A stretch of DNA of 40,276 nt from a virus, in the IMG/VR virus record IMGVR_UViG_3300035698_016272, positions 1 through 40,276 of that record; one strand, written 5' to 3'. Below, piece by piece: positions 1-40,276 of the stretch; positions within the stretch are counted from its first letter, which is position 1; the number at the start of each line of letters is the position of its first letter. A program made the translations under genes and the position numbers. Under the pieces are notes generated by a model, which saw only the letters and a list, made by a program, of their open reading frames with translations, was not told where the DNA came from and searched no databases.

Positions 1-164
1 CTACTTGTCGTCTTTTTGCAGGCAGAGTCAGGCCAGGACATCCACCAGCGTGGGCGGGTCCAGGCGGAGTTCTGACGATTTCAGGAGCTGCACGATGACG
101 TCGGCTACAGGTTCCTCGGTGCCCCACTGGGGGGTATTCCCGATTTGGGCATGGATCTTGCGAT
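1..164. other. unassigned left edge
   Basis: No gene can be defined here. One plus-strand frame is open from the window edge to a TGA at 73-75 and could be the last 24 codons of a gene entering from the left. Another frame (ATG at 95 to a stop at 238) has a Cys/Trp/Arg-rich composition unlike a real protein. On the minus strand, positions 28-207 read like protein but have no usable start codon upstream. I leave it unassigned. Confidence 0.5.
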
Positions 165-347
165 GTGCTGCTGCCTCTTGGTATACTAGTGGGTGTGGCC
201 GGACTGTTCATACTGTTCGTGTGCGCCTTGCTGCCTGACGTACAGTACATCTATCACCAGATCCGCGATGAACGGAAGCTCGCAGAGGCATGTCGGCGGG
301 AGAACGCGCAGGCAAAACACTGGGGACCCCCACATGCGAATAGGTAG
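165..347 (+). CDS. small single-span membrane protein, possible lysis accessory protein
   Basis: A 60-residue protein with a GTG start. It has one strongly hydrophobic segment at about residues 2-24 (LLPLGILVGVAGLFILFVCA), then a charged, probably helical tail with a DERKLAEACRREN stretch. This layout, one membrane anchor and a short charged tail, fits a small holin, an inner-membrane spanin or another lysis accessory protein. The tail is short for a spanin. The gene overlaps the start of the lytic transglycosylase gene by 14 bases, so the two are probably co-translated, which supports a lysis role. No good Shine-Dalgarno site is visible before the GTG, so the start is uncertain. The family is not recognised. 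Confidence 0.45.
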   Translation: MLLPLGILVGVAGLFILFVCALLPDVQYIYHQIRDERKLAEACRRENAQAKHWGPPHANR

Positions 348-816
348 ACTCGGATTTCTGGTGGTCGTAGGCATCTTCGTAGCTAGGCCCCTGGCCACTC
401 CGCCCGTTGCTGCCAAAGCAGTCCGAGTGGCTTGGGCACCGGCGCGTATACGGTCAATTGCGCGGGCACCCGCTGCGGAATTCGGGGTGCCCGTCGCCCT
501 GTTGGTGAAACTCGCACACGTCGAATCCCGTGGGCGTTGGTGGGCCGTACGTATTGACGGTGAGATGTGCGATGTTGGTGCCTGGCAAATTCGTGCGCAC
601 TGCTGGGGCCCGCTACACCAAATGCTGGCAACGCAGCCAGAACGCGGTGCATGGTATGCAGCCATGATCTTGAAAAACTCGCGTGTTTGGTGCCGTACGA
701 AATCAAGCAAGGTGTGCCCGTGCCCCTGGGCACGTTGGAACTGGGGGGCGCGTAGCCGAGTTTGCCGTGCGCTACGTGGCAGCGTTGAGCGGCTGCGAAG
801 CCGGTTGGGTGACTAG
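334..816 (+). CDS. secreted lytic transglycosylase (SLT-like endolysin)
   Basis: A 160-residue protein that probably cleaves peptidoglycan glycan strands in the periplasm. Residues 1-21 form a signal sequence or signal anchor: Arg residues followed by LGFLVVVGIFVARPLA. The SLT fold is marked by HVESRG (residues 62-67), with E64 as the likely catalytic acid, then VGAWQIR (81-87), the usual G-x-x-Q-I motif, and WARWNWGAR (132-140) where the family normally has a Tyr-Asn-x-Gly motif. It has six cysteines (79, 90, 120, 128, 130, 144), which suggests disulfides in the periplasm. I chose the ATG at 334 because it places the signal sequence at the N-terminus. The same frame is open from 193, but that upstream part overlaps the membrane-protein gene. 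Its stop codon lies in the same CTAG as the stop of the convergent gene at 813. It could alternatively be virion-associated. Confidence 0.72.
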   Translation: MRIGRLGFLVVVGIFVARPLATPPVAAKAVRVAWAPARIRSIARAPAAEFGVPVALLVKLAHVESRGRWWAVRIDGEMCDVGAWQIRAHCWGPLHQMLATQPERGAWYAAMILKNSRVWCRTKSSKVCPCPWARWNWGARSRVCRALRGSVERLRSRLGD

Positions 817-1196
817 CAGCTGGCTGCGTACGCGTAGACTGCCAGGTCTGCGGCCTGGCCGCCCGCGACGTGTGCGTAGCTGATGGCGTAGTAGACCAGG
901 CCCATGCGGTCAATGCAGATGGCCTTGTTGATGTCAGCAGCACCAACTAGCTCAGAATGGACCAATGGCAGCGTGGCCGGTGTAGCCCACGCCACGGTAT
1001 GTGTCGCTGGGGGGAACCGGGACGCCCGGATCTCGATATAGCCCTGGCGGCCGGCGAGCGCTGGCGCGTAGATTTGTAGCCCGAGCTGGGTGTACTGGTC
1101 CAGTTGCAATAGATCCGCGGCCACAATGTTCCCCGACGTATCACCGCCTGTAGCGCGATCCCCGATGACAAACCCCTCGTTGTTATATATGGCCAT
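813..1196 (-). CDS. small unknown protein at the end of the glycan operon
   Basis: A 127-residue protein beginning MAIYNNEGFVIGDRAT. It is rich in Ala, Gly and beta-forming residues, has no membrane segment or signal peptide, and ends in AASC. An AGGAG site lies 9 bases before the ATG. It is the last gene of the minus-strand glycan operon, starting 6 bases after the GDP-fucose synthase stop. The first gene of the operon (8322-8651) is also a small protein beginning MAI with the same 12-base start context, but the two proteins show no clear similarity beyond that. It could be a structural or adhesin-type protein, perhaps the acceptor of the glycan; this is inference from position only. Confidence 0.6.
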   Translation of the reverse strand: MAIYNNEGFVIGDRATGGDTSGNIVAADLLQLDQYTQLGLQIYAPALAGRQGYIEIRASRFPPATHTVAWATPATLPLVHSELVGAADINKAICIDRMGLVYYAISYAHVAGGQAADLAVYAYAASC

Positions 1197-1202
1197 GCGC
1201 GT

Positions 1203-2165
1203 CTACTCCTCTAGATCCCGGGATTTATGAGACCACCAATGTACTGTTTGTGTTAGTCCCGTGTCCAGCGGGATCTTTGCAGTCCAGCCCAACAGGTCGC
1301 GCGCTCTGGAAATGTCCAGTACCCGGCGTGGCTGCCCCGTGGGCTTGTTGCCGTCCCAGAGTACCTTGCCTGCGTAGCCGGATTTCTTGGCGATTTGAGC
1401 CGCCAAATCTCGGATGTGGGTCTCGATCCCGGTACCCAGGTTCAATGGCATGCTGGAGTCGTAGCCGGCTGCAGCTGCAGCAATGCCCTTGGCGGCGTCT
1501 TCCGCATGAAGGAACTCCCGTGTAGCATCGCCTGTGCCCCAGAGCGTGATGCAATCTGCCCGCTGCTGCACAGCATCCTGCAACTTTCGGATCAACGCAG
1601 GTACGACATGTGACGTGCGAGGATCAAAGTTGTCCAGCGGGCCGTAGAGGTTCGCTGGCAGCACGTGCACGATATTCATGCCGTACTGCTGCCGGTATGC
1701 CTGCCCCATTACCAGCAAGGCACGCTTGGCGACACCATACGGCGCGTTTGTCTCTTCTGGGTAACCTGCCCAGATATCTTGCTCTTGGAAGGGCGCGGGG
1801 GTGTTCTTTGGGTAGGCACACACAGTACCTACGATGACCAGTTTCTTGATCTTTCCGTAGGCCCTTGCCTGTTCAATGACGTTCATGCCCATCAGCAAGT
1901 TGTCATGGAAGAACATGCCTGGTGCGTCTTGGTTTGCTTGGATACCCCCAGCTTTGGCCGCAAGGTGGATGACAATGTCGGGCCGGCTGCGCATGTATAA
2001 CAGCCGTACATTATGTGGGTCACGGAGATCCCAGCCAGCGCGCGGGGGGGAGATTACGGTGGCCCCGGTATTGCCCAATTCTGGCACCATGTATTGACCC
2101 AGGAAGCCGTTGCTACCTGTGACTAGCACACGGGATGTACTCAGGTCCAACCCGTGCTCGGTCAT
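1203..2165 (-). CDS. fcl: GDP-L-fucose synthase (GDP-4-keto-6-deoxymannose epimerase/reductase)
   Basis: A 320-residue NAD(P)-dependent short-chain epimerase/reductase. In this family the enzyme converts GDP-4-keto-6-deoxy-D-mannose to GDP-L-fucose in the cytoplasm by epimerisation at C3 and C5 and then reduction. The nucleotide-binding GxxGxxG is seen as GSNGFLG at residues 17-23. The active site has TVCAYP (114-119) in place of the usual SSCIYP, keeping the cysteine but with Thr at the Ser position, and YGVAK (143-147) gives the catalytic Tyr and Lys. The length is normal for the family. Its ATG overlaps the stop of the upstream dehydratase gene (ATGA), so the two pathway enzymes are translationally coupled. 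A related 4-keto-sugar epimerase/reductase is possible, but the dehydratase pairing favours fucose. Confidence 0.88.
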   Translation of the reverse strand: MTEHGLDLSTSRVLVTGSNGFLGQYMVPELGNTGATVISPPRAGWDLRDPHNVRLLYMRSRPDIVIHLAAKAGGIQANQDAPGMFFHDNLLMGMNVIEQARAYGKIKKLVIVGTVCAYPKNTPAPFQEQDIWAGYPEETNAPYGVAKRALLVMGQAYRQQYGMNIVHVLPANLYGPLDNFDPRTSHVVPALIRKLQDAVQQRADCITLWGTGDATREFLHAEDAAKGIAAAAAGYDSSMPLNLGTGIETHIRDLAAQIAKKSGYAGKVLWDGNKPTGQPRRVLDISRARDLLGWTAKIPLDTGLTQTVHWWSHKSRDLEE

Positions 2166-3145
2166 TTCGCGGCCTCGGCCATATCATGGTCCACCATTTC
2201 GTGGATCATTTCCTCGAAGGTGATGGATGGCTTCCAGCCAAAGACACGGTTGATCGTACCGGAATCGCCTTTGAGGCAGTGGACTTCCCTGAGACGGAGG
2301 TACCTGGGATCTTGGCAGACCACATGATCTCGGTATTCCAGCCCTACGTGGGAGAAAGCCACGTCGAGCAGCTGCCGTACGGTCCATGTTTTTCCCGTGG
2401 CAACTACGCAGTCTCGGGGTGCGTGCTGTTGCAATAGGAGCCACATGGCCTCGACGTAATCCTTGGCATGCCCCCAGTCCCGGGAGGCGTCTAAGTTGCC
2501 CAGTGCCAGTTTGCGCATGTCTCCGTGCTTGATGCGTGCGGCAGCCTGCGTGATTTTTCGGGTTACGAAGGTCGGCGGCCGCCTGGGCGACTCATGGTTG
2601 AACAATATGCCGCACGCGATATAGAGCTTGTACGCGTCCCGGTACACCCGGCATGCGTGGTGCGCAGCAGTCTTCGCAACGGCATACGGGCTTTCCGGGG
2701 CTAACGTGGTGCCTTCATATTGCGGGCCGGCTGAGTTGCCGAACATCTCAGATGTGGATGCTTGGTAGAACTTCGCGTTGGGGCAGATGTTTCTGTAAGC
2801 ATCCAGCAGCGCCAGGGTACCTAGGTAGTTAACTTCGGTCGTGTAGTCTGGTAGCGAGAACGATACCTGCACGTGGCTCTGTGCGGCCAGGTTGTAGATC
2901 TCGTCGGGTTGCGTATGACGCAGCACATGGCGCAGTGACACAGGGCTCGTCATGTCCCCGTAGTGCAGGTGCAGATCTTTGTTGTTTTGCAGGTGGTCGA
3001 TCCGCTCCGTGGGGAACGTGGATGCCTTGCGGATGATGCCGTGGACTTCGTACCCCTTGCCCAAGAGCAATTCTGTCAGGTATGAACCATCTTGGCCGGT
3101 GATGCCTGTGATCAAAGCGACGGATGCTGTTGTTTTGGTTTCCAT
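2162..3145 (-). CDS. gmd: GDP-mannose 4,6-dehydratase
   Basis: A 327-residue enzyme of the extended short-chain dehydrogenase superfamily. It catalyses the first committed step from GDP-D-mannose to GDP-4-keto-6-deoxy-D-mannose. Visible motifs are ALITGITGQDGSYL near the N-terminus (NAD(P) binding and the GQDGSYL signature of this family), NLAAQSHV, the active-site STSEMFG, SPYAVAK with the catalytic Tyr and Lys, and the family signature FNHESPRRPPTFVTRKI. The frame is open further upstream to 3319, but the extension lacks dehydratase character and would overlap the methyltransferase gene, so I take the ATG at 3145. An AGGAG lies 11 bases before it. It overlaps the fucose synthase gene by 4 bases. 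The family assignment is firm. Confidence 0.92.
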   Translation of the reverse strand: METKTTASVALITGITGQDGSYLTELLLGKGYEVHGIIRKASTFPTERIDHLQNNKDLHLHYGDMTSPVSLRHVLRHTQPDEIYNLAAQSHVQVSFSLPDYTTEVNYLGTLALLDAYRNICPNAKFYQASTSEMFGNSAGPQYEGTTLAPESPYAVAKTAAHHACRVYRDAYKLYIACGILFNHESPRRPPTFVTRKITQAAARIKHGDMRKLALGNLDASRDWGHAKDYVEAMWLLLQQHAPRDCVVATGKTWTVRQLLDVAFSHVGLEYRDHVVCQDPRYLRLREVHCLKGDSGTINRVFGWKPSITFEEMIHEMVDHDMAEAAK

Positions 3146-3171
3146 GCGATCGCGTGCTCCTGCGCACTGGG

Positions 3172-3822
3172 CTACAGCTTGGTAATGATGCAGAGCTGGG
3201 ACCAGAACTGGATGCTTCTGATCTCGCCTTTGCCGAAGTCCAGGTCTTTGAGCTTCTCCCCAAAGAATCGCATCAGGTCTCCGCGGTTGTTGCTGATGTT
3301 CACGTTCTTGTCCATCCACGGACCACCGTGCCAGCGATGTCGAATGCCCATGCGTTCGAGATCGTGGTAGGTTGGTCGCATGTCTTCAATGATGTAGGTA
3401 CCCCCGGACCGCAGGTGGGGGAACAACGCGCGGAAAGCCGCGAGCGTGAAGATGTTCACGTGGCTTCCATCGTCGATGATGACGTCGAATGGGGCACCAA
3501 GTTCTACGATGGCATCCGTGGCCACTTTTTGTTCCTGCGGTCCGATGACGATGGAAATTCGGTCTTCCTCATGCTCTTTGGCATCGGGTCGGATGTCCAT
3601 CCCGTAGATCTGTGCTGCGGGGAAATACTCTTTCCACATGCGCATCGACCCACCGAATCGAACACCGATCTCCAGCAGGTGGATGGGCAGCTCACGCAGC
3701 GGGGACAGATACAGTTCGTAGGTGTCGAGGTAGCTTCGTCCACCAAAGGTGTGGACGTTCGTGTTCTTGTCCGTGCGGTGCCTCGCCGCGATTTTGTGCA
3801 GGTCGCCGTGCGGGTTCGTCAT
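3172..3822 (-). CDS. sugar O-methyltransferase, MycE/TylF-like
   Basis: A 216-residue class I SAM-dependent methyltransferase. The SAM-binding motif I is LLEIGVRFGG (residues 49-58). DVIIDDGSH (113-121) and GGTYIIEDMRPTY (140-152) match the metal-dependent macrolide-sugar methyltransferases such as MycE and their relatives in polysaccharide clusters, where the acidic residues bind Mg2+ and the substrate hydroxyls. A likely role is O-methylation of a hydroxyl on the sugar assembled by the neighbouring glycosyltransferases. It lies between a glycosyltransferase (its ATG overlaps that stop by 4 bases) and the GDP-fucose pathway genes, which supports a glycan substrate. The exact substrate cannot be read. 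Confidence 0.78.
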   Translation of the reverse strand: MTNPHGDLHKIAARHRTDKNTNVHTFGGRSYLDTYELYLSPLRELPIHLLEIGVRFGGSMRMWKEYFPAAQIYGMDIRPDAKEHEEDRISIVIGPQEQKVATDAIVELGAPFDVIIDDGSHVNIFTLAAFRALFPHLRSGGTYIIEDMRPTYHDLERMGIRHRWHGGPWMDKNVNISNNRGDLMRFFGEKLKDLDFGKGEIRSIQFWSQLCIITKL

Positions 3823-4787
3823 GCGCTTCTCTCTTTTGTGGGTTCGTACAGCCGGTTTTCTACGTATTCGACATCGGTTCTCGGGGGTTCACATTTCGGG
3901 TACAGCCAGCCGCCCGTCCGCTGCCAGATGTGTGGCATGCTCAGGACTTTCCGTGCGACTTCCATGCGCATGCGGCCATGGAACATAAGGATCTTGTGAT
4001 CTCTGTGGACCCCTTGATTACGGTAGATGCCGGTGTTTGGTCCTGTGACCGCGCGGTGCGGAGGCATGAACCGCTTAACACCGTGTTTGACGGCCAGGCA
4101 TGTAAGTATGGACTGGTCAGTCGAATGCCGTTTGAATTCTGGGAGGTTTGGGCCGAGGAGGCTTACGGGCTCTCGTGTCGAGATTCTCGGATCCTGCGCG
4201 TAGTGGAGCCATTTACGTAGAATGGTACGGGACAGCTCACAGCCCTTTGACCATGTGTTCATCCCGCCTTGTGTCTTGTGCGCTGCGTATTGCTCTTCCG
4301 TGTCGCAGTCCATCAGGATGAAGCAGTCTCGCTTGGTCCAGTTCCGCATGATGAACTGGTTTAGGAAGTAGAGACCGACACCTACGTCAAGGCACTCTTC
4401 TGCCAAAGGTGCCGGGTTTGCTACAAGGGACAGATCAGCATCCACGTAGACTACAACATCCTGTTGCGGCACCTTGCTCAATGCATATGAGATGATGAAA
4501 GGCTTCCAAGCCCAGAATCCTGCGCCTTTGCGGTGCGCCAGCAGCGTACGGTTCTTCCTGCCGAAACCCGACCGTGCCAGGAACTCCGGCCCGTAGGAAA
4601 TCGATCCGATACCGAAGTCCTTGGCCGTTTTGTTCAAGAGCATCTGGCCACCTTGGTAGCCTACTGTGGCGTAGCTCACGATCCAGATCTTGCGTAACTG
4701 CCCATGAATCCATTGGGATCGGCCTTCCCGGAACAATGGGTTTCGTGTCGGCGGTGTATCCAGCGGCGCGTCTGTGAAGTTTATCAT
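3819..4787 (-). CDS. GT-A-type glycosyltransferase
   Basis: A 322-residue putative glycosyltransferase. The core shows GAGFWAWKPFIISYAL (88-103) followed by VVVYVDADLS (111-120), with D116 and D118 forming a DxD-type metal and nucleotide-sugar site. This order, an aromatic WAWKP block then a YxDA block, is typical of a family of bacterial and phage glycosyltransferases that process an unidentified nucleotide sugar. There is no membrane segment, so it is probably cytoplasmic. It sits 20 bases after the 1,140-residue multi-domain enzyme and overlaps the methyltransferase start by 4 bases. The donor may be the GDP-deoxysugar made by the two downstream enzymes, but this is inferred from operon context only. 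Confidence 0.72.
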   Translation of the reverse strand: MINFTDAPLDTPPTRNPLFREGRSQWIHGQLRKIWIVSYATVGYQGGQMLLNKTAKDFGIGSISYGPEFLARSGFGRKNRTLLAHRKGAGFWAWKPFIISYALSKVPQQDVVVYVDADLSLVANPAPLAEECLDVGVGLYFLNQFIMRNWTKRDCFILMDCDTEEQYAAHKTQGGMNTWSKGCELSRTILRKWLHYAQDPRISTREPVSLLGPNLPEFKRHSTDQSILTCLAVKHGVKRFMPPHRAVTGPNTGIYRNQGVHRDHKILMFHGRMRMEVARKVLSMPHIWQRTGGWLYPKCEPPRTDVEYVENRLYEPTKERSA

Positions 4788-4807
4788 ACGGCTTGTACGT
4801 CCTTCTT

Positions 4808-7800
4808 CTACTGTAGGGCTTTGCTCTTGTCGATCTTACGGATGAGCCGCAGCATGTGAAGCAACCGCTCAGCTTCTGCATCCCACGACCATTCACGTTC
4901 TGCCAAGCTCTTCAGCGCTTGGCGATACGGTTCCGTGTCTGCTCTTGGCTTGTTTGACCATGTAGTTATCAAGTCGGCCAAGTCTTCCGGTGTGTCCCAA
5001 CATACGCAGTGTTCGCCATCAACCAGCCCCCAAGTTCCCATCTCTGGGAATCGGTTCTGGAGCAAGAATCCACCTGCGGGTCCGATGCGCTTGATCCTAC
5101 CGCTTTGGTACGCGCGGTATCCACGTTGCAGTGAGAAGCCCACAGACATCTTTGCATGGTGGTATAGCGCGGAGTTTAGGGCACGCGTCACGCCTGGGTA
5201 GTTTGCATGCACCTGATGGTTCGTCCAGCCACCACCGATGGGGCACAGACATGCTGCGTTGGATCCGAGGCGTGCCTGCGCACGCGTGATGATGTCAACG
5301 CGTTCACGTATGTAGTTGTTACCCAGGAACACGGCCGAGTCCCGAAGCGGCTCGTAGACTTGCGGGAGGTCTCGCGGCACGTCGTCTACGCCGCGCTCGT
5401 ACCCAATTTGCAGGTAGCCTGTACGATGCACGCCAGCCTGCCGATATAGCGTGGGGCGTGTCGTGTCTGAGAACAATTGAAGGTCTATTTGCGACCCCAA
5501 TGTAACTTCCCAAGGCCAGGCTTTGATCTCGGATGAAGTGCTGACGTCGCCATTCCATGTTGTGACGATGCAATGCACGGGTGCTGCGGCTTTCAGCGCT
5601 CGAATCGCTTCTAGGCCCCAGCAGTCCCCACCGTTTTGCAGCTTCTCTCGCTGCACCTGGAGGAAGATGACTGACGGCGCGAAACCTCGAATCTGTTCCA
5701 GGACGTCTTGCATGCTCCGCGGCGTGCTGTTGCGTAGGTGCTCACCGTATGCGGAGAATCCAGCTTGGAACGCACGGCGATGGCCGATCTGGGGTTCACG
5801 TGGCCCGGCCAGTGGCAACATGAATACACGCTCGGGTGGCCCGGCTGCCAGTTTGCTTCTCGGCGGCAATTGATTGCTTGCGGGCAGGAGGCACTGCCCA
5901 TCGCCCCAGGGCGCCACGCCCCCGGTGATTTCTTGTGCCATGCGGCGGAACTTCACATGGTGCCCCTGCGCTTTGACGCCGGCTGCATTCTTCTCTCGCA
6001 GCGCATCTTGTGTAAGATGGTCTAGGACCCCAGCGCCATCAACGAAGGCCACATGCCACCCGCGTTTTTGGAGCATGAGGCTCAGCAACGAGTCACCCCC
6101 GTAGGTATCACTGGTTCTGGCGTGTTCGTCTCCCCAGAAGGCGCCCAGCCCGGCGCAGATGCAGTCATCGACTGCCAGTCGTCGGAACAGCCCGATGTTG
6201 ACATGCGGTACCGCTGCGAGTTGCAGTCGTCGCCAGGTCTTACCCTGGTCTTGCGAGAACGCAAAGGCCACCACATCCAATTCGGGCCGGCTATGTAGCT
6301 CGTTGATTGCTCGTTGGAGTCCCCCGGGCACAAGCTCGACATCATCGTTTACTTGAAACACCAATTCCCCGGAGCTTTCTTGGTATGCCGCGTTGAACGC
6401 ATTGATCGCACCAGACAGGTCTCCGTGTACTAGCTTGCAGTCTGCCTGGCTCTTGACCCATTCGGGCGTTCCGTCTGTACTTCCGCCATCCACCAGCACG
6501 AACTCGTGTTGGCCTTGCATATCACAGTTGTCGATGTCTTGGCGGATACCGTGTATGAGGCGCTGGAGGCTTTGTAGGCGATTGTACGTTCCTGCGATGA
6601 CGGAGAGATGCATGCCAGCGTTGGAGCTTGGCACAGCTTGTTTGACTGGATCTCCCAAGGGCTTGATGGCTTCCAAGTTCAACGTGATCGTATCGTGAGA
6701 CGACCAGTCTTTGATCTTGTGGATCTCTGGGATGTCTCGGCTTTTCCAGGGTCGTACCTGTTCGAATCCTGCAGTGTGCAACACTCGGGTCAGGGTCTCC
6801 GTCACGAAGGTTTGCCTGTGCCTATCTGGGCCCGCGGCGTCTTTACTGCAGTCACCAAACAGCGGCGGGTTCGGGTCCTTGCCGAATTTGTGGCACTCTA
6901 CCGTGTTGGCCACGATGAGTCGAAGGTCTGGGACAGCGAGACGGACGATCCCGCCCGGTCGCAGTGCCTGCCACCATTTTTTGAGCAAGGGCACAGTGTC
7001 TTCCAGGAATACGTGCTCCAGCATGTGACATGCGTAGATTACGTCGTAGTGGTCGGCCGGGAGCTGTAGATCAAGTGCGTCGGCCTGTACCTGGGCCTTG
7101 GGCGATTTGATGTCTACGTTGCACCAGCCTGGGAGTATGCGGCTGCCGGACCCCAGATGCAGCTTGGTATGCCGTTGGAGCGCCTTGAACTCTTGGGTAC
7201 CCTGGGGTGCGGGTTGCGCCGTGGCGGCGGCTGGGACTGCCGTAGCCTTACGCTGCTGCGGTCTACCAACGGTATTGTGAGGTATGGCGCCCTGCGTTAC
7301 CTGGCTGTAATGCGCTGCAAGACTTTTGCAGATCCCTGCCCAGCTCAAGTGCGTGACAGCTCTACGGCAAGCTTGCGGGTCCCAATGGCGTTGCTTGGCT
7401 TGAAGTATCGCAGCTTTGACTGTGGCAACTTGCCGGTTCGGCAACAGCATGCCGCACTGGTTGGCTGGCGTAATCAATGTGTCCATCACCCCAACATCCG
7501 TACTGATGACCGGGATGCCGCAACTCAATGCTTCAATGGGCGGCCGGGGCGTACCCTCCCCCTGGATGGGATCGGACAAGCAGGCGTATGCGTCCAGGGT
7601 ATGCAAGAATTCTGGGATTTTGTGGTGCGGCCATTTCTGGCCCGTAGCAGCATCCAGGATGCGACCATGAATGTCTGTGTGCCCGGCCTGCCGTAAGCTC
7701 CGAACGGCGTCGTTGAGCACCCGAACGCCTTTGTGGTCGTAGCCGTCTGCAGCGTTGGTCGTGCGCCGGGTTGTACCTAGCCATCCGATGGTGAATTTAC

Positions 7801-8230
7801 CATCTGGTGACCTTGGTTGTGGCGAGAACAGCTCAAGATCGATGCCGTCTGGTAGCAGGAAAATGGGCATGCGGGGCCCAACCCGGCTACGAACTGCTGC
7901 GGCCAGCTTCGTGCTGGTCACTGTGATTGCATCAGCACGAGCTAGGGCAGGTTGAAACCGCTTGTTGGGCGGTGCCCACGATGCATGGTCGCAGATGTGT
8001 AGGATAGCGTGTCGTGGGCGAAGAAGTGCGCAAAGCCGTGTGAGCCCTGGCCACCAAAGTGCATGGAGAATGTCTACATGATGCAGCTTCGGTGGAATTT
8101 CGTTGACGCCCACTTCGCACAAAGTATGGGTGGGTGCCAAATGCTTATGCAGCTCCGTGAATTCAGAAGAGCTGCACCAATCTGTACCGTCTGTCCCGAT
8201 AACAACGACGGGCCGCGGTGCTGTTTGCAT
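4808..8230 (-). CDS. four-domain fusion: GT-B glycosyltransferase, SAM methyltransferase, GT2 glycosyltransferase, CgeB-like glycosyltransferase
   Basis: A 1,140-residue fusion. Residues 1-310 resemble a GT4-type GT-B enzyme, with the donor-site EX7E motif at E225-E233 (GEGTPRPPIEAL) and PVISTDVG after it. An Ala/Pro/Gln-rich linker (320-348) leads to a class I methyltransferase at about 355-525, with LHLGSGSRILPGW and CHMLEH. Residues 540-745 form a GT2 (GT-A) domain with VIAGTYNR, DGGSTDGT (581-588) and an NDD metal motif (628-630). Residues 800-1125 resemble CgeB/GT1-type glycosyltransferases, with VFLGNNY (967-973) and SGRIKRIGPAGGFLL (1043-1057). A GGAG site lies about 9 bases before the ATG. 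The protein could build several glycan linkages in one polypeptide. Similar multi-domain glycosyltransferases occur in polysaccharide loci and some large phages; donors and acceptor are unknown here. Confidence 0.82.
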   Translation of the reverse strand: MQTAPRPVVVIGTDGTDWCSSSEFTELHKHLAPTHTLCEVGVNEIPPKLHHVDILHALWWPGLTRLCALLRPRHAILHICDHASWAPPNKRFQPALARADAITVTSTKLAAAVRSRVGPRMPIFLLPDGIDLELFSPQPRSPDGKFTIGWLGTTRRTTNAADGYDHKGVRVLNDAVRSLRQAGHTDIHGRILDAATGQKWPHHKIPEFLHTLDAYACLSDPIQGEGTPRPPIEALSCGIPVISTDVGVMDTLITPANQCGMLLPNRQVATVKAAILQAKQRHWDPQACRRAVTHLSWAGICKSLAAHYSQVTQGAIPHNTVGRPQQRKATAVPAAATAQPAPQGTQEFKALQRHTKLHLGSGSRILPGWCNVDIKSPKAQVQADALDLQLPADHYDVIYACHMLEHVFLEDTVPLLKKWWQALRPGGIVRLAVPDLRLIVANTVECHKFGKDPNPPLFGDCSKDAAGPDRHRQTFVTETLTRVLHTAGFEQVRPWKSRDIPEIHKIKDWSSHDTITLNLEAIKPLGDPVKQAVPSSNAGMHLSVIAGTYNRLQSLQRLIHGIRQDIDNCDMQGQHEFVLVDGGSTDGTPEWVKSQADCKLVHGDLSGAINAFNAAYQESSGELVFQVNDDVELVPGGLQRAINELHSRPELDVVAFAFSQDQGKTWRRLQLAAVPHVNIGLFRRLAVDDCICAGLGAFWGDEHARTSDTYGGDSLLSLMLQKRGWHVAFVDGAGVLDHLTQDALREKNAAGVKAQGHHVKFRRMAQEITGGVAPWGDGQCLLPASNQLPPRSKLAAGPPERVFMLPLAGPREPQIGHRRAFQAGFSAYGEHLRNSTPRSMQDVLEQIRGFAPSVIFLQVQREKLQNGGDCWGLEAIRALKAAAPVHCIVTTWNGDVSTSSEIKAWPWEVTLGSQIDLQLFSDTTRPTLYRQAGVHRTGYLQIGYERGVDDVPRDLPQVYEPLRDSAVFLGNNYIRERVDIITRAQARLGSNAACLCPIGGGWTNHQVHANYPGVTRALNSALYHHAKMSVGFSLQRGYRAYQSGRIKRIGPAGGFLLQNRFPEMGTWGLVDGEHCVCWDTPEDLADLITTWSNKPRADTEPYRQALKSLAEREWSWDAEAERLLHMLRLIRKIDKSKALQ

Positions 8231-8321
8231 GCCGCTCGACTCCGATCCCCCCGTTTATGCGCTGCGGTACAACATCACCTGCCCGTGGTATCACGTACCA
8301 TCATGGACCGGCAGGACGTTG

Positions 8322-8651
8322 CTACGCTGCGGACACGGTCACCACGCCGTTCTTTACAGTCACATCGAAAAATGCGCCGGTGTCCGTGTCCTCGAATCTC
8401 ATCGCGGCCACGGTGGGCGGGTTGACGCCATCGAACAGCAACCATGCTCGACCCGACGCGCCTCCGTAGTTGTAGGCCAGCTCACCCAGTGCCAAGTAGC
8501 CGAGCGTCAGCTGGCCTTGGATGATGCTGTTGACCTTGGTGATCACGGTGTTGAGGTCGGCCACAAGCCCAGCGGGGTCCGAGAGGTAACTTGAACCCCA
8601 GAACTTTGTGGTGAGAATGGATTTGAGTACCTTCGTGTCTGAGATGGCCAT
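8322..8651 (-). CDS. small unknown protein, first gene of the glycan operon
   Basis: A 109-residue protein starting MAISDTKVLKSILTTKFWG. The N-terminal half is predicted helical and the C-terminal part (AAMRFEDTDTGAFFDVTVKN) looks beta-stranded, as in short virion appendage proteins. There is no signal peptide or membrane span. GGAGG lies 9 bases before the ATG. A 91-base gap separates it from the fused glycosyltransferase gene. It shares start context with the last gene of the operon. It may be a small structural protein and a possible glycan acceptor, but no family is recognised. Confidence 0.6.
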   Translation of the reverse strand: MAISDTKVLKSILTTKFWGSSYLSDPAGLVADLNTVITKVNSIIQGQLTLGYLALGELAYNYGGASGRAWLLFDGVNPPTVAAMRFEDTDTGAFFDVTVKNGVVTVSAA

Positions 8652-8718
8652 GCGCCTGTGCCTCCAATGGATGTGGTTGTAACGCTTGCGTAAGCAGCCT
8701 AGCACAAACGCACGGAGC

Positions 8719-8748
8719 TTGACACATGAAACCAATTGGTATCAGTAT
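8719..8748 (+). promoter_or_regulatory. candidate promoter of the XRE regulator, possibly leaderless
   Basis: TTGACA (8719-8724) is a perfect sigma70 -35 box. With an 18-base spacer the -10 box would be CAGTAT (8743-8748), which matches only 3 of 6. The predicted transcription start, 7 bases after it, coincides with the A of the ATG at 8755. No Shine-Dalgarno site precedes that ATG. This arrangement would resemble the leaderless cI transcript of lambda. Confidence 0.4.
8731..8740. promoter_or_regulatory. palindromic candidate operator ACCAATTGGT
   Basis: A perfect 10-base palindrome in the spacer of the candidate promoter, directly upstream of an HTH regulator gene. This position would suit autoregulation. 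It is a single copy, so binding is inferred. Confidence 0.35.
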
Positions 8749-8754
8749 GCATGC

Positions 8755-9201
8755 ATGAGCCTTGATCAAAAACTACTGGGACTACGCCGTGATGCAAGCA
8801 TGTCTTGTCGGCAGGTCTCTGCTGCATTGGAACCATTAGGTATCCAGGTGTCGGGCGCGTACGTGAGCGCAGTGGAACATGGAAATAAAGTTCCAACGCT
8901 CCGTGTGCTTTTGGCGCTTCTTGCTGTATTTGAGCAGCTGCCTACATCATGGGATGTTCTGTCTTGGCTGCAGGCGCGGTCGCCACTACCAGGTGTAGGG
9001 CACTTAAATGATGCTGAGCTGTCCGCATTGGGTGCTGCGCTCTGGCTTATCGTCACAGGCCGCGGAGCATGTCTGTGCGAGCTTGCGCAGCATGCCAGTG
9101 CCGGATGTTTGCAGTCAGCATGTGCTAGCGCGCGGCCGGCTTCCAGCAGTGTTGCGGGACTAAATGCTACTGTGGGGCCGCGGTGCCCTGGTCGGTCGTG
9201 A
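8755..9201 (+). CDS. XRE-family HTH transcriptional regulator
   Basis: A 148-residue protein with an N-terminal Cro/C1-type helix-turn-helix. Residues 1-60 contain LGLRRDASMSCRQVSAAL, then SGAYVSAVEHGNKVPTLRVL, where the recognition-helix and following turn pattern (S-x-x-E-x-G-x-x-x-P-x-x-x-x-L) is that of XRE proteins. The C-terminal half is Ala/Cys-rich with no recognised dimerisation or autoprotease domain, so it does not look like a full lambda-type repressor. The frame extends upstream to 8686, but the ATG at 8755 fits the HTH N-terminus. It is the only recognised regulator in the window. It stands between the divergent glycan operon and the late operon and may control one of them; the palindromes before it suggest autoregulation. 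Confidence 0.72.
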   Translation: MSLDQKLLGLRRDASMSCRQVSAALEPLGIQVSGAYVSAVEHGNKVPTLRVLLALLAVFEQLPTSWDVLSWLQARSPLPGVGHLNDAELSALGAALWLIVTGRGACLCELAQHASAGCLQSACASARPASSSVAGLNATVGPRCPGRS

Positions 9202-9433
9202 TCCGGTGCGGGCTGCGCACGGGTGTGTACGCACATGTGTGTGCACGTGCAGACACCAATGCTGCCACGCGGATCAGTGTACTGGTCGCTGGCCGCGCAC
9301 CCGGAAACTGCTCAGCAGCCAGCTTTGTCATGGCGCAGTGTTGCTGCATATCATCTTCCGTGATGCGCAACTTGTCTATCCAATGCCGAAGAATCTCGCC
9401 CACGCGTTTACGTCTGTTAGTATCATTCGTCAT
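9167..9433 (-). CDS. small unknown protein, divergent from portal
   Basis: An 88-residue basic protein starting MTNDTNRRKRVGEILRHWID, followed by DKLRITEDDMQQH, a helical, regulator-like N-terminus. The C-terminal third is low-complexity (Ala, Thr, Arg). It overlaps the 3' end of the XRE gene by 35 bases in convergent orientation, and its start codon is only 17 bases from the portal start codon on the other strand. No clear Shine-Dalgarno site is visible. The frame is open up to 9562, inside the portal gene, but that extension lacks protein character. It could be a small DNA-binding protein acting with the XRE protein; no family is recognised. Confidence 0.45.
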   Translation of the reverse strand: MTNDTNRRKRVGEILRHWIDKLRITEDDMQQHCAMTKLAAEQFPGARPATSTLIRVAALVSARAHTCAYTPVRSPHRITTDQGTAAPQ

Positions 9434-9450
9434 AGGGTAAGGTGTAGCAC

Positions 9451-11364
9451 ATGAAGGCAAACAAAAGCAATACGTGTGGGGCTGCGGATGCGGTAAAGGT
9501 TGGGACAGCTGGCGATGGCAGTTTGCCAGCCGCAACTGCTGGTGGCGATAGCTCGAAGCCACAAGGGATGTTAAGCATCCAAGTCTCGACGCCGGGGTCC
9601 AATCGGGAGTCCACTGGGCAGCTGGATCATAATGGTATCTGGCCCGGTGATATAGTACAGAACCTTACAGGCGGCAGCTATCTGGTTCCACCGGAGTCCC
9701 ATCATAATGGTTACAGCTTGGCCAAACTCGGGCCCAATCTGGGACCTGTGCTGGATGCGATCACAGCCAACGTCTATGGTGCGGGGTACAAGCTTGTCCC
9801 GGTGTTTGATGATCTTGAGACGCCCGCGGGGCTAGAACGCGTCCGCGGCATTTTGGACTATGAGCGTAGTCTTGATGCGGGATACGACCCGTTGGACGCT
9901 GATGCTCCTGAACTGCCGCAGGTGACGGACGTAGAAGTAGCCAATCAAGTCACAGCTATCAAGCGGCGCATGGCAATGGAATCCGTTGCGTTGCTGTCCT
10001 GGCTGGATCGCTGCGGCTTGGAAGACGGCCTGCAGGCACTCAACGTTCTCAAGGGGCAGGACAAGGAGATCACAGGTACTGGGTACTTAGAAGTCCTTCG
10101 AGATTCTGCAGGTGCACCGTCCAAGCTCGTGTGGGCCCCGGCCTGGAGCATCCGACCCGAGGCGCAGATGCATGGGGAAATCGAGGTGACAGTGGAAGAG
10201 CCCGTCACGCCATTGACGTGGGAATTTGTCACCATGCCACGGCGTATGCGTGGGTACATACAGTTGGCTGAAGGCGGCAGAAATGTTGTGGCGTACTACA
10301 AGGAATACGGCGATCCTCGTATTCGGAGTCGGTACACGGGGAGGTACTACGCTGGGACCGACACGGGCCTGAAGTCGCTACAAACCGATAAGGCAGAAGT
10401 CGAGGCATTCAAATCCCGACACTCTGGTGTCGAGCCGGCTGTGCCGCTGGCCGCGACAGAAATCTTGGCGTTCAAGTTGCCGTACTCGGGCTCCCGTGCA
10501 TACGGTAAGCCGTCTTGGTCTGGTGTGTATCCTATAGAGGCCGGCGCGCGAGAATTGTCTGAGGAAAACCGACTGGTCATCACAGACCAGAAGGTTCCGC
10601 AAGGACTGTTGTTCGTTTGGGGTCTTCGTGTATCCCCGGAGCAGATCGGGAAGGTCGAGCAAGCTATGAATGCAGGGGGTGATGGCGCGCGAGGGATCAA
10701 AATCATTTCCGGTGCGCTTGCGTCCCGTGCGCAGTCCGGGGCGGGCGTCAATGCCAAGTTTGAGTTTGTGCCCTTGAAGGATGCGCAACACAATGACATG
10801 CTGGGCGTCAAGATGTTGCAGTATGGGAGCCAGGCAACACGTGGGGCCTACCGGATCCCTGCAGTGTCCGTGGGCCAGCCGGACGGGGCGGATGAGGGCG
10901 TGGCTAAGGTTATGCTGCGTCTGGCCGAGGACCAGGTGTACGCACCCCGTCGTGATTTGGAAGACGAAGTGTTCAACAGACACATCTTGCCTGACTTGGG
11001 TATCCGCTTGTGGCGGTACAAATCTTGTTCCCGAGCACCCAAGGACCCAGAAATGGTGGCCAAGATCCTGCAGACATTGAGCACAGCTGCAGCTATCTCA
11101 CCCCAGGATGCACGGGCCATTGCAGAAGATATCTTCAATCGGAAGCTGACGTCGGCCTCGGGTTGGTGGAACACGCTCCCCAAGGGGCTGATCGTGCCGC
11201 TGTTGCAGACCAACAATCAATTGACGGCTGCGGCGCTTCTTGCAGATGAAGCGGGCGGTGCCAATCTTCTGCAGGACATGCTACGCGCAGATGCAGCCCG
11301 AGAGCTAGCTGGCGCCGGGGCCATGCCGGATGCAGGCACGGAGGCTAAAGATGGGCAGGACTGA
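9451..11364 (+). CDS. phage portal protein (PBSX-like family)
   Basis: A 637-residue portal protein. Twelve copies form the ring at one capsid vertex through which DNA enters and leaves, and to which the neck attaches. The first 45 residues are low-complexity and probably disordered. The body shows the family pattern: LDRCGLEDGLQALNVLKGQD, then TGYLEVLRD, the region LPYSGSRAYGKPSWSGVYPI from about residue 346, and NRLVITDQKVPQGLLFVWG. This corresponds to the Y-x-G-x-P-x-W and iP-x-x-L-L regions of PBSX-type portals. AAGGTG lies about 7 bases before the ATG. It opens the late operon and is followed by a zinc-ribbon gene and the XkdF-like protease. No terminase gene precedes it, which is unusual. 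Confidence 0.87.
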   Translation: MKANKSNTCGAADAVKVGTAGDGSLPAATAGGDSSKPQGMLSIQVSTPGSNRESTGQLDHNGIWPGDIVQNLTGGSYLVPPESHHNGYSLAKLGPNLGPVLDAITANVYGAGYKLVPVFDDLETPAGLERVRGILDYERSLDAGYDPLDADAPELPQVTDVEVANQVTAIKRRMAMESVALLSWLDRCGLEDGLQALNVLKGQDKEITGTGYLEVLRDSAGAPSKLVWAPAWSIRPEAQMHGEIEVTVEEPVTPLTWEFVTMPRRMRGYIQLAEGGRNVVAYYKEYGDPRIRSRYTGRYYAGTDTGLKSLQTDKAEVEAFKSRHSGVEPAVPLAATEILAFKLPYSGSRAYGKPSWSGVYPIEAGARELSEENRLVITDQKVPQGLLFVWGLRVSPEQIGKVEQAMNAGGDGARGIKIISGALASRAQSGAGVNAKFEFVPLKDAQHNDMLGVKMLQYGSQATRGAYRIPAVSVGQPDGADEGVAKVMLRLAEDQVYAPRRDLEDEVFNRHILPDLGIRLWRYKSCSRAPKDPEMVAKILQTLSTAAAISPQDARAIAEDIFNRKLTSASGWWNTLPKGLIVPLLQTNNQLTAAALLADEAGGANLLQDMLRADAARELAGAGAMPDAGTEAKDGQD

Positions 11365-11692
11365 TGAAGTGAAAACTCAGGCCGCGTTGGCGCTGGCTGA
11401 TGCAGGCAAGGCCCGGTGCACAGCGTGCTCTCGGGTTTACCCGATAACTGAGGTGCTGGCTGTATTCTGGGGTGGGGCGCCCATCTACGTCATCTGCGCA
11501 TCATGCTTGCCGGCTACGCCCGTGGTGATCAAGCAGACGGAGACCGGAGCGTGGGTCGGGCCGCTCAATAAACTGCAACGTGCTCCCGATCTTATGGTGG
11601 CGCGCAACATGCAGGACGCTGTACATGGTGCTGGCGGGCAGAGTGCACTTGGGGAGAAACATTCGATGGACTTCGGTCCGGCGGAATCATAG
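11351..11692 (+). CDS. small zinc-ribbon protein between portal and protease
   Basis: A 113-residue protein whose ATG lies inside the portal gene end (14-base overlap), with GGAGG 7 bases upstream. Residues 20-50 contain two Cys pairs, CTAC and CASC, spaced about 25 residues apart with a hydrophobic VFWGGAPIYVI stretch between them, which looks like a rubredoxin-like or zinc-ribbon knuckle pair. The rest is unremarkable. A metal-binding protein in this position is not part of the usual head module; it may help portal or procapsid assembly, but no family is recognised. Confidence 0.62.
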   Translation: MGRTDEVKTQAALALADAGKARCTACSRVYPITEVLAVFWGGAPIYVICASCLPATPVVIKQTETGAWVGPLNKLQRAPDLMVARNMQDAVHGAGGQSALGEKHSMDFGPAES

Positions 11693-11704
11693 AAGGAGAT
11701 GACG

Positions 11705-12223
11705 ATGGGCCTGGTAACCGGAGCAACGTTTTCACTTGGGGTACATGAAGTCCAGTGGGTGCCTGACGATTTGCCGGCGGATGTCGCACGGGATATCATG
11801 GACGATCTGAGCTACAACCCGAAGTTGCTGGGGAAATACTACCAGCGCATGCAGCACGCGGTGTGGGCATCATTGGTCCATCCCGACACCCGGCCGTTCA
11901 CGTTGACACGGGCAATCTTGCTGGAACGGATTCGGCAAGCGCACTTGGTGCTTCGAGAACTCCGTGCGATGGTGGTAGACGAGCTGCCCATGTACACGCT
12001 GACCAAGGCGCTAGACAGTCTTGAAGCGCACTACATTGACGTGCTTCAGCAGAACCGACGTGGGGAGGACGTGATCCTGGGCTTCTCTGGGAGCACAAGC
12101 GCCTGGGGCCGCAAGGGGACGGAACAGACAGCGGTCTTGGACCGTGACACACTGGAGGACCGTGATGAAGCGAAAGGCGTTGCTGACTTCGAAGTCGATG
12201 AGCTACTGGCTGAACTGGATTAA
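11705..12223 (+). CDS. unknown head-module protein
   Basis: A 172-residue acidic, largely helical protein with no membrane segment. The middle (about residues 45-130) is rich in Leu, Arg and Glu helices, and the C-terminus is acidic (DFEVDELLAELD). I start it at the ATG at 11705 because AAGGAG at 11693-11698 then has a 6-base spacer; the ATG at 11699 would touch the ribosome site. It overlaps the protease gene by 59 bases, so the two are probably translationally coupled. Position between portal and protease suggests a capsid assembly factor. No family is recognised. Confidence 0.6.
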   Translation: MGLVTGATFSLGVHEVQWVPDDLPADVARDIMDDLSYNPKLLGKYYQRMQHAVWASLVHPDTRPFTLTRAILLERIRQAHLVLRELRAMVVDELPMYTLTKALDSLEAHYIDVLQQNRRGEDVILGFSGSTSAWGRKGTEQTAVLDRDTLEDRDEAKGVADFEVDELLAELD

Positions 12224-13289
12224 GAGCGAGGATGACTGGATCCGAGTAAAGGACGATGTGTCCTGGATGGACTGCGGCCCGGTCCTACAGCTCCATCGAG
12301 AGTTTCATGCTCGCTTCGGCGCACGCACGGATGTCCCGGATGGGCTCCTTGAACTGGAGCGAATGTTCACAATCCGTCTCAATCAACTGGGCATGCCGCA
12401 CCGTCATAATGATGCCATGTACGCGACGTCTGGAGTGGAAGCGCATAGCATTGATGGCCCGGCATCGCTTCGGGAGGTGGAAGGGTATGTCTGCCCGGGG
12501 GGCGGGATCATCTTGGATTCCCAGGCAGTGTCGCTGGTACAGGATGTAGCGAATCCACGGGCACCTGTGTACCTGGCAGCAAGCCCGGATGCACAGCGAG
12601 CGTACCCAGGCATTCTGAAGGCATTGAATCGGCAATTGCCTCCTGGCGTGCTGCTGCGGCAGCCGCCAGCCAAAGCCGAAGCCAAGTCTGCTGGCATCGT
12701 TGCAGTGCTAGATATCTTTGAACTTGCGTTCCGGGAAGTGCAGTTCGCTGAGACTCGAACGACTACGTGGGCCAATGTCTCTGTGAAGCTGCAGGCATCT
12801 GCAGCCAAGGCGAGTCCCGTGTTTGCCTCGGGTGTGAACTTGTCCTTCCAGGTCATCAAGAATACAGATGCTTGGGCCGATGACCAGCGGATCGTGACAG
12901 GGGCTGTGCTTGTCCCTGATGTGCCGGATCTCACGACGACCAACCCAGACGGCACGCCGACAGGTGCGGAAGGGGATGTCTACAGCGCGGATGAAATCTT
13001 GAAGGCTATGTACTGGTGGAGCGAGAACTCTGGGAAGTTCGAGTACCACCATGGGGAGTACGGTGGGGTCGAGCTGACCACAGACGACGTTGTGCTTTTG
13101 GAGAACTGGCAGAAGCGCGGGACGGGCACGGTGGGCGACCAAGAAATTCCCGAGGGCACCTGGATGAAGACTGTACGAGTTCTCAATGACAATCTGTGGC
13201 GTGACATCCGGTCTGGTGCAATCCGGTCTTGGAGCGTCGGGCTGCGGACCATGGCAGAACTTGAAGCGGTTGAGGTCCCGATCGCGTAG
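12165..13289 (+). CDS. XkdF-like prohead serine protease
   Basis: A 374-residue protein whose C-terminal half matches the XkdF-type phage protease family (Peptidase_S78_2). Such enzymes cleave scaffold and capsid proteins during prohead maturation. The order is TGAVLVPDVPDL, YSADEILKAMYWW, then YHHGEYGG with His295/His296 as catalytic candidates, IPEGTWMKTVRVLNDNLW, and SGAIRSWSVGLR with Ser357 as the likely nucleophile. The N-terminal 190 residues are not recognised; they may be a portal-interacting or regulatory part. GGAGG lies 6 bases before the ATG at 12165, which I prefer over the in-frame GTG at 12144. The scaffold-like and capsid genes follow directly, as expected. Confidence 0.8.
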   Translation: MKRKALLTSKSMSYWLNWIKSEDDWIRVKDDVSWMDCGPVLQLHREFHARFGARTDVPDGLLELERMFTIRLNQLGMPHRHNDAMYATSGVEAHSIDGPASLREVEGYVCPGGGIILDSQAVSLVQDVANPRAPVYLAASPDAQRAYPGILKALNRQLPPGVLLRQPPAKAEAKSAGIVAVLDIFELAFREVQFAETRTTTWANVSVKLQASAAKASPVFASGVNLSFQVIKNTDAWADDQRIVTGAVLVPDVPDLTTTNPDGTPTGAEGDVYSADEILKAMYWWSENSGKFEYHHGEYGGVELTTDDVVLLENWQKRGTGTVGDQEIPEGTWMKTVRVLNDNLWRDIRSGAIRSWSVGLRTMAELEAVEVPIA

Positions 13290-13317
13290 CAGTTCCCGAA
13301 AATAAACATTTGGTGCT

Positions 13318-13351
13318 CAGATCCTAATCATGCAGTATGGGTAGTGATCTG
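13318..13351. promoter_or_regulatory. inverted repeat before the scaffold gene
   Basis: CAGATC (13318-13323) and GATCTG (13346-13351) form a 6-base inverted repeat enclosing a nested CAT/ATG pair. It lies in the 75-base, AT-richer gap between protease and scaffold genes and could be an mRNA hairpin or operator. It is not followed by a T run. Confidence 0.25.
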
Positions 13352-13364
13352 TAGGGAATTTCAC

Positions 13365-14306
13365 ATGCAGCTTGCGAAGAAACGAAAGGGCGTGAAGGCC
13401 AATACCGTAACACGGATTTACCGTAGGTTGACAGACCTGCGGCCTTACGCAGATGCGTTTGTTACGTACGGGGCAAATGATCGGCCGTTTGCTGCTATCA
13501 AGACCGCTGGAGGTAGGGCGATGATCCTGGAACAACTCAAGTCGCTGGGAGCGGACCTGCTCGTTATCATCAAGGCACACGAAGTCGGTGCACCGGATGA
13601 CGCAGCTGCAGCGCAGATGGAGCAGCAGACGGCGAGGATCGGTTCGGATCTGATGGAGCTTGTGGGCTTCACACAGGCGCCCGAGGGCTCTGTGTCTTCC
13701 GGTGCACTGAAGGTCCTCGACGCTTGTGCTGAGTCGCTTCGTCAGCTCGGCGTACGTGCTACGAGTGTGGATGCATCGCTGGCCGATGGCATTGACGACG
13801 TACTGAGCACCATGAAGGGCCTGCAGGATGTGTTTAAACAGTACGAAGCCGTGCCCGATGGGGAGGCTGCCCCGGCAGCCGTGCCGGAGCCTGCCGTGGC
13901 TGCTGCACCTTCAGCCGTGCCGGAGCCCACTGCCGTCCCGGCAGCCGTGCCGGAGCTTGTACCCGCATCTGGTGCTGCACCAGTCGCTGCCCCGGCAGCC
14001 GTGCCGGAGCCCGTTGCCGCGGCCGTACCCGAAGCGCCGGCTGCTAGCGCGGACGCCGTGACGCAGAAAGACCTGGCAAACTTCCAGGTCACGCTGCTGG
14101 CATCGGTTCGGGATATGGTAGCAGCGCAGACACCAGCTGTGGCACAGAAGTCTGCCGTGCGGCGTCTGATCCCCACCACGCAGAGGCCGCCGATGCCCGA
14201 GGTCCAGAAGGCCGCGCCGGATGCTGATGACACGGTGCTGCACATGGACATGAGCACCGACCCGGATTTCGAGAAGATGCGGACCATGAAGATCCCCGGC
14301 GCGTAA
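13365..14306 (+). CDS. scaffold-like capsid assembly protein with Ala/Pro/Val linker
   Basis: A 313-residue protein directly before the major capsid gene. Residues 1-165 are basic and then helical (MQLAKKRKGVKANTVTRIYR at the start). About residues 168-228 form an Ala/Pro/Val/Glu linker with repeated AVPEP units, and residues 235-313 form a second helical block ending MDMSTDPDFEKMRTMKIPGA. Position after the protease, helical content and a flexible linker fit a scaffolding protein or protease substrate. I use the ATG at 13365; an in-frame GTG at 13344 lacks a ribosome site. No specific family is recognised. Confidence 0.62.
   Translation: MQLAKKRKGVKANTVTRIYRRLTDLRPYADAFVTYGANDRPFAAIKTAGGRAMILEQLKSLGADLLVIIKAHEVGAPDDAAAAQMEQQTARIGSDLMELVGFTQAPEGSVSSGALKVLDACAESLRQLGVRATSVDASLADGIDDVLSTMKGLQDVFKQYEAVPDGEAAPAAVPEPAVAAAPSAVPEPTAVPAAVPELVPASGAAPVAAPAAVPEPVAAAVPEAPAASADAVTQKDLANFQVTLLASVRDMVAAQTPAVAQKSAVRRLIPTTQRPPMPEVQKAAPDADDTVLHMDMSTDPDFEKMRTMKIPGA
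13866..14011 (+). repeat. repeats coding the AVPEP linker
   Basis: A 15-base unit CAGCCGTGCCGGAGC occurs exactly at 13876-13890, 13912-13926, 13942-13956 and 13996-14010. The copies at 13866-13891 and 13986-14011 are part of an identical 26-base stretch 120 bases apart. The encoded motif is AVPE(P/L). Exact nucleotide identity suggests recent expansion or recombination. Confidence 0.85.
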
Positions 14307-14337
14307 GCGGCCGGCCCAAGCAAGAAGGAGCAGAGCG

Positions 14338-15342
14338 ATGCTAGAAAACACGGAGCTTCAGGGCCGGCGTCCGACGTGGGCCCAGAAAGCAGACTTGCTC
14401 ACAGCGAGCATCACGACCGCAGACGGCAAGCTGCAGGCGGAGCAGCGCAAGAAGTTCATCCTGGTGCCTATCGCCAAGAGTGTGCTTCTGCCGCGTATCC
14501 AAAGCGTGACGATCACCAACGAGGACAATAAGTTCCCAGTGATGGGATCGCTCGGTGACCAGGTGTGGCATCCCGGCGTGGAGATGCAGGAGCTGCCCCA
14601 GTCCCAGCGTGTGGCCCCGACGTTTCCCAACGCGGTGGAGCTGAAGACCAACGAGTGGATCGCGCAGATCTTCTACCCCGGGTACTTCCTGAAGGCCAAC
14701 GTCGAAGGCGCGCAGTTCCAGTCCACGCTTCTGGCCTACTTGGGTCTGCACTCGAAGCGCGACATCGAGAACTACGTGCTCAACGGGGACACCAGTTCGA
14801 CCAACGATCTGCTCGGGCTGCAGGACGGCCTTCGTGCCGGCATGGTGACCAACACCTACGCAGCAGGCGGCGTGTCGATGTCCACCGCGGGCGAGACCAT
14901 CCTGCGCAACATGATGCTGCAGCTGCCTGAAGAGATCTACGACGACGTCCAGCCGGTCAACGACGGTACGGGACCGAATTCCCCGGGCTGGGCCTTCTAC
15001 ATGACGAGGCCGGTGCGGGAAGCCTGGCGTACTCGACTGCAGGCACGCGGCACGGCCCTGGGCGATGCGAACATCACCGGTCGGGCGCTGGACTACGACG
15101 GCATCCCGCTGATCCGTGTCCCGCTGATGCCTGGTACACTTGGCGTGGGTGGCAACGAGTCGCAAATCCTCTACTCGAACCTCAAGGGGTTCCTGTGGGG
15201 TGTCCACGAGGACGTGCTGCTGGAGACGGAGTACCACAAGATGACGCGGTCCTTCGGCATGGTCATGTCCATGCGTGTGGGCCAGTCTTGGGGCTACGAG
15301 CCGGCCTCCGGCGTGAAGACAACCGGGGTGCTCAATAGCTAG
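14338..15342 (+). CDS. major capsid protein
   Basis: A 334-residue protein, probably of the HK97 fold. Features seen are an N-terminal helical stretch (TWAQKADLLTASITT), a central segment GYFLKANVEGAQFQSTLLAY, then RDIENYVLNGDTSSTNDLLG, resembling the spine-helix and ENA loop of capsid proteins, and a C-terminal beta-rich portion. A strong AAGGAG is 7 bases before the ATG. Codon third positions are nearly all G or C, more so than in neighbouring genes, as expected for the most expressed virion protein. It follows the protease and scaffold genes and precedes the decoration protein gene. The identification rests on position, size and codon bias rather than on a diagnostic motif. Confidence 0.82.
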   Translation: MLENTELQGRRPTWAQKADLLTASITTADGKLQAEQRKKFILVPIAKSVLLPRIQSVTITNEDNKFPVMGSLGDQVWHPGVEMQELPQSQRVAPTFPNAVELKTNEWIAQIFYPGYFLKANVEGAQFQSTLLAYLGLHSKRDIENYVLNGDTSSTNDLLGLQDGLRAGMVTNTYAAGGVSMSTAGETILRNMMLQLPEEIYDDVQPVNDGTGPNSPGWAFYMTRPVREAWRTRLQARGTALGDANITGRALDYDGIPLIRVPLMPGTLGVGGNESQILYSNLKGFLWGVHEDVLLETEYHKMTRSFGMVMSMRVGQSWGYEPASGVKTTGVLNS

Positions 15343-15353
15343 CGACCACGGGG

Positions 15354-15378
15354 CACCTGGGCGGCTCGCGTCCAGGTG
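15354..15378 (+). other. hairpin downstream of the major capsid gene
   Basis: CACCTGG (15354-15360) pairs with CCAGGTG (15372-15378) around an 11-base loop, 12 bases after the capsid stop codon. The following TTTCCTGGCTTT is T-rich but not a proper T tract, so it may be a weak terminator or an mRNA-stabilising hairpin. Confidence 0.45.
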
Positions 15379-15414
15379 TTTCCTGGCTTTCAGCTGGTAG
15401 CTTTGTGCTCCTAC

Positions 15415-15437
15415 TGAGTTAACTCCCTGAGTAAAGG
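15415..15437 (+). promoter_or_regulatory. AGTTAACT element before the decoration gene
   Basis: Contains the palindrome GAGTTAACTC (15416-15425) followed by CCCTGAGTAAAGG, which includes the ribosome site. Similar sequences stand before the tail sheath gene (21120-21145) and the tail tube gene (23526-23548). The role is unknown; a late promoter, processing site or translation enhancer are options. Confidence 0.35.
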
Positions 15438-15446
15438 AACTGGACC

Positions 15447-15779
15447 ATGGCAATCACAGTCACCCCTCTCACGTCGCAACAGGGCATGAAAAGCACTTTC
15501 CGACCGGAGTTCATGCACGCGGTCACAATTACACTGGACGGCAACTACATCGCCGCTGGCTACGCGCTGCAGACGCTCATGGAGAACGCCCTGGGCATGG
15601 GCAAATTTACCACTGTTGCCGCGCAGGAAGCGGACATCAGCGACTACGGCTATCGCATCGCCTACGATGCGGCCAACGACAAGCTCAAGGTCATCGACAA
15701 CGCGACCAATACGGAGCTGGCTGGTGGGTCGGCGGCCGTGGCCGGCGTTACCGTCGATCTTCTGATCCTGGCCATCTAA
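15447..15779 (+). CDS. head decoration protein
   Basis: A 110-residue, beta-rich protein starting MAITVTPLTSQQGMKSTFRP, with no signal or membrane segment. Its size, its position right after the major capsid gene and its strong GC-ending codon choice fit a capsid-stabilising decoration or head-fibre protein. AAAGGA lies about 10 bases before the ATG. It has its own hairpin and AGTTAACT element upstream, which suggests a separate expression level from the capsid gene. Confidence 0.65.
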   Translation: MAITVTPLTSQQGMKSTFRPEFMHAVTITLDGNYIAAGYALQTLMENALGMGKFTTVAAQEADISDYGYRIAYDAANDKLKVIDNATNTELAGGSAAVAGVTVDLLILAI

Positions 15780-15786
15780 CCTGTTT

Positions 15787-15816
15787 GCCGATGTAGGGCT
15801 ACGGCCTCGCATCGGC
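15787..15816 (+). other. hairpin after the decoration gene
   Basis: GCCGATG (15787-15793) and CATCGGC (15810-15816) form a 7-base stem with a 16-base loop, just after the decoration stop codon. No T tract follows, so a function as a simple terminator is unlikely. Confidence 0.35.
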
Positions 15817-15860
15817 GTAGCTGGTCCAGCAAAATAGAAGTGACGATAGGAGCAGAGAGT

Positions 15861-16730
15861 ATGGCATCGCGAACAACAACCGCGCGTCGCAAGTCCAAGA
15901 AAATTGGGGGGGCCGTTGCTGCCCACAAGAAGGCAGCCAAGACCGATACGGTCGATACGGTCGATATGGCTGTGGCGGCCGATCCCACAGCAGTGGAAGA
16001 GGCCCAGCAGGAACTCGATATGCCTACACCCCCGGTCGTAGCTCGGCCCGAGCCTGGACTCGCACCTGCGCCCGCGGTGGAGACACCCGGCGAAGCAACT
16101 GTGACACCGAATGCTGCTGCGTTGCTGGTTCTGTTGCGGGAGCAGCAGGCGACCAACAAGGAGTTGCTTCGCCGGATCGATCAGCATACAGCCAGGTCGG
16201 AGCGTCGAGACGTGCAGGAAGTCTCGCAGGCAGTCGAGGCCACCGTGAAACCTGAAGCGGTTCCGGGGCTGCAGGCTGGGTACCTCCGAGCGATTACAGC
16301 CGCAGTCACGGACAGTATGAACCCCATGGTTGCGGAGCTGCTGGGGCGCGTACGGACCCTGGAGAGCAAGGCCAAGCCGAAGACGCAGATGGCTGTGTTG
16401 CAAGAGCAGCGACCGGATGTGGATCCGAATGTGCTGTACGCACGGCTCAAGCCTATCAACGTGACCCGCGGGTACTTCGCGCGCAACAAGGGCGTCACGT
16501 TCCCAGCACATATTGGGGACCGCACGATCAACTTCCAAGGCGGGTCCGGCCGGCCCGGCGACATCCCGCAGTGGGTGGAAGTCTCTGAAGCGCAGGCAAA
16601 CTACCTGGGGCAGCTGCGGCAGCGTGATGGTGACTATCAATCCCCCGGGGCCTTCGACATCTTGACAGGTGAGGATCGCCTGAAGATCGATCACGGTGAG
16701 GAGCAAGACCGCAAGGCCCGGGTCACCTGA
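15861..16730 (+). CDS. unknown virion protein with low-complexity N-terminus
   Basis: A 289-residue protein. The first 90 residues are Ala/Pro/Lys-rich and probably disordered; a small tandem repeat codes TDTVDTVDM. Residues 80-155 are helical (LVLLREQQATNKELLRRIDQ). Residues 185-270 form a compact region with ARLKPINVTRGYFARNKGVT and GDRTINFQGGSGRPGDIPQW. AGGAG sits 8 bases before the ATG at 15861. Placement between decoration and connector genes suggests a head-completion or vertex protein. No family is recognised. Confidence 0.6.
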   Translation: MASRTTTARRKSKKIGGAVAAHKKAAKTDTVDTVDMAVAADPTAVEEAQQELDMPTPPVVARPEPGLAPAPAVETPGEATVTPNAAALLVLLREQQATNKELLRRIDQHTARSERRDVQEVSQAVEATVKPEAVPGLQAGYLRAITAAVTDSMNPMVAELLGRVRTLESKAKPKTQMAVLQEQRPDVDPNVLYARLKPINVTRGYFARNKGVTFPAHIGDRTINFQGGSGRPGDIPQWVEVSEAQANYLGQLRQRDGDYQSPGAFDILTGEDRLKIDHGEEQDRKARVT

Positions 16731-16750
16731 GCGGGGACAACGCCAGCGAC

Positions 16751-17104
16751 ATGGCAGCCATTCGTGCGCGCAGTATCAATGCGCACAACAAGACGCCGGC
16801 TGACCCGATGCCCATGCCGGACGCGACACCGTCTATCCTGCCAGGCGCTAGGAAGCACCTGCCTGCACCGCTGTCTGGGCGCGCTGCCGCACTGACGGAG
16901 CCGGCACCTGAGCGGCTTGCAGCACCCGTGGACATGGCAGACGAAGCGGCCCGGTTGGATCCGCAGTTCCTGGCGGATGCTGACGCCATGCGGACCAAAG
17001 CGGTCAACGCGCTGGGGAGTGGGCATATGCGGGGTACCACACGTGCAGCATTCAATGCGCAGGGCGGGCGTCTTGACTTCGATAAGCGCGCCCGGGGCGA
17101 GTAG
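16751..17104 (+). CDS. small unknown head-module protein
   Basis: A 117-residue Ala/Pro/Arg-rich protein, MAAIRARSINAHNKTPADPM at the start, with a helical block near residues 55-90 and a basic C-terminus. An in-frame TGA just upstream at 16697-16699 limits the start to near the ATG at 16751; only a weak GGGGA lies upstream. It may be an internal head or linker protein. No family is recognised. Confidence 0.5.
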   Translation: MAAIRARSINAHNKTPADPMPMPDATPSILPGARKHLPAPLSGRAAALTEPAPERLAAPVDMADEAARLDPQFLADADAMRTKAVNALGSGHMRGTTRAAFNAQGGRLDFDKRARGE

Positions 17105-17112
17105 TCCAGCGC

Positions 17113-17409
17113 ATGGCCGGTTTTGCACCACGTAGCCACCGGGATGTCACCTACTCTGGTGATACCGTCGTTGTGCGCTGCTTTGATTTGTCGGTCTATC
17201 TGTACCACCGGGCACGGCAGCGTGATAGTAAGCTGAGTGTCCGTCTGACTGTAGCTTCGCTTGCGCGTCCAGGGCTTTACGACATCACATTCCAGGATCC
17301 CGAGCGGGAAGTTCCTGGGCTCGTCGATGCCTTCTATAACTCCGATGATTGTGGTATCCTGGATGCGCAACGCCGGCTGAAGCAGTGGGTCAAAGCAGCC
17401 CCCCAGTGA
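17113..17409 (+). CDS. small unknown head-tail junction protein
   Basis: A 98-residue protein with a beta-rich start (RDVTYSGDTVVVRCFDLSVY) and a helical end (DAQRRLKQWVKA). Its ATG comes 8 bases after the previous stop. Size and place in the neck region would fit a connector accessory subunit, but nothing diagnostic is visible. Confidence 0.5.
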   Translation: MAGFAPRSHRDVTYSGDTVVVRCFDLSVYLYHRARQRDSKLSVRLTVASLARPGLYDITFQDPEREVPGLVDAFYNSDDCGILDAQRRLKQWVKAAPQ

Positions 17410-17434
17410 GCACCGGCAGGAAGGTGCCAGTCTC

Positions 17435-18532
17435 ATGTTCGGAATCGCGCAGGGTGAAGCGTCCAGTCTCGCCCACCCAACGCTTCAGCTGTTCGTACGT
17501 GCTGGCGGGTTTCTGACGGACCTGGTCGCCGGTACCTACCAAATCCAGGACATTCATAATCCCGCAGTGGCGCCCGTTACTGTTGTAGCTCCGACAGCCC
17601 TGACCGCAGCGGATACCGTGGCTACAGGCGTGTACGCGCTCACGACAGGCAATACGGCTGCCTGGCGGTTGGGTACGCACCGGGTCGTATGCAGATACCA
17701 GTTGTCTGTTGGCGGCGCCGAAGCCGTGCAGGTTGTGGAGTTCGAAGTCTTGGACTCCGGGGATTTTGTAGTGGGCCAGAGCTACGTGGGGTACGTCTCT
17801 ACACGGCGTATGTACCAGGATGAGTTTGTGGGTCCAGCAGTTCTGCCTGCAACATTGCATCGACTGATCATGCAAGCATCGCGGCAAATCGAAGTATGGA
17901 CCGGCCGCTGGTTTCATCCGCGGTATGTGCAAGCCCACCTGCGTGAGCCACGAGAGTCGCACATTTTAAGCCTGGATGCGCCCATCGTTGCCATAGGGTC
18001 TGTGGAGTCATCGCAGATCGGTGGAGATGGGAGCGAGACGCTGTCGGCCTACCAGCTGCCAGAAATCCTGGTATACAACCGGCACCTGGACGGTGCACCA
18101 TATGCGGACCAGGACAATCCGAAGCTGGTACGCATACCGGCTGGCTGGAGCCGTGGTTGGCAAAGCATTCGTGTGTCTGGTGTCTTTGGGTATACCGAAG
18201 CGGACCAAGACCCAAGTAGCCTGCGAACGTTGTTGGGACACACCCCGGAAGATATTGGGCAGGTCGTGGCCACCCTGACGACACGGTACCTGAGTAGCGC
18301 AGGACAGATTAGTCATCAGGCGCTAGGTCTCATCAAGAAGTGGCGTACCGCGGACCAGACCGCGGAGTTCTTTGACAGCCGAGCTGGGGGCGGGGGTGGG
18401 AGCGGGGGTGCCACAATGTCGGGTGACCCTGCAATTGATATTGTGCTGACCAAGTACATGCGGCCGGTCACGATCTGCTCGGTCGGAGATAGCACTTGGG
18501 ACGTATCTGCATCTGTAGAGTTCAAGCCCTAG
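17435..18532 (+). CDS. head-tail connector-like protein with extra domains
   Basis: A 365-residue protein. Residues 1-115 are beta-rich and look immunoglobulin-like (VRAGGFLTDLVAGTYQIQ). The middle (about 125-300) resembles gp6-type head-tail connectors: MYQDEFVGPAVLPATLHRLI leading to ASRQIEVWTGRWFHPR, then beta-strands and a C-terminal helix. A glycine linker (GGGGGSGG, near residue 320) leads to a 40-residue C-terminal segment. Connector proteins bind the portal and lead DNA to the tail. The normal connector family is about 100-200 residues, so this form has an added N-terminal domain. Confidence 0.62.
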   Translation: MFGIAQGEASSLAHPTLQLFVRAGGFLTDLVAGTYQIQDIHNPAVAPVTVVAPTALTAADTVATGVYALTTGNTAAWRLGTHRVVCRYQLSVGGAEAVQVVEFEVLDSGDFVVGQSYVGYVSTRRMYQDEFVGPAVLPATLHRLIMQASRQIEVWTGRWFHPRYVQAHLREPRESHILSLDAPIVAIGSVESSQIGGDGSETLSAYQLPEILVYNRHLDGAPYADQDNPKLVRIPAGWSRGWQSIRVSGVFGYTEADQDPSSLRTLLGHTPEDIGQVVATLTTRYLSSAGQISHQALGLIKKWRTADQTAEFFDSRAGGGGGSGGATMSGDPAIDIVLTKYMRPVTICSVGDSTWDVSASVEFKP

Positions 18533-18554
18533 CGATTGGCCAGGAACGCATCGC

Positions 18555-19079
18555 ATGGAATACAGTGGAGCAAACATCCGCGTGCCGTTGCTCGACCCGG
18601 TAGACGCTGTTATCAGCCGGCTGGACATCCAAGCGACGCAGAATGCAAACCCTGTGGGGCCGGCCACGTCTGGGTATGATCGGCACTTGCGTGAGCCAGT
18701 GATCTCTCGAACTGCTGGTGGCATACGGCAGGTGGCTACGCAGTACATGGCACAAATTCGAGTGCCTTGCCAGGTCAAGGTCTTGACGGATGATGAGCTG
18801 TCCATGATCGGGGATGGCAACGCGCCTATGAGCCGTCGTGTTCTGGTCATGCATCGCGGCCACTTGGAGACTCTGGGACTGCTACGCACGAGCGGCGATT
18901 GCGTCTTGAAGACTGGAGACCGTCTGGACCGTATGGAGAAACGGAGGTTAGGTTTGGCCATCGAGACGTTCATCAAGCCGCTTTTCGTTTTCGAGGTGGC
19001 CGCACGCGGTTGGGGTATGGGGCCGGCTGGCCGTGATCTGGTCTTCGTGACCTTGATGCATCGCAACCCCGTGGTCTGA
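18555..19079 (+). CDS. head-tail adaptor-like neck protein
   Basis: A 174-residue beta-rich protein. YMAQIRVPCQVKVLTDDELS and MHRGHLETLGLLRTSGDCVL fit a small neck adaptor barrel that would join connector and tail, but no family-specific motif is visible. It lies between the connector gene and a gene that starts on its own stop codon (TGATG), which couples their translation. Confidence 0.5.
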   Translation: MEYSGANIRVPLLDPVDAVISRLDIQATQNANPVGPATSGYDRHLREPVISRTAGGIRQVATQYMAQIRVPCQVKVLTDDELSMIGDGNAPMSRRVLVMHRGHLETLGLLRTSGDCVLKTGDRLDRMEKRRLGLAIETFIKPLFVFEVAARGWGMGPAGRDLVFVTLMHRNPVV

Positions 19080-19768
19080 TGGCGGGCCGCTACCTGAAAA
19101 TTGCAGACCGGCAGATGTCTGGGTTTATCGGGCTGCTCGATGACATGATCCGTGGGGGAGCGGACTTGAAACAATTGCATCGTCGAGAGGCTCTGAAGCT
19201 TGCGTACCGTCTTGGGGCTGTGGTTCGCGCGCGCTACCGAAGCCAGGATGTAGGCACGAAAGGCATGAGCCGCAAGGTCCAGACTGAGGGGAAAGACCAG
19301 GGCCACGTTAACCCCGCAAAGCGTCCATTAGCTCCCAAGGAGCGCGGGTTGGAGTTGCTGGCGCAGGCTGTAGAGGTGCGTAAGCACGCAGGCGGTGCGG
19401 CATATTTGGTCTGCATCAACCCCACGGCACAGCACCCCACACGCGGTGTACCCCTGACCACGATTGCACAGTGGGTTGAACGTCCCAGCGTCGTTGTCAT
19501 CCGGCGCACGCTGCGCTCTATGGTATACATGAAGCTCCTGCGTGAAGGCAAGGCTGGGTATGGACGGAAGGCCACAAAGCGTACCATTCCAGTAGACAAG
19601 GTTATTGCAGCACCAGTGATCTGGCGGCCAAAGGGTAGGTCGGTTTGGCTCTACGTCATGCGGGAGCTGAACAAAGACCCGCGATTGCTCCCTGCCATGG
19701 CAAAGGAGATTGTCAATTCCATTGGGCGTGTAGCGCTCCGGCGCGGTGCCACGCTGCGAAAGAGGTAG
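19079..19768 (+). CDS. neck or tail-completion protein
   Basis: A 229-residue basic protein; the start codon overlaps the previous stop by 1 base. The N-terminus is helical (SGFIGLLDDMIRGGADLKQL), the middle contains a possibly helix-turn-helix-like LTTIAQWVERPSVVVIRRTL, and the C-terminus is strongly basic (RRGATLRKR). Size, charge and position match the tail-completion (HK97 gp10-like) slot of many phages. The family cannot be confirmed by eye. Confidence 0.5.
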   Translation: MAGRYLKIADRQMSGFIGLLDDMIRGGADLKQLHRREALKLAYRLGAVVRARYRSQDVGTKGMSRKVQTEGKDQGHVNPAKRPLAPKERGLELLAQAVEVRKHAGGAAYLVCINPTAQHPTRGVPLTTIAQWVERPSVVVIRRTLRSMVYMKLLREGKAGYGRKATKRTIPVDKVIAAPVIWRPKGRSVWLYVMRELNKDPRLLPAMAKEIVNSIGRVALRRGATLRKR

Positions 19769-19775
19769 CATTACG

Positions 19776-20750
19776 ATGTCTGTACCGACTCTGGTGTCTG
19801 TGTCTCCCGCAAGCGGGCCCGCCTCTGGTGGCAACATCGTAGTGCTCACTGGCTACAAGTTTGCCACGCCCACATTGCAGATCAATGTCCCTACGCTTGC
19901 ATTGGCGCCTACCGTGGCTGTATCCTTCAATGGCATACGATCCGCTGCAGCACAAGCTTCTGCGGACTCAGCTATTCGGGCCGTCGTGCCTCGATACTTG
20001 GGAGACGCGTTTGCGCAGAGCCACGCGCCCGTGGACGTGGTTGTGCAGAACTTGGATAGCGCGGGGGCTGCCATTCCTGGGGAGATCAGCACGCTCACGG
20101 GTGCGTACACCTATATGCGGCATGCATCGATTCCTGCGGAGGGGGGCACGCAGCATTACGACCCGTTGGCTGCTGTAGCAGTGCAACTACTTGACAGGTT
20201 GGCGCGCGAGGTACTTCCTAGGGTTGCCTGGTCGTCTGATGTGGACTACGGAGACTATGGGGTCGTACAGCATATTGCGCATTCCGAGGTACCGTCCATC
20301 CAAGTTGATTTGAGCTTCCCGTTGGACTCCGAGTACGCTGGGCATGATGCGGGCTACGAGGTGGATGACGCAGGCGATATATATCGGGGATTCAGGACGC
20401 ACCGGATTGATGCGAGGATCTCTTGCATTGGCGATGGCAAGGTCGAGGCTTTGGGTTTGGCGCAGTCTATCCATGATGCGTTTACTCTCGATCCCTGGAT
20501 CGTATTGCCCACAGAATTGGCCTTTGCGGACGACGCGGGCCGTCATGCTGTGGATTTAGCAACAGATATCAGCTTGCTTCGAAACGGTGCAGATGCCGGC
20601 ATCAAAGTGGCTGAAACGCGCTTGCGAGTTCGGGGCATTCGCTGCGTACCTGGTGTTGCCGTAGCGCATGTCAAGCGCGCAGCGTTTGCGCATCTGTACA
20701 CACAGAAGTTGCACGCTGGCAGTCCTGGCCGTATTCAGATTATGCCGTAA
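19776..20750 (+). CDS. tail terminator-like protein with N-terminal IPT/TIG domain
   Basis: A 324-residue protein. Residues 3-115 begin VPTLVSVSPASGPASGGNIV, then a G-x-x-F pattern and VVVQNLD, the classical IPT/TIG immunoglobulin-like fold. Residues 125-324 are alpha/beta with LAAVAVQLLDRLAREVLPRV and LGLAQSIHDAFTLDPWIVLP, in the place where myoviruses encode the tail terminator or sheath-end protein. The N-terminal domain may be a surface decoration or cell-binding fold. I use the ATG at 19776 with an upstream AGAGG rather than the in-frame ATG at 19746. Confidence 0.6.
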   Translation: MSVPTLVSVSPASGPASGGNIVVLTGYKFATPTLQINVPTLALAPTVAVSFNGIRSAAAQASADSAIRAVVPRYLGDAFAQSHAPVDVVVQNLDSAGAAIPGEISTLTGAYTYMRHASIPAEGGTQHYDPLAAVAVQLLDRLAREVLPRVAWSSDVDYGDYGVVQHIAHSEVPSIQVDLSFPLDSEYAGHDAGYEVDDAGDIYRGFRTHRIDARISCIGDGKVEALGLAQSIHDAFTLDPWIVLPTELAFADDAGRHAVDLATDISLLRNGADAGIKVAETRLRVRGIRCVPGVAVAHVKRAAFAHLYTQKLHAGSPGRIQIMP

Positions 20751-20813
20751 GCCTTATGAATTCTCTTGGCGCGTGGTTCTAAGTTAGGTACTCTCACGTT
20801 GGAGGTAGCACCG

Positions 20814-21095
20814 ATGGTTATTGTAGAAAACCGGAGTAACGCCCCGGTAGTTCTTGAGCTGACGCACGATGTGGTATGCAGCCGTACCGGCGCGTGCACA
20901 TGCGAAACGGTCTACAATCCGGCAGAACCTAAGCCGGTGCCGAAGCGCAAGCACCATACCATTCGGATTCTTCCTGGCAGCTGCGCTCGCAGTGTCCCTA
21001 CGGCAGCAAAGTTGCTCCCGCAAGTGATCGATGGCATCCATGCCGGCGTGCTTGCAGTTCGTGATGCGCCTGCGCAGGTTGAAGAGCTGCGCTAG
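20814..21095 (+). CDS. small unknown protein before the tail sheath
   Basis: A 93-residue protein starting MVIVENRSNAPVVLELTHDV, with a Cys cluster CSRTGACTC and a Lys/Pro-rich stretch. GGAGG lies 8 bases before the ATG. It could be a small structural protein whose N-terminal beta-strands add to the tail, but nothing diagnostic is seen. Confidence 0.55.
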   Translation: MVIVENRSNAPVVLELTHDVVCSRTGACTCETVYNPAEPKPVPKRKHHTIRILPGSCARSVPTAAKLLPQVIDGIHAGVLAVRDAPAQVEELR

Positions 21096-21119
21096 CAGCC
21101 CTGCAAGGTCGCACTTGAC

Positions 21120-21145
21120 TGAGTTTTCTGTCTGACAAAGCGAGG
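21120..21145 (+). promoter_or_regulatory. TGAGTT element before the tail sheath gene
   Basis: TGAGTTTTCTGTCTGA followed by CAAAG and the ribosome site. It resembles the elements at 15415-15437 and 23526-23548 in the leading TGAGTT, the CTGA and the final AAAG, but lacks the AGTTAACT palindrome core (TTTT replaces TTAA). Confidence 0.3.
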
Positions 21146-21150
21146 GCATC

Positions 21151-23475
21151 ATGGCGCAAGGCGCTCCGAGCATCGAACACAAGACGATCCCCCCTTCCGC
21201 ACTACTACTGCCTGTCATCGACAAGGACGTGGTGTGCATGGTGGGCGTGACCGACTGGGGCCCCTTCCCTGGTGTGGACATCGAAGGTCCGCAGGACGTC
21301 GTGGGTTGGGAGGAGTGGACGCGCTTGTGTGGCGGGCACATGGCGAACTACCCGACCACGCTGCACGCGTACTACCACTTCAAGAGCGGGACGCGGAAGA
21401 TCCTGTTCTCCCGCTGCGCTGAATTCGATGGCAGCGGGTACCCGATCAGTGCGTCGCGTGCAGTGCGGACGGAGTCCACGGCAGGTACCACGGCTGTGGA
21501 CGGGCAAGTCGTCGGCACGGTGGTAGCACCGTTTGCGCTCAGTAACGGGGATACGCTGGTCCTGAGCCTCGACGGTGCGCCGTTGCTTCCAGCGATCACC
21601 TCTGCGTGCGCAGCGGCATCATTGACGTCCACGCCGCAGGCGACTTTCGCGTTGACGGACGGCGTGACATTGCAGATTTCGGTCTGTGGCGGCGTGACGC
21701 AGACCGTGACGTTCCGAGCTGCCAGCTTCGTGGACATTGGAGCCGCCACGGCTGCAGAGATCGCGGCAGTCATCCAGGCCCAGGTCAAGGGTGTGACTGC
21801 AGCTGCCGCGACGACCACTGTGGTGATCACCACAACGCAGCAGGGTACAGGCGCGTCGTTGAACATCGTGGAGACTGGCGGCGGTATCTACGGCACCGAC
21901 GCCAACACAGAGCTGCAGTTCCCTGTGGCAACCACAGTCGGCACGGGCGATTGCATCAATCATATGTCTGTGACCACCGCGGAAGTCAAGGCATGGGCCG
22001 AGGCCGCGATTGGTGGATTCACCGTGTCTGACCAGCGTGGGTACTTGGTGATTGCCACGGATATGGCTGGAGCAGCCGGTGCCATCCGGGTCTCGTACGT
22101 CTCGACGATGGACAGCAAACTGGGGCTGGACAACGCGGCACACGTGGGCAACAACGGGATCGCGACGGCAACTTTGGAGGTCCAGGGGCGGTGGATGGGC
22201 ACACGCGGCAACGAGGTGTCCCGTGTGGTTCAGAATGCGTCTGACGGCAACACAGAGCGCTTCGACCTGGTCATCTACCATAGCTCATCGAGCCAGTATC
22301 AGGAGAACTACAAGAATCTGAGCATGGACTCCAAATCGACGCGGTACGCACCGGATGTGGTGAATACCGGAGCAGATGGGGACCAGGCCAGTGACTGGGT
22401 GCGGGTCTACGACAAGGACGCGCCGGGGTCCACGCTGGCACGGCGGCCGGCCAATGGTACAGCGGCATACCTTCTCGGTGGGGCAAATGGCGTGTCGGGA
22501 ATTGATTCTTCCGACTTCGTTGGGTCTTCGGCAGTGGGCAACGGCCTGTATGCATTCAATCAGGTGTTCGATGGTGATATCCTGGTGTGCCCGGAGGACC
22601 AGAGTTCCACTTTCCAGAACGATGCAGTCGAATACTGCGACGAGATCAAATCGGGCTTGCTCACCTTCGTGTCCGAGACGTCTGTGGGGATGCGCAAGGC
22701 ATCCGTAGCGGCGTTGGCACAGAACCTCACGGCATCTGAGGCACGTACAGGTACGTACTGGCCGTGGGTCTACGTGGCCAACCCGAGCAAGACGGTCTAC
22801 GGGCAGGATGATAAGATCTTGATGGCGCCGAGTCCGACTGTCGTGGGCCGTATGGTCACCAACACGGAGCTAGACGGTGCCAGCGACGGCCAGCATGTCT
22901 GGCGCCAGCCTGTCAATCAGCGTTGGGGGTACCTGGATTGGGTCGTGGGGCTGGAGACGGGCACGTCCAACGACAAAGAGAACGTACGGGACTACCTTGC
23001 CGCCTACAAGGTGAACTGCCTGGTTTCGGGCACACGTTCGGTGGAGAACGACTTCGCCGTATGGATCGACGACACACAGGCCGGCAAGCGGTCTGGCAAC
23101 TTCCGGTCGGTTGGAGAGATCCGGGGCATCGCGTGGCTGCGCAAGCAGATCGAAGCCTTCTTCATGGTCCGGCATAGCCAGAACATGACCGAAGACTGGC
23201 GACAGGACAATGAAGATGCAGTGGACACGCTGCTCGCGCAGGAAACAGCACGGGGCGTGTTTGCATCCAAGAACCCGGCACTGGCCTACTACGTTGATGG
23301 CGACGTCAAGGGCGTGGGCATCAACAACGCCCTGGTTCAGGAGTCCGAGAGCTACAACATCGTAGTGGCTCCGGCAACGGCACGGCCGGGCAGGTTCATC
23401 AGCATCTGGGTGACACGGGATGACCGCGGTATCCGGTCGGCCATTGCCAAGCTCAAGGGCGGTGGTGCTGCGTAG
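21151..23475 (+). CDS. contractile tail sheath protein
   Basis: A 774-residue sheath subunit. Sheath subunits wrap the tail tube and contract to drive it into the cell. The N-terminus (VDKDV-like strand then GPFPGVDIEGPQDVVGWEEW) matches sheath domain I. The C-terminus, with WLRKQIEAFFMVRHSQNMTE and SYNIVVAPATARPGRFISIW, is the conserved sheath core that forms the strand mesh with neighbours. Residues of about 110-330 are an insertion with two ATAAEIAAVI/TTAEVKAWAE helix and beta units, explaining the large size. It starts after a well-placed GAGG. Codons are strongly GC-ending, as for abundant virion proteins. The tube gene follows. Confidence 0.9.
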   Translation: MAQGAPSIEHKTIPPSALLLPVIDKDVVCMVGVTDWGPFPGVDIEGPQDVVGWEEWTRLCGGHMANYPTTLHAYYHFKSGTRKILFSRCAEFDGSGYPISASRAVRTESTAGTTAVDGQVVGTVVAPFALSNGDTLVLSLDGAPLLPAITSACAAASLTSTPQATFALTDGVTLQISVCGGVTQTVTFRAASFVDIGAATAAEIAAVIQAQVKGVTAAAATTTVVITTTQQGTGASLNIVETGGGIYGTDANTELQFPVATTVGTGDCINHMSVTTAEVKAWAEAAIGGFTVSDQRGYLVIATDMAGAAGAIRVSYVSTMDSKLGLDNAAHVGNNGIATATLEVQGRWMGTRGNEVSRVVQNASDGNTERFDLVIYHSSSSQYQENYKNLSMDSKSTRYAPDVVNTGADGDQASDWVRVYDKDAPGSTLARRPANGTAAYLLGGANGVSGIDSSDFVGSSAVGNGLYAFNQVFDGDILVCPEDQSSTFQNDAVEYCDEIKSGLLTFVSETSVGMRKASVAALAQNLTASEARTGTYWPWVYVANPSKTVYGQDDKILMAPSPTVVGRMVTNTELDGASDGQHVWRQPVNQRWGYLDWVVGLETGTSNDKENVRDYLAAYKVNCLVSGTRSVENDFAVWIDDTQAGKRSGNFRSVGEIRGIAWLRKQIEAFFMVRHSQNMTEDWRQDNEDAVDTLLAQETARGVFASKNPALAYYVDGDVKGVGINNALVQESESYNIVVAPATARPGRFISIWVTRDDRGIRSAIAKLKGGGAA

Positions 23476-23498
23476 GCATAGGGGCTGCAGGGTTTAGG

Positions 23499-23513
23499 GC
23501 AGCAAGGTGCTGC
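23499..23513 (+). other. short hairpin between sheath and tube genes
   Basis: GCAGCA (23499-23504) and TGCTGC (23508-23513) make a 6-base stem with a 3-base loop in the 76-base sheath-tube gap. There is no T tract. It may stabilise the mRNA ends. Confidence 0.3.
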
Positions 23514-23525
23514 TGGTGGCAGAGG

Positions 23526-23548
23526 TCAGTTAACTAAGAGGGCAAAGG
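23526..23548 (+). promoter_or_regulatory. AGTTAACT element before the tail tube gene
   Basis: TCAGTTAACTAAG followed by AGGGCAAAGG with the ribosome site. It matches the element before the decoration gene at 16 of 23 aligned bases without gaps, including the whole AGTTAACT palindrome. Confidence 0.35.
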
Positions 23549-23551
23549 CAG

Positions 23552-24037
23552 ATGGCCAGCAAAGCACGCACCCGGGAACTCTTCATCACGAAGTACTTCA
23601 CGGTCCATGATGCGTCAGGGACGTTCCTGAGCACGAAGTTCAACAAAGCTACAGGGATCGAACGCACTATCGCTATCGCGGAATACAGCGAGGGCGGTGC
23701 GCATGCACCCATGAAGGAGCCGGGCGGGGTGTCATTCGGCAACGTGACGCTGGCCAAAGGCACAAGCACGACCAACAGCGACTTCTATAAGTATTGTGAG
23801 CTGTCCAACAACATGCTGGCCAATCTGCCGGAGGGATCAGGCGAGTTGGCGTTGAACTTGCTGCGTGACTTCCGTGTGACGCAGCGGGACCGGAAGCAGC
23901 AAGCGCGGATCCACCACTACCTCATTGGTGCACTGCCGACACGGCATATGGAAGCCACGTTCGACAATGACAGCGATGAGGTGCAGATCGAGGAGCTGGA
24001 ACTGTCCATACACTTCGGGTATCGCAAGATCGCATAG
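23552..24037 (+). CDS. tail tube protein
   Basis: A 161-residue tube subunit, directly after the sheath gene as is usual in contractile-tailed phages. It begins MASKARTRELFITKYFTVHD and shows the gp19/FII-like pattern of beta-strands with a helix near GSGELALNLLRD. The C-terminus reads VQIEELELSIHFGYRKIA, typical of tube proteins that finish on a beta-strand. Tube subunits stack into hexameric rings inside the sheath. Size and order make the assignment confident though no exact family can be proven by eye. Confidence 0.82.
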   Translation: MASKARTRELFITKYFTVHDASGTFLSTKFNKATGIERTIAIAEYSEGGAHAPMKEPGGVSFGNVTLAKGTSTTNSDFYKYCELSNNMLANLPEGSGELALNLLRDFRVTQRDRKQQARIHHYLIGALPTRHMEATFDNDSDEVQIEELELSIHFGYRKIA

Positions 24038-24105
24038 TCCGGTTTTGCGCAGTAGCGACCTGCAAGTTCCAAGGGGGATGTCATGACAGATAGAGGAGAC
24101 GACTG

Positions 24106-24990
24106 ATGCTTATTACCTGCCCATCCGGGCTGAAGTTCGAAGCCCGCCCCTGGACCAACCGTGACCGCGCAGCCCTTGTGGATCGGGGTAGCACCGCGGG
24201 GTTGAAAGATACGCAGAAGTTCATGCTGATGCAGGCATGCTCCGACAATACCACCAGGGAGCCGAAGTATTTCTGCATCGATCCCGGGCCGTACGGATCC
24301 GTTGCCGGCTCGTCTGTAGACTGGGACGATGTGACGCTGGCAGACATCACGACGGCGCTGATCGAGATCCGGCGTGTGAGCATCCCGGAGTTCTCCCCGG
24401 ATTGCAACTGCACCCGTTGCGGCGCGCTGCTTTCCAATCTGGTACTGGACCTGGCCGAGGTGTTGGAGGATGGCAGCGCTGCCGCGCTTGGCAGTACCCC
24501 TGCGCGTAAAGAGGCTCTCGAAGCGATCAAGAACCACACGCCCGTGGTGCTGGAGCCGTATCCGTACATCACGGGTGAAGGCCGTGTCGAGATCACGTTC
24601 GCACGAGGACGCGATGCCGAGAAGATCGCGCGCATCGCGGAAGACCCGAGCTACAGTAGCCCATTGATTCAGCCACTGGTCCATCTGGCGGCATCGATCA
24701 GCAAGTTGGTCTTGCCTGACGATACGGAAGTGTCAGCGACGGCCGGCATCGTTGACGTGCTGATCGACGAGACCGTAGACTTCGTGGACACACTCAAGTA
24801 TGTGATCGATGAGCTGGAAGGCGGCGTAGACACGGTTGTGCGCTTTACCTGTGACAAGTGCAACAGTGAGCAGGAGATGATCCTCCCTTTGGGCCTCAAG
24901 TTCTTTGGTCTCGACCCGGCCGAGAGCAGGCGGCGCTACTCGGGTGGCTCACGGGTCTCCCGGTATCTCAAAAAGCCTGGGAACGCATAA
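24106..24990 (+). CDS. tail assembly chaperone, short form
   Basis: A 294-residue protein between the tube and tape measure genes, the standard place of tail assembly chaperones. Residues 1-60 begin MLITCPSGLKFEARPWTNRD. Two Cys pairs, CNCTRC (about residues 101-106) and CDKC (about 249-252), could form one split zinc site. Similar proteins with Cys pairs occur in the T4 gp26-type baseplate-chaperone family, but I cannot confirm that. The last codons run over a slippery sequence (C AAA AAG at 24969-24975), and the zero-frame protein ends 5 codons later. A GAGGAG stretch lies close upstream of the ATG. Confidence 0.75.
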   Translation: MLITCPSGLKFEARPWTNRDRAALVDRGSTAGLKDTQKFMLMQACSDNTTREPKYFCIDPGPYGSVAGSSVDWDDVTLADITTALIEIRRVSIPEFSPDCNCTRCGALLSNLVLDLAEVLEDGSAAALGSTPARKEALEAIKNHTPVVLEPYPYITGEGRVEITFARGRDAEKIARIAEDPSYSSPLIQPLVHLAASISKLVLPDDTEVSATAGIVDVLIDETVDFVDTLKYVIDELEGGVDTVVRFTCDKCNSEQEMILPLGLKFFGLDPAESRRRYSGGSRVSRYLKKPGNA

Positions 24991-25154
24991 TCTACGTACT
25001 CCTGAGCCAGATACACAAACTTCCTAGCCTGAATCTGAGCTACCAGGATATACTGGACATGCCTATCTGGCTCACAGACAAGCTGAGTGTTAGGCTGGCG
25101 CGCGACCGCGAGGTCATGATCGACGCGCTCAAAGGCGGGGGAAAGAGCTTGTAA
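24106..25154 (+). CDS. tail assembly chaperone, -1 frameshift fusion product
   Basis: A predicted extended protein of about 348 residues. If ribosomes slip back one base at C AAA AAG (24969-24975), reading continues KAWERIIYVLL and then a helical stretch ending DALKGGGKSL at a TAA (25152-25154), 59 new residues after the slip. This second frame has no ribosome site or start of its own near the junction, looks fully protein-like, and ends 12 bases before the tape measure ATG. This is the G/GT arrangement of lambda and most long-tailed phages, where the longer form binds the tape measure protein through its added domain. No strong downstream stimulatory structure is evident by eye. Confidence 0.72.
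24969..24975 (+). promoter_or_regulatory. slippery sequence C AAA AAG
   Basis: Zero-frame codons are CTC AAA AAG CCT. The A_AAG tetramer allows the A-site lysine tRNA to re-pair in the -1 frame; the P-site re-pairing to CAA is imperfect. The zero-frame stop TAA follows at 24988-24990. Confidence 0.65.
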
Positions 25155-25166
25155 GGAGCGTCGCGC

Positions 25167-27941
25167 ATGGGCTTCGGTGCAATCGCGGAGTTTACCAGCC
25201 AAGTCGTTATCGGTGTCAAGGGCGGGGATGCGGCCAAGCGCAATTTGCTGAAGGTCCAAGGCGCAGCCACAAAGACCAAGAAGGCCACTGACGAGCTGGC
25301 AGGCTCCCTACCCGATCTGGCTGGTGCATTCACGGGCTTGATGGTGGTCAAGAACATCATCCAGATCTTCACCAGCTTCTACGATGCCACGTCCAAACTC
25401 GAAATGTCCATGAATCGGCTGAAGATCCTGACCAACGCACAAGGGGCAGACCTGGAGCGCTACCGACGCAAAGCGTTCGAGGTGGCCAAGGTACTGCCGT
25501 TCGACCCGGTCGAGATTTCCAATGGGCTGGCCGTACTGACCCAGGCCATGGGCTCTGGCACAGACGCCATGGCGGCCATGGGCAATGCTGCGACGCTGGC
25601 TGCGTTGAGCTTCGACAAGTTATCTTTGGAGCGCACCAGCCAGATGGTAGGTGAGATGGCGCGTGCGTTCGGCATGTCAGGGACTGAGGCAGCGACAGCG
25701 TCTGCCAAGATCTTCGCTGCGGCCAAGGCTTCTGGGCAGACTGTGGAAGTATTCGACCAGACGCTCGGTCGGCTGTCAATGGCCGCGCTCCGAGGAGGCC
25801 AGAGCTTCGATGAGATGCTCACTGCGCTTGCTATGCTCAAGCGCATCGAGCCGTCGTCCAAGCGTGCAGTCCAGGGCTTGATCCGTGCCATGGGTGAGAT
25901 GGGCAAAGACAAGTTCATGGACACTATGAAGTCGTTTGGTATCCAGACCAAGCGGGCATCTGGAGAGATTCGCAAGTTCCGGGACATTATGATTGATCTG
26001 CACCAGCTCAATCAAGAGCGTGGTGGCGTACTGGCTCAGGAAGCTTTGGGCGGTGCACGTGAGCGCACCATGAAGACGTTGTTGCCCCTACTGCAAGTCA
26101 TGGACCAGGGCATGCGGACCATGGAAGGTGCCACCGTCCGTGGTGCGGATGCGTGGAACTACTTTGATGAAAAGCTCGCTAATGCTGATGCGACTATGGC
26201 ACAGGCTCAGCGAGACAATCTCGACACCACGACCATGAAGATGCGCATCCTCGGGGATGCCGTGATGAAAACTAAGATTGCTTTTGGCGAGCTGTCCATG
26301 GACGCTCTTCGTGGCTTCGCGCGTATGGCGACCCCGGTACTAGAATATCTCTCTGAGATGTCCGATACGACCAAGTACCTGGTGAAGGGCCTGATGCTCC
26401 TGGCCGGCGGCCGCGGGGCCCTGTGGCTGCTGTTTGCATCATTGCAGGGTATATGGCGCATCTTGGGCGTGGTGAACTGCAATCTCTCCATAGGCGCTAC
26501 GTCGATGGGTCGGTACGCTGTTGCGGCCACAGCAGGTTGGCGTGCTTCCGCAGCAGCAGAACTGACCATGCTCAAGATGAGCTATGCAGCCATGGGTGCT
26601 GCTCGGGCTACGGGCGTGGTCACACTGCAGACCATCCAGCTCGGTAGAGCCCAGATAGCCCTGACGTATACCATGCATGCAGCCAAGGCTGGCTTTGCTG
26701 CAATCGTGTCTGGTGCGAAGTCGGTTGCGAAGAGCTTGGTCGTTGTGATTGGGCTTATGGAAGCTATGGAGCTGCTGGCTAATCCAACGGCATGGTCTGA
26801 CAAAATAAGCGCTTATGCCGCTGCAATGGGCCAGTCCTTGTCCCATGCGGTCAATAGCAGGATCCCAGACCTAAGCATCGCTGAAGCCAAGACGTTTGCG
26901 GCTGCGTATCGCAAAGAGTTCGACGAAAGCATTTTGTTTGGTGGCAAAGACTTGGATGGAAAGAAATCTAAGTGGATGGCTCAGTACCTCCAGAACCTGA
27001 CGGCACAGCGTGCGTTGCTGAAGCACCAAGAAAAGATTCAAGAGATGTTCAAGCGGAATAATATCTCTGCCAAGGAGTGGGCTCGGATGCAGAAAGCTGC
27101 AGCACGCGAGCTGTATTCTGCGATGCAGTTCGGCACGAAGAAATTCAATGCCGTCCTGGATCGGATTGCGGGGCTGAATAGCTACGAGTTTGATGTAGTC
27201 AAGACTGGCCGCCTGCAGAAAGTCCGCTCGCACATGGCAAAGGTGTCGTCTACAGCAAACGCACCGGACGACCGCCGCGGGGCTAGCAATTCCGTAGCGA
27301 TGATCGATGCATCCATGAAGATCTTGGAGAAGTACGCTACGGGTAACGCGACCCCGGACGAGCTTACCAAGATGCAGTCGATGCTGTCTGTGGTCGGCAC
27401 CTACGGGCGATTCCATGCCAAGCACACAGGGGACAAAGGCTTCCAGGAAGTCATGAAGCGCGCCATGGAAGACGTCATCAATCCGTTGTCTAACGTGGGC
27501 TCCGCGAAGAACATCGAAGCCATGAACGTCATTTCCCGTATGCGACGTGGTAGCACAGGAGAGATGCGAGAGCGTGGTGTCTTCGGCCGCTCTTGGGACC
27601 CGGCAACGGGTCGATACCCCGGGGGCAACGGGGACATCTTCAGTGACGCACATGCAGCGGGTATTGCTGCCCAGGGTGGCCGGTCACAACCCACTGTCGA
27701 AACCGGGCTAGCTGCTATGCTGGCCGGCCAGGGTGGTGGCACGGGACAAGATGTCAACACACGTGCGTTGCGCTTAGGGTCTACAATCAGGTCCAGCGTC
27801 ATTGAAGCTGCGAAGGAACTCCGGCTTGGGAAGTTCGAGATCATGCGCAATAGCGGCGGGTTGACAGGTCGGGGTGGTGCTGGTACTGGGAGGGATATCT
27901 ACAACGGTGGTCTCATCTCTGATGGGCTTGGGGAGCTGTAA
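25167..27941 (+). CDS. tail tape measure protein
   Basis: A 924-residue tape measure protein. In this family the helical protein fills the tail tube and sets its length; at the usual ~0.15 nm per residue, this size would give a tail of roughly 140 nm. The N-terminus (QVVIGVKGGDAAKRNLLKVQ) and the region with ILTNAQGADLERYRRKAFEV and EISNGLAVLTQAMG match TP901-type tape measures. A hydrophobic block at about residues 405-435 (LVKGLMLLAGGRGALWLLFA) and more hydrophobic helices at about 510-540 would interact with the host membrane. AAGGAG precedes the ATG. The C-terminal 90 residues are Gly-rich. It lies right after the chaperone frameshift region. Confidence 0.9.
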   Translation: MGFGAIAEFTSQVVIGVKGGDAAKRNLLKVQGAATKTKKATDELAGSLPDLAGAFTGLMVVKNIIQIFTSFYDATSKLEMSMNRLKILTNAQGADLERYRRKAFEVAKVLPFDPVEISNGLAVLTQAMGSGTDAMAAMGNAATLAALSFDKLSLERTSQMVGEMARAFGMSGTEAATASAKIFAAAKASGQTVEVFDQTLGRLSMAALRGGQSFDEMLTALAMLKRIEPSSKRAVQGLIRAMGEMGKDKFMDTMKSFGIQTKRASGEIRKFRDIMIDLHQLNQERGGVLAQEALGGARERTMKTLLPLLQVMDQGMRTMEGATVRGADAWNYFDEKLANADATMAQAQRDNLDTTTMKMRILGDAVMKTKIAFGELSMDALRGFARMATPVLEYLSEMSDTTKYLVKGLMLLAGGRGALWLLFASLQGIWRILGVVNCNLSIGATSMGRYAVAATAGWRASAAAELTMLKMSYAAMGAARATGVVTLQTIQLGRAQIALTYTMHAAKAGFAAIVSGAKSVAKSLVVVIGLMEAMELLANPTAWSDKISAYAAAMGQSLSHAVNSRIPDLSIAEAKTFAAAYRKEFDESILFGGKDLDGKKSKWMAQYLQNLTAQRALLKHQEKIQEMFKRNNISAKEWARMQKAAARELYSAMQFGTKKFNAVLDRIAGLNSYEFDVVKTGRLQKVRSHMAKVSSTANAPDDRRGASNSVAMIDASMKILEKYATGNATPDELTKMQSMLSVVGTYGRFHAKHTGDKGFQEVMKRAMEDVINPLSNVGSAKNIEAMNVISRMRRGSTGEMRERGVFGRSWDPATGRYPGGNGDIFSDAHAAGIAAQGGRSQPTVETGLAAMLAGQGGGTGQDVNTRALRLGSTIRSSVIEAAKELRLGKFEIMRNSGGLTGRGGAGTGRDIYNGGLISDGLGEL

Positions 27942-28564
27942 TGCCGTCAAGAATGCCAGCCAGCCGCGTGCAAGTCCAGGGTGACCCTACGAACCCGTGC
28001 TACGCCGATCCTGCGCATAGGTTGGTCTTTTACAACAAGTCGAGGCCGCTAGACTACCTACGCGTGCAGTTCAATCCGCAGTCGTGGGAGCTGTCTGGCG
28101 GCGTAAATATCGGCGTGTTGGCTCCTATAGGCCACAGCAGTTCGGTATTGCAATATGGTGCAACGAAGCACGACGAAGTGTCGCTGGACCTGCACTTTTC
28201 CGCGTGGGAAGCGTATATACGTGGTACTCGATTTCAAGGGGCTCAAGGCGTTGTTCCAGTAGAATACATGCGCCGGTGGCTTATGTCGTTCAAACACGCA
28301 CCGGCACTGGGCCGTGCGCCAGACCACCTCGTCGTCACTTGGCCAAAAATCGCTGTGCGCGAGGTCGTAGTGCAAGGTGTGTCAGAAGTTGTGCGGCGCT
28401 TGGACCGTAAATCAAACGTGCGGATTCTCACAATGCGGTTGGATCTGCTGGTCTATATAGAACAGTTCATTACTTCCGGGGCTTGGCGCAAGGACAATGT
28501 CATGTTTCGGCGTCCAGGGTCCCCCGGGGGTCTCGGGCCTTGGTCCAGCACAGGTGGCAAGTAA
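27941..28564 (+). CDS. CIS-tube-like baseplate protein (LysM-chaperone type)
   Basis: A 207-residue protein that overlaps the tape measure stop (TAATG). LDYLRVQFNPQSWELSGGVN and the following strands GATKHDEVSLDLHFS look like the N-terminal FNP-x-x-y segment of contractile-injection-system tube or tube-baseplate adaptor proteins. Such proteins cap the tube at the baseplate. The C-terminus (GSPGGLGPWSSTGGK) is flexible. The next gene carries a LysM-like stretch, which often sits in the same protein in related systems, so the two may be a split version of one baseplate component. Confidence 0.62.
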   Translation: MPSRMPASRVQVQGDPTNPCYADPAHRLVFYNKSRPLDYLRVQFNPQSWELSGGVNIGVLAPIGHSSSVLQYGATKHDEVSLDLHFSAWEAYIRGTRFQGAQGVVPVEYMRRWLMSFKHAPALGRAPDHLVVTWPKIAVREVVVQGVSEVVRRLDRKSNVRILTMRLDLLVYIEQFITSGAWRKDNVMFRRPGSPGGLGPWSSTGGK

Positions 28565-28567
28565 ACT

Positions 28568-28957
28568 ATGGCACAAGACACCGCGAGTGTAGCAGGGATT
28601 GAGCTATATGGCCTTGAAGTCCATGGAGAGCTGTATCAAGACGAGAGCACAGGGCAAGTGTTCGTGTCGCTCCCGGAGCGCCTCAAGTTCTCTGACAGAA
28701 TGGATACCTACGAGTACGTTTGCCGCGGTGGTGAACGGTTGGTGAGTATCGCGGCCGCTGTCTACAAGGATGCTGCACCCGCAGGTTATACCCCGGCAGA
28801 CTGTTGGGAGATCTTGGCCCAGTTTCAGCCCACGCCCATCCTACGTCCTGCAGCCATGCTTGGTACAGGACAGATCATCTATTGTCCATCCGTGGACTGC
28901 ATCAACGAATTTCTTGGTGACAGCCTGCGCGAGCTTGATCCGGCGTTGATCCCATGA
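28568..28957 (+). CDS. LysM-like baseplate protein
   Basis: A 129-residue protein. YEYVCRGGERLVSIAAAVYK followed by ADCWEILAQFQP and GTGQIIYCPSVD fits the LysM layout (Y-x-V-x-x-G-D-x-L-x-x-I-A... then a final x-G-x-x-I-x-I-P). LysM-like modules in baseplates join the tube end to the hub. Its stop overlaps the start of the gpD-like gene by 4 bases (ATGA). Confidence 0.62.
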   Translation: MAQDTASVAGIELYGLEVHGELYQDESTGQVFVSLPERLKFSDRMDTYEYVCRGGERLVSIAAAVYKDAAPAGYTPADCWEILAQFQPTPILRPAAMLGTGQIIYCPSVDCINEFLGDSLRELDPALIP

Positions 28958-30357
28958 GCGGTAAATCCCGGAGCGTTAAGAGCGCAGACTTCAATACCTG
29001 GAATCGTTGGGTACAATTTGACGTGGGGCACGGTGGTGTCCCAGCGTCAATGCTTCGTGCTCGGCTACTCCAGCTCGTTTACGTAGACCGGATCACACAG
29101 TTTGACCACCTGGAGCTGCAGCTCGATAATCGGGACGGCATGCTCACTCGGATCGAGACGCTTGCGCTCGGTATGGTGGTGAGCGTGAAGATCGGTTATG
29201 TGAACGGAACCACGCTCTGGAAGAGCTTCATCATCAATAGGCTACGCGGCGGGGTAGGAGTTTACGGACGGGACAACGCACCTGTAGGTGAATCTGAGAG
29301 CGTCATCACGTACTTTGGTCGTAACCGAAATGCACCAGGCGGCCGGCCCAGCCGCCCATGGAGTAAACGAGGTCGGAGCCGGTACACAAACAAGGGGAAG
29401 CCCAGAAAGCCCAAAAAGTCGTGTCCTGCGACATCGGATGTCATGGGTGAAGAGGCTTCGCTCAAGCAGCGCAACCCCGCCACGATCAAAGGGCCCACAA
29501 CGGCGCACATTGTACGGCTCGTGGCGCAACGTATGGGGTTCACGGGCGGGCGGGCAATCGTACAACCAACCCATGACGTCACAGAGCAACTTGTCATCCC
29601 CAATACTGTTACAGACTTGGTGTACTTGCAGGAGCTTGCAAACGTCTTTGGGTTTATCTGCAAAGTTGAACAGGGTACATTCCATTGGCATGCGCCGAAC
29701 TGGAGCGGGCAGGCACAGGCGCTGGTATGCACGCTGCGGTATGGGTCAGACCGGGAAGTGCTCAGCGTGGAAATCGACGCGGACTTTCGGCTTCCTATGC
29801 CATCCAAGGTCAAGGCACGCGGCTATGATCCCGTACTGAACATTGGCATCTCTGAGGATGTCAAGTCCGATGAAAACAGGTTAAACCCGGCAGTTGCAGG
29901 CGGGCTAGTTCAGACTGTCATGAGATCGGCTGAGGCGGCCAAGAACCTGCAGCTGGAGTATACTGGGCAAGTCACGGGCAGCCGGGGGTTTGCGCAGGCA
30001 AAGGCGCAGCGCAGGTTCATCCAAGCAAACTGGAATGCCTTTCAGCTCAATGTGAAGACTGTAGGTAATCCGGCCTTGCTAGCCGGGCGGCTTATAGGTA
30101 TGACAGGTACGGGTTCGCCGCTGGTAGACGGTATTTGGCGTATCGCAGAGGCCCGACATATTATTGACGCCAATACGTACACCTGCGAATTGAAGCTCAA
30201 GCACGTAGGTAAGGCTGCAGTTGCCAACGGTTCGATCCGCATCGGGTTGGCTGAAGACGTCAAGAGCGACATGAACCGGCGCCAGCCCGCTGTTGGCGGG
30301 GGTCTCATTGAAATGAAGACTCGAAAGGTGCAAGGCGTGAGCCTGCGTAAAAAATAG
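28954..30357 (+). CDS. baseplate hub protein, late control gpD-like, with internal duplication
   Basis: A 467-residue protein of the gpD/gp27-like hub type, which forms the trimeric hub ring that connects tube and spike. FDHLELQLDNRDGMLTRIET and LALGMVVSVKIGYVNG fit the first hub domain; TTAHIVRLVAQRMGFTGG and LVYLQELANVFGFICKVEQG fit the second, with HWHAPNW. Two copies of a 24-residue unit occur, residues 297-320 (IGISEDVKSDENRLNPAVAG) and 430-453 (IGLAEDVKSDMNRRQPAVGG), with 16 of 24 identical. The last copy lies near the C-terminus, before a basic tail (SLRKK). The central basic segment (PSRPWSKRGRSRYTNKGKPR) may contact DNA or membrane. Confidence 0.78.
   Translation: MSGKSRSVKSADFNTWNRWVQFDVGHGGVPASMLRARLLQLVYVDRITQFDHLELQLDNRDGMLTRIETLALGMVVSVKIGYVNGTTLWKSFIINRLRGGVGVYGRDNAPVGESESVITYFGRNRNAPGGRPSRPWSKRGRSRYTNKGKPRKPKKSCPATSDVMGEEASLKQRNPATIKGPTTAHIVRLVAQRMGFTGGRAIVQPTHDVTEQLVIPNTVTDLVYLQELANVFGFICKVEQGTFHWHAPNWSGQAQALVCTLRYGSDREVLSVEIDADFRLPMPSKVKARGYDPVLNIGISEDVKSDENRLNPAVAGGLVQTVMRSAEAAKNLQLEYTGQVTGSRGFAQAKAQRRFIQANWNAFQLNVKTVGNPALLAGRLIGMTGTGSPLVDGIWRIAEARHIIDANTYTCELKLKHVGKAAVANGSIRIGLAEDVKSDMNRRQPAVGGGLIEMKTRKVQGVSLRKK
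29842..29913 (+). repeat. internal repeat copy 1 in the gpD-like gene
   Basis: 72 bases coding residues 297-320 of the hub protein. The paired copy is at 30241-30312. The protein copies share 16 of 24 residues including EDVKSD-x-NR and PAV-x-GGL. Confidence 0.8.
30241..30312 (+). repeat. internal repeat copy 2 in the gpD-like gene
   Basis: 72 bases coding residues 430-453, the partner of the copy at 29842-29913. It sits 15 codons before the stop. Confidence 0.8.
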
Positions 30358-30368
30358 AAGGAACGCAT

Positions 30369-30983
30369 ATGCCCCAGCAACGCATTGACGCCCCAGTAGA
30401 AGCCCTTCGAATCCAAGGTGTGGACCCCCGTGGGCTTGGGCGCATTCGTATCCGTGTACCCGGTACATTTGATGCTGGTTGGCATAACTGGGTCTACCCG
30501 ATGTGGCCGGGCAGTGGTGGTACGGATGGCACGGGATCACGTATGGCGCCGCCACCCGTAGGTGCCAAAGTTATCGTATGGTTTATCCGCGGGGACTGCA
30601 TGTCTCCGTCTGCACGTGCCGTGTACCTGGGCCATATGTACGGGGAGGACTCCGAAGGCGTGGATGCCGGTCCGACTCTTGCGGCGGAAGCTGCAACGCC
30701 GGAGAAGCGTGAGCAACGTACAGTGCTGTGGGAGTCGAAGCGGATACGTGTAGGTGTCATAGCCGAGAAAGGCGACCACAGGTTCATCATAGAGGAGAAG
30801 GATGGGTCTGGATCGAAGATCGAGCTGGATGTGACAGCGGATAATGGCAACTCTGTGTCGCTACGGCTCGAAGCACGCACTGCTGTTGAGATCTATAGCC
30901 CAGGCGCGATTGACGTCAAAGCTGATGGGTCACTCACGTTGCAAGGCCGTACCGTAGATGCATCACGTACCGGAGGGATTTAG
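30369..30983 (+). CDS. baseplate spike protein (gpV/gp5-like OB-fold with beta-helix tip)
   Basis: A 204-residue protein. Residues 8-100 have the OB-fold pattern of spike proteins: RIQGVDPRGLGRIRIRVPGT, then WVYPMWPG, and PPPVGAKVIVWFIRGDC. Residues 130-204 carry regular hydrophilic strands (VDVTADNGNSVS-like, AVEIYSPGAIDVKADGSLTL) typical of a trimeric beta-helix needle. The spike punctures the outer membrane. AAGGAA lies before the ATG. The neighbours on both sides are hub and wedge genes. Confidence 0.78.
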   Translation: MPQQRIDAPVEALRIQGVDPRGLGRIRIRVPGTFDAGWHNWVYPMWPGSGGTDGTGSRMAPPPVGAKVIVWFIRGDCMSPSARAVYLGHMYGEDSEGVDAGPTLAAEAATPEKREQRTVLWESKRIRVGVIAEKGDHRFIIEEKDGSGSKIELDVTADNGNSVSLRLEARTAVEIYSPGAIDVKADGSLTLQGRTVDASRTGGI

Positions 30984-30985
30984 CA

Positions 30986-31939
30986 ATGGCCTATATCTCA
31001 TTCGTCTGTGCCAACCGGGAACTGCCCAGTGTCGAACCGATCAAGATCCCCAACTTTGGAGAGTTCCTTCCTGCCTACGGGCCTCTGGGTCATATCCCAG
31101 ATGCATCAGAGGTGCTGGCGTTGCTCAAGGATAAAGTCGCGCTGGCCATGGCCCCAACCAAATGGGTTATGCAGCTCCTGGGCGTTGTACAAGCCCTTCA
31201 AAACTGCTTCAAAGCCATCCCGGATGCAATCACGCAGGTAAGCGCCAAACCTGTGTACAAGTGTATTGAGGAACTAAACAAAGCGATTGGGGGGCTCGTG
31301 AACTTCTTTCCTCCATTTCAGTACGTGCCCACGTTCGTGAGTCTCGTGCGCTATGTCATGAATCTAATCGCAACCAGCGTGCTTTACTTCCAACGGTTGG
31401 ATGCACGCATCGCGCAACTTATCAATTCCTACACCATGGCATTGCAGTACCAAGACCAAAAGCTCATGGACTTCGCCAATTGCGGCTCCAATGAGATGAT
31501 CCCGCAAGTCACCTCTGCCATGGAGTTGTTGCTCTTTGCCATGCCGATACTGTCCGCGCTGCTGGACATGATGATCAAGTTCTACCCCAACCTAGCCTTG
31601 GATATACTCAAGACTGCCATTGACGCAACAGTTGTTTGGCTGGCCAAGGGCATCCTGCTGCTCAAAACGATCACGCCGCGTACACAGATATCCGTGGTGC
31701 ATCCGCCTACGAAGCCGCCCGCCCCGCAATTCGACCCGCTCCCCATAATGAGCACAGTGAGCAAGGGCGCATCGGCCGCGGGCCATGTGCTCTGCGCATT
31801 GCCGCCCCTGGGCGTGCTTGTCGAGGGCATAACATGCTTCCACAACTTGCTCGTGCCCGCGTACAACTTCGCTGCGCCCATCGCTGGCGGAAGCGGTACT
31901 GCATCCAAGTTAAAGGTTGTCACTTTCGTTTACTTGTAG
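30986..31939 (+). CDS. unknown baseplate-cluster protein with amphipathic helices
   Basis: A 317-residue protein with several hydrophobic or amphipathic helices: VALAMAPTKWVMQLLGVVQA, FVSLVRYVMNLIATSVLYFQ, AMELLLFAMPILSALLDMMI and ATVVWLAKGILLLK. A Pro-rich spacer (PPTKPPAPQFDPLP) and a hydrophobic C-terminus follow. It starts 2 bases after the spike stop. Such hydrophobicity inside a baseplate cluster could mean a membrane-inserting or needle-cap partner delivered during infection, or a membrane protein of phage assembly. No family is recognised. Confidence 0.6.
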   Translation: MAYISFVCANRELPSVEPIKIPNFGEFLPAYGPLGHIPDASEVLALLKDKVALAMAPTKWVMQLLGVVQALQNCFKAIPDAITQVSAKPVYKCIEELNKAIGGLVNFFPPFQYVPTFVSLVRYVMNLIATSVLYFQRLDARIAQLINSYTMALQYQDQKLMDFANCGSNEMIPQVTSAMELLLFAMPILSALLDMMIKFYPNLALDILKTAIDATVVWLAKGILLLKTITPRTQISVVHPPTKPPAPQFDPLPIMSTVSKGASAAGHVLCALPPLGVLVEGITCFHNLLVPAYNFAAPIAGGSGTASKLKVVTFVYL

Positions 31940-31950
31940 GATCATACGAT

Positions 31951-32373
31951 ATGGCAAGTCGAGCAGAAATACATAACAGCGTATGGCCCCTGAGACGGGA
32001 GGGTCGCAGCTGGAGGCTTGCGCAGCGACAAGAGCGCACAGAATCTGCAATCCGGCACTTCATCAGGACACCCAAGAGCGCATTGTACCACCACCCTGAC
32101 TACGGTACGCTGCTTTACCAGATGCAAGGCCAGGCGGCATCTGCGGATGGCTTCCATGCAGTCATCGAGACCGACCTGCTTTTGGGCCTGCCCAAGTACA
32201 TCCCAGACATTGTCGTGCACAGCGTGGACATTGCAGCGGATGCAACGGACTCAACAGGCGAGTCGTGGAGTATCGGCATAACGTGGGACTACGCAGCTGC
32301 GTCTTCCATGGTGTCTATGGTCATGTTCCAGGAAATGCGAAGGGAACCACGCAGGACTATGGTCAGCGCGTAG
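31951..32373 (+). CDS. baseplate wedge protein, gp25/gpW-like
   Basis: A 140-residue protein. SAIRHFIRTPKSALYHHPDY is the classic start of the gp25/W family (I-x-x-F-L-x-T-x-x-G-x-x-x-x-x-P-x-x-G), followed by GTLLYQMQGQ and a helix, then the beta-hairpin IVVHSVDIAADA. It initiates sheath polymerisation as part of the wedge. The ATG at 31951 has only a weak ribosome site; the same frame is open far upstream, but that part is antisense-like noise over the previous gene. It is directly before the J-like gene, as usual. Confidence 0.72.
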   Translation: MASRAEIHNSVWPLRREGRSWRLAQRQERTESAIRHFIRTPKSALYHHPDYGTLLYQMQGQAASADGFHAVIETDLLLGLPKYIPDIVVHSVDIAADATDSTGESWSIGITWDYAAASSMVSMVMFQEMRREPRRTMVSA

Positions 32374-32392
32374 CTGGCAAGGAAAGCAATCA

Positions 32393-34003
32393 ATGAGCGC
32401 TCCCCTGCTACCGCAGACTGTACTGGATCTCACGGACATCACACGTGACGGGCTCGATGCGCGCTTGATCGATTTGTTTGTGCAGGCCAACCCGGGGCTC
32501 GCGGACCCGACAGCCAACCACCCAGAGAACCTGCTGCGCGAGGGCATGGCGTTTCTGGGCCACCTGCTTCACGCATCGTGGAACGAAGAGGCACGGCAGC
32601 ACTATTGGGCTACAGTCACCGACAGGTTGGCTGCCATTCGTCTTGGCACCCCATTTGGGTTCGAGTTGCACGCGAACCGTGCAGCTTCGTTGTCTGGGGA
32701 ATTTTACCTTCCGAGCAGCGCGGTGGCTACGCAGATCGTCTCTTTGTCCGGTGACGACATAACAAGCCCTACGCCTGAGTCCGGCGTTCGGGTGCAAGCA
32801 GGCCAGACCGTCTTCCGTCTGCCCAGCGCAGCTACTATCGCAGTTGGCGCGAATGGTACTGGGGCAGTCGCGCTTATGCAATCCGAGCTGGCCCGGAGCC
32901 TGGTAACGTCCGATGGCCAGGCGCACCAAGCGTTTCGCTTGAGCCAAGCGCCGTACGTGGATGGCACGATTGAAGTCCTGGCAGCCAATGGTGCGTACAC
33001 ACGGATTAACGTCGATACCGGATTGGTCTGGGAGACGTTCCTGGAGATGGGCCCGTCTGATCGTGGGTACATGTTTGCCGTGGACCAGGACGGCTACCCT
33101 TGGGTGTTTTTTGGGAACTCCATTCACGGCGCAATCCCGCAGGGCGTGATCACTGCGGACTACGAAGTTGGCGGCGGCGCTGATGGTGGGGTAGACGCGG
33201 CTGCATCCTGGAATATTCTCGATCCGTCCAAGATCACAGACGCGACAGGTCAGCCCGCAACGGTGCTGTTCAGAAATACCGCAGGATCTTCCGGGGGTTC
33301 AGACGCCATGTCGGTGGAAGAAGCACGCGTTGCTGGGCCACTGGCGTACCGGACACGGCGACGCATTGTCAACGAAGACGACGCGACTACTGTAGCCGCA
33401 AGCGTGGCTGGCATCGCACGGGCGGGCTGTTTGACATCCAATTTCGATGCTATCGTACCCGAAGATCACTTCTGGGTGGTACTTGTAGCCTACGGAAGCG
33501 CCTACGGCAAAAACCAGCCCTACCCTCCGGCCTCGCCGTCTGCTGCGCAGATCGCTGAAATCCAGCAGATGGTCAACCCAGGTGGCGCGTGCGCAGCCGT
33601 TATGGGCCTGGTAGCCACAGTGAAGGCCGCTACACTGGAGACCATCAACATCCAAGCAACCATTGCGCTCGATGGCAGCGCATCCGCAGCAGATACGGAG
33701 ACCGCAGTGCTCGCGGCCCTACGACGGCTGTTTGCAGTTGCGGATGAAAACAAGCAGCAGAACCCCGATGTGGATTTCGGCTATCGTCTTCTCAGCCCGG
33801 ATGGCGTAACCCCGGACTACAAAATCCACTGGTCCTCGGTCCTCATCGCTATTGCTGGGTCCGCTGGCGTGCTAGAGGTTGTTCCTGGCGCAGCAAGCTT
33901 GTTGCTCGGCGGGGTTCAAGACTCGTACACGCTGCAACCCCGGGCGTTTCCATTGCTGGGTACTGTCACGCTCATTGATAGTACGACGGGGCAAACGATC
34001 TGA
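32393..34003 (+). CDS. baseplate wedge J-like protein (gp47/gpJ)
   Basis: A 536-residue protein of the baseplate J family. ANPGLADPTANHPENLLREG and LLHASWNEEARQHYW match the N-terminal helices, then GFELHANRAASLSGEFYLPS, and a central beta domain. The signature late region includes TRRRIVNEDDATTVAASVAG, which corresponds to the R-x-r-i-vt-x-xDy segment of family members, and DENKQQNPDVDFGYRLLSPD near the C-terminus. The protein links wedge arms to the hub. It overlaps the next gene (TGATG). Confidence 0.82.
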   Translation: MSAPLLPQTVLDLTDITRDGLDARLIDLFVQANPGLADPTANHPENLLREGMAFLGHLLHASWNEEARQHYWATVTDRLAAIRLGTPFGFELHANRAASLSGEFYLPSSAVATQIVSLSGDDITSPTPESGVRVQAGQTVFRLPSAATIAVGANGTGAVALMQSELARSLVTSDGQAHQAFRLSQAPYVDGTIEVLAANGAYTRINVDTGLVWETFLEMGPSDRGYMFAVDQDGYPWVFFGNSIHGAIPQGVITADYEVGGGADGGVDAAASWNILDPSKITDATGQPATVLFRNTAGSSGGSDAMSVEEARVAGPLAYRTRRRIVNEDDATTVAASVAGIARAGCLTSNFDAIVPEDHFWVVLVAYGSAYGKNQPYPPASPSAAQIAEIQQMVNPGGACAAVMGLVATVKAATLETINIQATIALDGSASAADTETAVLAALRRLFAVADENKQQNPDVDFGYRLLSPDGVTPDYKIHWSSVLIAIAGSAGVLEVVPGAASLLLGGVQDSYTLQPRAFPLLGTVTLIDSTTGQTI

Positions 34004-34659
34004 TGGGGCAGCTTCAAAATCCCAGCTTTGCAGACCCCGGTGTCGTCATTGGCACGGCGCGGCATTGGTCTGAAGCGCAAGCAAACTCGACGGTCGTGTA
34101 TGACAGCGATACCGCCACGGAAGCAGGTACGCCTGGAGCAGAAGATATCGCGGTATTCGATGCCGGAGATGGAAACCCACCGTATGAAGCGTTTGCTGGT
34201 GGCTGGGAAGGAAACCACGACAGCGTCCTGGTGCTTCTACCGGCCCACTTGCTGTCTGCATTGTTCGAAGTCCGTACACGTGTAGTGGAAGACTTTGAAT
34301 ATTCTTGGGTCGCAGACGCGCTGGTGGGTCCACCCTGGAATCATCAAGGCAACGGGTCCGTGGTATTCTCTTCGGGTATGCTGGTCGCTGCAGCTTTCAC
34401 GCATACAGTAGGATCGCAAGATGTTGACGGATTCGAGAGCGACTGGGACGACAATCAACTGGCGGCCGGGGCCTTCAGTGGCCCGAGTGTTACCAGCGCT
34501 CTGGCAGTATTCGACCCGGCTGGGCCGGAGGACTACGAAGACTTTGAGGAGGCTTGGGATGCCAATGACACTGCAGTTGCTGTAAGTGCCATGACAACCA
34601 CAGCCGCGATGTTTGACGCAGCGGTCAACGGCTTTGAAAACTTTGAAGGGACCTGGTAG
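34003..34659 (+). CDS. Trp-containing repeat protein of the baseplate region
   Basis: A 218-residue acidic protein. After an N-terminal NPSFADPGVVIGTARHWSEA, about five units follow, each holding an E-x-F-x-x-x-W core: W68 (YEAFAGGWEGN), W102 (DFEYSWVAD), W148 (DGFESDWDDN), W185 (DYEDFEEAWDAND) and W218 (ENFEGTW, cut short at the C-terminus), with spacing 34, 46, 37 and 33 residues. Units also share a preceding (A)VFD or MFD. It could be a repeated adhesin or stiff linker on the baseplate. No recognised family. Confidence 0.72.
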   Translation: MGQLQNPSFADPGVVIGTARHWSEAQANSTVVYDSDTATEAGTPGAEDIAVFDAGDGNPPYEAFAGGWEGNHDSVLVLLPAHLLSALFEVRTRVVEDFEYSWVADALVGPPWNHQGNGSVVFSSGMLVAAAFTHTVGSQDVDGFESDWDDNQLAAGAFSGPSVTSALAVFDPAGPEDYEDFEEAWDANDTAVAVSAMTTTAAMFDAAVNGFENFEGTW

Positions 34660-34673
34660 CAAGGACGCACACA

Positions 34674-35396
34674 ATGGCAAAAGCAGATTGGGCAGCATTG
34701 GTCAACAGCCTGGGCAGTGGGGACGTTGCAAAGGCCGTGTCCTCGGCCTTTACACCTCCGAGCGGCGGGGGCACCTACGTCCACGAGTTGCACGAGGTGG
34801 GTGGTGGTTCCGCGACTGGGCTTGCAGGATATTACTGCGCGCTGGCCGGCTTCAATCCGATCACAGGCACGCGGAAGTGCGGGCAGATGTCCTGTGTACT
34901 CAAACGGTTCAGCTCGAACATCAACTACGCACCCATGTTTGGGTTCCTCGCTGGCAACGACCCGAATTCCGCAGTTGGCTATTTCGTGGGCCTGTCCGCG
35001 GAAAGCAGCTACCACGTCTGTCTGAAGAAGGGCATCCCTTGGGCGGGTATGCTGAGCACGGACAGCGACGTCTTGCGCGTGGCTACGGCCGTTCGATCTG
35101 ATACGGGCGCTACCGCGGACTGGGTACACCTGCGCCTTTCAGTGCTCGTTGAGCCCCATGGGGAGGTACGTATCCTGGTTGAAGAGAACGATCTGAGCAG
35201 CTATATTGTGACGGCTCCGACATGGGCTGCGATCCCTGGCATGGCTGAGTACATTGACGACCCGGCCGGCGTCTTATCGGGCTCGCTGCCCAAGCTCGAT
35301 GGATTCTACCCCTTCTTTGGTATGCACATCGCTGCCGCGTCGGGCGCCACTGTGCTTGTCGATCACATTCAAATCTCGCGGCAGCTCACCCCATAA
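34674..35396 (+). CDS. lectin-like fibre or appendage protein
   Basis: A 240-residue protein starting with a short helix (MAKADWAALVNSLGSGDVAK), then a Gly/Ser linker (SGGGTYVHELHEVGGGS) and a beta-rich jelly-roll-like part with VHLRLSVLVEPHGEVRILVE and GFYPFFGMHIAAASGATVLV. The pattern of strands resembles concanavalin/LamG-type carbohydrate-binding folds used on phage appendages. The C-terminal part of the protein at 38606 has a similar strand pattern (WYRAVVTV, LYLYILEAGG). Confidence 0.6.
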   Translation: MAKADWAALVNSLGSGDVAKAVSSAFTPPSGGGTYVHELHEVGGGSATGLAGYYCALAGFNPITGTRKCGQMSCVLKRFSSNINYAPMFGFLAGNDPNSAVGYFVGLSAESSYHVCLKKGIPWAGMLSTDSDVLRVATAVRSDTGATADWVHLRLSVLVEPHGEVRILVEENDLSSYIVTAPTWAAIPGMAEYIDDPAGVLSGSLPKLDGFYPFFGMHIAAASGATVLVDHIQISRQLTP

Positions 35397-35400
35397 GCGC

Positions 35401-36225
35401 ATGAATCCTTATTGGACACACCCGGCCGTTCGGGAAGGGCGGATCACCCCGGATAACAGCATCGCTCCAGGGCCAGCAGGCTCTGCGTATTACCAGGCGT
35501 ACTACACGAGCTACTACGGAACCTTGGATGGCAAGGTATTCTGCCTGGGCGCAGACCACACCAAGTTCCCTGCGCGTCGCGCGTTGCTGGGCGATACAAT
35601 CTCTGTTCAACAAGACTTCGACGTACCTGCTGCACAGCGGTTGCTTCGGTTTGCATGGCATATGCGCAGCCCACAAATGCCCGCAGCAGCTGAGCTGGCT
35701 ACGGCAGCAGAAGTCAGCTTCGTCAACGGTGCGGGCTTGGTTGTTTCGAGTCCCGTGCCAGACGGCTGCATTGGTGCACAGGTGCACACAGGGCTACTAC
35801 GTACATTTACTTCCGCAGACGTGGAACGTCGCATTACGTTTTCTGGGGCAGCTGACCCGAACAACAACGCAACATTTGTGATTGGCGGCGTGCCCCAGGA
35901 CCAGGCAGGTGATTCAGGTGGAGACCGCATCCTGCTGCGGAACCCGCTGAGCAAACACCCCATGGGCCACCCAAGCTATCCTGCGTACCCGGCGCACCCG
36001 TTGGTGCCCTGCGCGAATGACACAGGCGTGGCCATACGTATCCATGGCTTAAAGTGGCACGGCACTGCGTACATTCGAGAAGGCGCTGGGCCGTGGGTTT
36101 CTCGTGTGGAGCTACAGGAACGTACGGGGCATACTGCGTATCGTGCGGACTTGGCGCTCAACGTGTCGCAATACGCGGGGACCATGGGCGCCAAATTTGA
36201 ATTGGAATTGCAGGATGCGGGTTGA
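35401..36225 (+). CDS. unknown appendage protein with Tyr-rich and Pro-rich stretches
   Basis: A 274-residue protein. The start has a Tyr cluster (AYYQAYYTSYYG, about residues 29-40). The middle is beta-rich, and around residue 190 lies a His/Pro/Tyr-rich part (GHPSYPAYPAHPLVPC). The C-terminal segment (RADLALNVSQYAGTMGAKFE) is beta-rich. I start at the ATG at 35401, 4 bases after the previous stop; the frame is open further upstream to 35254 but that overlaps the previous gene and does not look like protein. It probably forms part of a baseplate appendage or receptor-binding structure. No family is recognised. Confidence 0.6.
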   Translation: MNPYWTHPAVREGRITPDNSIAPGPAGSAYYQAYYTSYYGTLDGKVFCLGADHTKFPARRALLGDTISVQQDFDVPAAQRLLRFAWHMRSPQMPAAAELATAAEVSFVNGAGLVVSSPVPDGCIGAQVHTGLLRTFTSADVERRITFSGAADPNNNATFVIGGVPQDQAGDSGGDRILLRNPLSKHPMGHPSYPAYPAHPLVPCANDTGVAIRIHGLKWHGTAYIREGAGPWVSRVELQERTGHTAYRADLALNVSQYAGTMGAKFELELQDAG

Positions 36226-36246
36226 GCACCGCAAAAGGAGTAGTCA

Positions 36247-36768
36247 ATGCCAGCACCAGAACACACTGCAAGCGCGATACCCATTGCAGGGTCCGTCCGC
36301 TTTTCCATTACAGAGACCACTGTTGCTGCTATTTCGGGCTTCATCGACCCTGAACATCACATCCGCGGCCTGTACTTGGCAGTAGATGACCCAATAGACT
36401 CGCGGCATGACTGGGACCCCATCACGTTCCAAACGCCTATAGCAGCAGAGTACATGGACTCAGAGGGCCATACAGGTACAAGTTTGGTCCGATTGGCTTT
36501 GACTGATGACGACCTGTGCGTTCCAGCGGCAGAAGAAATCATAAAAGCTGCCAGGCTAGAGAATGCCCAGCATTTGGTGCACCAAGCAGCGGACCAGCTT
36601 GGTAAACTTGATGAGCCGCTACAGGGCTACGAAGTCTTCGTAAACCCGGCAGCAGAACTCCAGTGCATTTGGGCTAGGCATGCAGTGCCGGGTGCAGACC
36701 AGCAACAGCAGCAACGGCAGTACATGGAAGCTCGGGTCACATTGCTGATCCGTTGCGAGGCTGTGTAG
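36247..36768 (+). CDS. unknown baseplate protein
   Basis: A 173-residue protein with a beta-rich first half, a helix at about residues 95-125 (AAEEIIKAARLENAQHLVHQ) and a Gln tract (DQQQQQRQ) near residue 155. AAGGAG precedes the ATG. The place before the gpI-like gene suggests a small wedge or gpI-partner protein. No family is recognised. Confidence 0.58.
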   Translation: MPAPEHTASAIPIAGSVRFSITETTVAAISGFIDPEHHIRGLYLAVDDPIDSRHDWDPITFQTPIAAEYMDSEGHTGTSLVRLALTDDDLCVPAAEEIIKAARLENAQHLVHQAADQLGKLDEPLQGYEVFVNPAAELQCIWARHAVPGADQQQQQRQYMEARVTLLIRCEAV

Positions 36769-36771
36769 CTT

Positions 36772-38544
36772 ATGGCCCCCGGGATCAAAGCGCCCCTAGG
36801 CGGGCTGTATGTTGGCAATCTCCGGTACCAGCAGCCGGCCGGGGCAAGCGTCGTTGCCAATACCATCCCGGCTGACGGAGAGCAGGATGTAGGCACGGCA
36901 GCAACGCTGCAAGTACAGATTCTAGGGCTGATCGGTGCCCCCGTGCTACCCGATGTGCAGATCTTCATCACGTCTGCGCTTGAACCGTTTAGCAACCTAG
37001 TCTACGACGGTGCAGCCGGGGGCTTTGTCGCGCCCTGGACAGGCACTGCCACTTGGCGGCCGAGCATTGGCTCGGCAGTCAACGATGAAGCTGTGTTTAC
37101 CATCAGCAAGCCCAATCTGTGGACGTCGCTTGACGATATCACGGTGGACTTGCGTTGGGTGGTCCAAGGCAGCACAGATCAATCCGCGCAGTATAGCTTC
37201 CAGATTCAAGATCTGTCCGCACCGGAGCTTGAACGCATCATATGGTTGACTCCCCGGCAGTGCCTGGTCTACTTCGACGAGCCTGTATCACAATCCGTGC
37301 TGCCTGGGGGCGGGCAGTTCTGTGAATACTTCAAGGGCAATGTCGAGCTGCGAGCAGGCAACCAAGTATGCCTACATGGAACCGACATCAATGCATTGTG
37401 GATTGGTGAAGTTCTGTCTATCAGGGGTTCCGGGGTTCCGGGAAACGACGGCGCATGGCGGATCGACACGGTAAACCTGGCGCAGCGGACGCTGGGGGTG
37501 AGCCGCACAGACGGGACAGTGCTCGGGCCCGACACAGGGGAAGACCGATCCACAGACACAGCGTCGGTGGTCTTGCGCATACGGGATATTGAAGCGAGCA
37601 TCAGTCCCTACCAATTTGCTTTTCGGGCCAGCGCTGAGGGCTTGGATGCGGATGCACGACAAGCGGACACAACACAAGTGGCTTATGAGCCCATTGTTGC
37701 TTCGGTGTCGCGGGTCACCGCAAGCCAGGTGTCTGCAGACGTGGCACCTGCGCAAGTTGTCCTGCTCTCGTTGACTGACGATATTTCACTCGGGAGGAAG
37801 TACACGCTGCACGCGGCCGGTGTACAAGACCTGTGGAAGAACCAGGGGACCACGTTCCTGGACTTTGAATCCCCGGTATTCCAGGTCACCGGCTTGCTCG
37901 AACTATGGGATGCAGGCATATTGCCCGGACCGGACCAGGAAGAGGACATCCAAGGGCAACGTCAGCTGCGAAAGGCCGCTGTCAGTTTGCAGGATGTCAT
38001 CAACGAACTGTGGGTCCGTGTCGAGGGGTATAAGTACATCTACGACCCCTTCCGTTGCCCCGAAGCGGCACTTGACTACTTGCTCCATCACATAGGCAAC
38101 CCATTCCAGTTCCCCATGATGACGGAGCTGAAGCGCCGGGTTGCATGGGCACTGCCCTATTTGTACCCATGCGTGGGCCTGGCCGGGGAAGGTATCCAGA
38201 TGGCGATCTGGCGCATACTTGGCATCTGGGTAACTATCCACGCCTACGTAGCCGGTAGCTACTGGATCCTCGACACAAGCAGGCTGGGGCTCACAACGGC
38301 TCTGGGTCCGAACAGTGCATGGGCACGAAACGCATACCAGATCACAAGCCCGATAGACCTGACGGCCGCGCAACGGAGAATCGTTGTTGATGTGGCAACC
38401 TGGGCAGACCCGTTGAATATGCACCTGGTACGTGTCGAAGAGCCGTCTACTGCTACAACGCTCGGCAGCGCAACGGTAGCAACGTCTGGGTACTGGACGC
38501 TCGGTGCATCTGCACTAGGTCTGAGCACGACACTGGGGCCCTAG
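36772..38544 (+). CDS. gpI-like baseplate protein with N-terminal Ig-like domains and C-terminal repeat
   Basis: A 590-residue protein. Residues 20-400 look like two or more beta-sandwich modules: ANTIPADGEQDVGTAATLQV, and a later one ending LHAAGVQDLWKNQG. The part at about 427-490 (FRCPEAALDYLLHHIGNPFQ, then KRRVAWALPYLYPCVGLAGE and MAIWRILGIWV) has the order of the gpI/tail protein I family of P2-like baseplates: a sequence ending in KR then a G-x-G-x-x-x-A motif. P2 gpI is about 180 residues, so this is a fused, much longer form. A 17-residue motif repeats at 497-513 (YWILDTSRLGLTTALGP) and 574-590 (YWTLGASALGLSTTLGP), the second ending the protein. Confidence 0.68.
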   Translation: MAPGIKAPLGGLYVGNLRYQQPAGASVVANTIPADGEQDVGTAATLQVQILGLIGAPVLPDVQIFITSALEPFSNLVYDGAAGGFVAPWTGTATWRPSIGSAVNDEAVFTISKPNLWTSLDDITVDLRWVVQGSTDQSAQYSFQIQDLSAPELERIIWLTPRQCLVYFDEPVSQSVLPGGGQFCEYFKGNVELRAGNQVCLHGTDINALWIGEVLSIRGSGVPGNDGAWRIDTVNLAQRTLGVSRTDGTVLGPDTGEDRSTDTASVVLRIRDIEASISPYQFAFRASAEGLDADARQADTTQVAYEPIVASVSRVTASQVSADVAPAQVVLLSLTDDISLGRKYTLHAAGVQDLWKNQGTTFLDFESPVFQVTGLLELWDAGILPGPDQEEDIQGQRQLRKAAVSLQDVINELWVRVEGYKYIYDPFRCPEAALDYLLHHIGNPFQFPMMTELKRRVAWALPYLYPCVGLAGEGIQMAIWRILGIWVTIHAYVAGSYWILDTSRLGLTTALGPNSAWARNAYQITSPIDLTAAQRRIVVDVATWADPLNMHLVRVEEPSTATTLGSATVATSGYWTLGASALGLSTTLGP

Positions 38545-38605
38545 TAGCCTATGGTGCTTTCTCTGCGCTTGCTGTACCATCGGGGGTTGAAGGAGCTAAA
38601 CGTCT

Positions 38606-40276
38606 ATGGCAAATCGCAACAACTACGGGTTCGGGCAAATCGTGCTGCAAGGGGAGCTGGACGGCTCTTTTGACGACTTGGAAGCTGCAGACCTGGCACA
38701 GGTCTTGGACTCTGGGCAAGGTCAGGTGCCTGTGGCCGCAAGCCCTGGGCCGGATATATACGGCGCCATCAATCGTGGCTTGATCGTCACTCGGAGCGGC
38801 ACAGACGACTTTGTGTCCATTACGGGCGGGACGGCCTACGACAACCAGGGTCGCCGTATCTCTCTGGAGACTGCCGCGACTGTCAAGCTCACGGCCATCG
38901 GCATAACAACACCGGGAGCCACCGCGGATGCTACGGCAGCTGGAGCTGCACTGACGCTGTCCGTGCCGGCCGGGGAGTATGCCGTTGTTTCGTTGTTCAT
39001 TGCATACGATGAGATCCTCTCCGGTCAACGCAAAGACGGAAACAACCAGAACTACTACTTCGTCCTTTCCGAGAGCTTTCACTTTGAACTAGCCGTCAGC
39101 ACGCCCTGGACACCACCACTCACGGGTACGCCAGGCCGCCAAGCGCTGGCTGACAACAAGATCCTTCTGGCCGACTTAGTCGTCGAGAACAACGGCGGCT
39201 CGATCAATGTGATCTCCAATGGGGTCTGTACCACGACCAAGGACTGGGTTGGATTGGCGGGCTTCTACGCAGGGCTGACCGGGCGTCGTAGTGACTGGTT
39301 CGCAATCGAGGGTGACGCAACTGACCATCCAGCATTTCTCGTTGGCGACAGTAGCTTCCGGTATGGCACAGCACGGGAAGCCCTGTGGTCATTGCTCCAG
39401 TTGCTCCAGGGGCGCACCACGGCGCCTACAGGTTCAGAGGTGATCGGCATTCCGGCAGATGCCGGGTTGGGCAGCACCTTCTCGATAAACGCCCCGGTCA
39501 CGATAGCTGCGGGCCATATAAAGGACGCAATCACTACGTTGCTTGGCGGGGTCAACGCGAAGTTCTCCCGCGGTGGGGACACCGTGCGGCCGCAGGCAGG
39601 CGCACACGGGATTGTCTTGGACCCGCAAGACATGGATGAGGGCTACAGGCTTATCCACATGCTATCGCAGCGTGAAGCCGGCCCGGTGTCGCTGGAGACA
39701 TCCGGGTCGCGTCGGGGCCACATGGGCCGGCCCCACATGGTCCACGACCACTTCAATTACGTCGGGGACCCCACGGCTGGCACGTCCGACCTGCCCTTCA
39801 CCCATGATGGCACGCTGTGGGGACTGAGTACCGTAGGTGCACTGAGCACCGCGAGCGCAGCATCAGCACCCGGGGGCGTTGTGCAGCTCTCGGTTCGCGG
39901 CACGACTTACGATGCCTGCGACCTGGTCCACGGGTACAACTCGGGCTCCGGTGTGATTTACCCCCGCTGGTACTTGAAAGCGCACCCATACGTCAAGTTC
40001 GACATCCGGTTCCTGGTACCTTCCCTGGGCGGTGCGGGTCTCGACAATGTGGAATTCGATATCAGGTTGCAGAATACCTCTAATTTCCTTGCGGGTACAG
40101 GCACGCGCGCTGGTCTGCTCTACCAGGATAATACAGCCGGGGGTACGCCAAACAAGAACCTGTATCTCTACATCCTCGAAGCAGGGGGTACGCATGCTGT
40201 GGCCTTGAAATCCCTGGCGGTTGAGACCTGGTACCGTGCCGTGGTCACCGTCATGGACCCGGTAGCGCCTGCTACA
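38606..40276 (+). CDS. fibre-like adhesin, cut by the window end
   Basis: A reading frame open for at least 557 codons from an ATG with AAGGAG 8 bases upstream, still open at the window edge. The N-terminus (MANRNNYGFGQIVLQGELDG) resembles the base of a tail fibre that attaches to gpI-type proteins, and residues 60-180 are beta-rich. Later segments (GGVVQLSVRGTTYDA, YVKFDIRFLVPSLGGAG and TPNKNLYLYILEAGGTHA) form jelly-roll-like strands of a lectin-type fold. It probably binds a cell-surface receptor. It follows the gpI-like gene, the usual place for fibre genes. Confidence 0.7.
   Translation, partial: MANRNNYGFGQIVLQGELDGSFDDLEAADLAQVLDSGQGQVPVAASPGPDIYGAINRGLIVTRSGTDDFVSITGGTAYDNQGRRISLETAATVKLTAIGITTPGATADATAAGAALTLSVPAGEYAVVSLFIAYDEILSGQRKDGNNQNYYFVLSESFHFELAVSTPWTPPLTGTPGRQALADNKILLADLVVENNGGSINVISNGVCTTTKDWVGLAGFYAGLTGRRSDWFAIEGDATDHPAFLVGDSSFRYGTAREALWSLLQLLQGRTTAPTGSEVIGIPADAGLGSTFSINAPVTIAAGHIKDAITTLLGGVNAKFSRGGDTVRPQAGAHGIVLDPQDMDEGYRLIHMLSQREAGPVSLETSGSRRGHMGRPHMVHDHFNYVGDPTAGTSDLPFTHDGTLWGLSTVGALSTASAASAPGGVVQLSVRGTTYDACDLVHGYNSGSGVIYPRWYLKAHPYVKFDIRFLVPSLGGAGLDNVEFDIRLQNTSNFLAGTGTRAGLLYQDNTAGGTPNKNLYLYILEAGGTHAVALKSLAVETWYRAVVTVMDPVAPAT

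Follow-up and report, generated by a model that had tools for sequence, protein, structure and literature searches.

A putative programmed -1 frameshift in the gene for a divergent viral tail assembly chaperone

Results

The chaperone gene and its surroundings

The window analyzed here is a virus contig of 40,276 bases that has no close relatives in the collections searched. Its tail operon is ordered as probable sheath, tube, chaperone, tape measure, a protein with weak similarity to injection-system tubes, a VgrG-related protein, and baseplate proteins; by tblastn, the probable sheath is also weakly similar to a protein annotated as a sheath. The tail module as a whole (21151-30357) combines phage components (tape measure, chaperone) with tube and hub proteins that resemble those of contractile injection systems (CIS_tube, VgrG-related). 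Peptide scans of viral contigs yielded no relative of the sheath, capsid, baseplate J, or portal, and those of genome contigs none of the portal or sheath. Two genes ahead of the probable sheath gene, 19746-20750 encodes an IPT/TIG domain and matches phrog_16236. The major capsid protein (14338-15342) has remote relatives only, at 25-28% identity, which include mostly siphophages of Proteobacteria and viruses of Methanobacterium, and which gave no help with the tail genes. On the minus strand, 4808-8230 encodes a 1140-residue protein with several glycosyltransferase domains and a methyltransferase domain, adjoined on the same strand by two nucleotide-sugar epimerase-like genes.

The chaperone gene opens with ATG 24106 and continues for 294 codons to the TAA at 24988-24990, and its two CxxC motifs are CTRC and CDKC. 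The end of this zero frame reads CTC AAA AAG CCT GGG AAC GCA TAA, in which CTC AAA AAG occupies 24967-24975. No stop interrupts the -1 frame from 24870 to 25151, between TGA 24867 and TAA 25152-25154, and 59 of its 94 codons lie beyond the proposed slip. The earliest ATG, GTG, or TTG in this frame is ATG 25059, which falls within the encoded domain; when all start codons of table 11 are allowed, the earliest is ATA 24987. Twelve nucleotides separate the -1 frame TAA from the tape-measure ATG at 25167, and the sequence AAGGAG (25153-25158), which overlaps that TAA, is the likely Shine-Dalgarno sequence of the tape-measure gene. An earlier note on this DNA had described the placement of the CTC AAA AAG codons and the zero-frame stop, the open -1 frame without an obvious start of its own, its distance from the tape measure gene, and a 294-residue short product with two Cys pairs, and each of these descriptions was confirmed on the sequence. 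An antisense frame at 24936-25259 was judged spurious.

Table 1. Coordinates of the tail genes and of the candidate recoding elements in the window.
Feature	Position	Strand	Evidence or remark
Probable tail sheath protein, 774 aa	21151..23475	+	phrog_15814 (family without a name), E 3e-73
Tail tube protein, T4 gp19 / contractile injection system type	23552..24037	+	PF06841, TIGR02241; solved injection-system tubes
Tail assembly chaperone, short form (TAC-N), T4 gp26-like, two CxxC	24106..24990	+	294 aa, open frame
AGGAG, SD-like, 8 nt ahead of alternative slip site	24872..24876	+	anti-SD duplex
C_CCT_TTG_GGC, alternative slip site made of two canonical heptamers that overlap	24885..24894	+	heptamer count
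C_AAA_AAG, favored slip site with the tetramer A_AAG, four codons ahead of zero-frame stop	24969..24975	+	sequence; AAA AAG rarity
-1 extension, putative C-terminal domain of long form (TAC-NC)	24975..25154	+	59 codons + TAA
Possible 10-bp stem, doubtful role	25004-25013 / 25064-25073	+	z -3.1 for 24976-25075
Tail tape measure protein	25167..27941	+	PF10145, TIGR01760, phrog_1272

Coding character of the -1 frame

The coding statistics of the -1 frame, which the earlier note had proposed comparing with those of zero-frame genes, proved gene-like. Under a codon model derived from the remaining genes of the window, and in comparison with segments equal in length to the -1 segment, the 59 codons beyond the proposed slip scored 0.13 bits per codon against 0.19 ± 0.10 for in-frame segments, and none of 1404 off-frame segments (205 of them stop-free) reached this value. 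The signal resides mostly in amino-acid make-up and less in synonymous choice. The optimal switch of frame under this model falls near 24924, with the zero frame favored through 24924 and the -1 frame from 24925 on. The zero frame between 24925 and 24972 is atypical for the phage (P about 0.003-0.006, with the choice of point allowed for), mainly through an Arg/Ser/Gly-rich composition and less through codon choice; because composition outweighs codon choice there, a basic linker could explain the anomaly.

Family of the chaperone body

No family in Pfam or NCBIfam matched the chaperone. Among 38,880 families searched, phrog_150 ('baseplate hub') gave an E value of 0.0065, and the reversed protein, used as a control, gave no family match. 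With the fused form, the best stretch of the phrog_150 alignment lies around the second Cys motif, and two stretches are collinear. From its name and a direct comparison with gp26, PHROG 150 is taken to be the T4 gp26 family. An alignment by hhalign to eight gp26 proteins covered the N-terminal part (P 0.0015), and an HMM built mostly from cyanophage-like gp26 proteins scored the chaperone at only 3.9 bits, in collinear pieces. Like T4 gp26, the window protein has a Cys motif and GLK-FF toward its end: the C-terminus of T4 gp26 is ...CPECGKTHAHVIRGLKEFFELL, and the window protein reads ...CDKCNSEQEMILPLGLKFFGLD and, unlike T4 gp26, continues for about 20 residues after FF. These comparisons suggest, weakly and at the level of sequence, that the chaperone body belongs to the T4 gp26 family rather than to that of lambda G, for which no relationship was found by any search made; the assignment fits the size of the chaperone and its Cys motifs. 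No chaperone relatives were recovered by the peptide scan of viral contigs or by tblastn against phages and plasmids, and an AlphaFold model of the short form, computed with no alignment, was unusable (mean pLDDT 39).

Frameshift sites among gp26 genes

In all five annotated phages that we compared (Rhizobium IC12 and RL38J1, Aeromonas phiAS5, Synechococcus Sf-FS3, and Pseudomonas Cygsa01), gp26 is followed by a small gene in the -1 frame, and in four of them T_TTT_TTC or T_TTT_TTG stands one to three codons ahead of the gp26 stop. In phiAS5 (L015:1899-2084) and IC12 (L014:1839-2060), the annotated start of the small gene lies inside the domain, such that the first helix is left without a start codon, and no stop breaks the -1 frame between gp26 and the annotated gene.

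When three gp26 proteins were used to scan viral contigs, 98 loci were returned, from which 80 distinct gp26 genes were counted (L117, whose frame ends early, at 205 codons, and which has no C-terminal region, was excluded). All 80 carry T_TTT_TTC just ahead of the gp26 stop and a gp51-like domain in the -1 frame. The heptamer is invariant in L021-L116 and L118 while the preceding codons vary; from the Phe usage of the same genes, a TTT TTC pair would be expected in 20%, and the 80 genes are related and do not represent independent events. Seventeen of the 80 (L101-L116, L118) have no ATG, GTG, or TTG close to where the domain begins, and for these the annotation of a separate gp51 is probably wrong. 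Neither a slippery site nor an open -1 frame was found in the T4-type phages T4, Acj9, Whisky, and vB_SdyM_006, which have a separate, long gp51-type neighbor. In an alignment, the domain of the small -1 genes recurs at the C-terminus of T4 gp51.

The window gene differs from these relatives at the C-terminal Phe-Phe, where it has AAG TTC TTT and no U_UUU_UUC, and its slip site would lie elsewhere.

The domain encoded in the -1 frame

The -1 domain LSYQDILDMPIW resembles the gp51 core YSLTEIENMIPW by eye. A structural model of low confidence (mean pLDDT 63) consists of a helix, a short helix, and a long helix, as expected for gp51, and a Foldseek search with this weak model gave no significant match. 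A global shuffle test against gp51 returned P 0.05, while hhalign and HMM comparison produced only a displaced local match that is probably due to chance. A match of WERIIY in the -1 domain to WERDIY in gp51 was rejected, as it aligned the wrong part of the domain. In statistical terms, the relationship between the -1 domain and gp51 falls short of significance.

Candidate slip sites

The site favored for the slip, C_AAA_AAG, is non-canonical, as it contains no X_XXY_YYZ heptamer and only the A_AAG tetramer. In-frame AAA AAG is rare, occurring in 2 of 8573 codon pairs in the window, one of which is this site. When a pseudoknot is present in E. coli, no tetramer is more prone to shifting than A_AAG, and tetramers reach up to 5.6%; without a pseudoknot, tetramers are barely shifty (PMC4066793). 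Folding and a scan for anti-SD duplexes found no clear stimulator at the usual distance from C_AAA_AAG. The possible 10-bp stem begins 28 nt past the site, beyond the usual distance of a stimulator, and is absent from the fold that includes upstream sequence, although that folded stretch ends at 25040 and so holds one arm only. Close to the zero-frame stop there is no canonical slippery heptamer; the canonical C_CCT_TTG is 33 codons upstream of the stop. A modest preference for C_AAA_AAG over C_CCT_TTG_GGC seems warranted. Transcriptional slippage was set aside; the A run at the site is five bases long, which is not enough for such slippage.

Discussion

The gene order, a coding-like -1 frame that has no start, and the same arrangement in remote relatives together make a programmed -1 frameshift the best explanation of the locus, and on balance we favor the view that a short and a long tail assembly chaperone are made from one start. 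We infer the slipping itself, where and how often it occurs, and what each form does. Most ribosomes would terminate at 24988 to yield the 294-residue short form, which, by analogy, may coat the tape measure protein. A minority would slip back by one base shortly before the gene ends. The most likely place is C_AAA_AAG, with the A-site tRNA-Lys re-pairing from AAG to AAA. The resulting long form, of about 349 residues, would carry a 59-residue, probably helical C-terminal domain that, again by analogy, may recruit tube subunits. The programmed frameshift put forward in the earlier note is supported by gene order and the start-less, coding-like -1 frame, but comes without a canonical heptamer near the stop or a clear stimulator. 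Likewise, the resemblance to lambda G/GT that it drew extends to the tube-chaperone-tape measure order and the -1 layout and not to the protein, for which the searches made found no sequence relation to lambda G and a weak match to gp26 instead.

A programmed slip could instead occur upstream on C_CCT_TTG_GGC, aided by the AGGAG that precedes it, to give a long form with GPQVLWSRPGREQAALLGWLTGLPVSQ before KAWERIIYVLL in place of GLKFFGLDPAESRRRYSGGSRVSRYLK; the junction would then read MILPLGPQVLWSR, as opposed to YLKKAWER for a slip on C_AAA_AAG. Canonical heptamers number 20 in the 8573 codon pairs; the overlap holds two against an expected 0.09, and the anti-SD duplex of AGGAG (-7.4 kcal/mol) ranks among the strongest 3% of codon positions. 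No stop interrupts the -1 frame over the entire stretch, and both its statistical advantage over the zero frame from 24925 on and the atypical character of 24925-24972 fit an earlier shift better. However, re-pairing of the A-site UUG on UUU would be a poor match, and U_UUG, when combined with a pseudoknot in E. coli, shifts just 1.8-3.6 times background (PMC4066793). The site is also 33 codons from the stop, whereas the slip in relatives lies one to three codons ahead of it; a shift there would discard KFF, which aligns with GLKEFF of T4 gp26; and codon statistics back the zero frame through 24924, past the upstream site. We regard this placement as rather unlikely.

Less likely again is a single frame of ~350 codons that is broken in the contig, whether by an indel (five A's for six, or an error near 24925) or by a true frameshift mutation. 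One missing base anywhere in the overlap would join both frames, and the statistical change of frame at 24924 is away from any good slippery site. Against this, there is no other frame break in ~24 kb of neighboring genes, none of the 25 genes checked in the window contains an internal stop, and the window proteins that were scanned include no second one of gp26 type; a chaperone with a single form would be unusual, and a -1 frameshift is expected at such a gene. An indel artefact is unlikely. Production of the downstream domain as a separate small protein, by re-initiation after TAA 24988, appears very improbable. In most cyanophage-like relatives an ATG adjoins the gp26 stop in the -1 frame, and a separate start is therefore possible in those phages, but in the window the nearby starts are ATA, ATC, and CTG only, and initiation at the first ATG would leave 31 residues and cut the domain. 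A programmed frameshift near the end of the chaperone gene stays our preferred reading.

Vladimirov, Gautam and Davidson (Virology 2022, 566:9-15) are said to have identified the chaperone genes of T4-like phages. Frameshifting in tail chaperones is textbook knowledge, and its mechanism in lambda G/GT and its wide conservation have been reviewed (PMC5009743). Both gp26 and gp51 have been named as hub assembly chaperones (PMC3004832) and were previously proposed as the chaperones of T4-like phages, and cyanophage gp51 is about 20% of the usual length, with the C-terminal part kept (PMC3037559). Two later papers credit Vladimirov 2022 with poly-T frameshift signals in the TAC-N genes of T4-like phages (PMC12846349) and Vladimirov et al. 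with T4-like phages that have separate short and long chaperone genes (PMC10885494). Because of these statements, we treat the frameshift of the gp26/gp51 family as known, or at least as largely prior work.

Set beside these systems, the window shares with lambda gpG/gpGT a single gene between tube and tape measure and a -1 frame that ends just ahead of the tape measure gene, and would likewise yield a short form and a -1 frameshifted long form; unlike lambda, it has a contractile tail, a slip motif other than the lambda heptamer, and a chaperone for which no sequence relation was found. In cyanophages, phiAS5, and the Rhizobium phages, as in the window, a C-terminal domain of ~60 residues follows in the -1 frame, whereas in T4 gp26 and gp51 are two separate genes. 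Phage Adele (Vandenendeviridae / Andersonviridae), to judge from its description, is similar in that a myophage chaperone upstream of the tape measure has an inferred -1 frameshift and in that the C-terminal domain of such chaperones is often annotated as its own gene; its motif, GTTTTT, differs from that of the window (PMC12846349).

The window thus probably represents an ordinary tail-chaperone frameshift in a divergent chaperone of the gp26 kind. More tentatively, and short of an even expectation, we suggest that in this deep myophage with an injection-system-like tube the frameshift has moved from the U_UUU_UUC Phe-Phe site of the family to a new place and motif, either A_AAG at a Lys-Lys pair or C_CCT_TTG_GGC assisted by an SD-like sequence, and that a basic linker joins the body to the C-terminal domain. 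The comparison of 80 genes affords a testable statement, namely that U_UUU_UUC is invariant in the gp26-gp51 junctions recovered and that 17 of the second domains have no usual start codon close to where they begin. The window would carry this arrangement into a very divergent phage, in which ordinary annotation would miss the long form.
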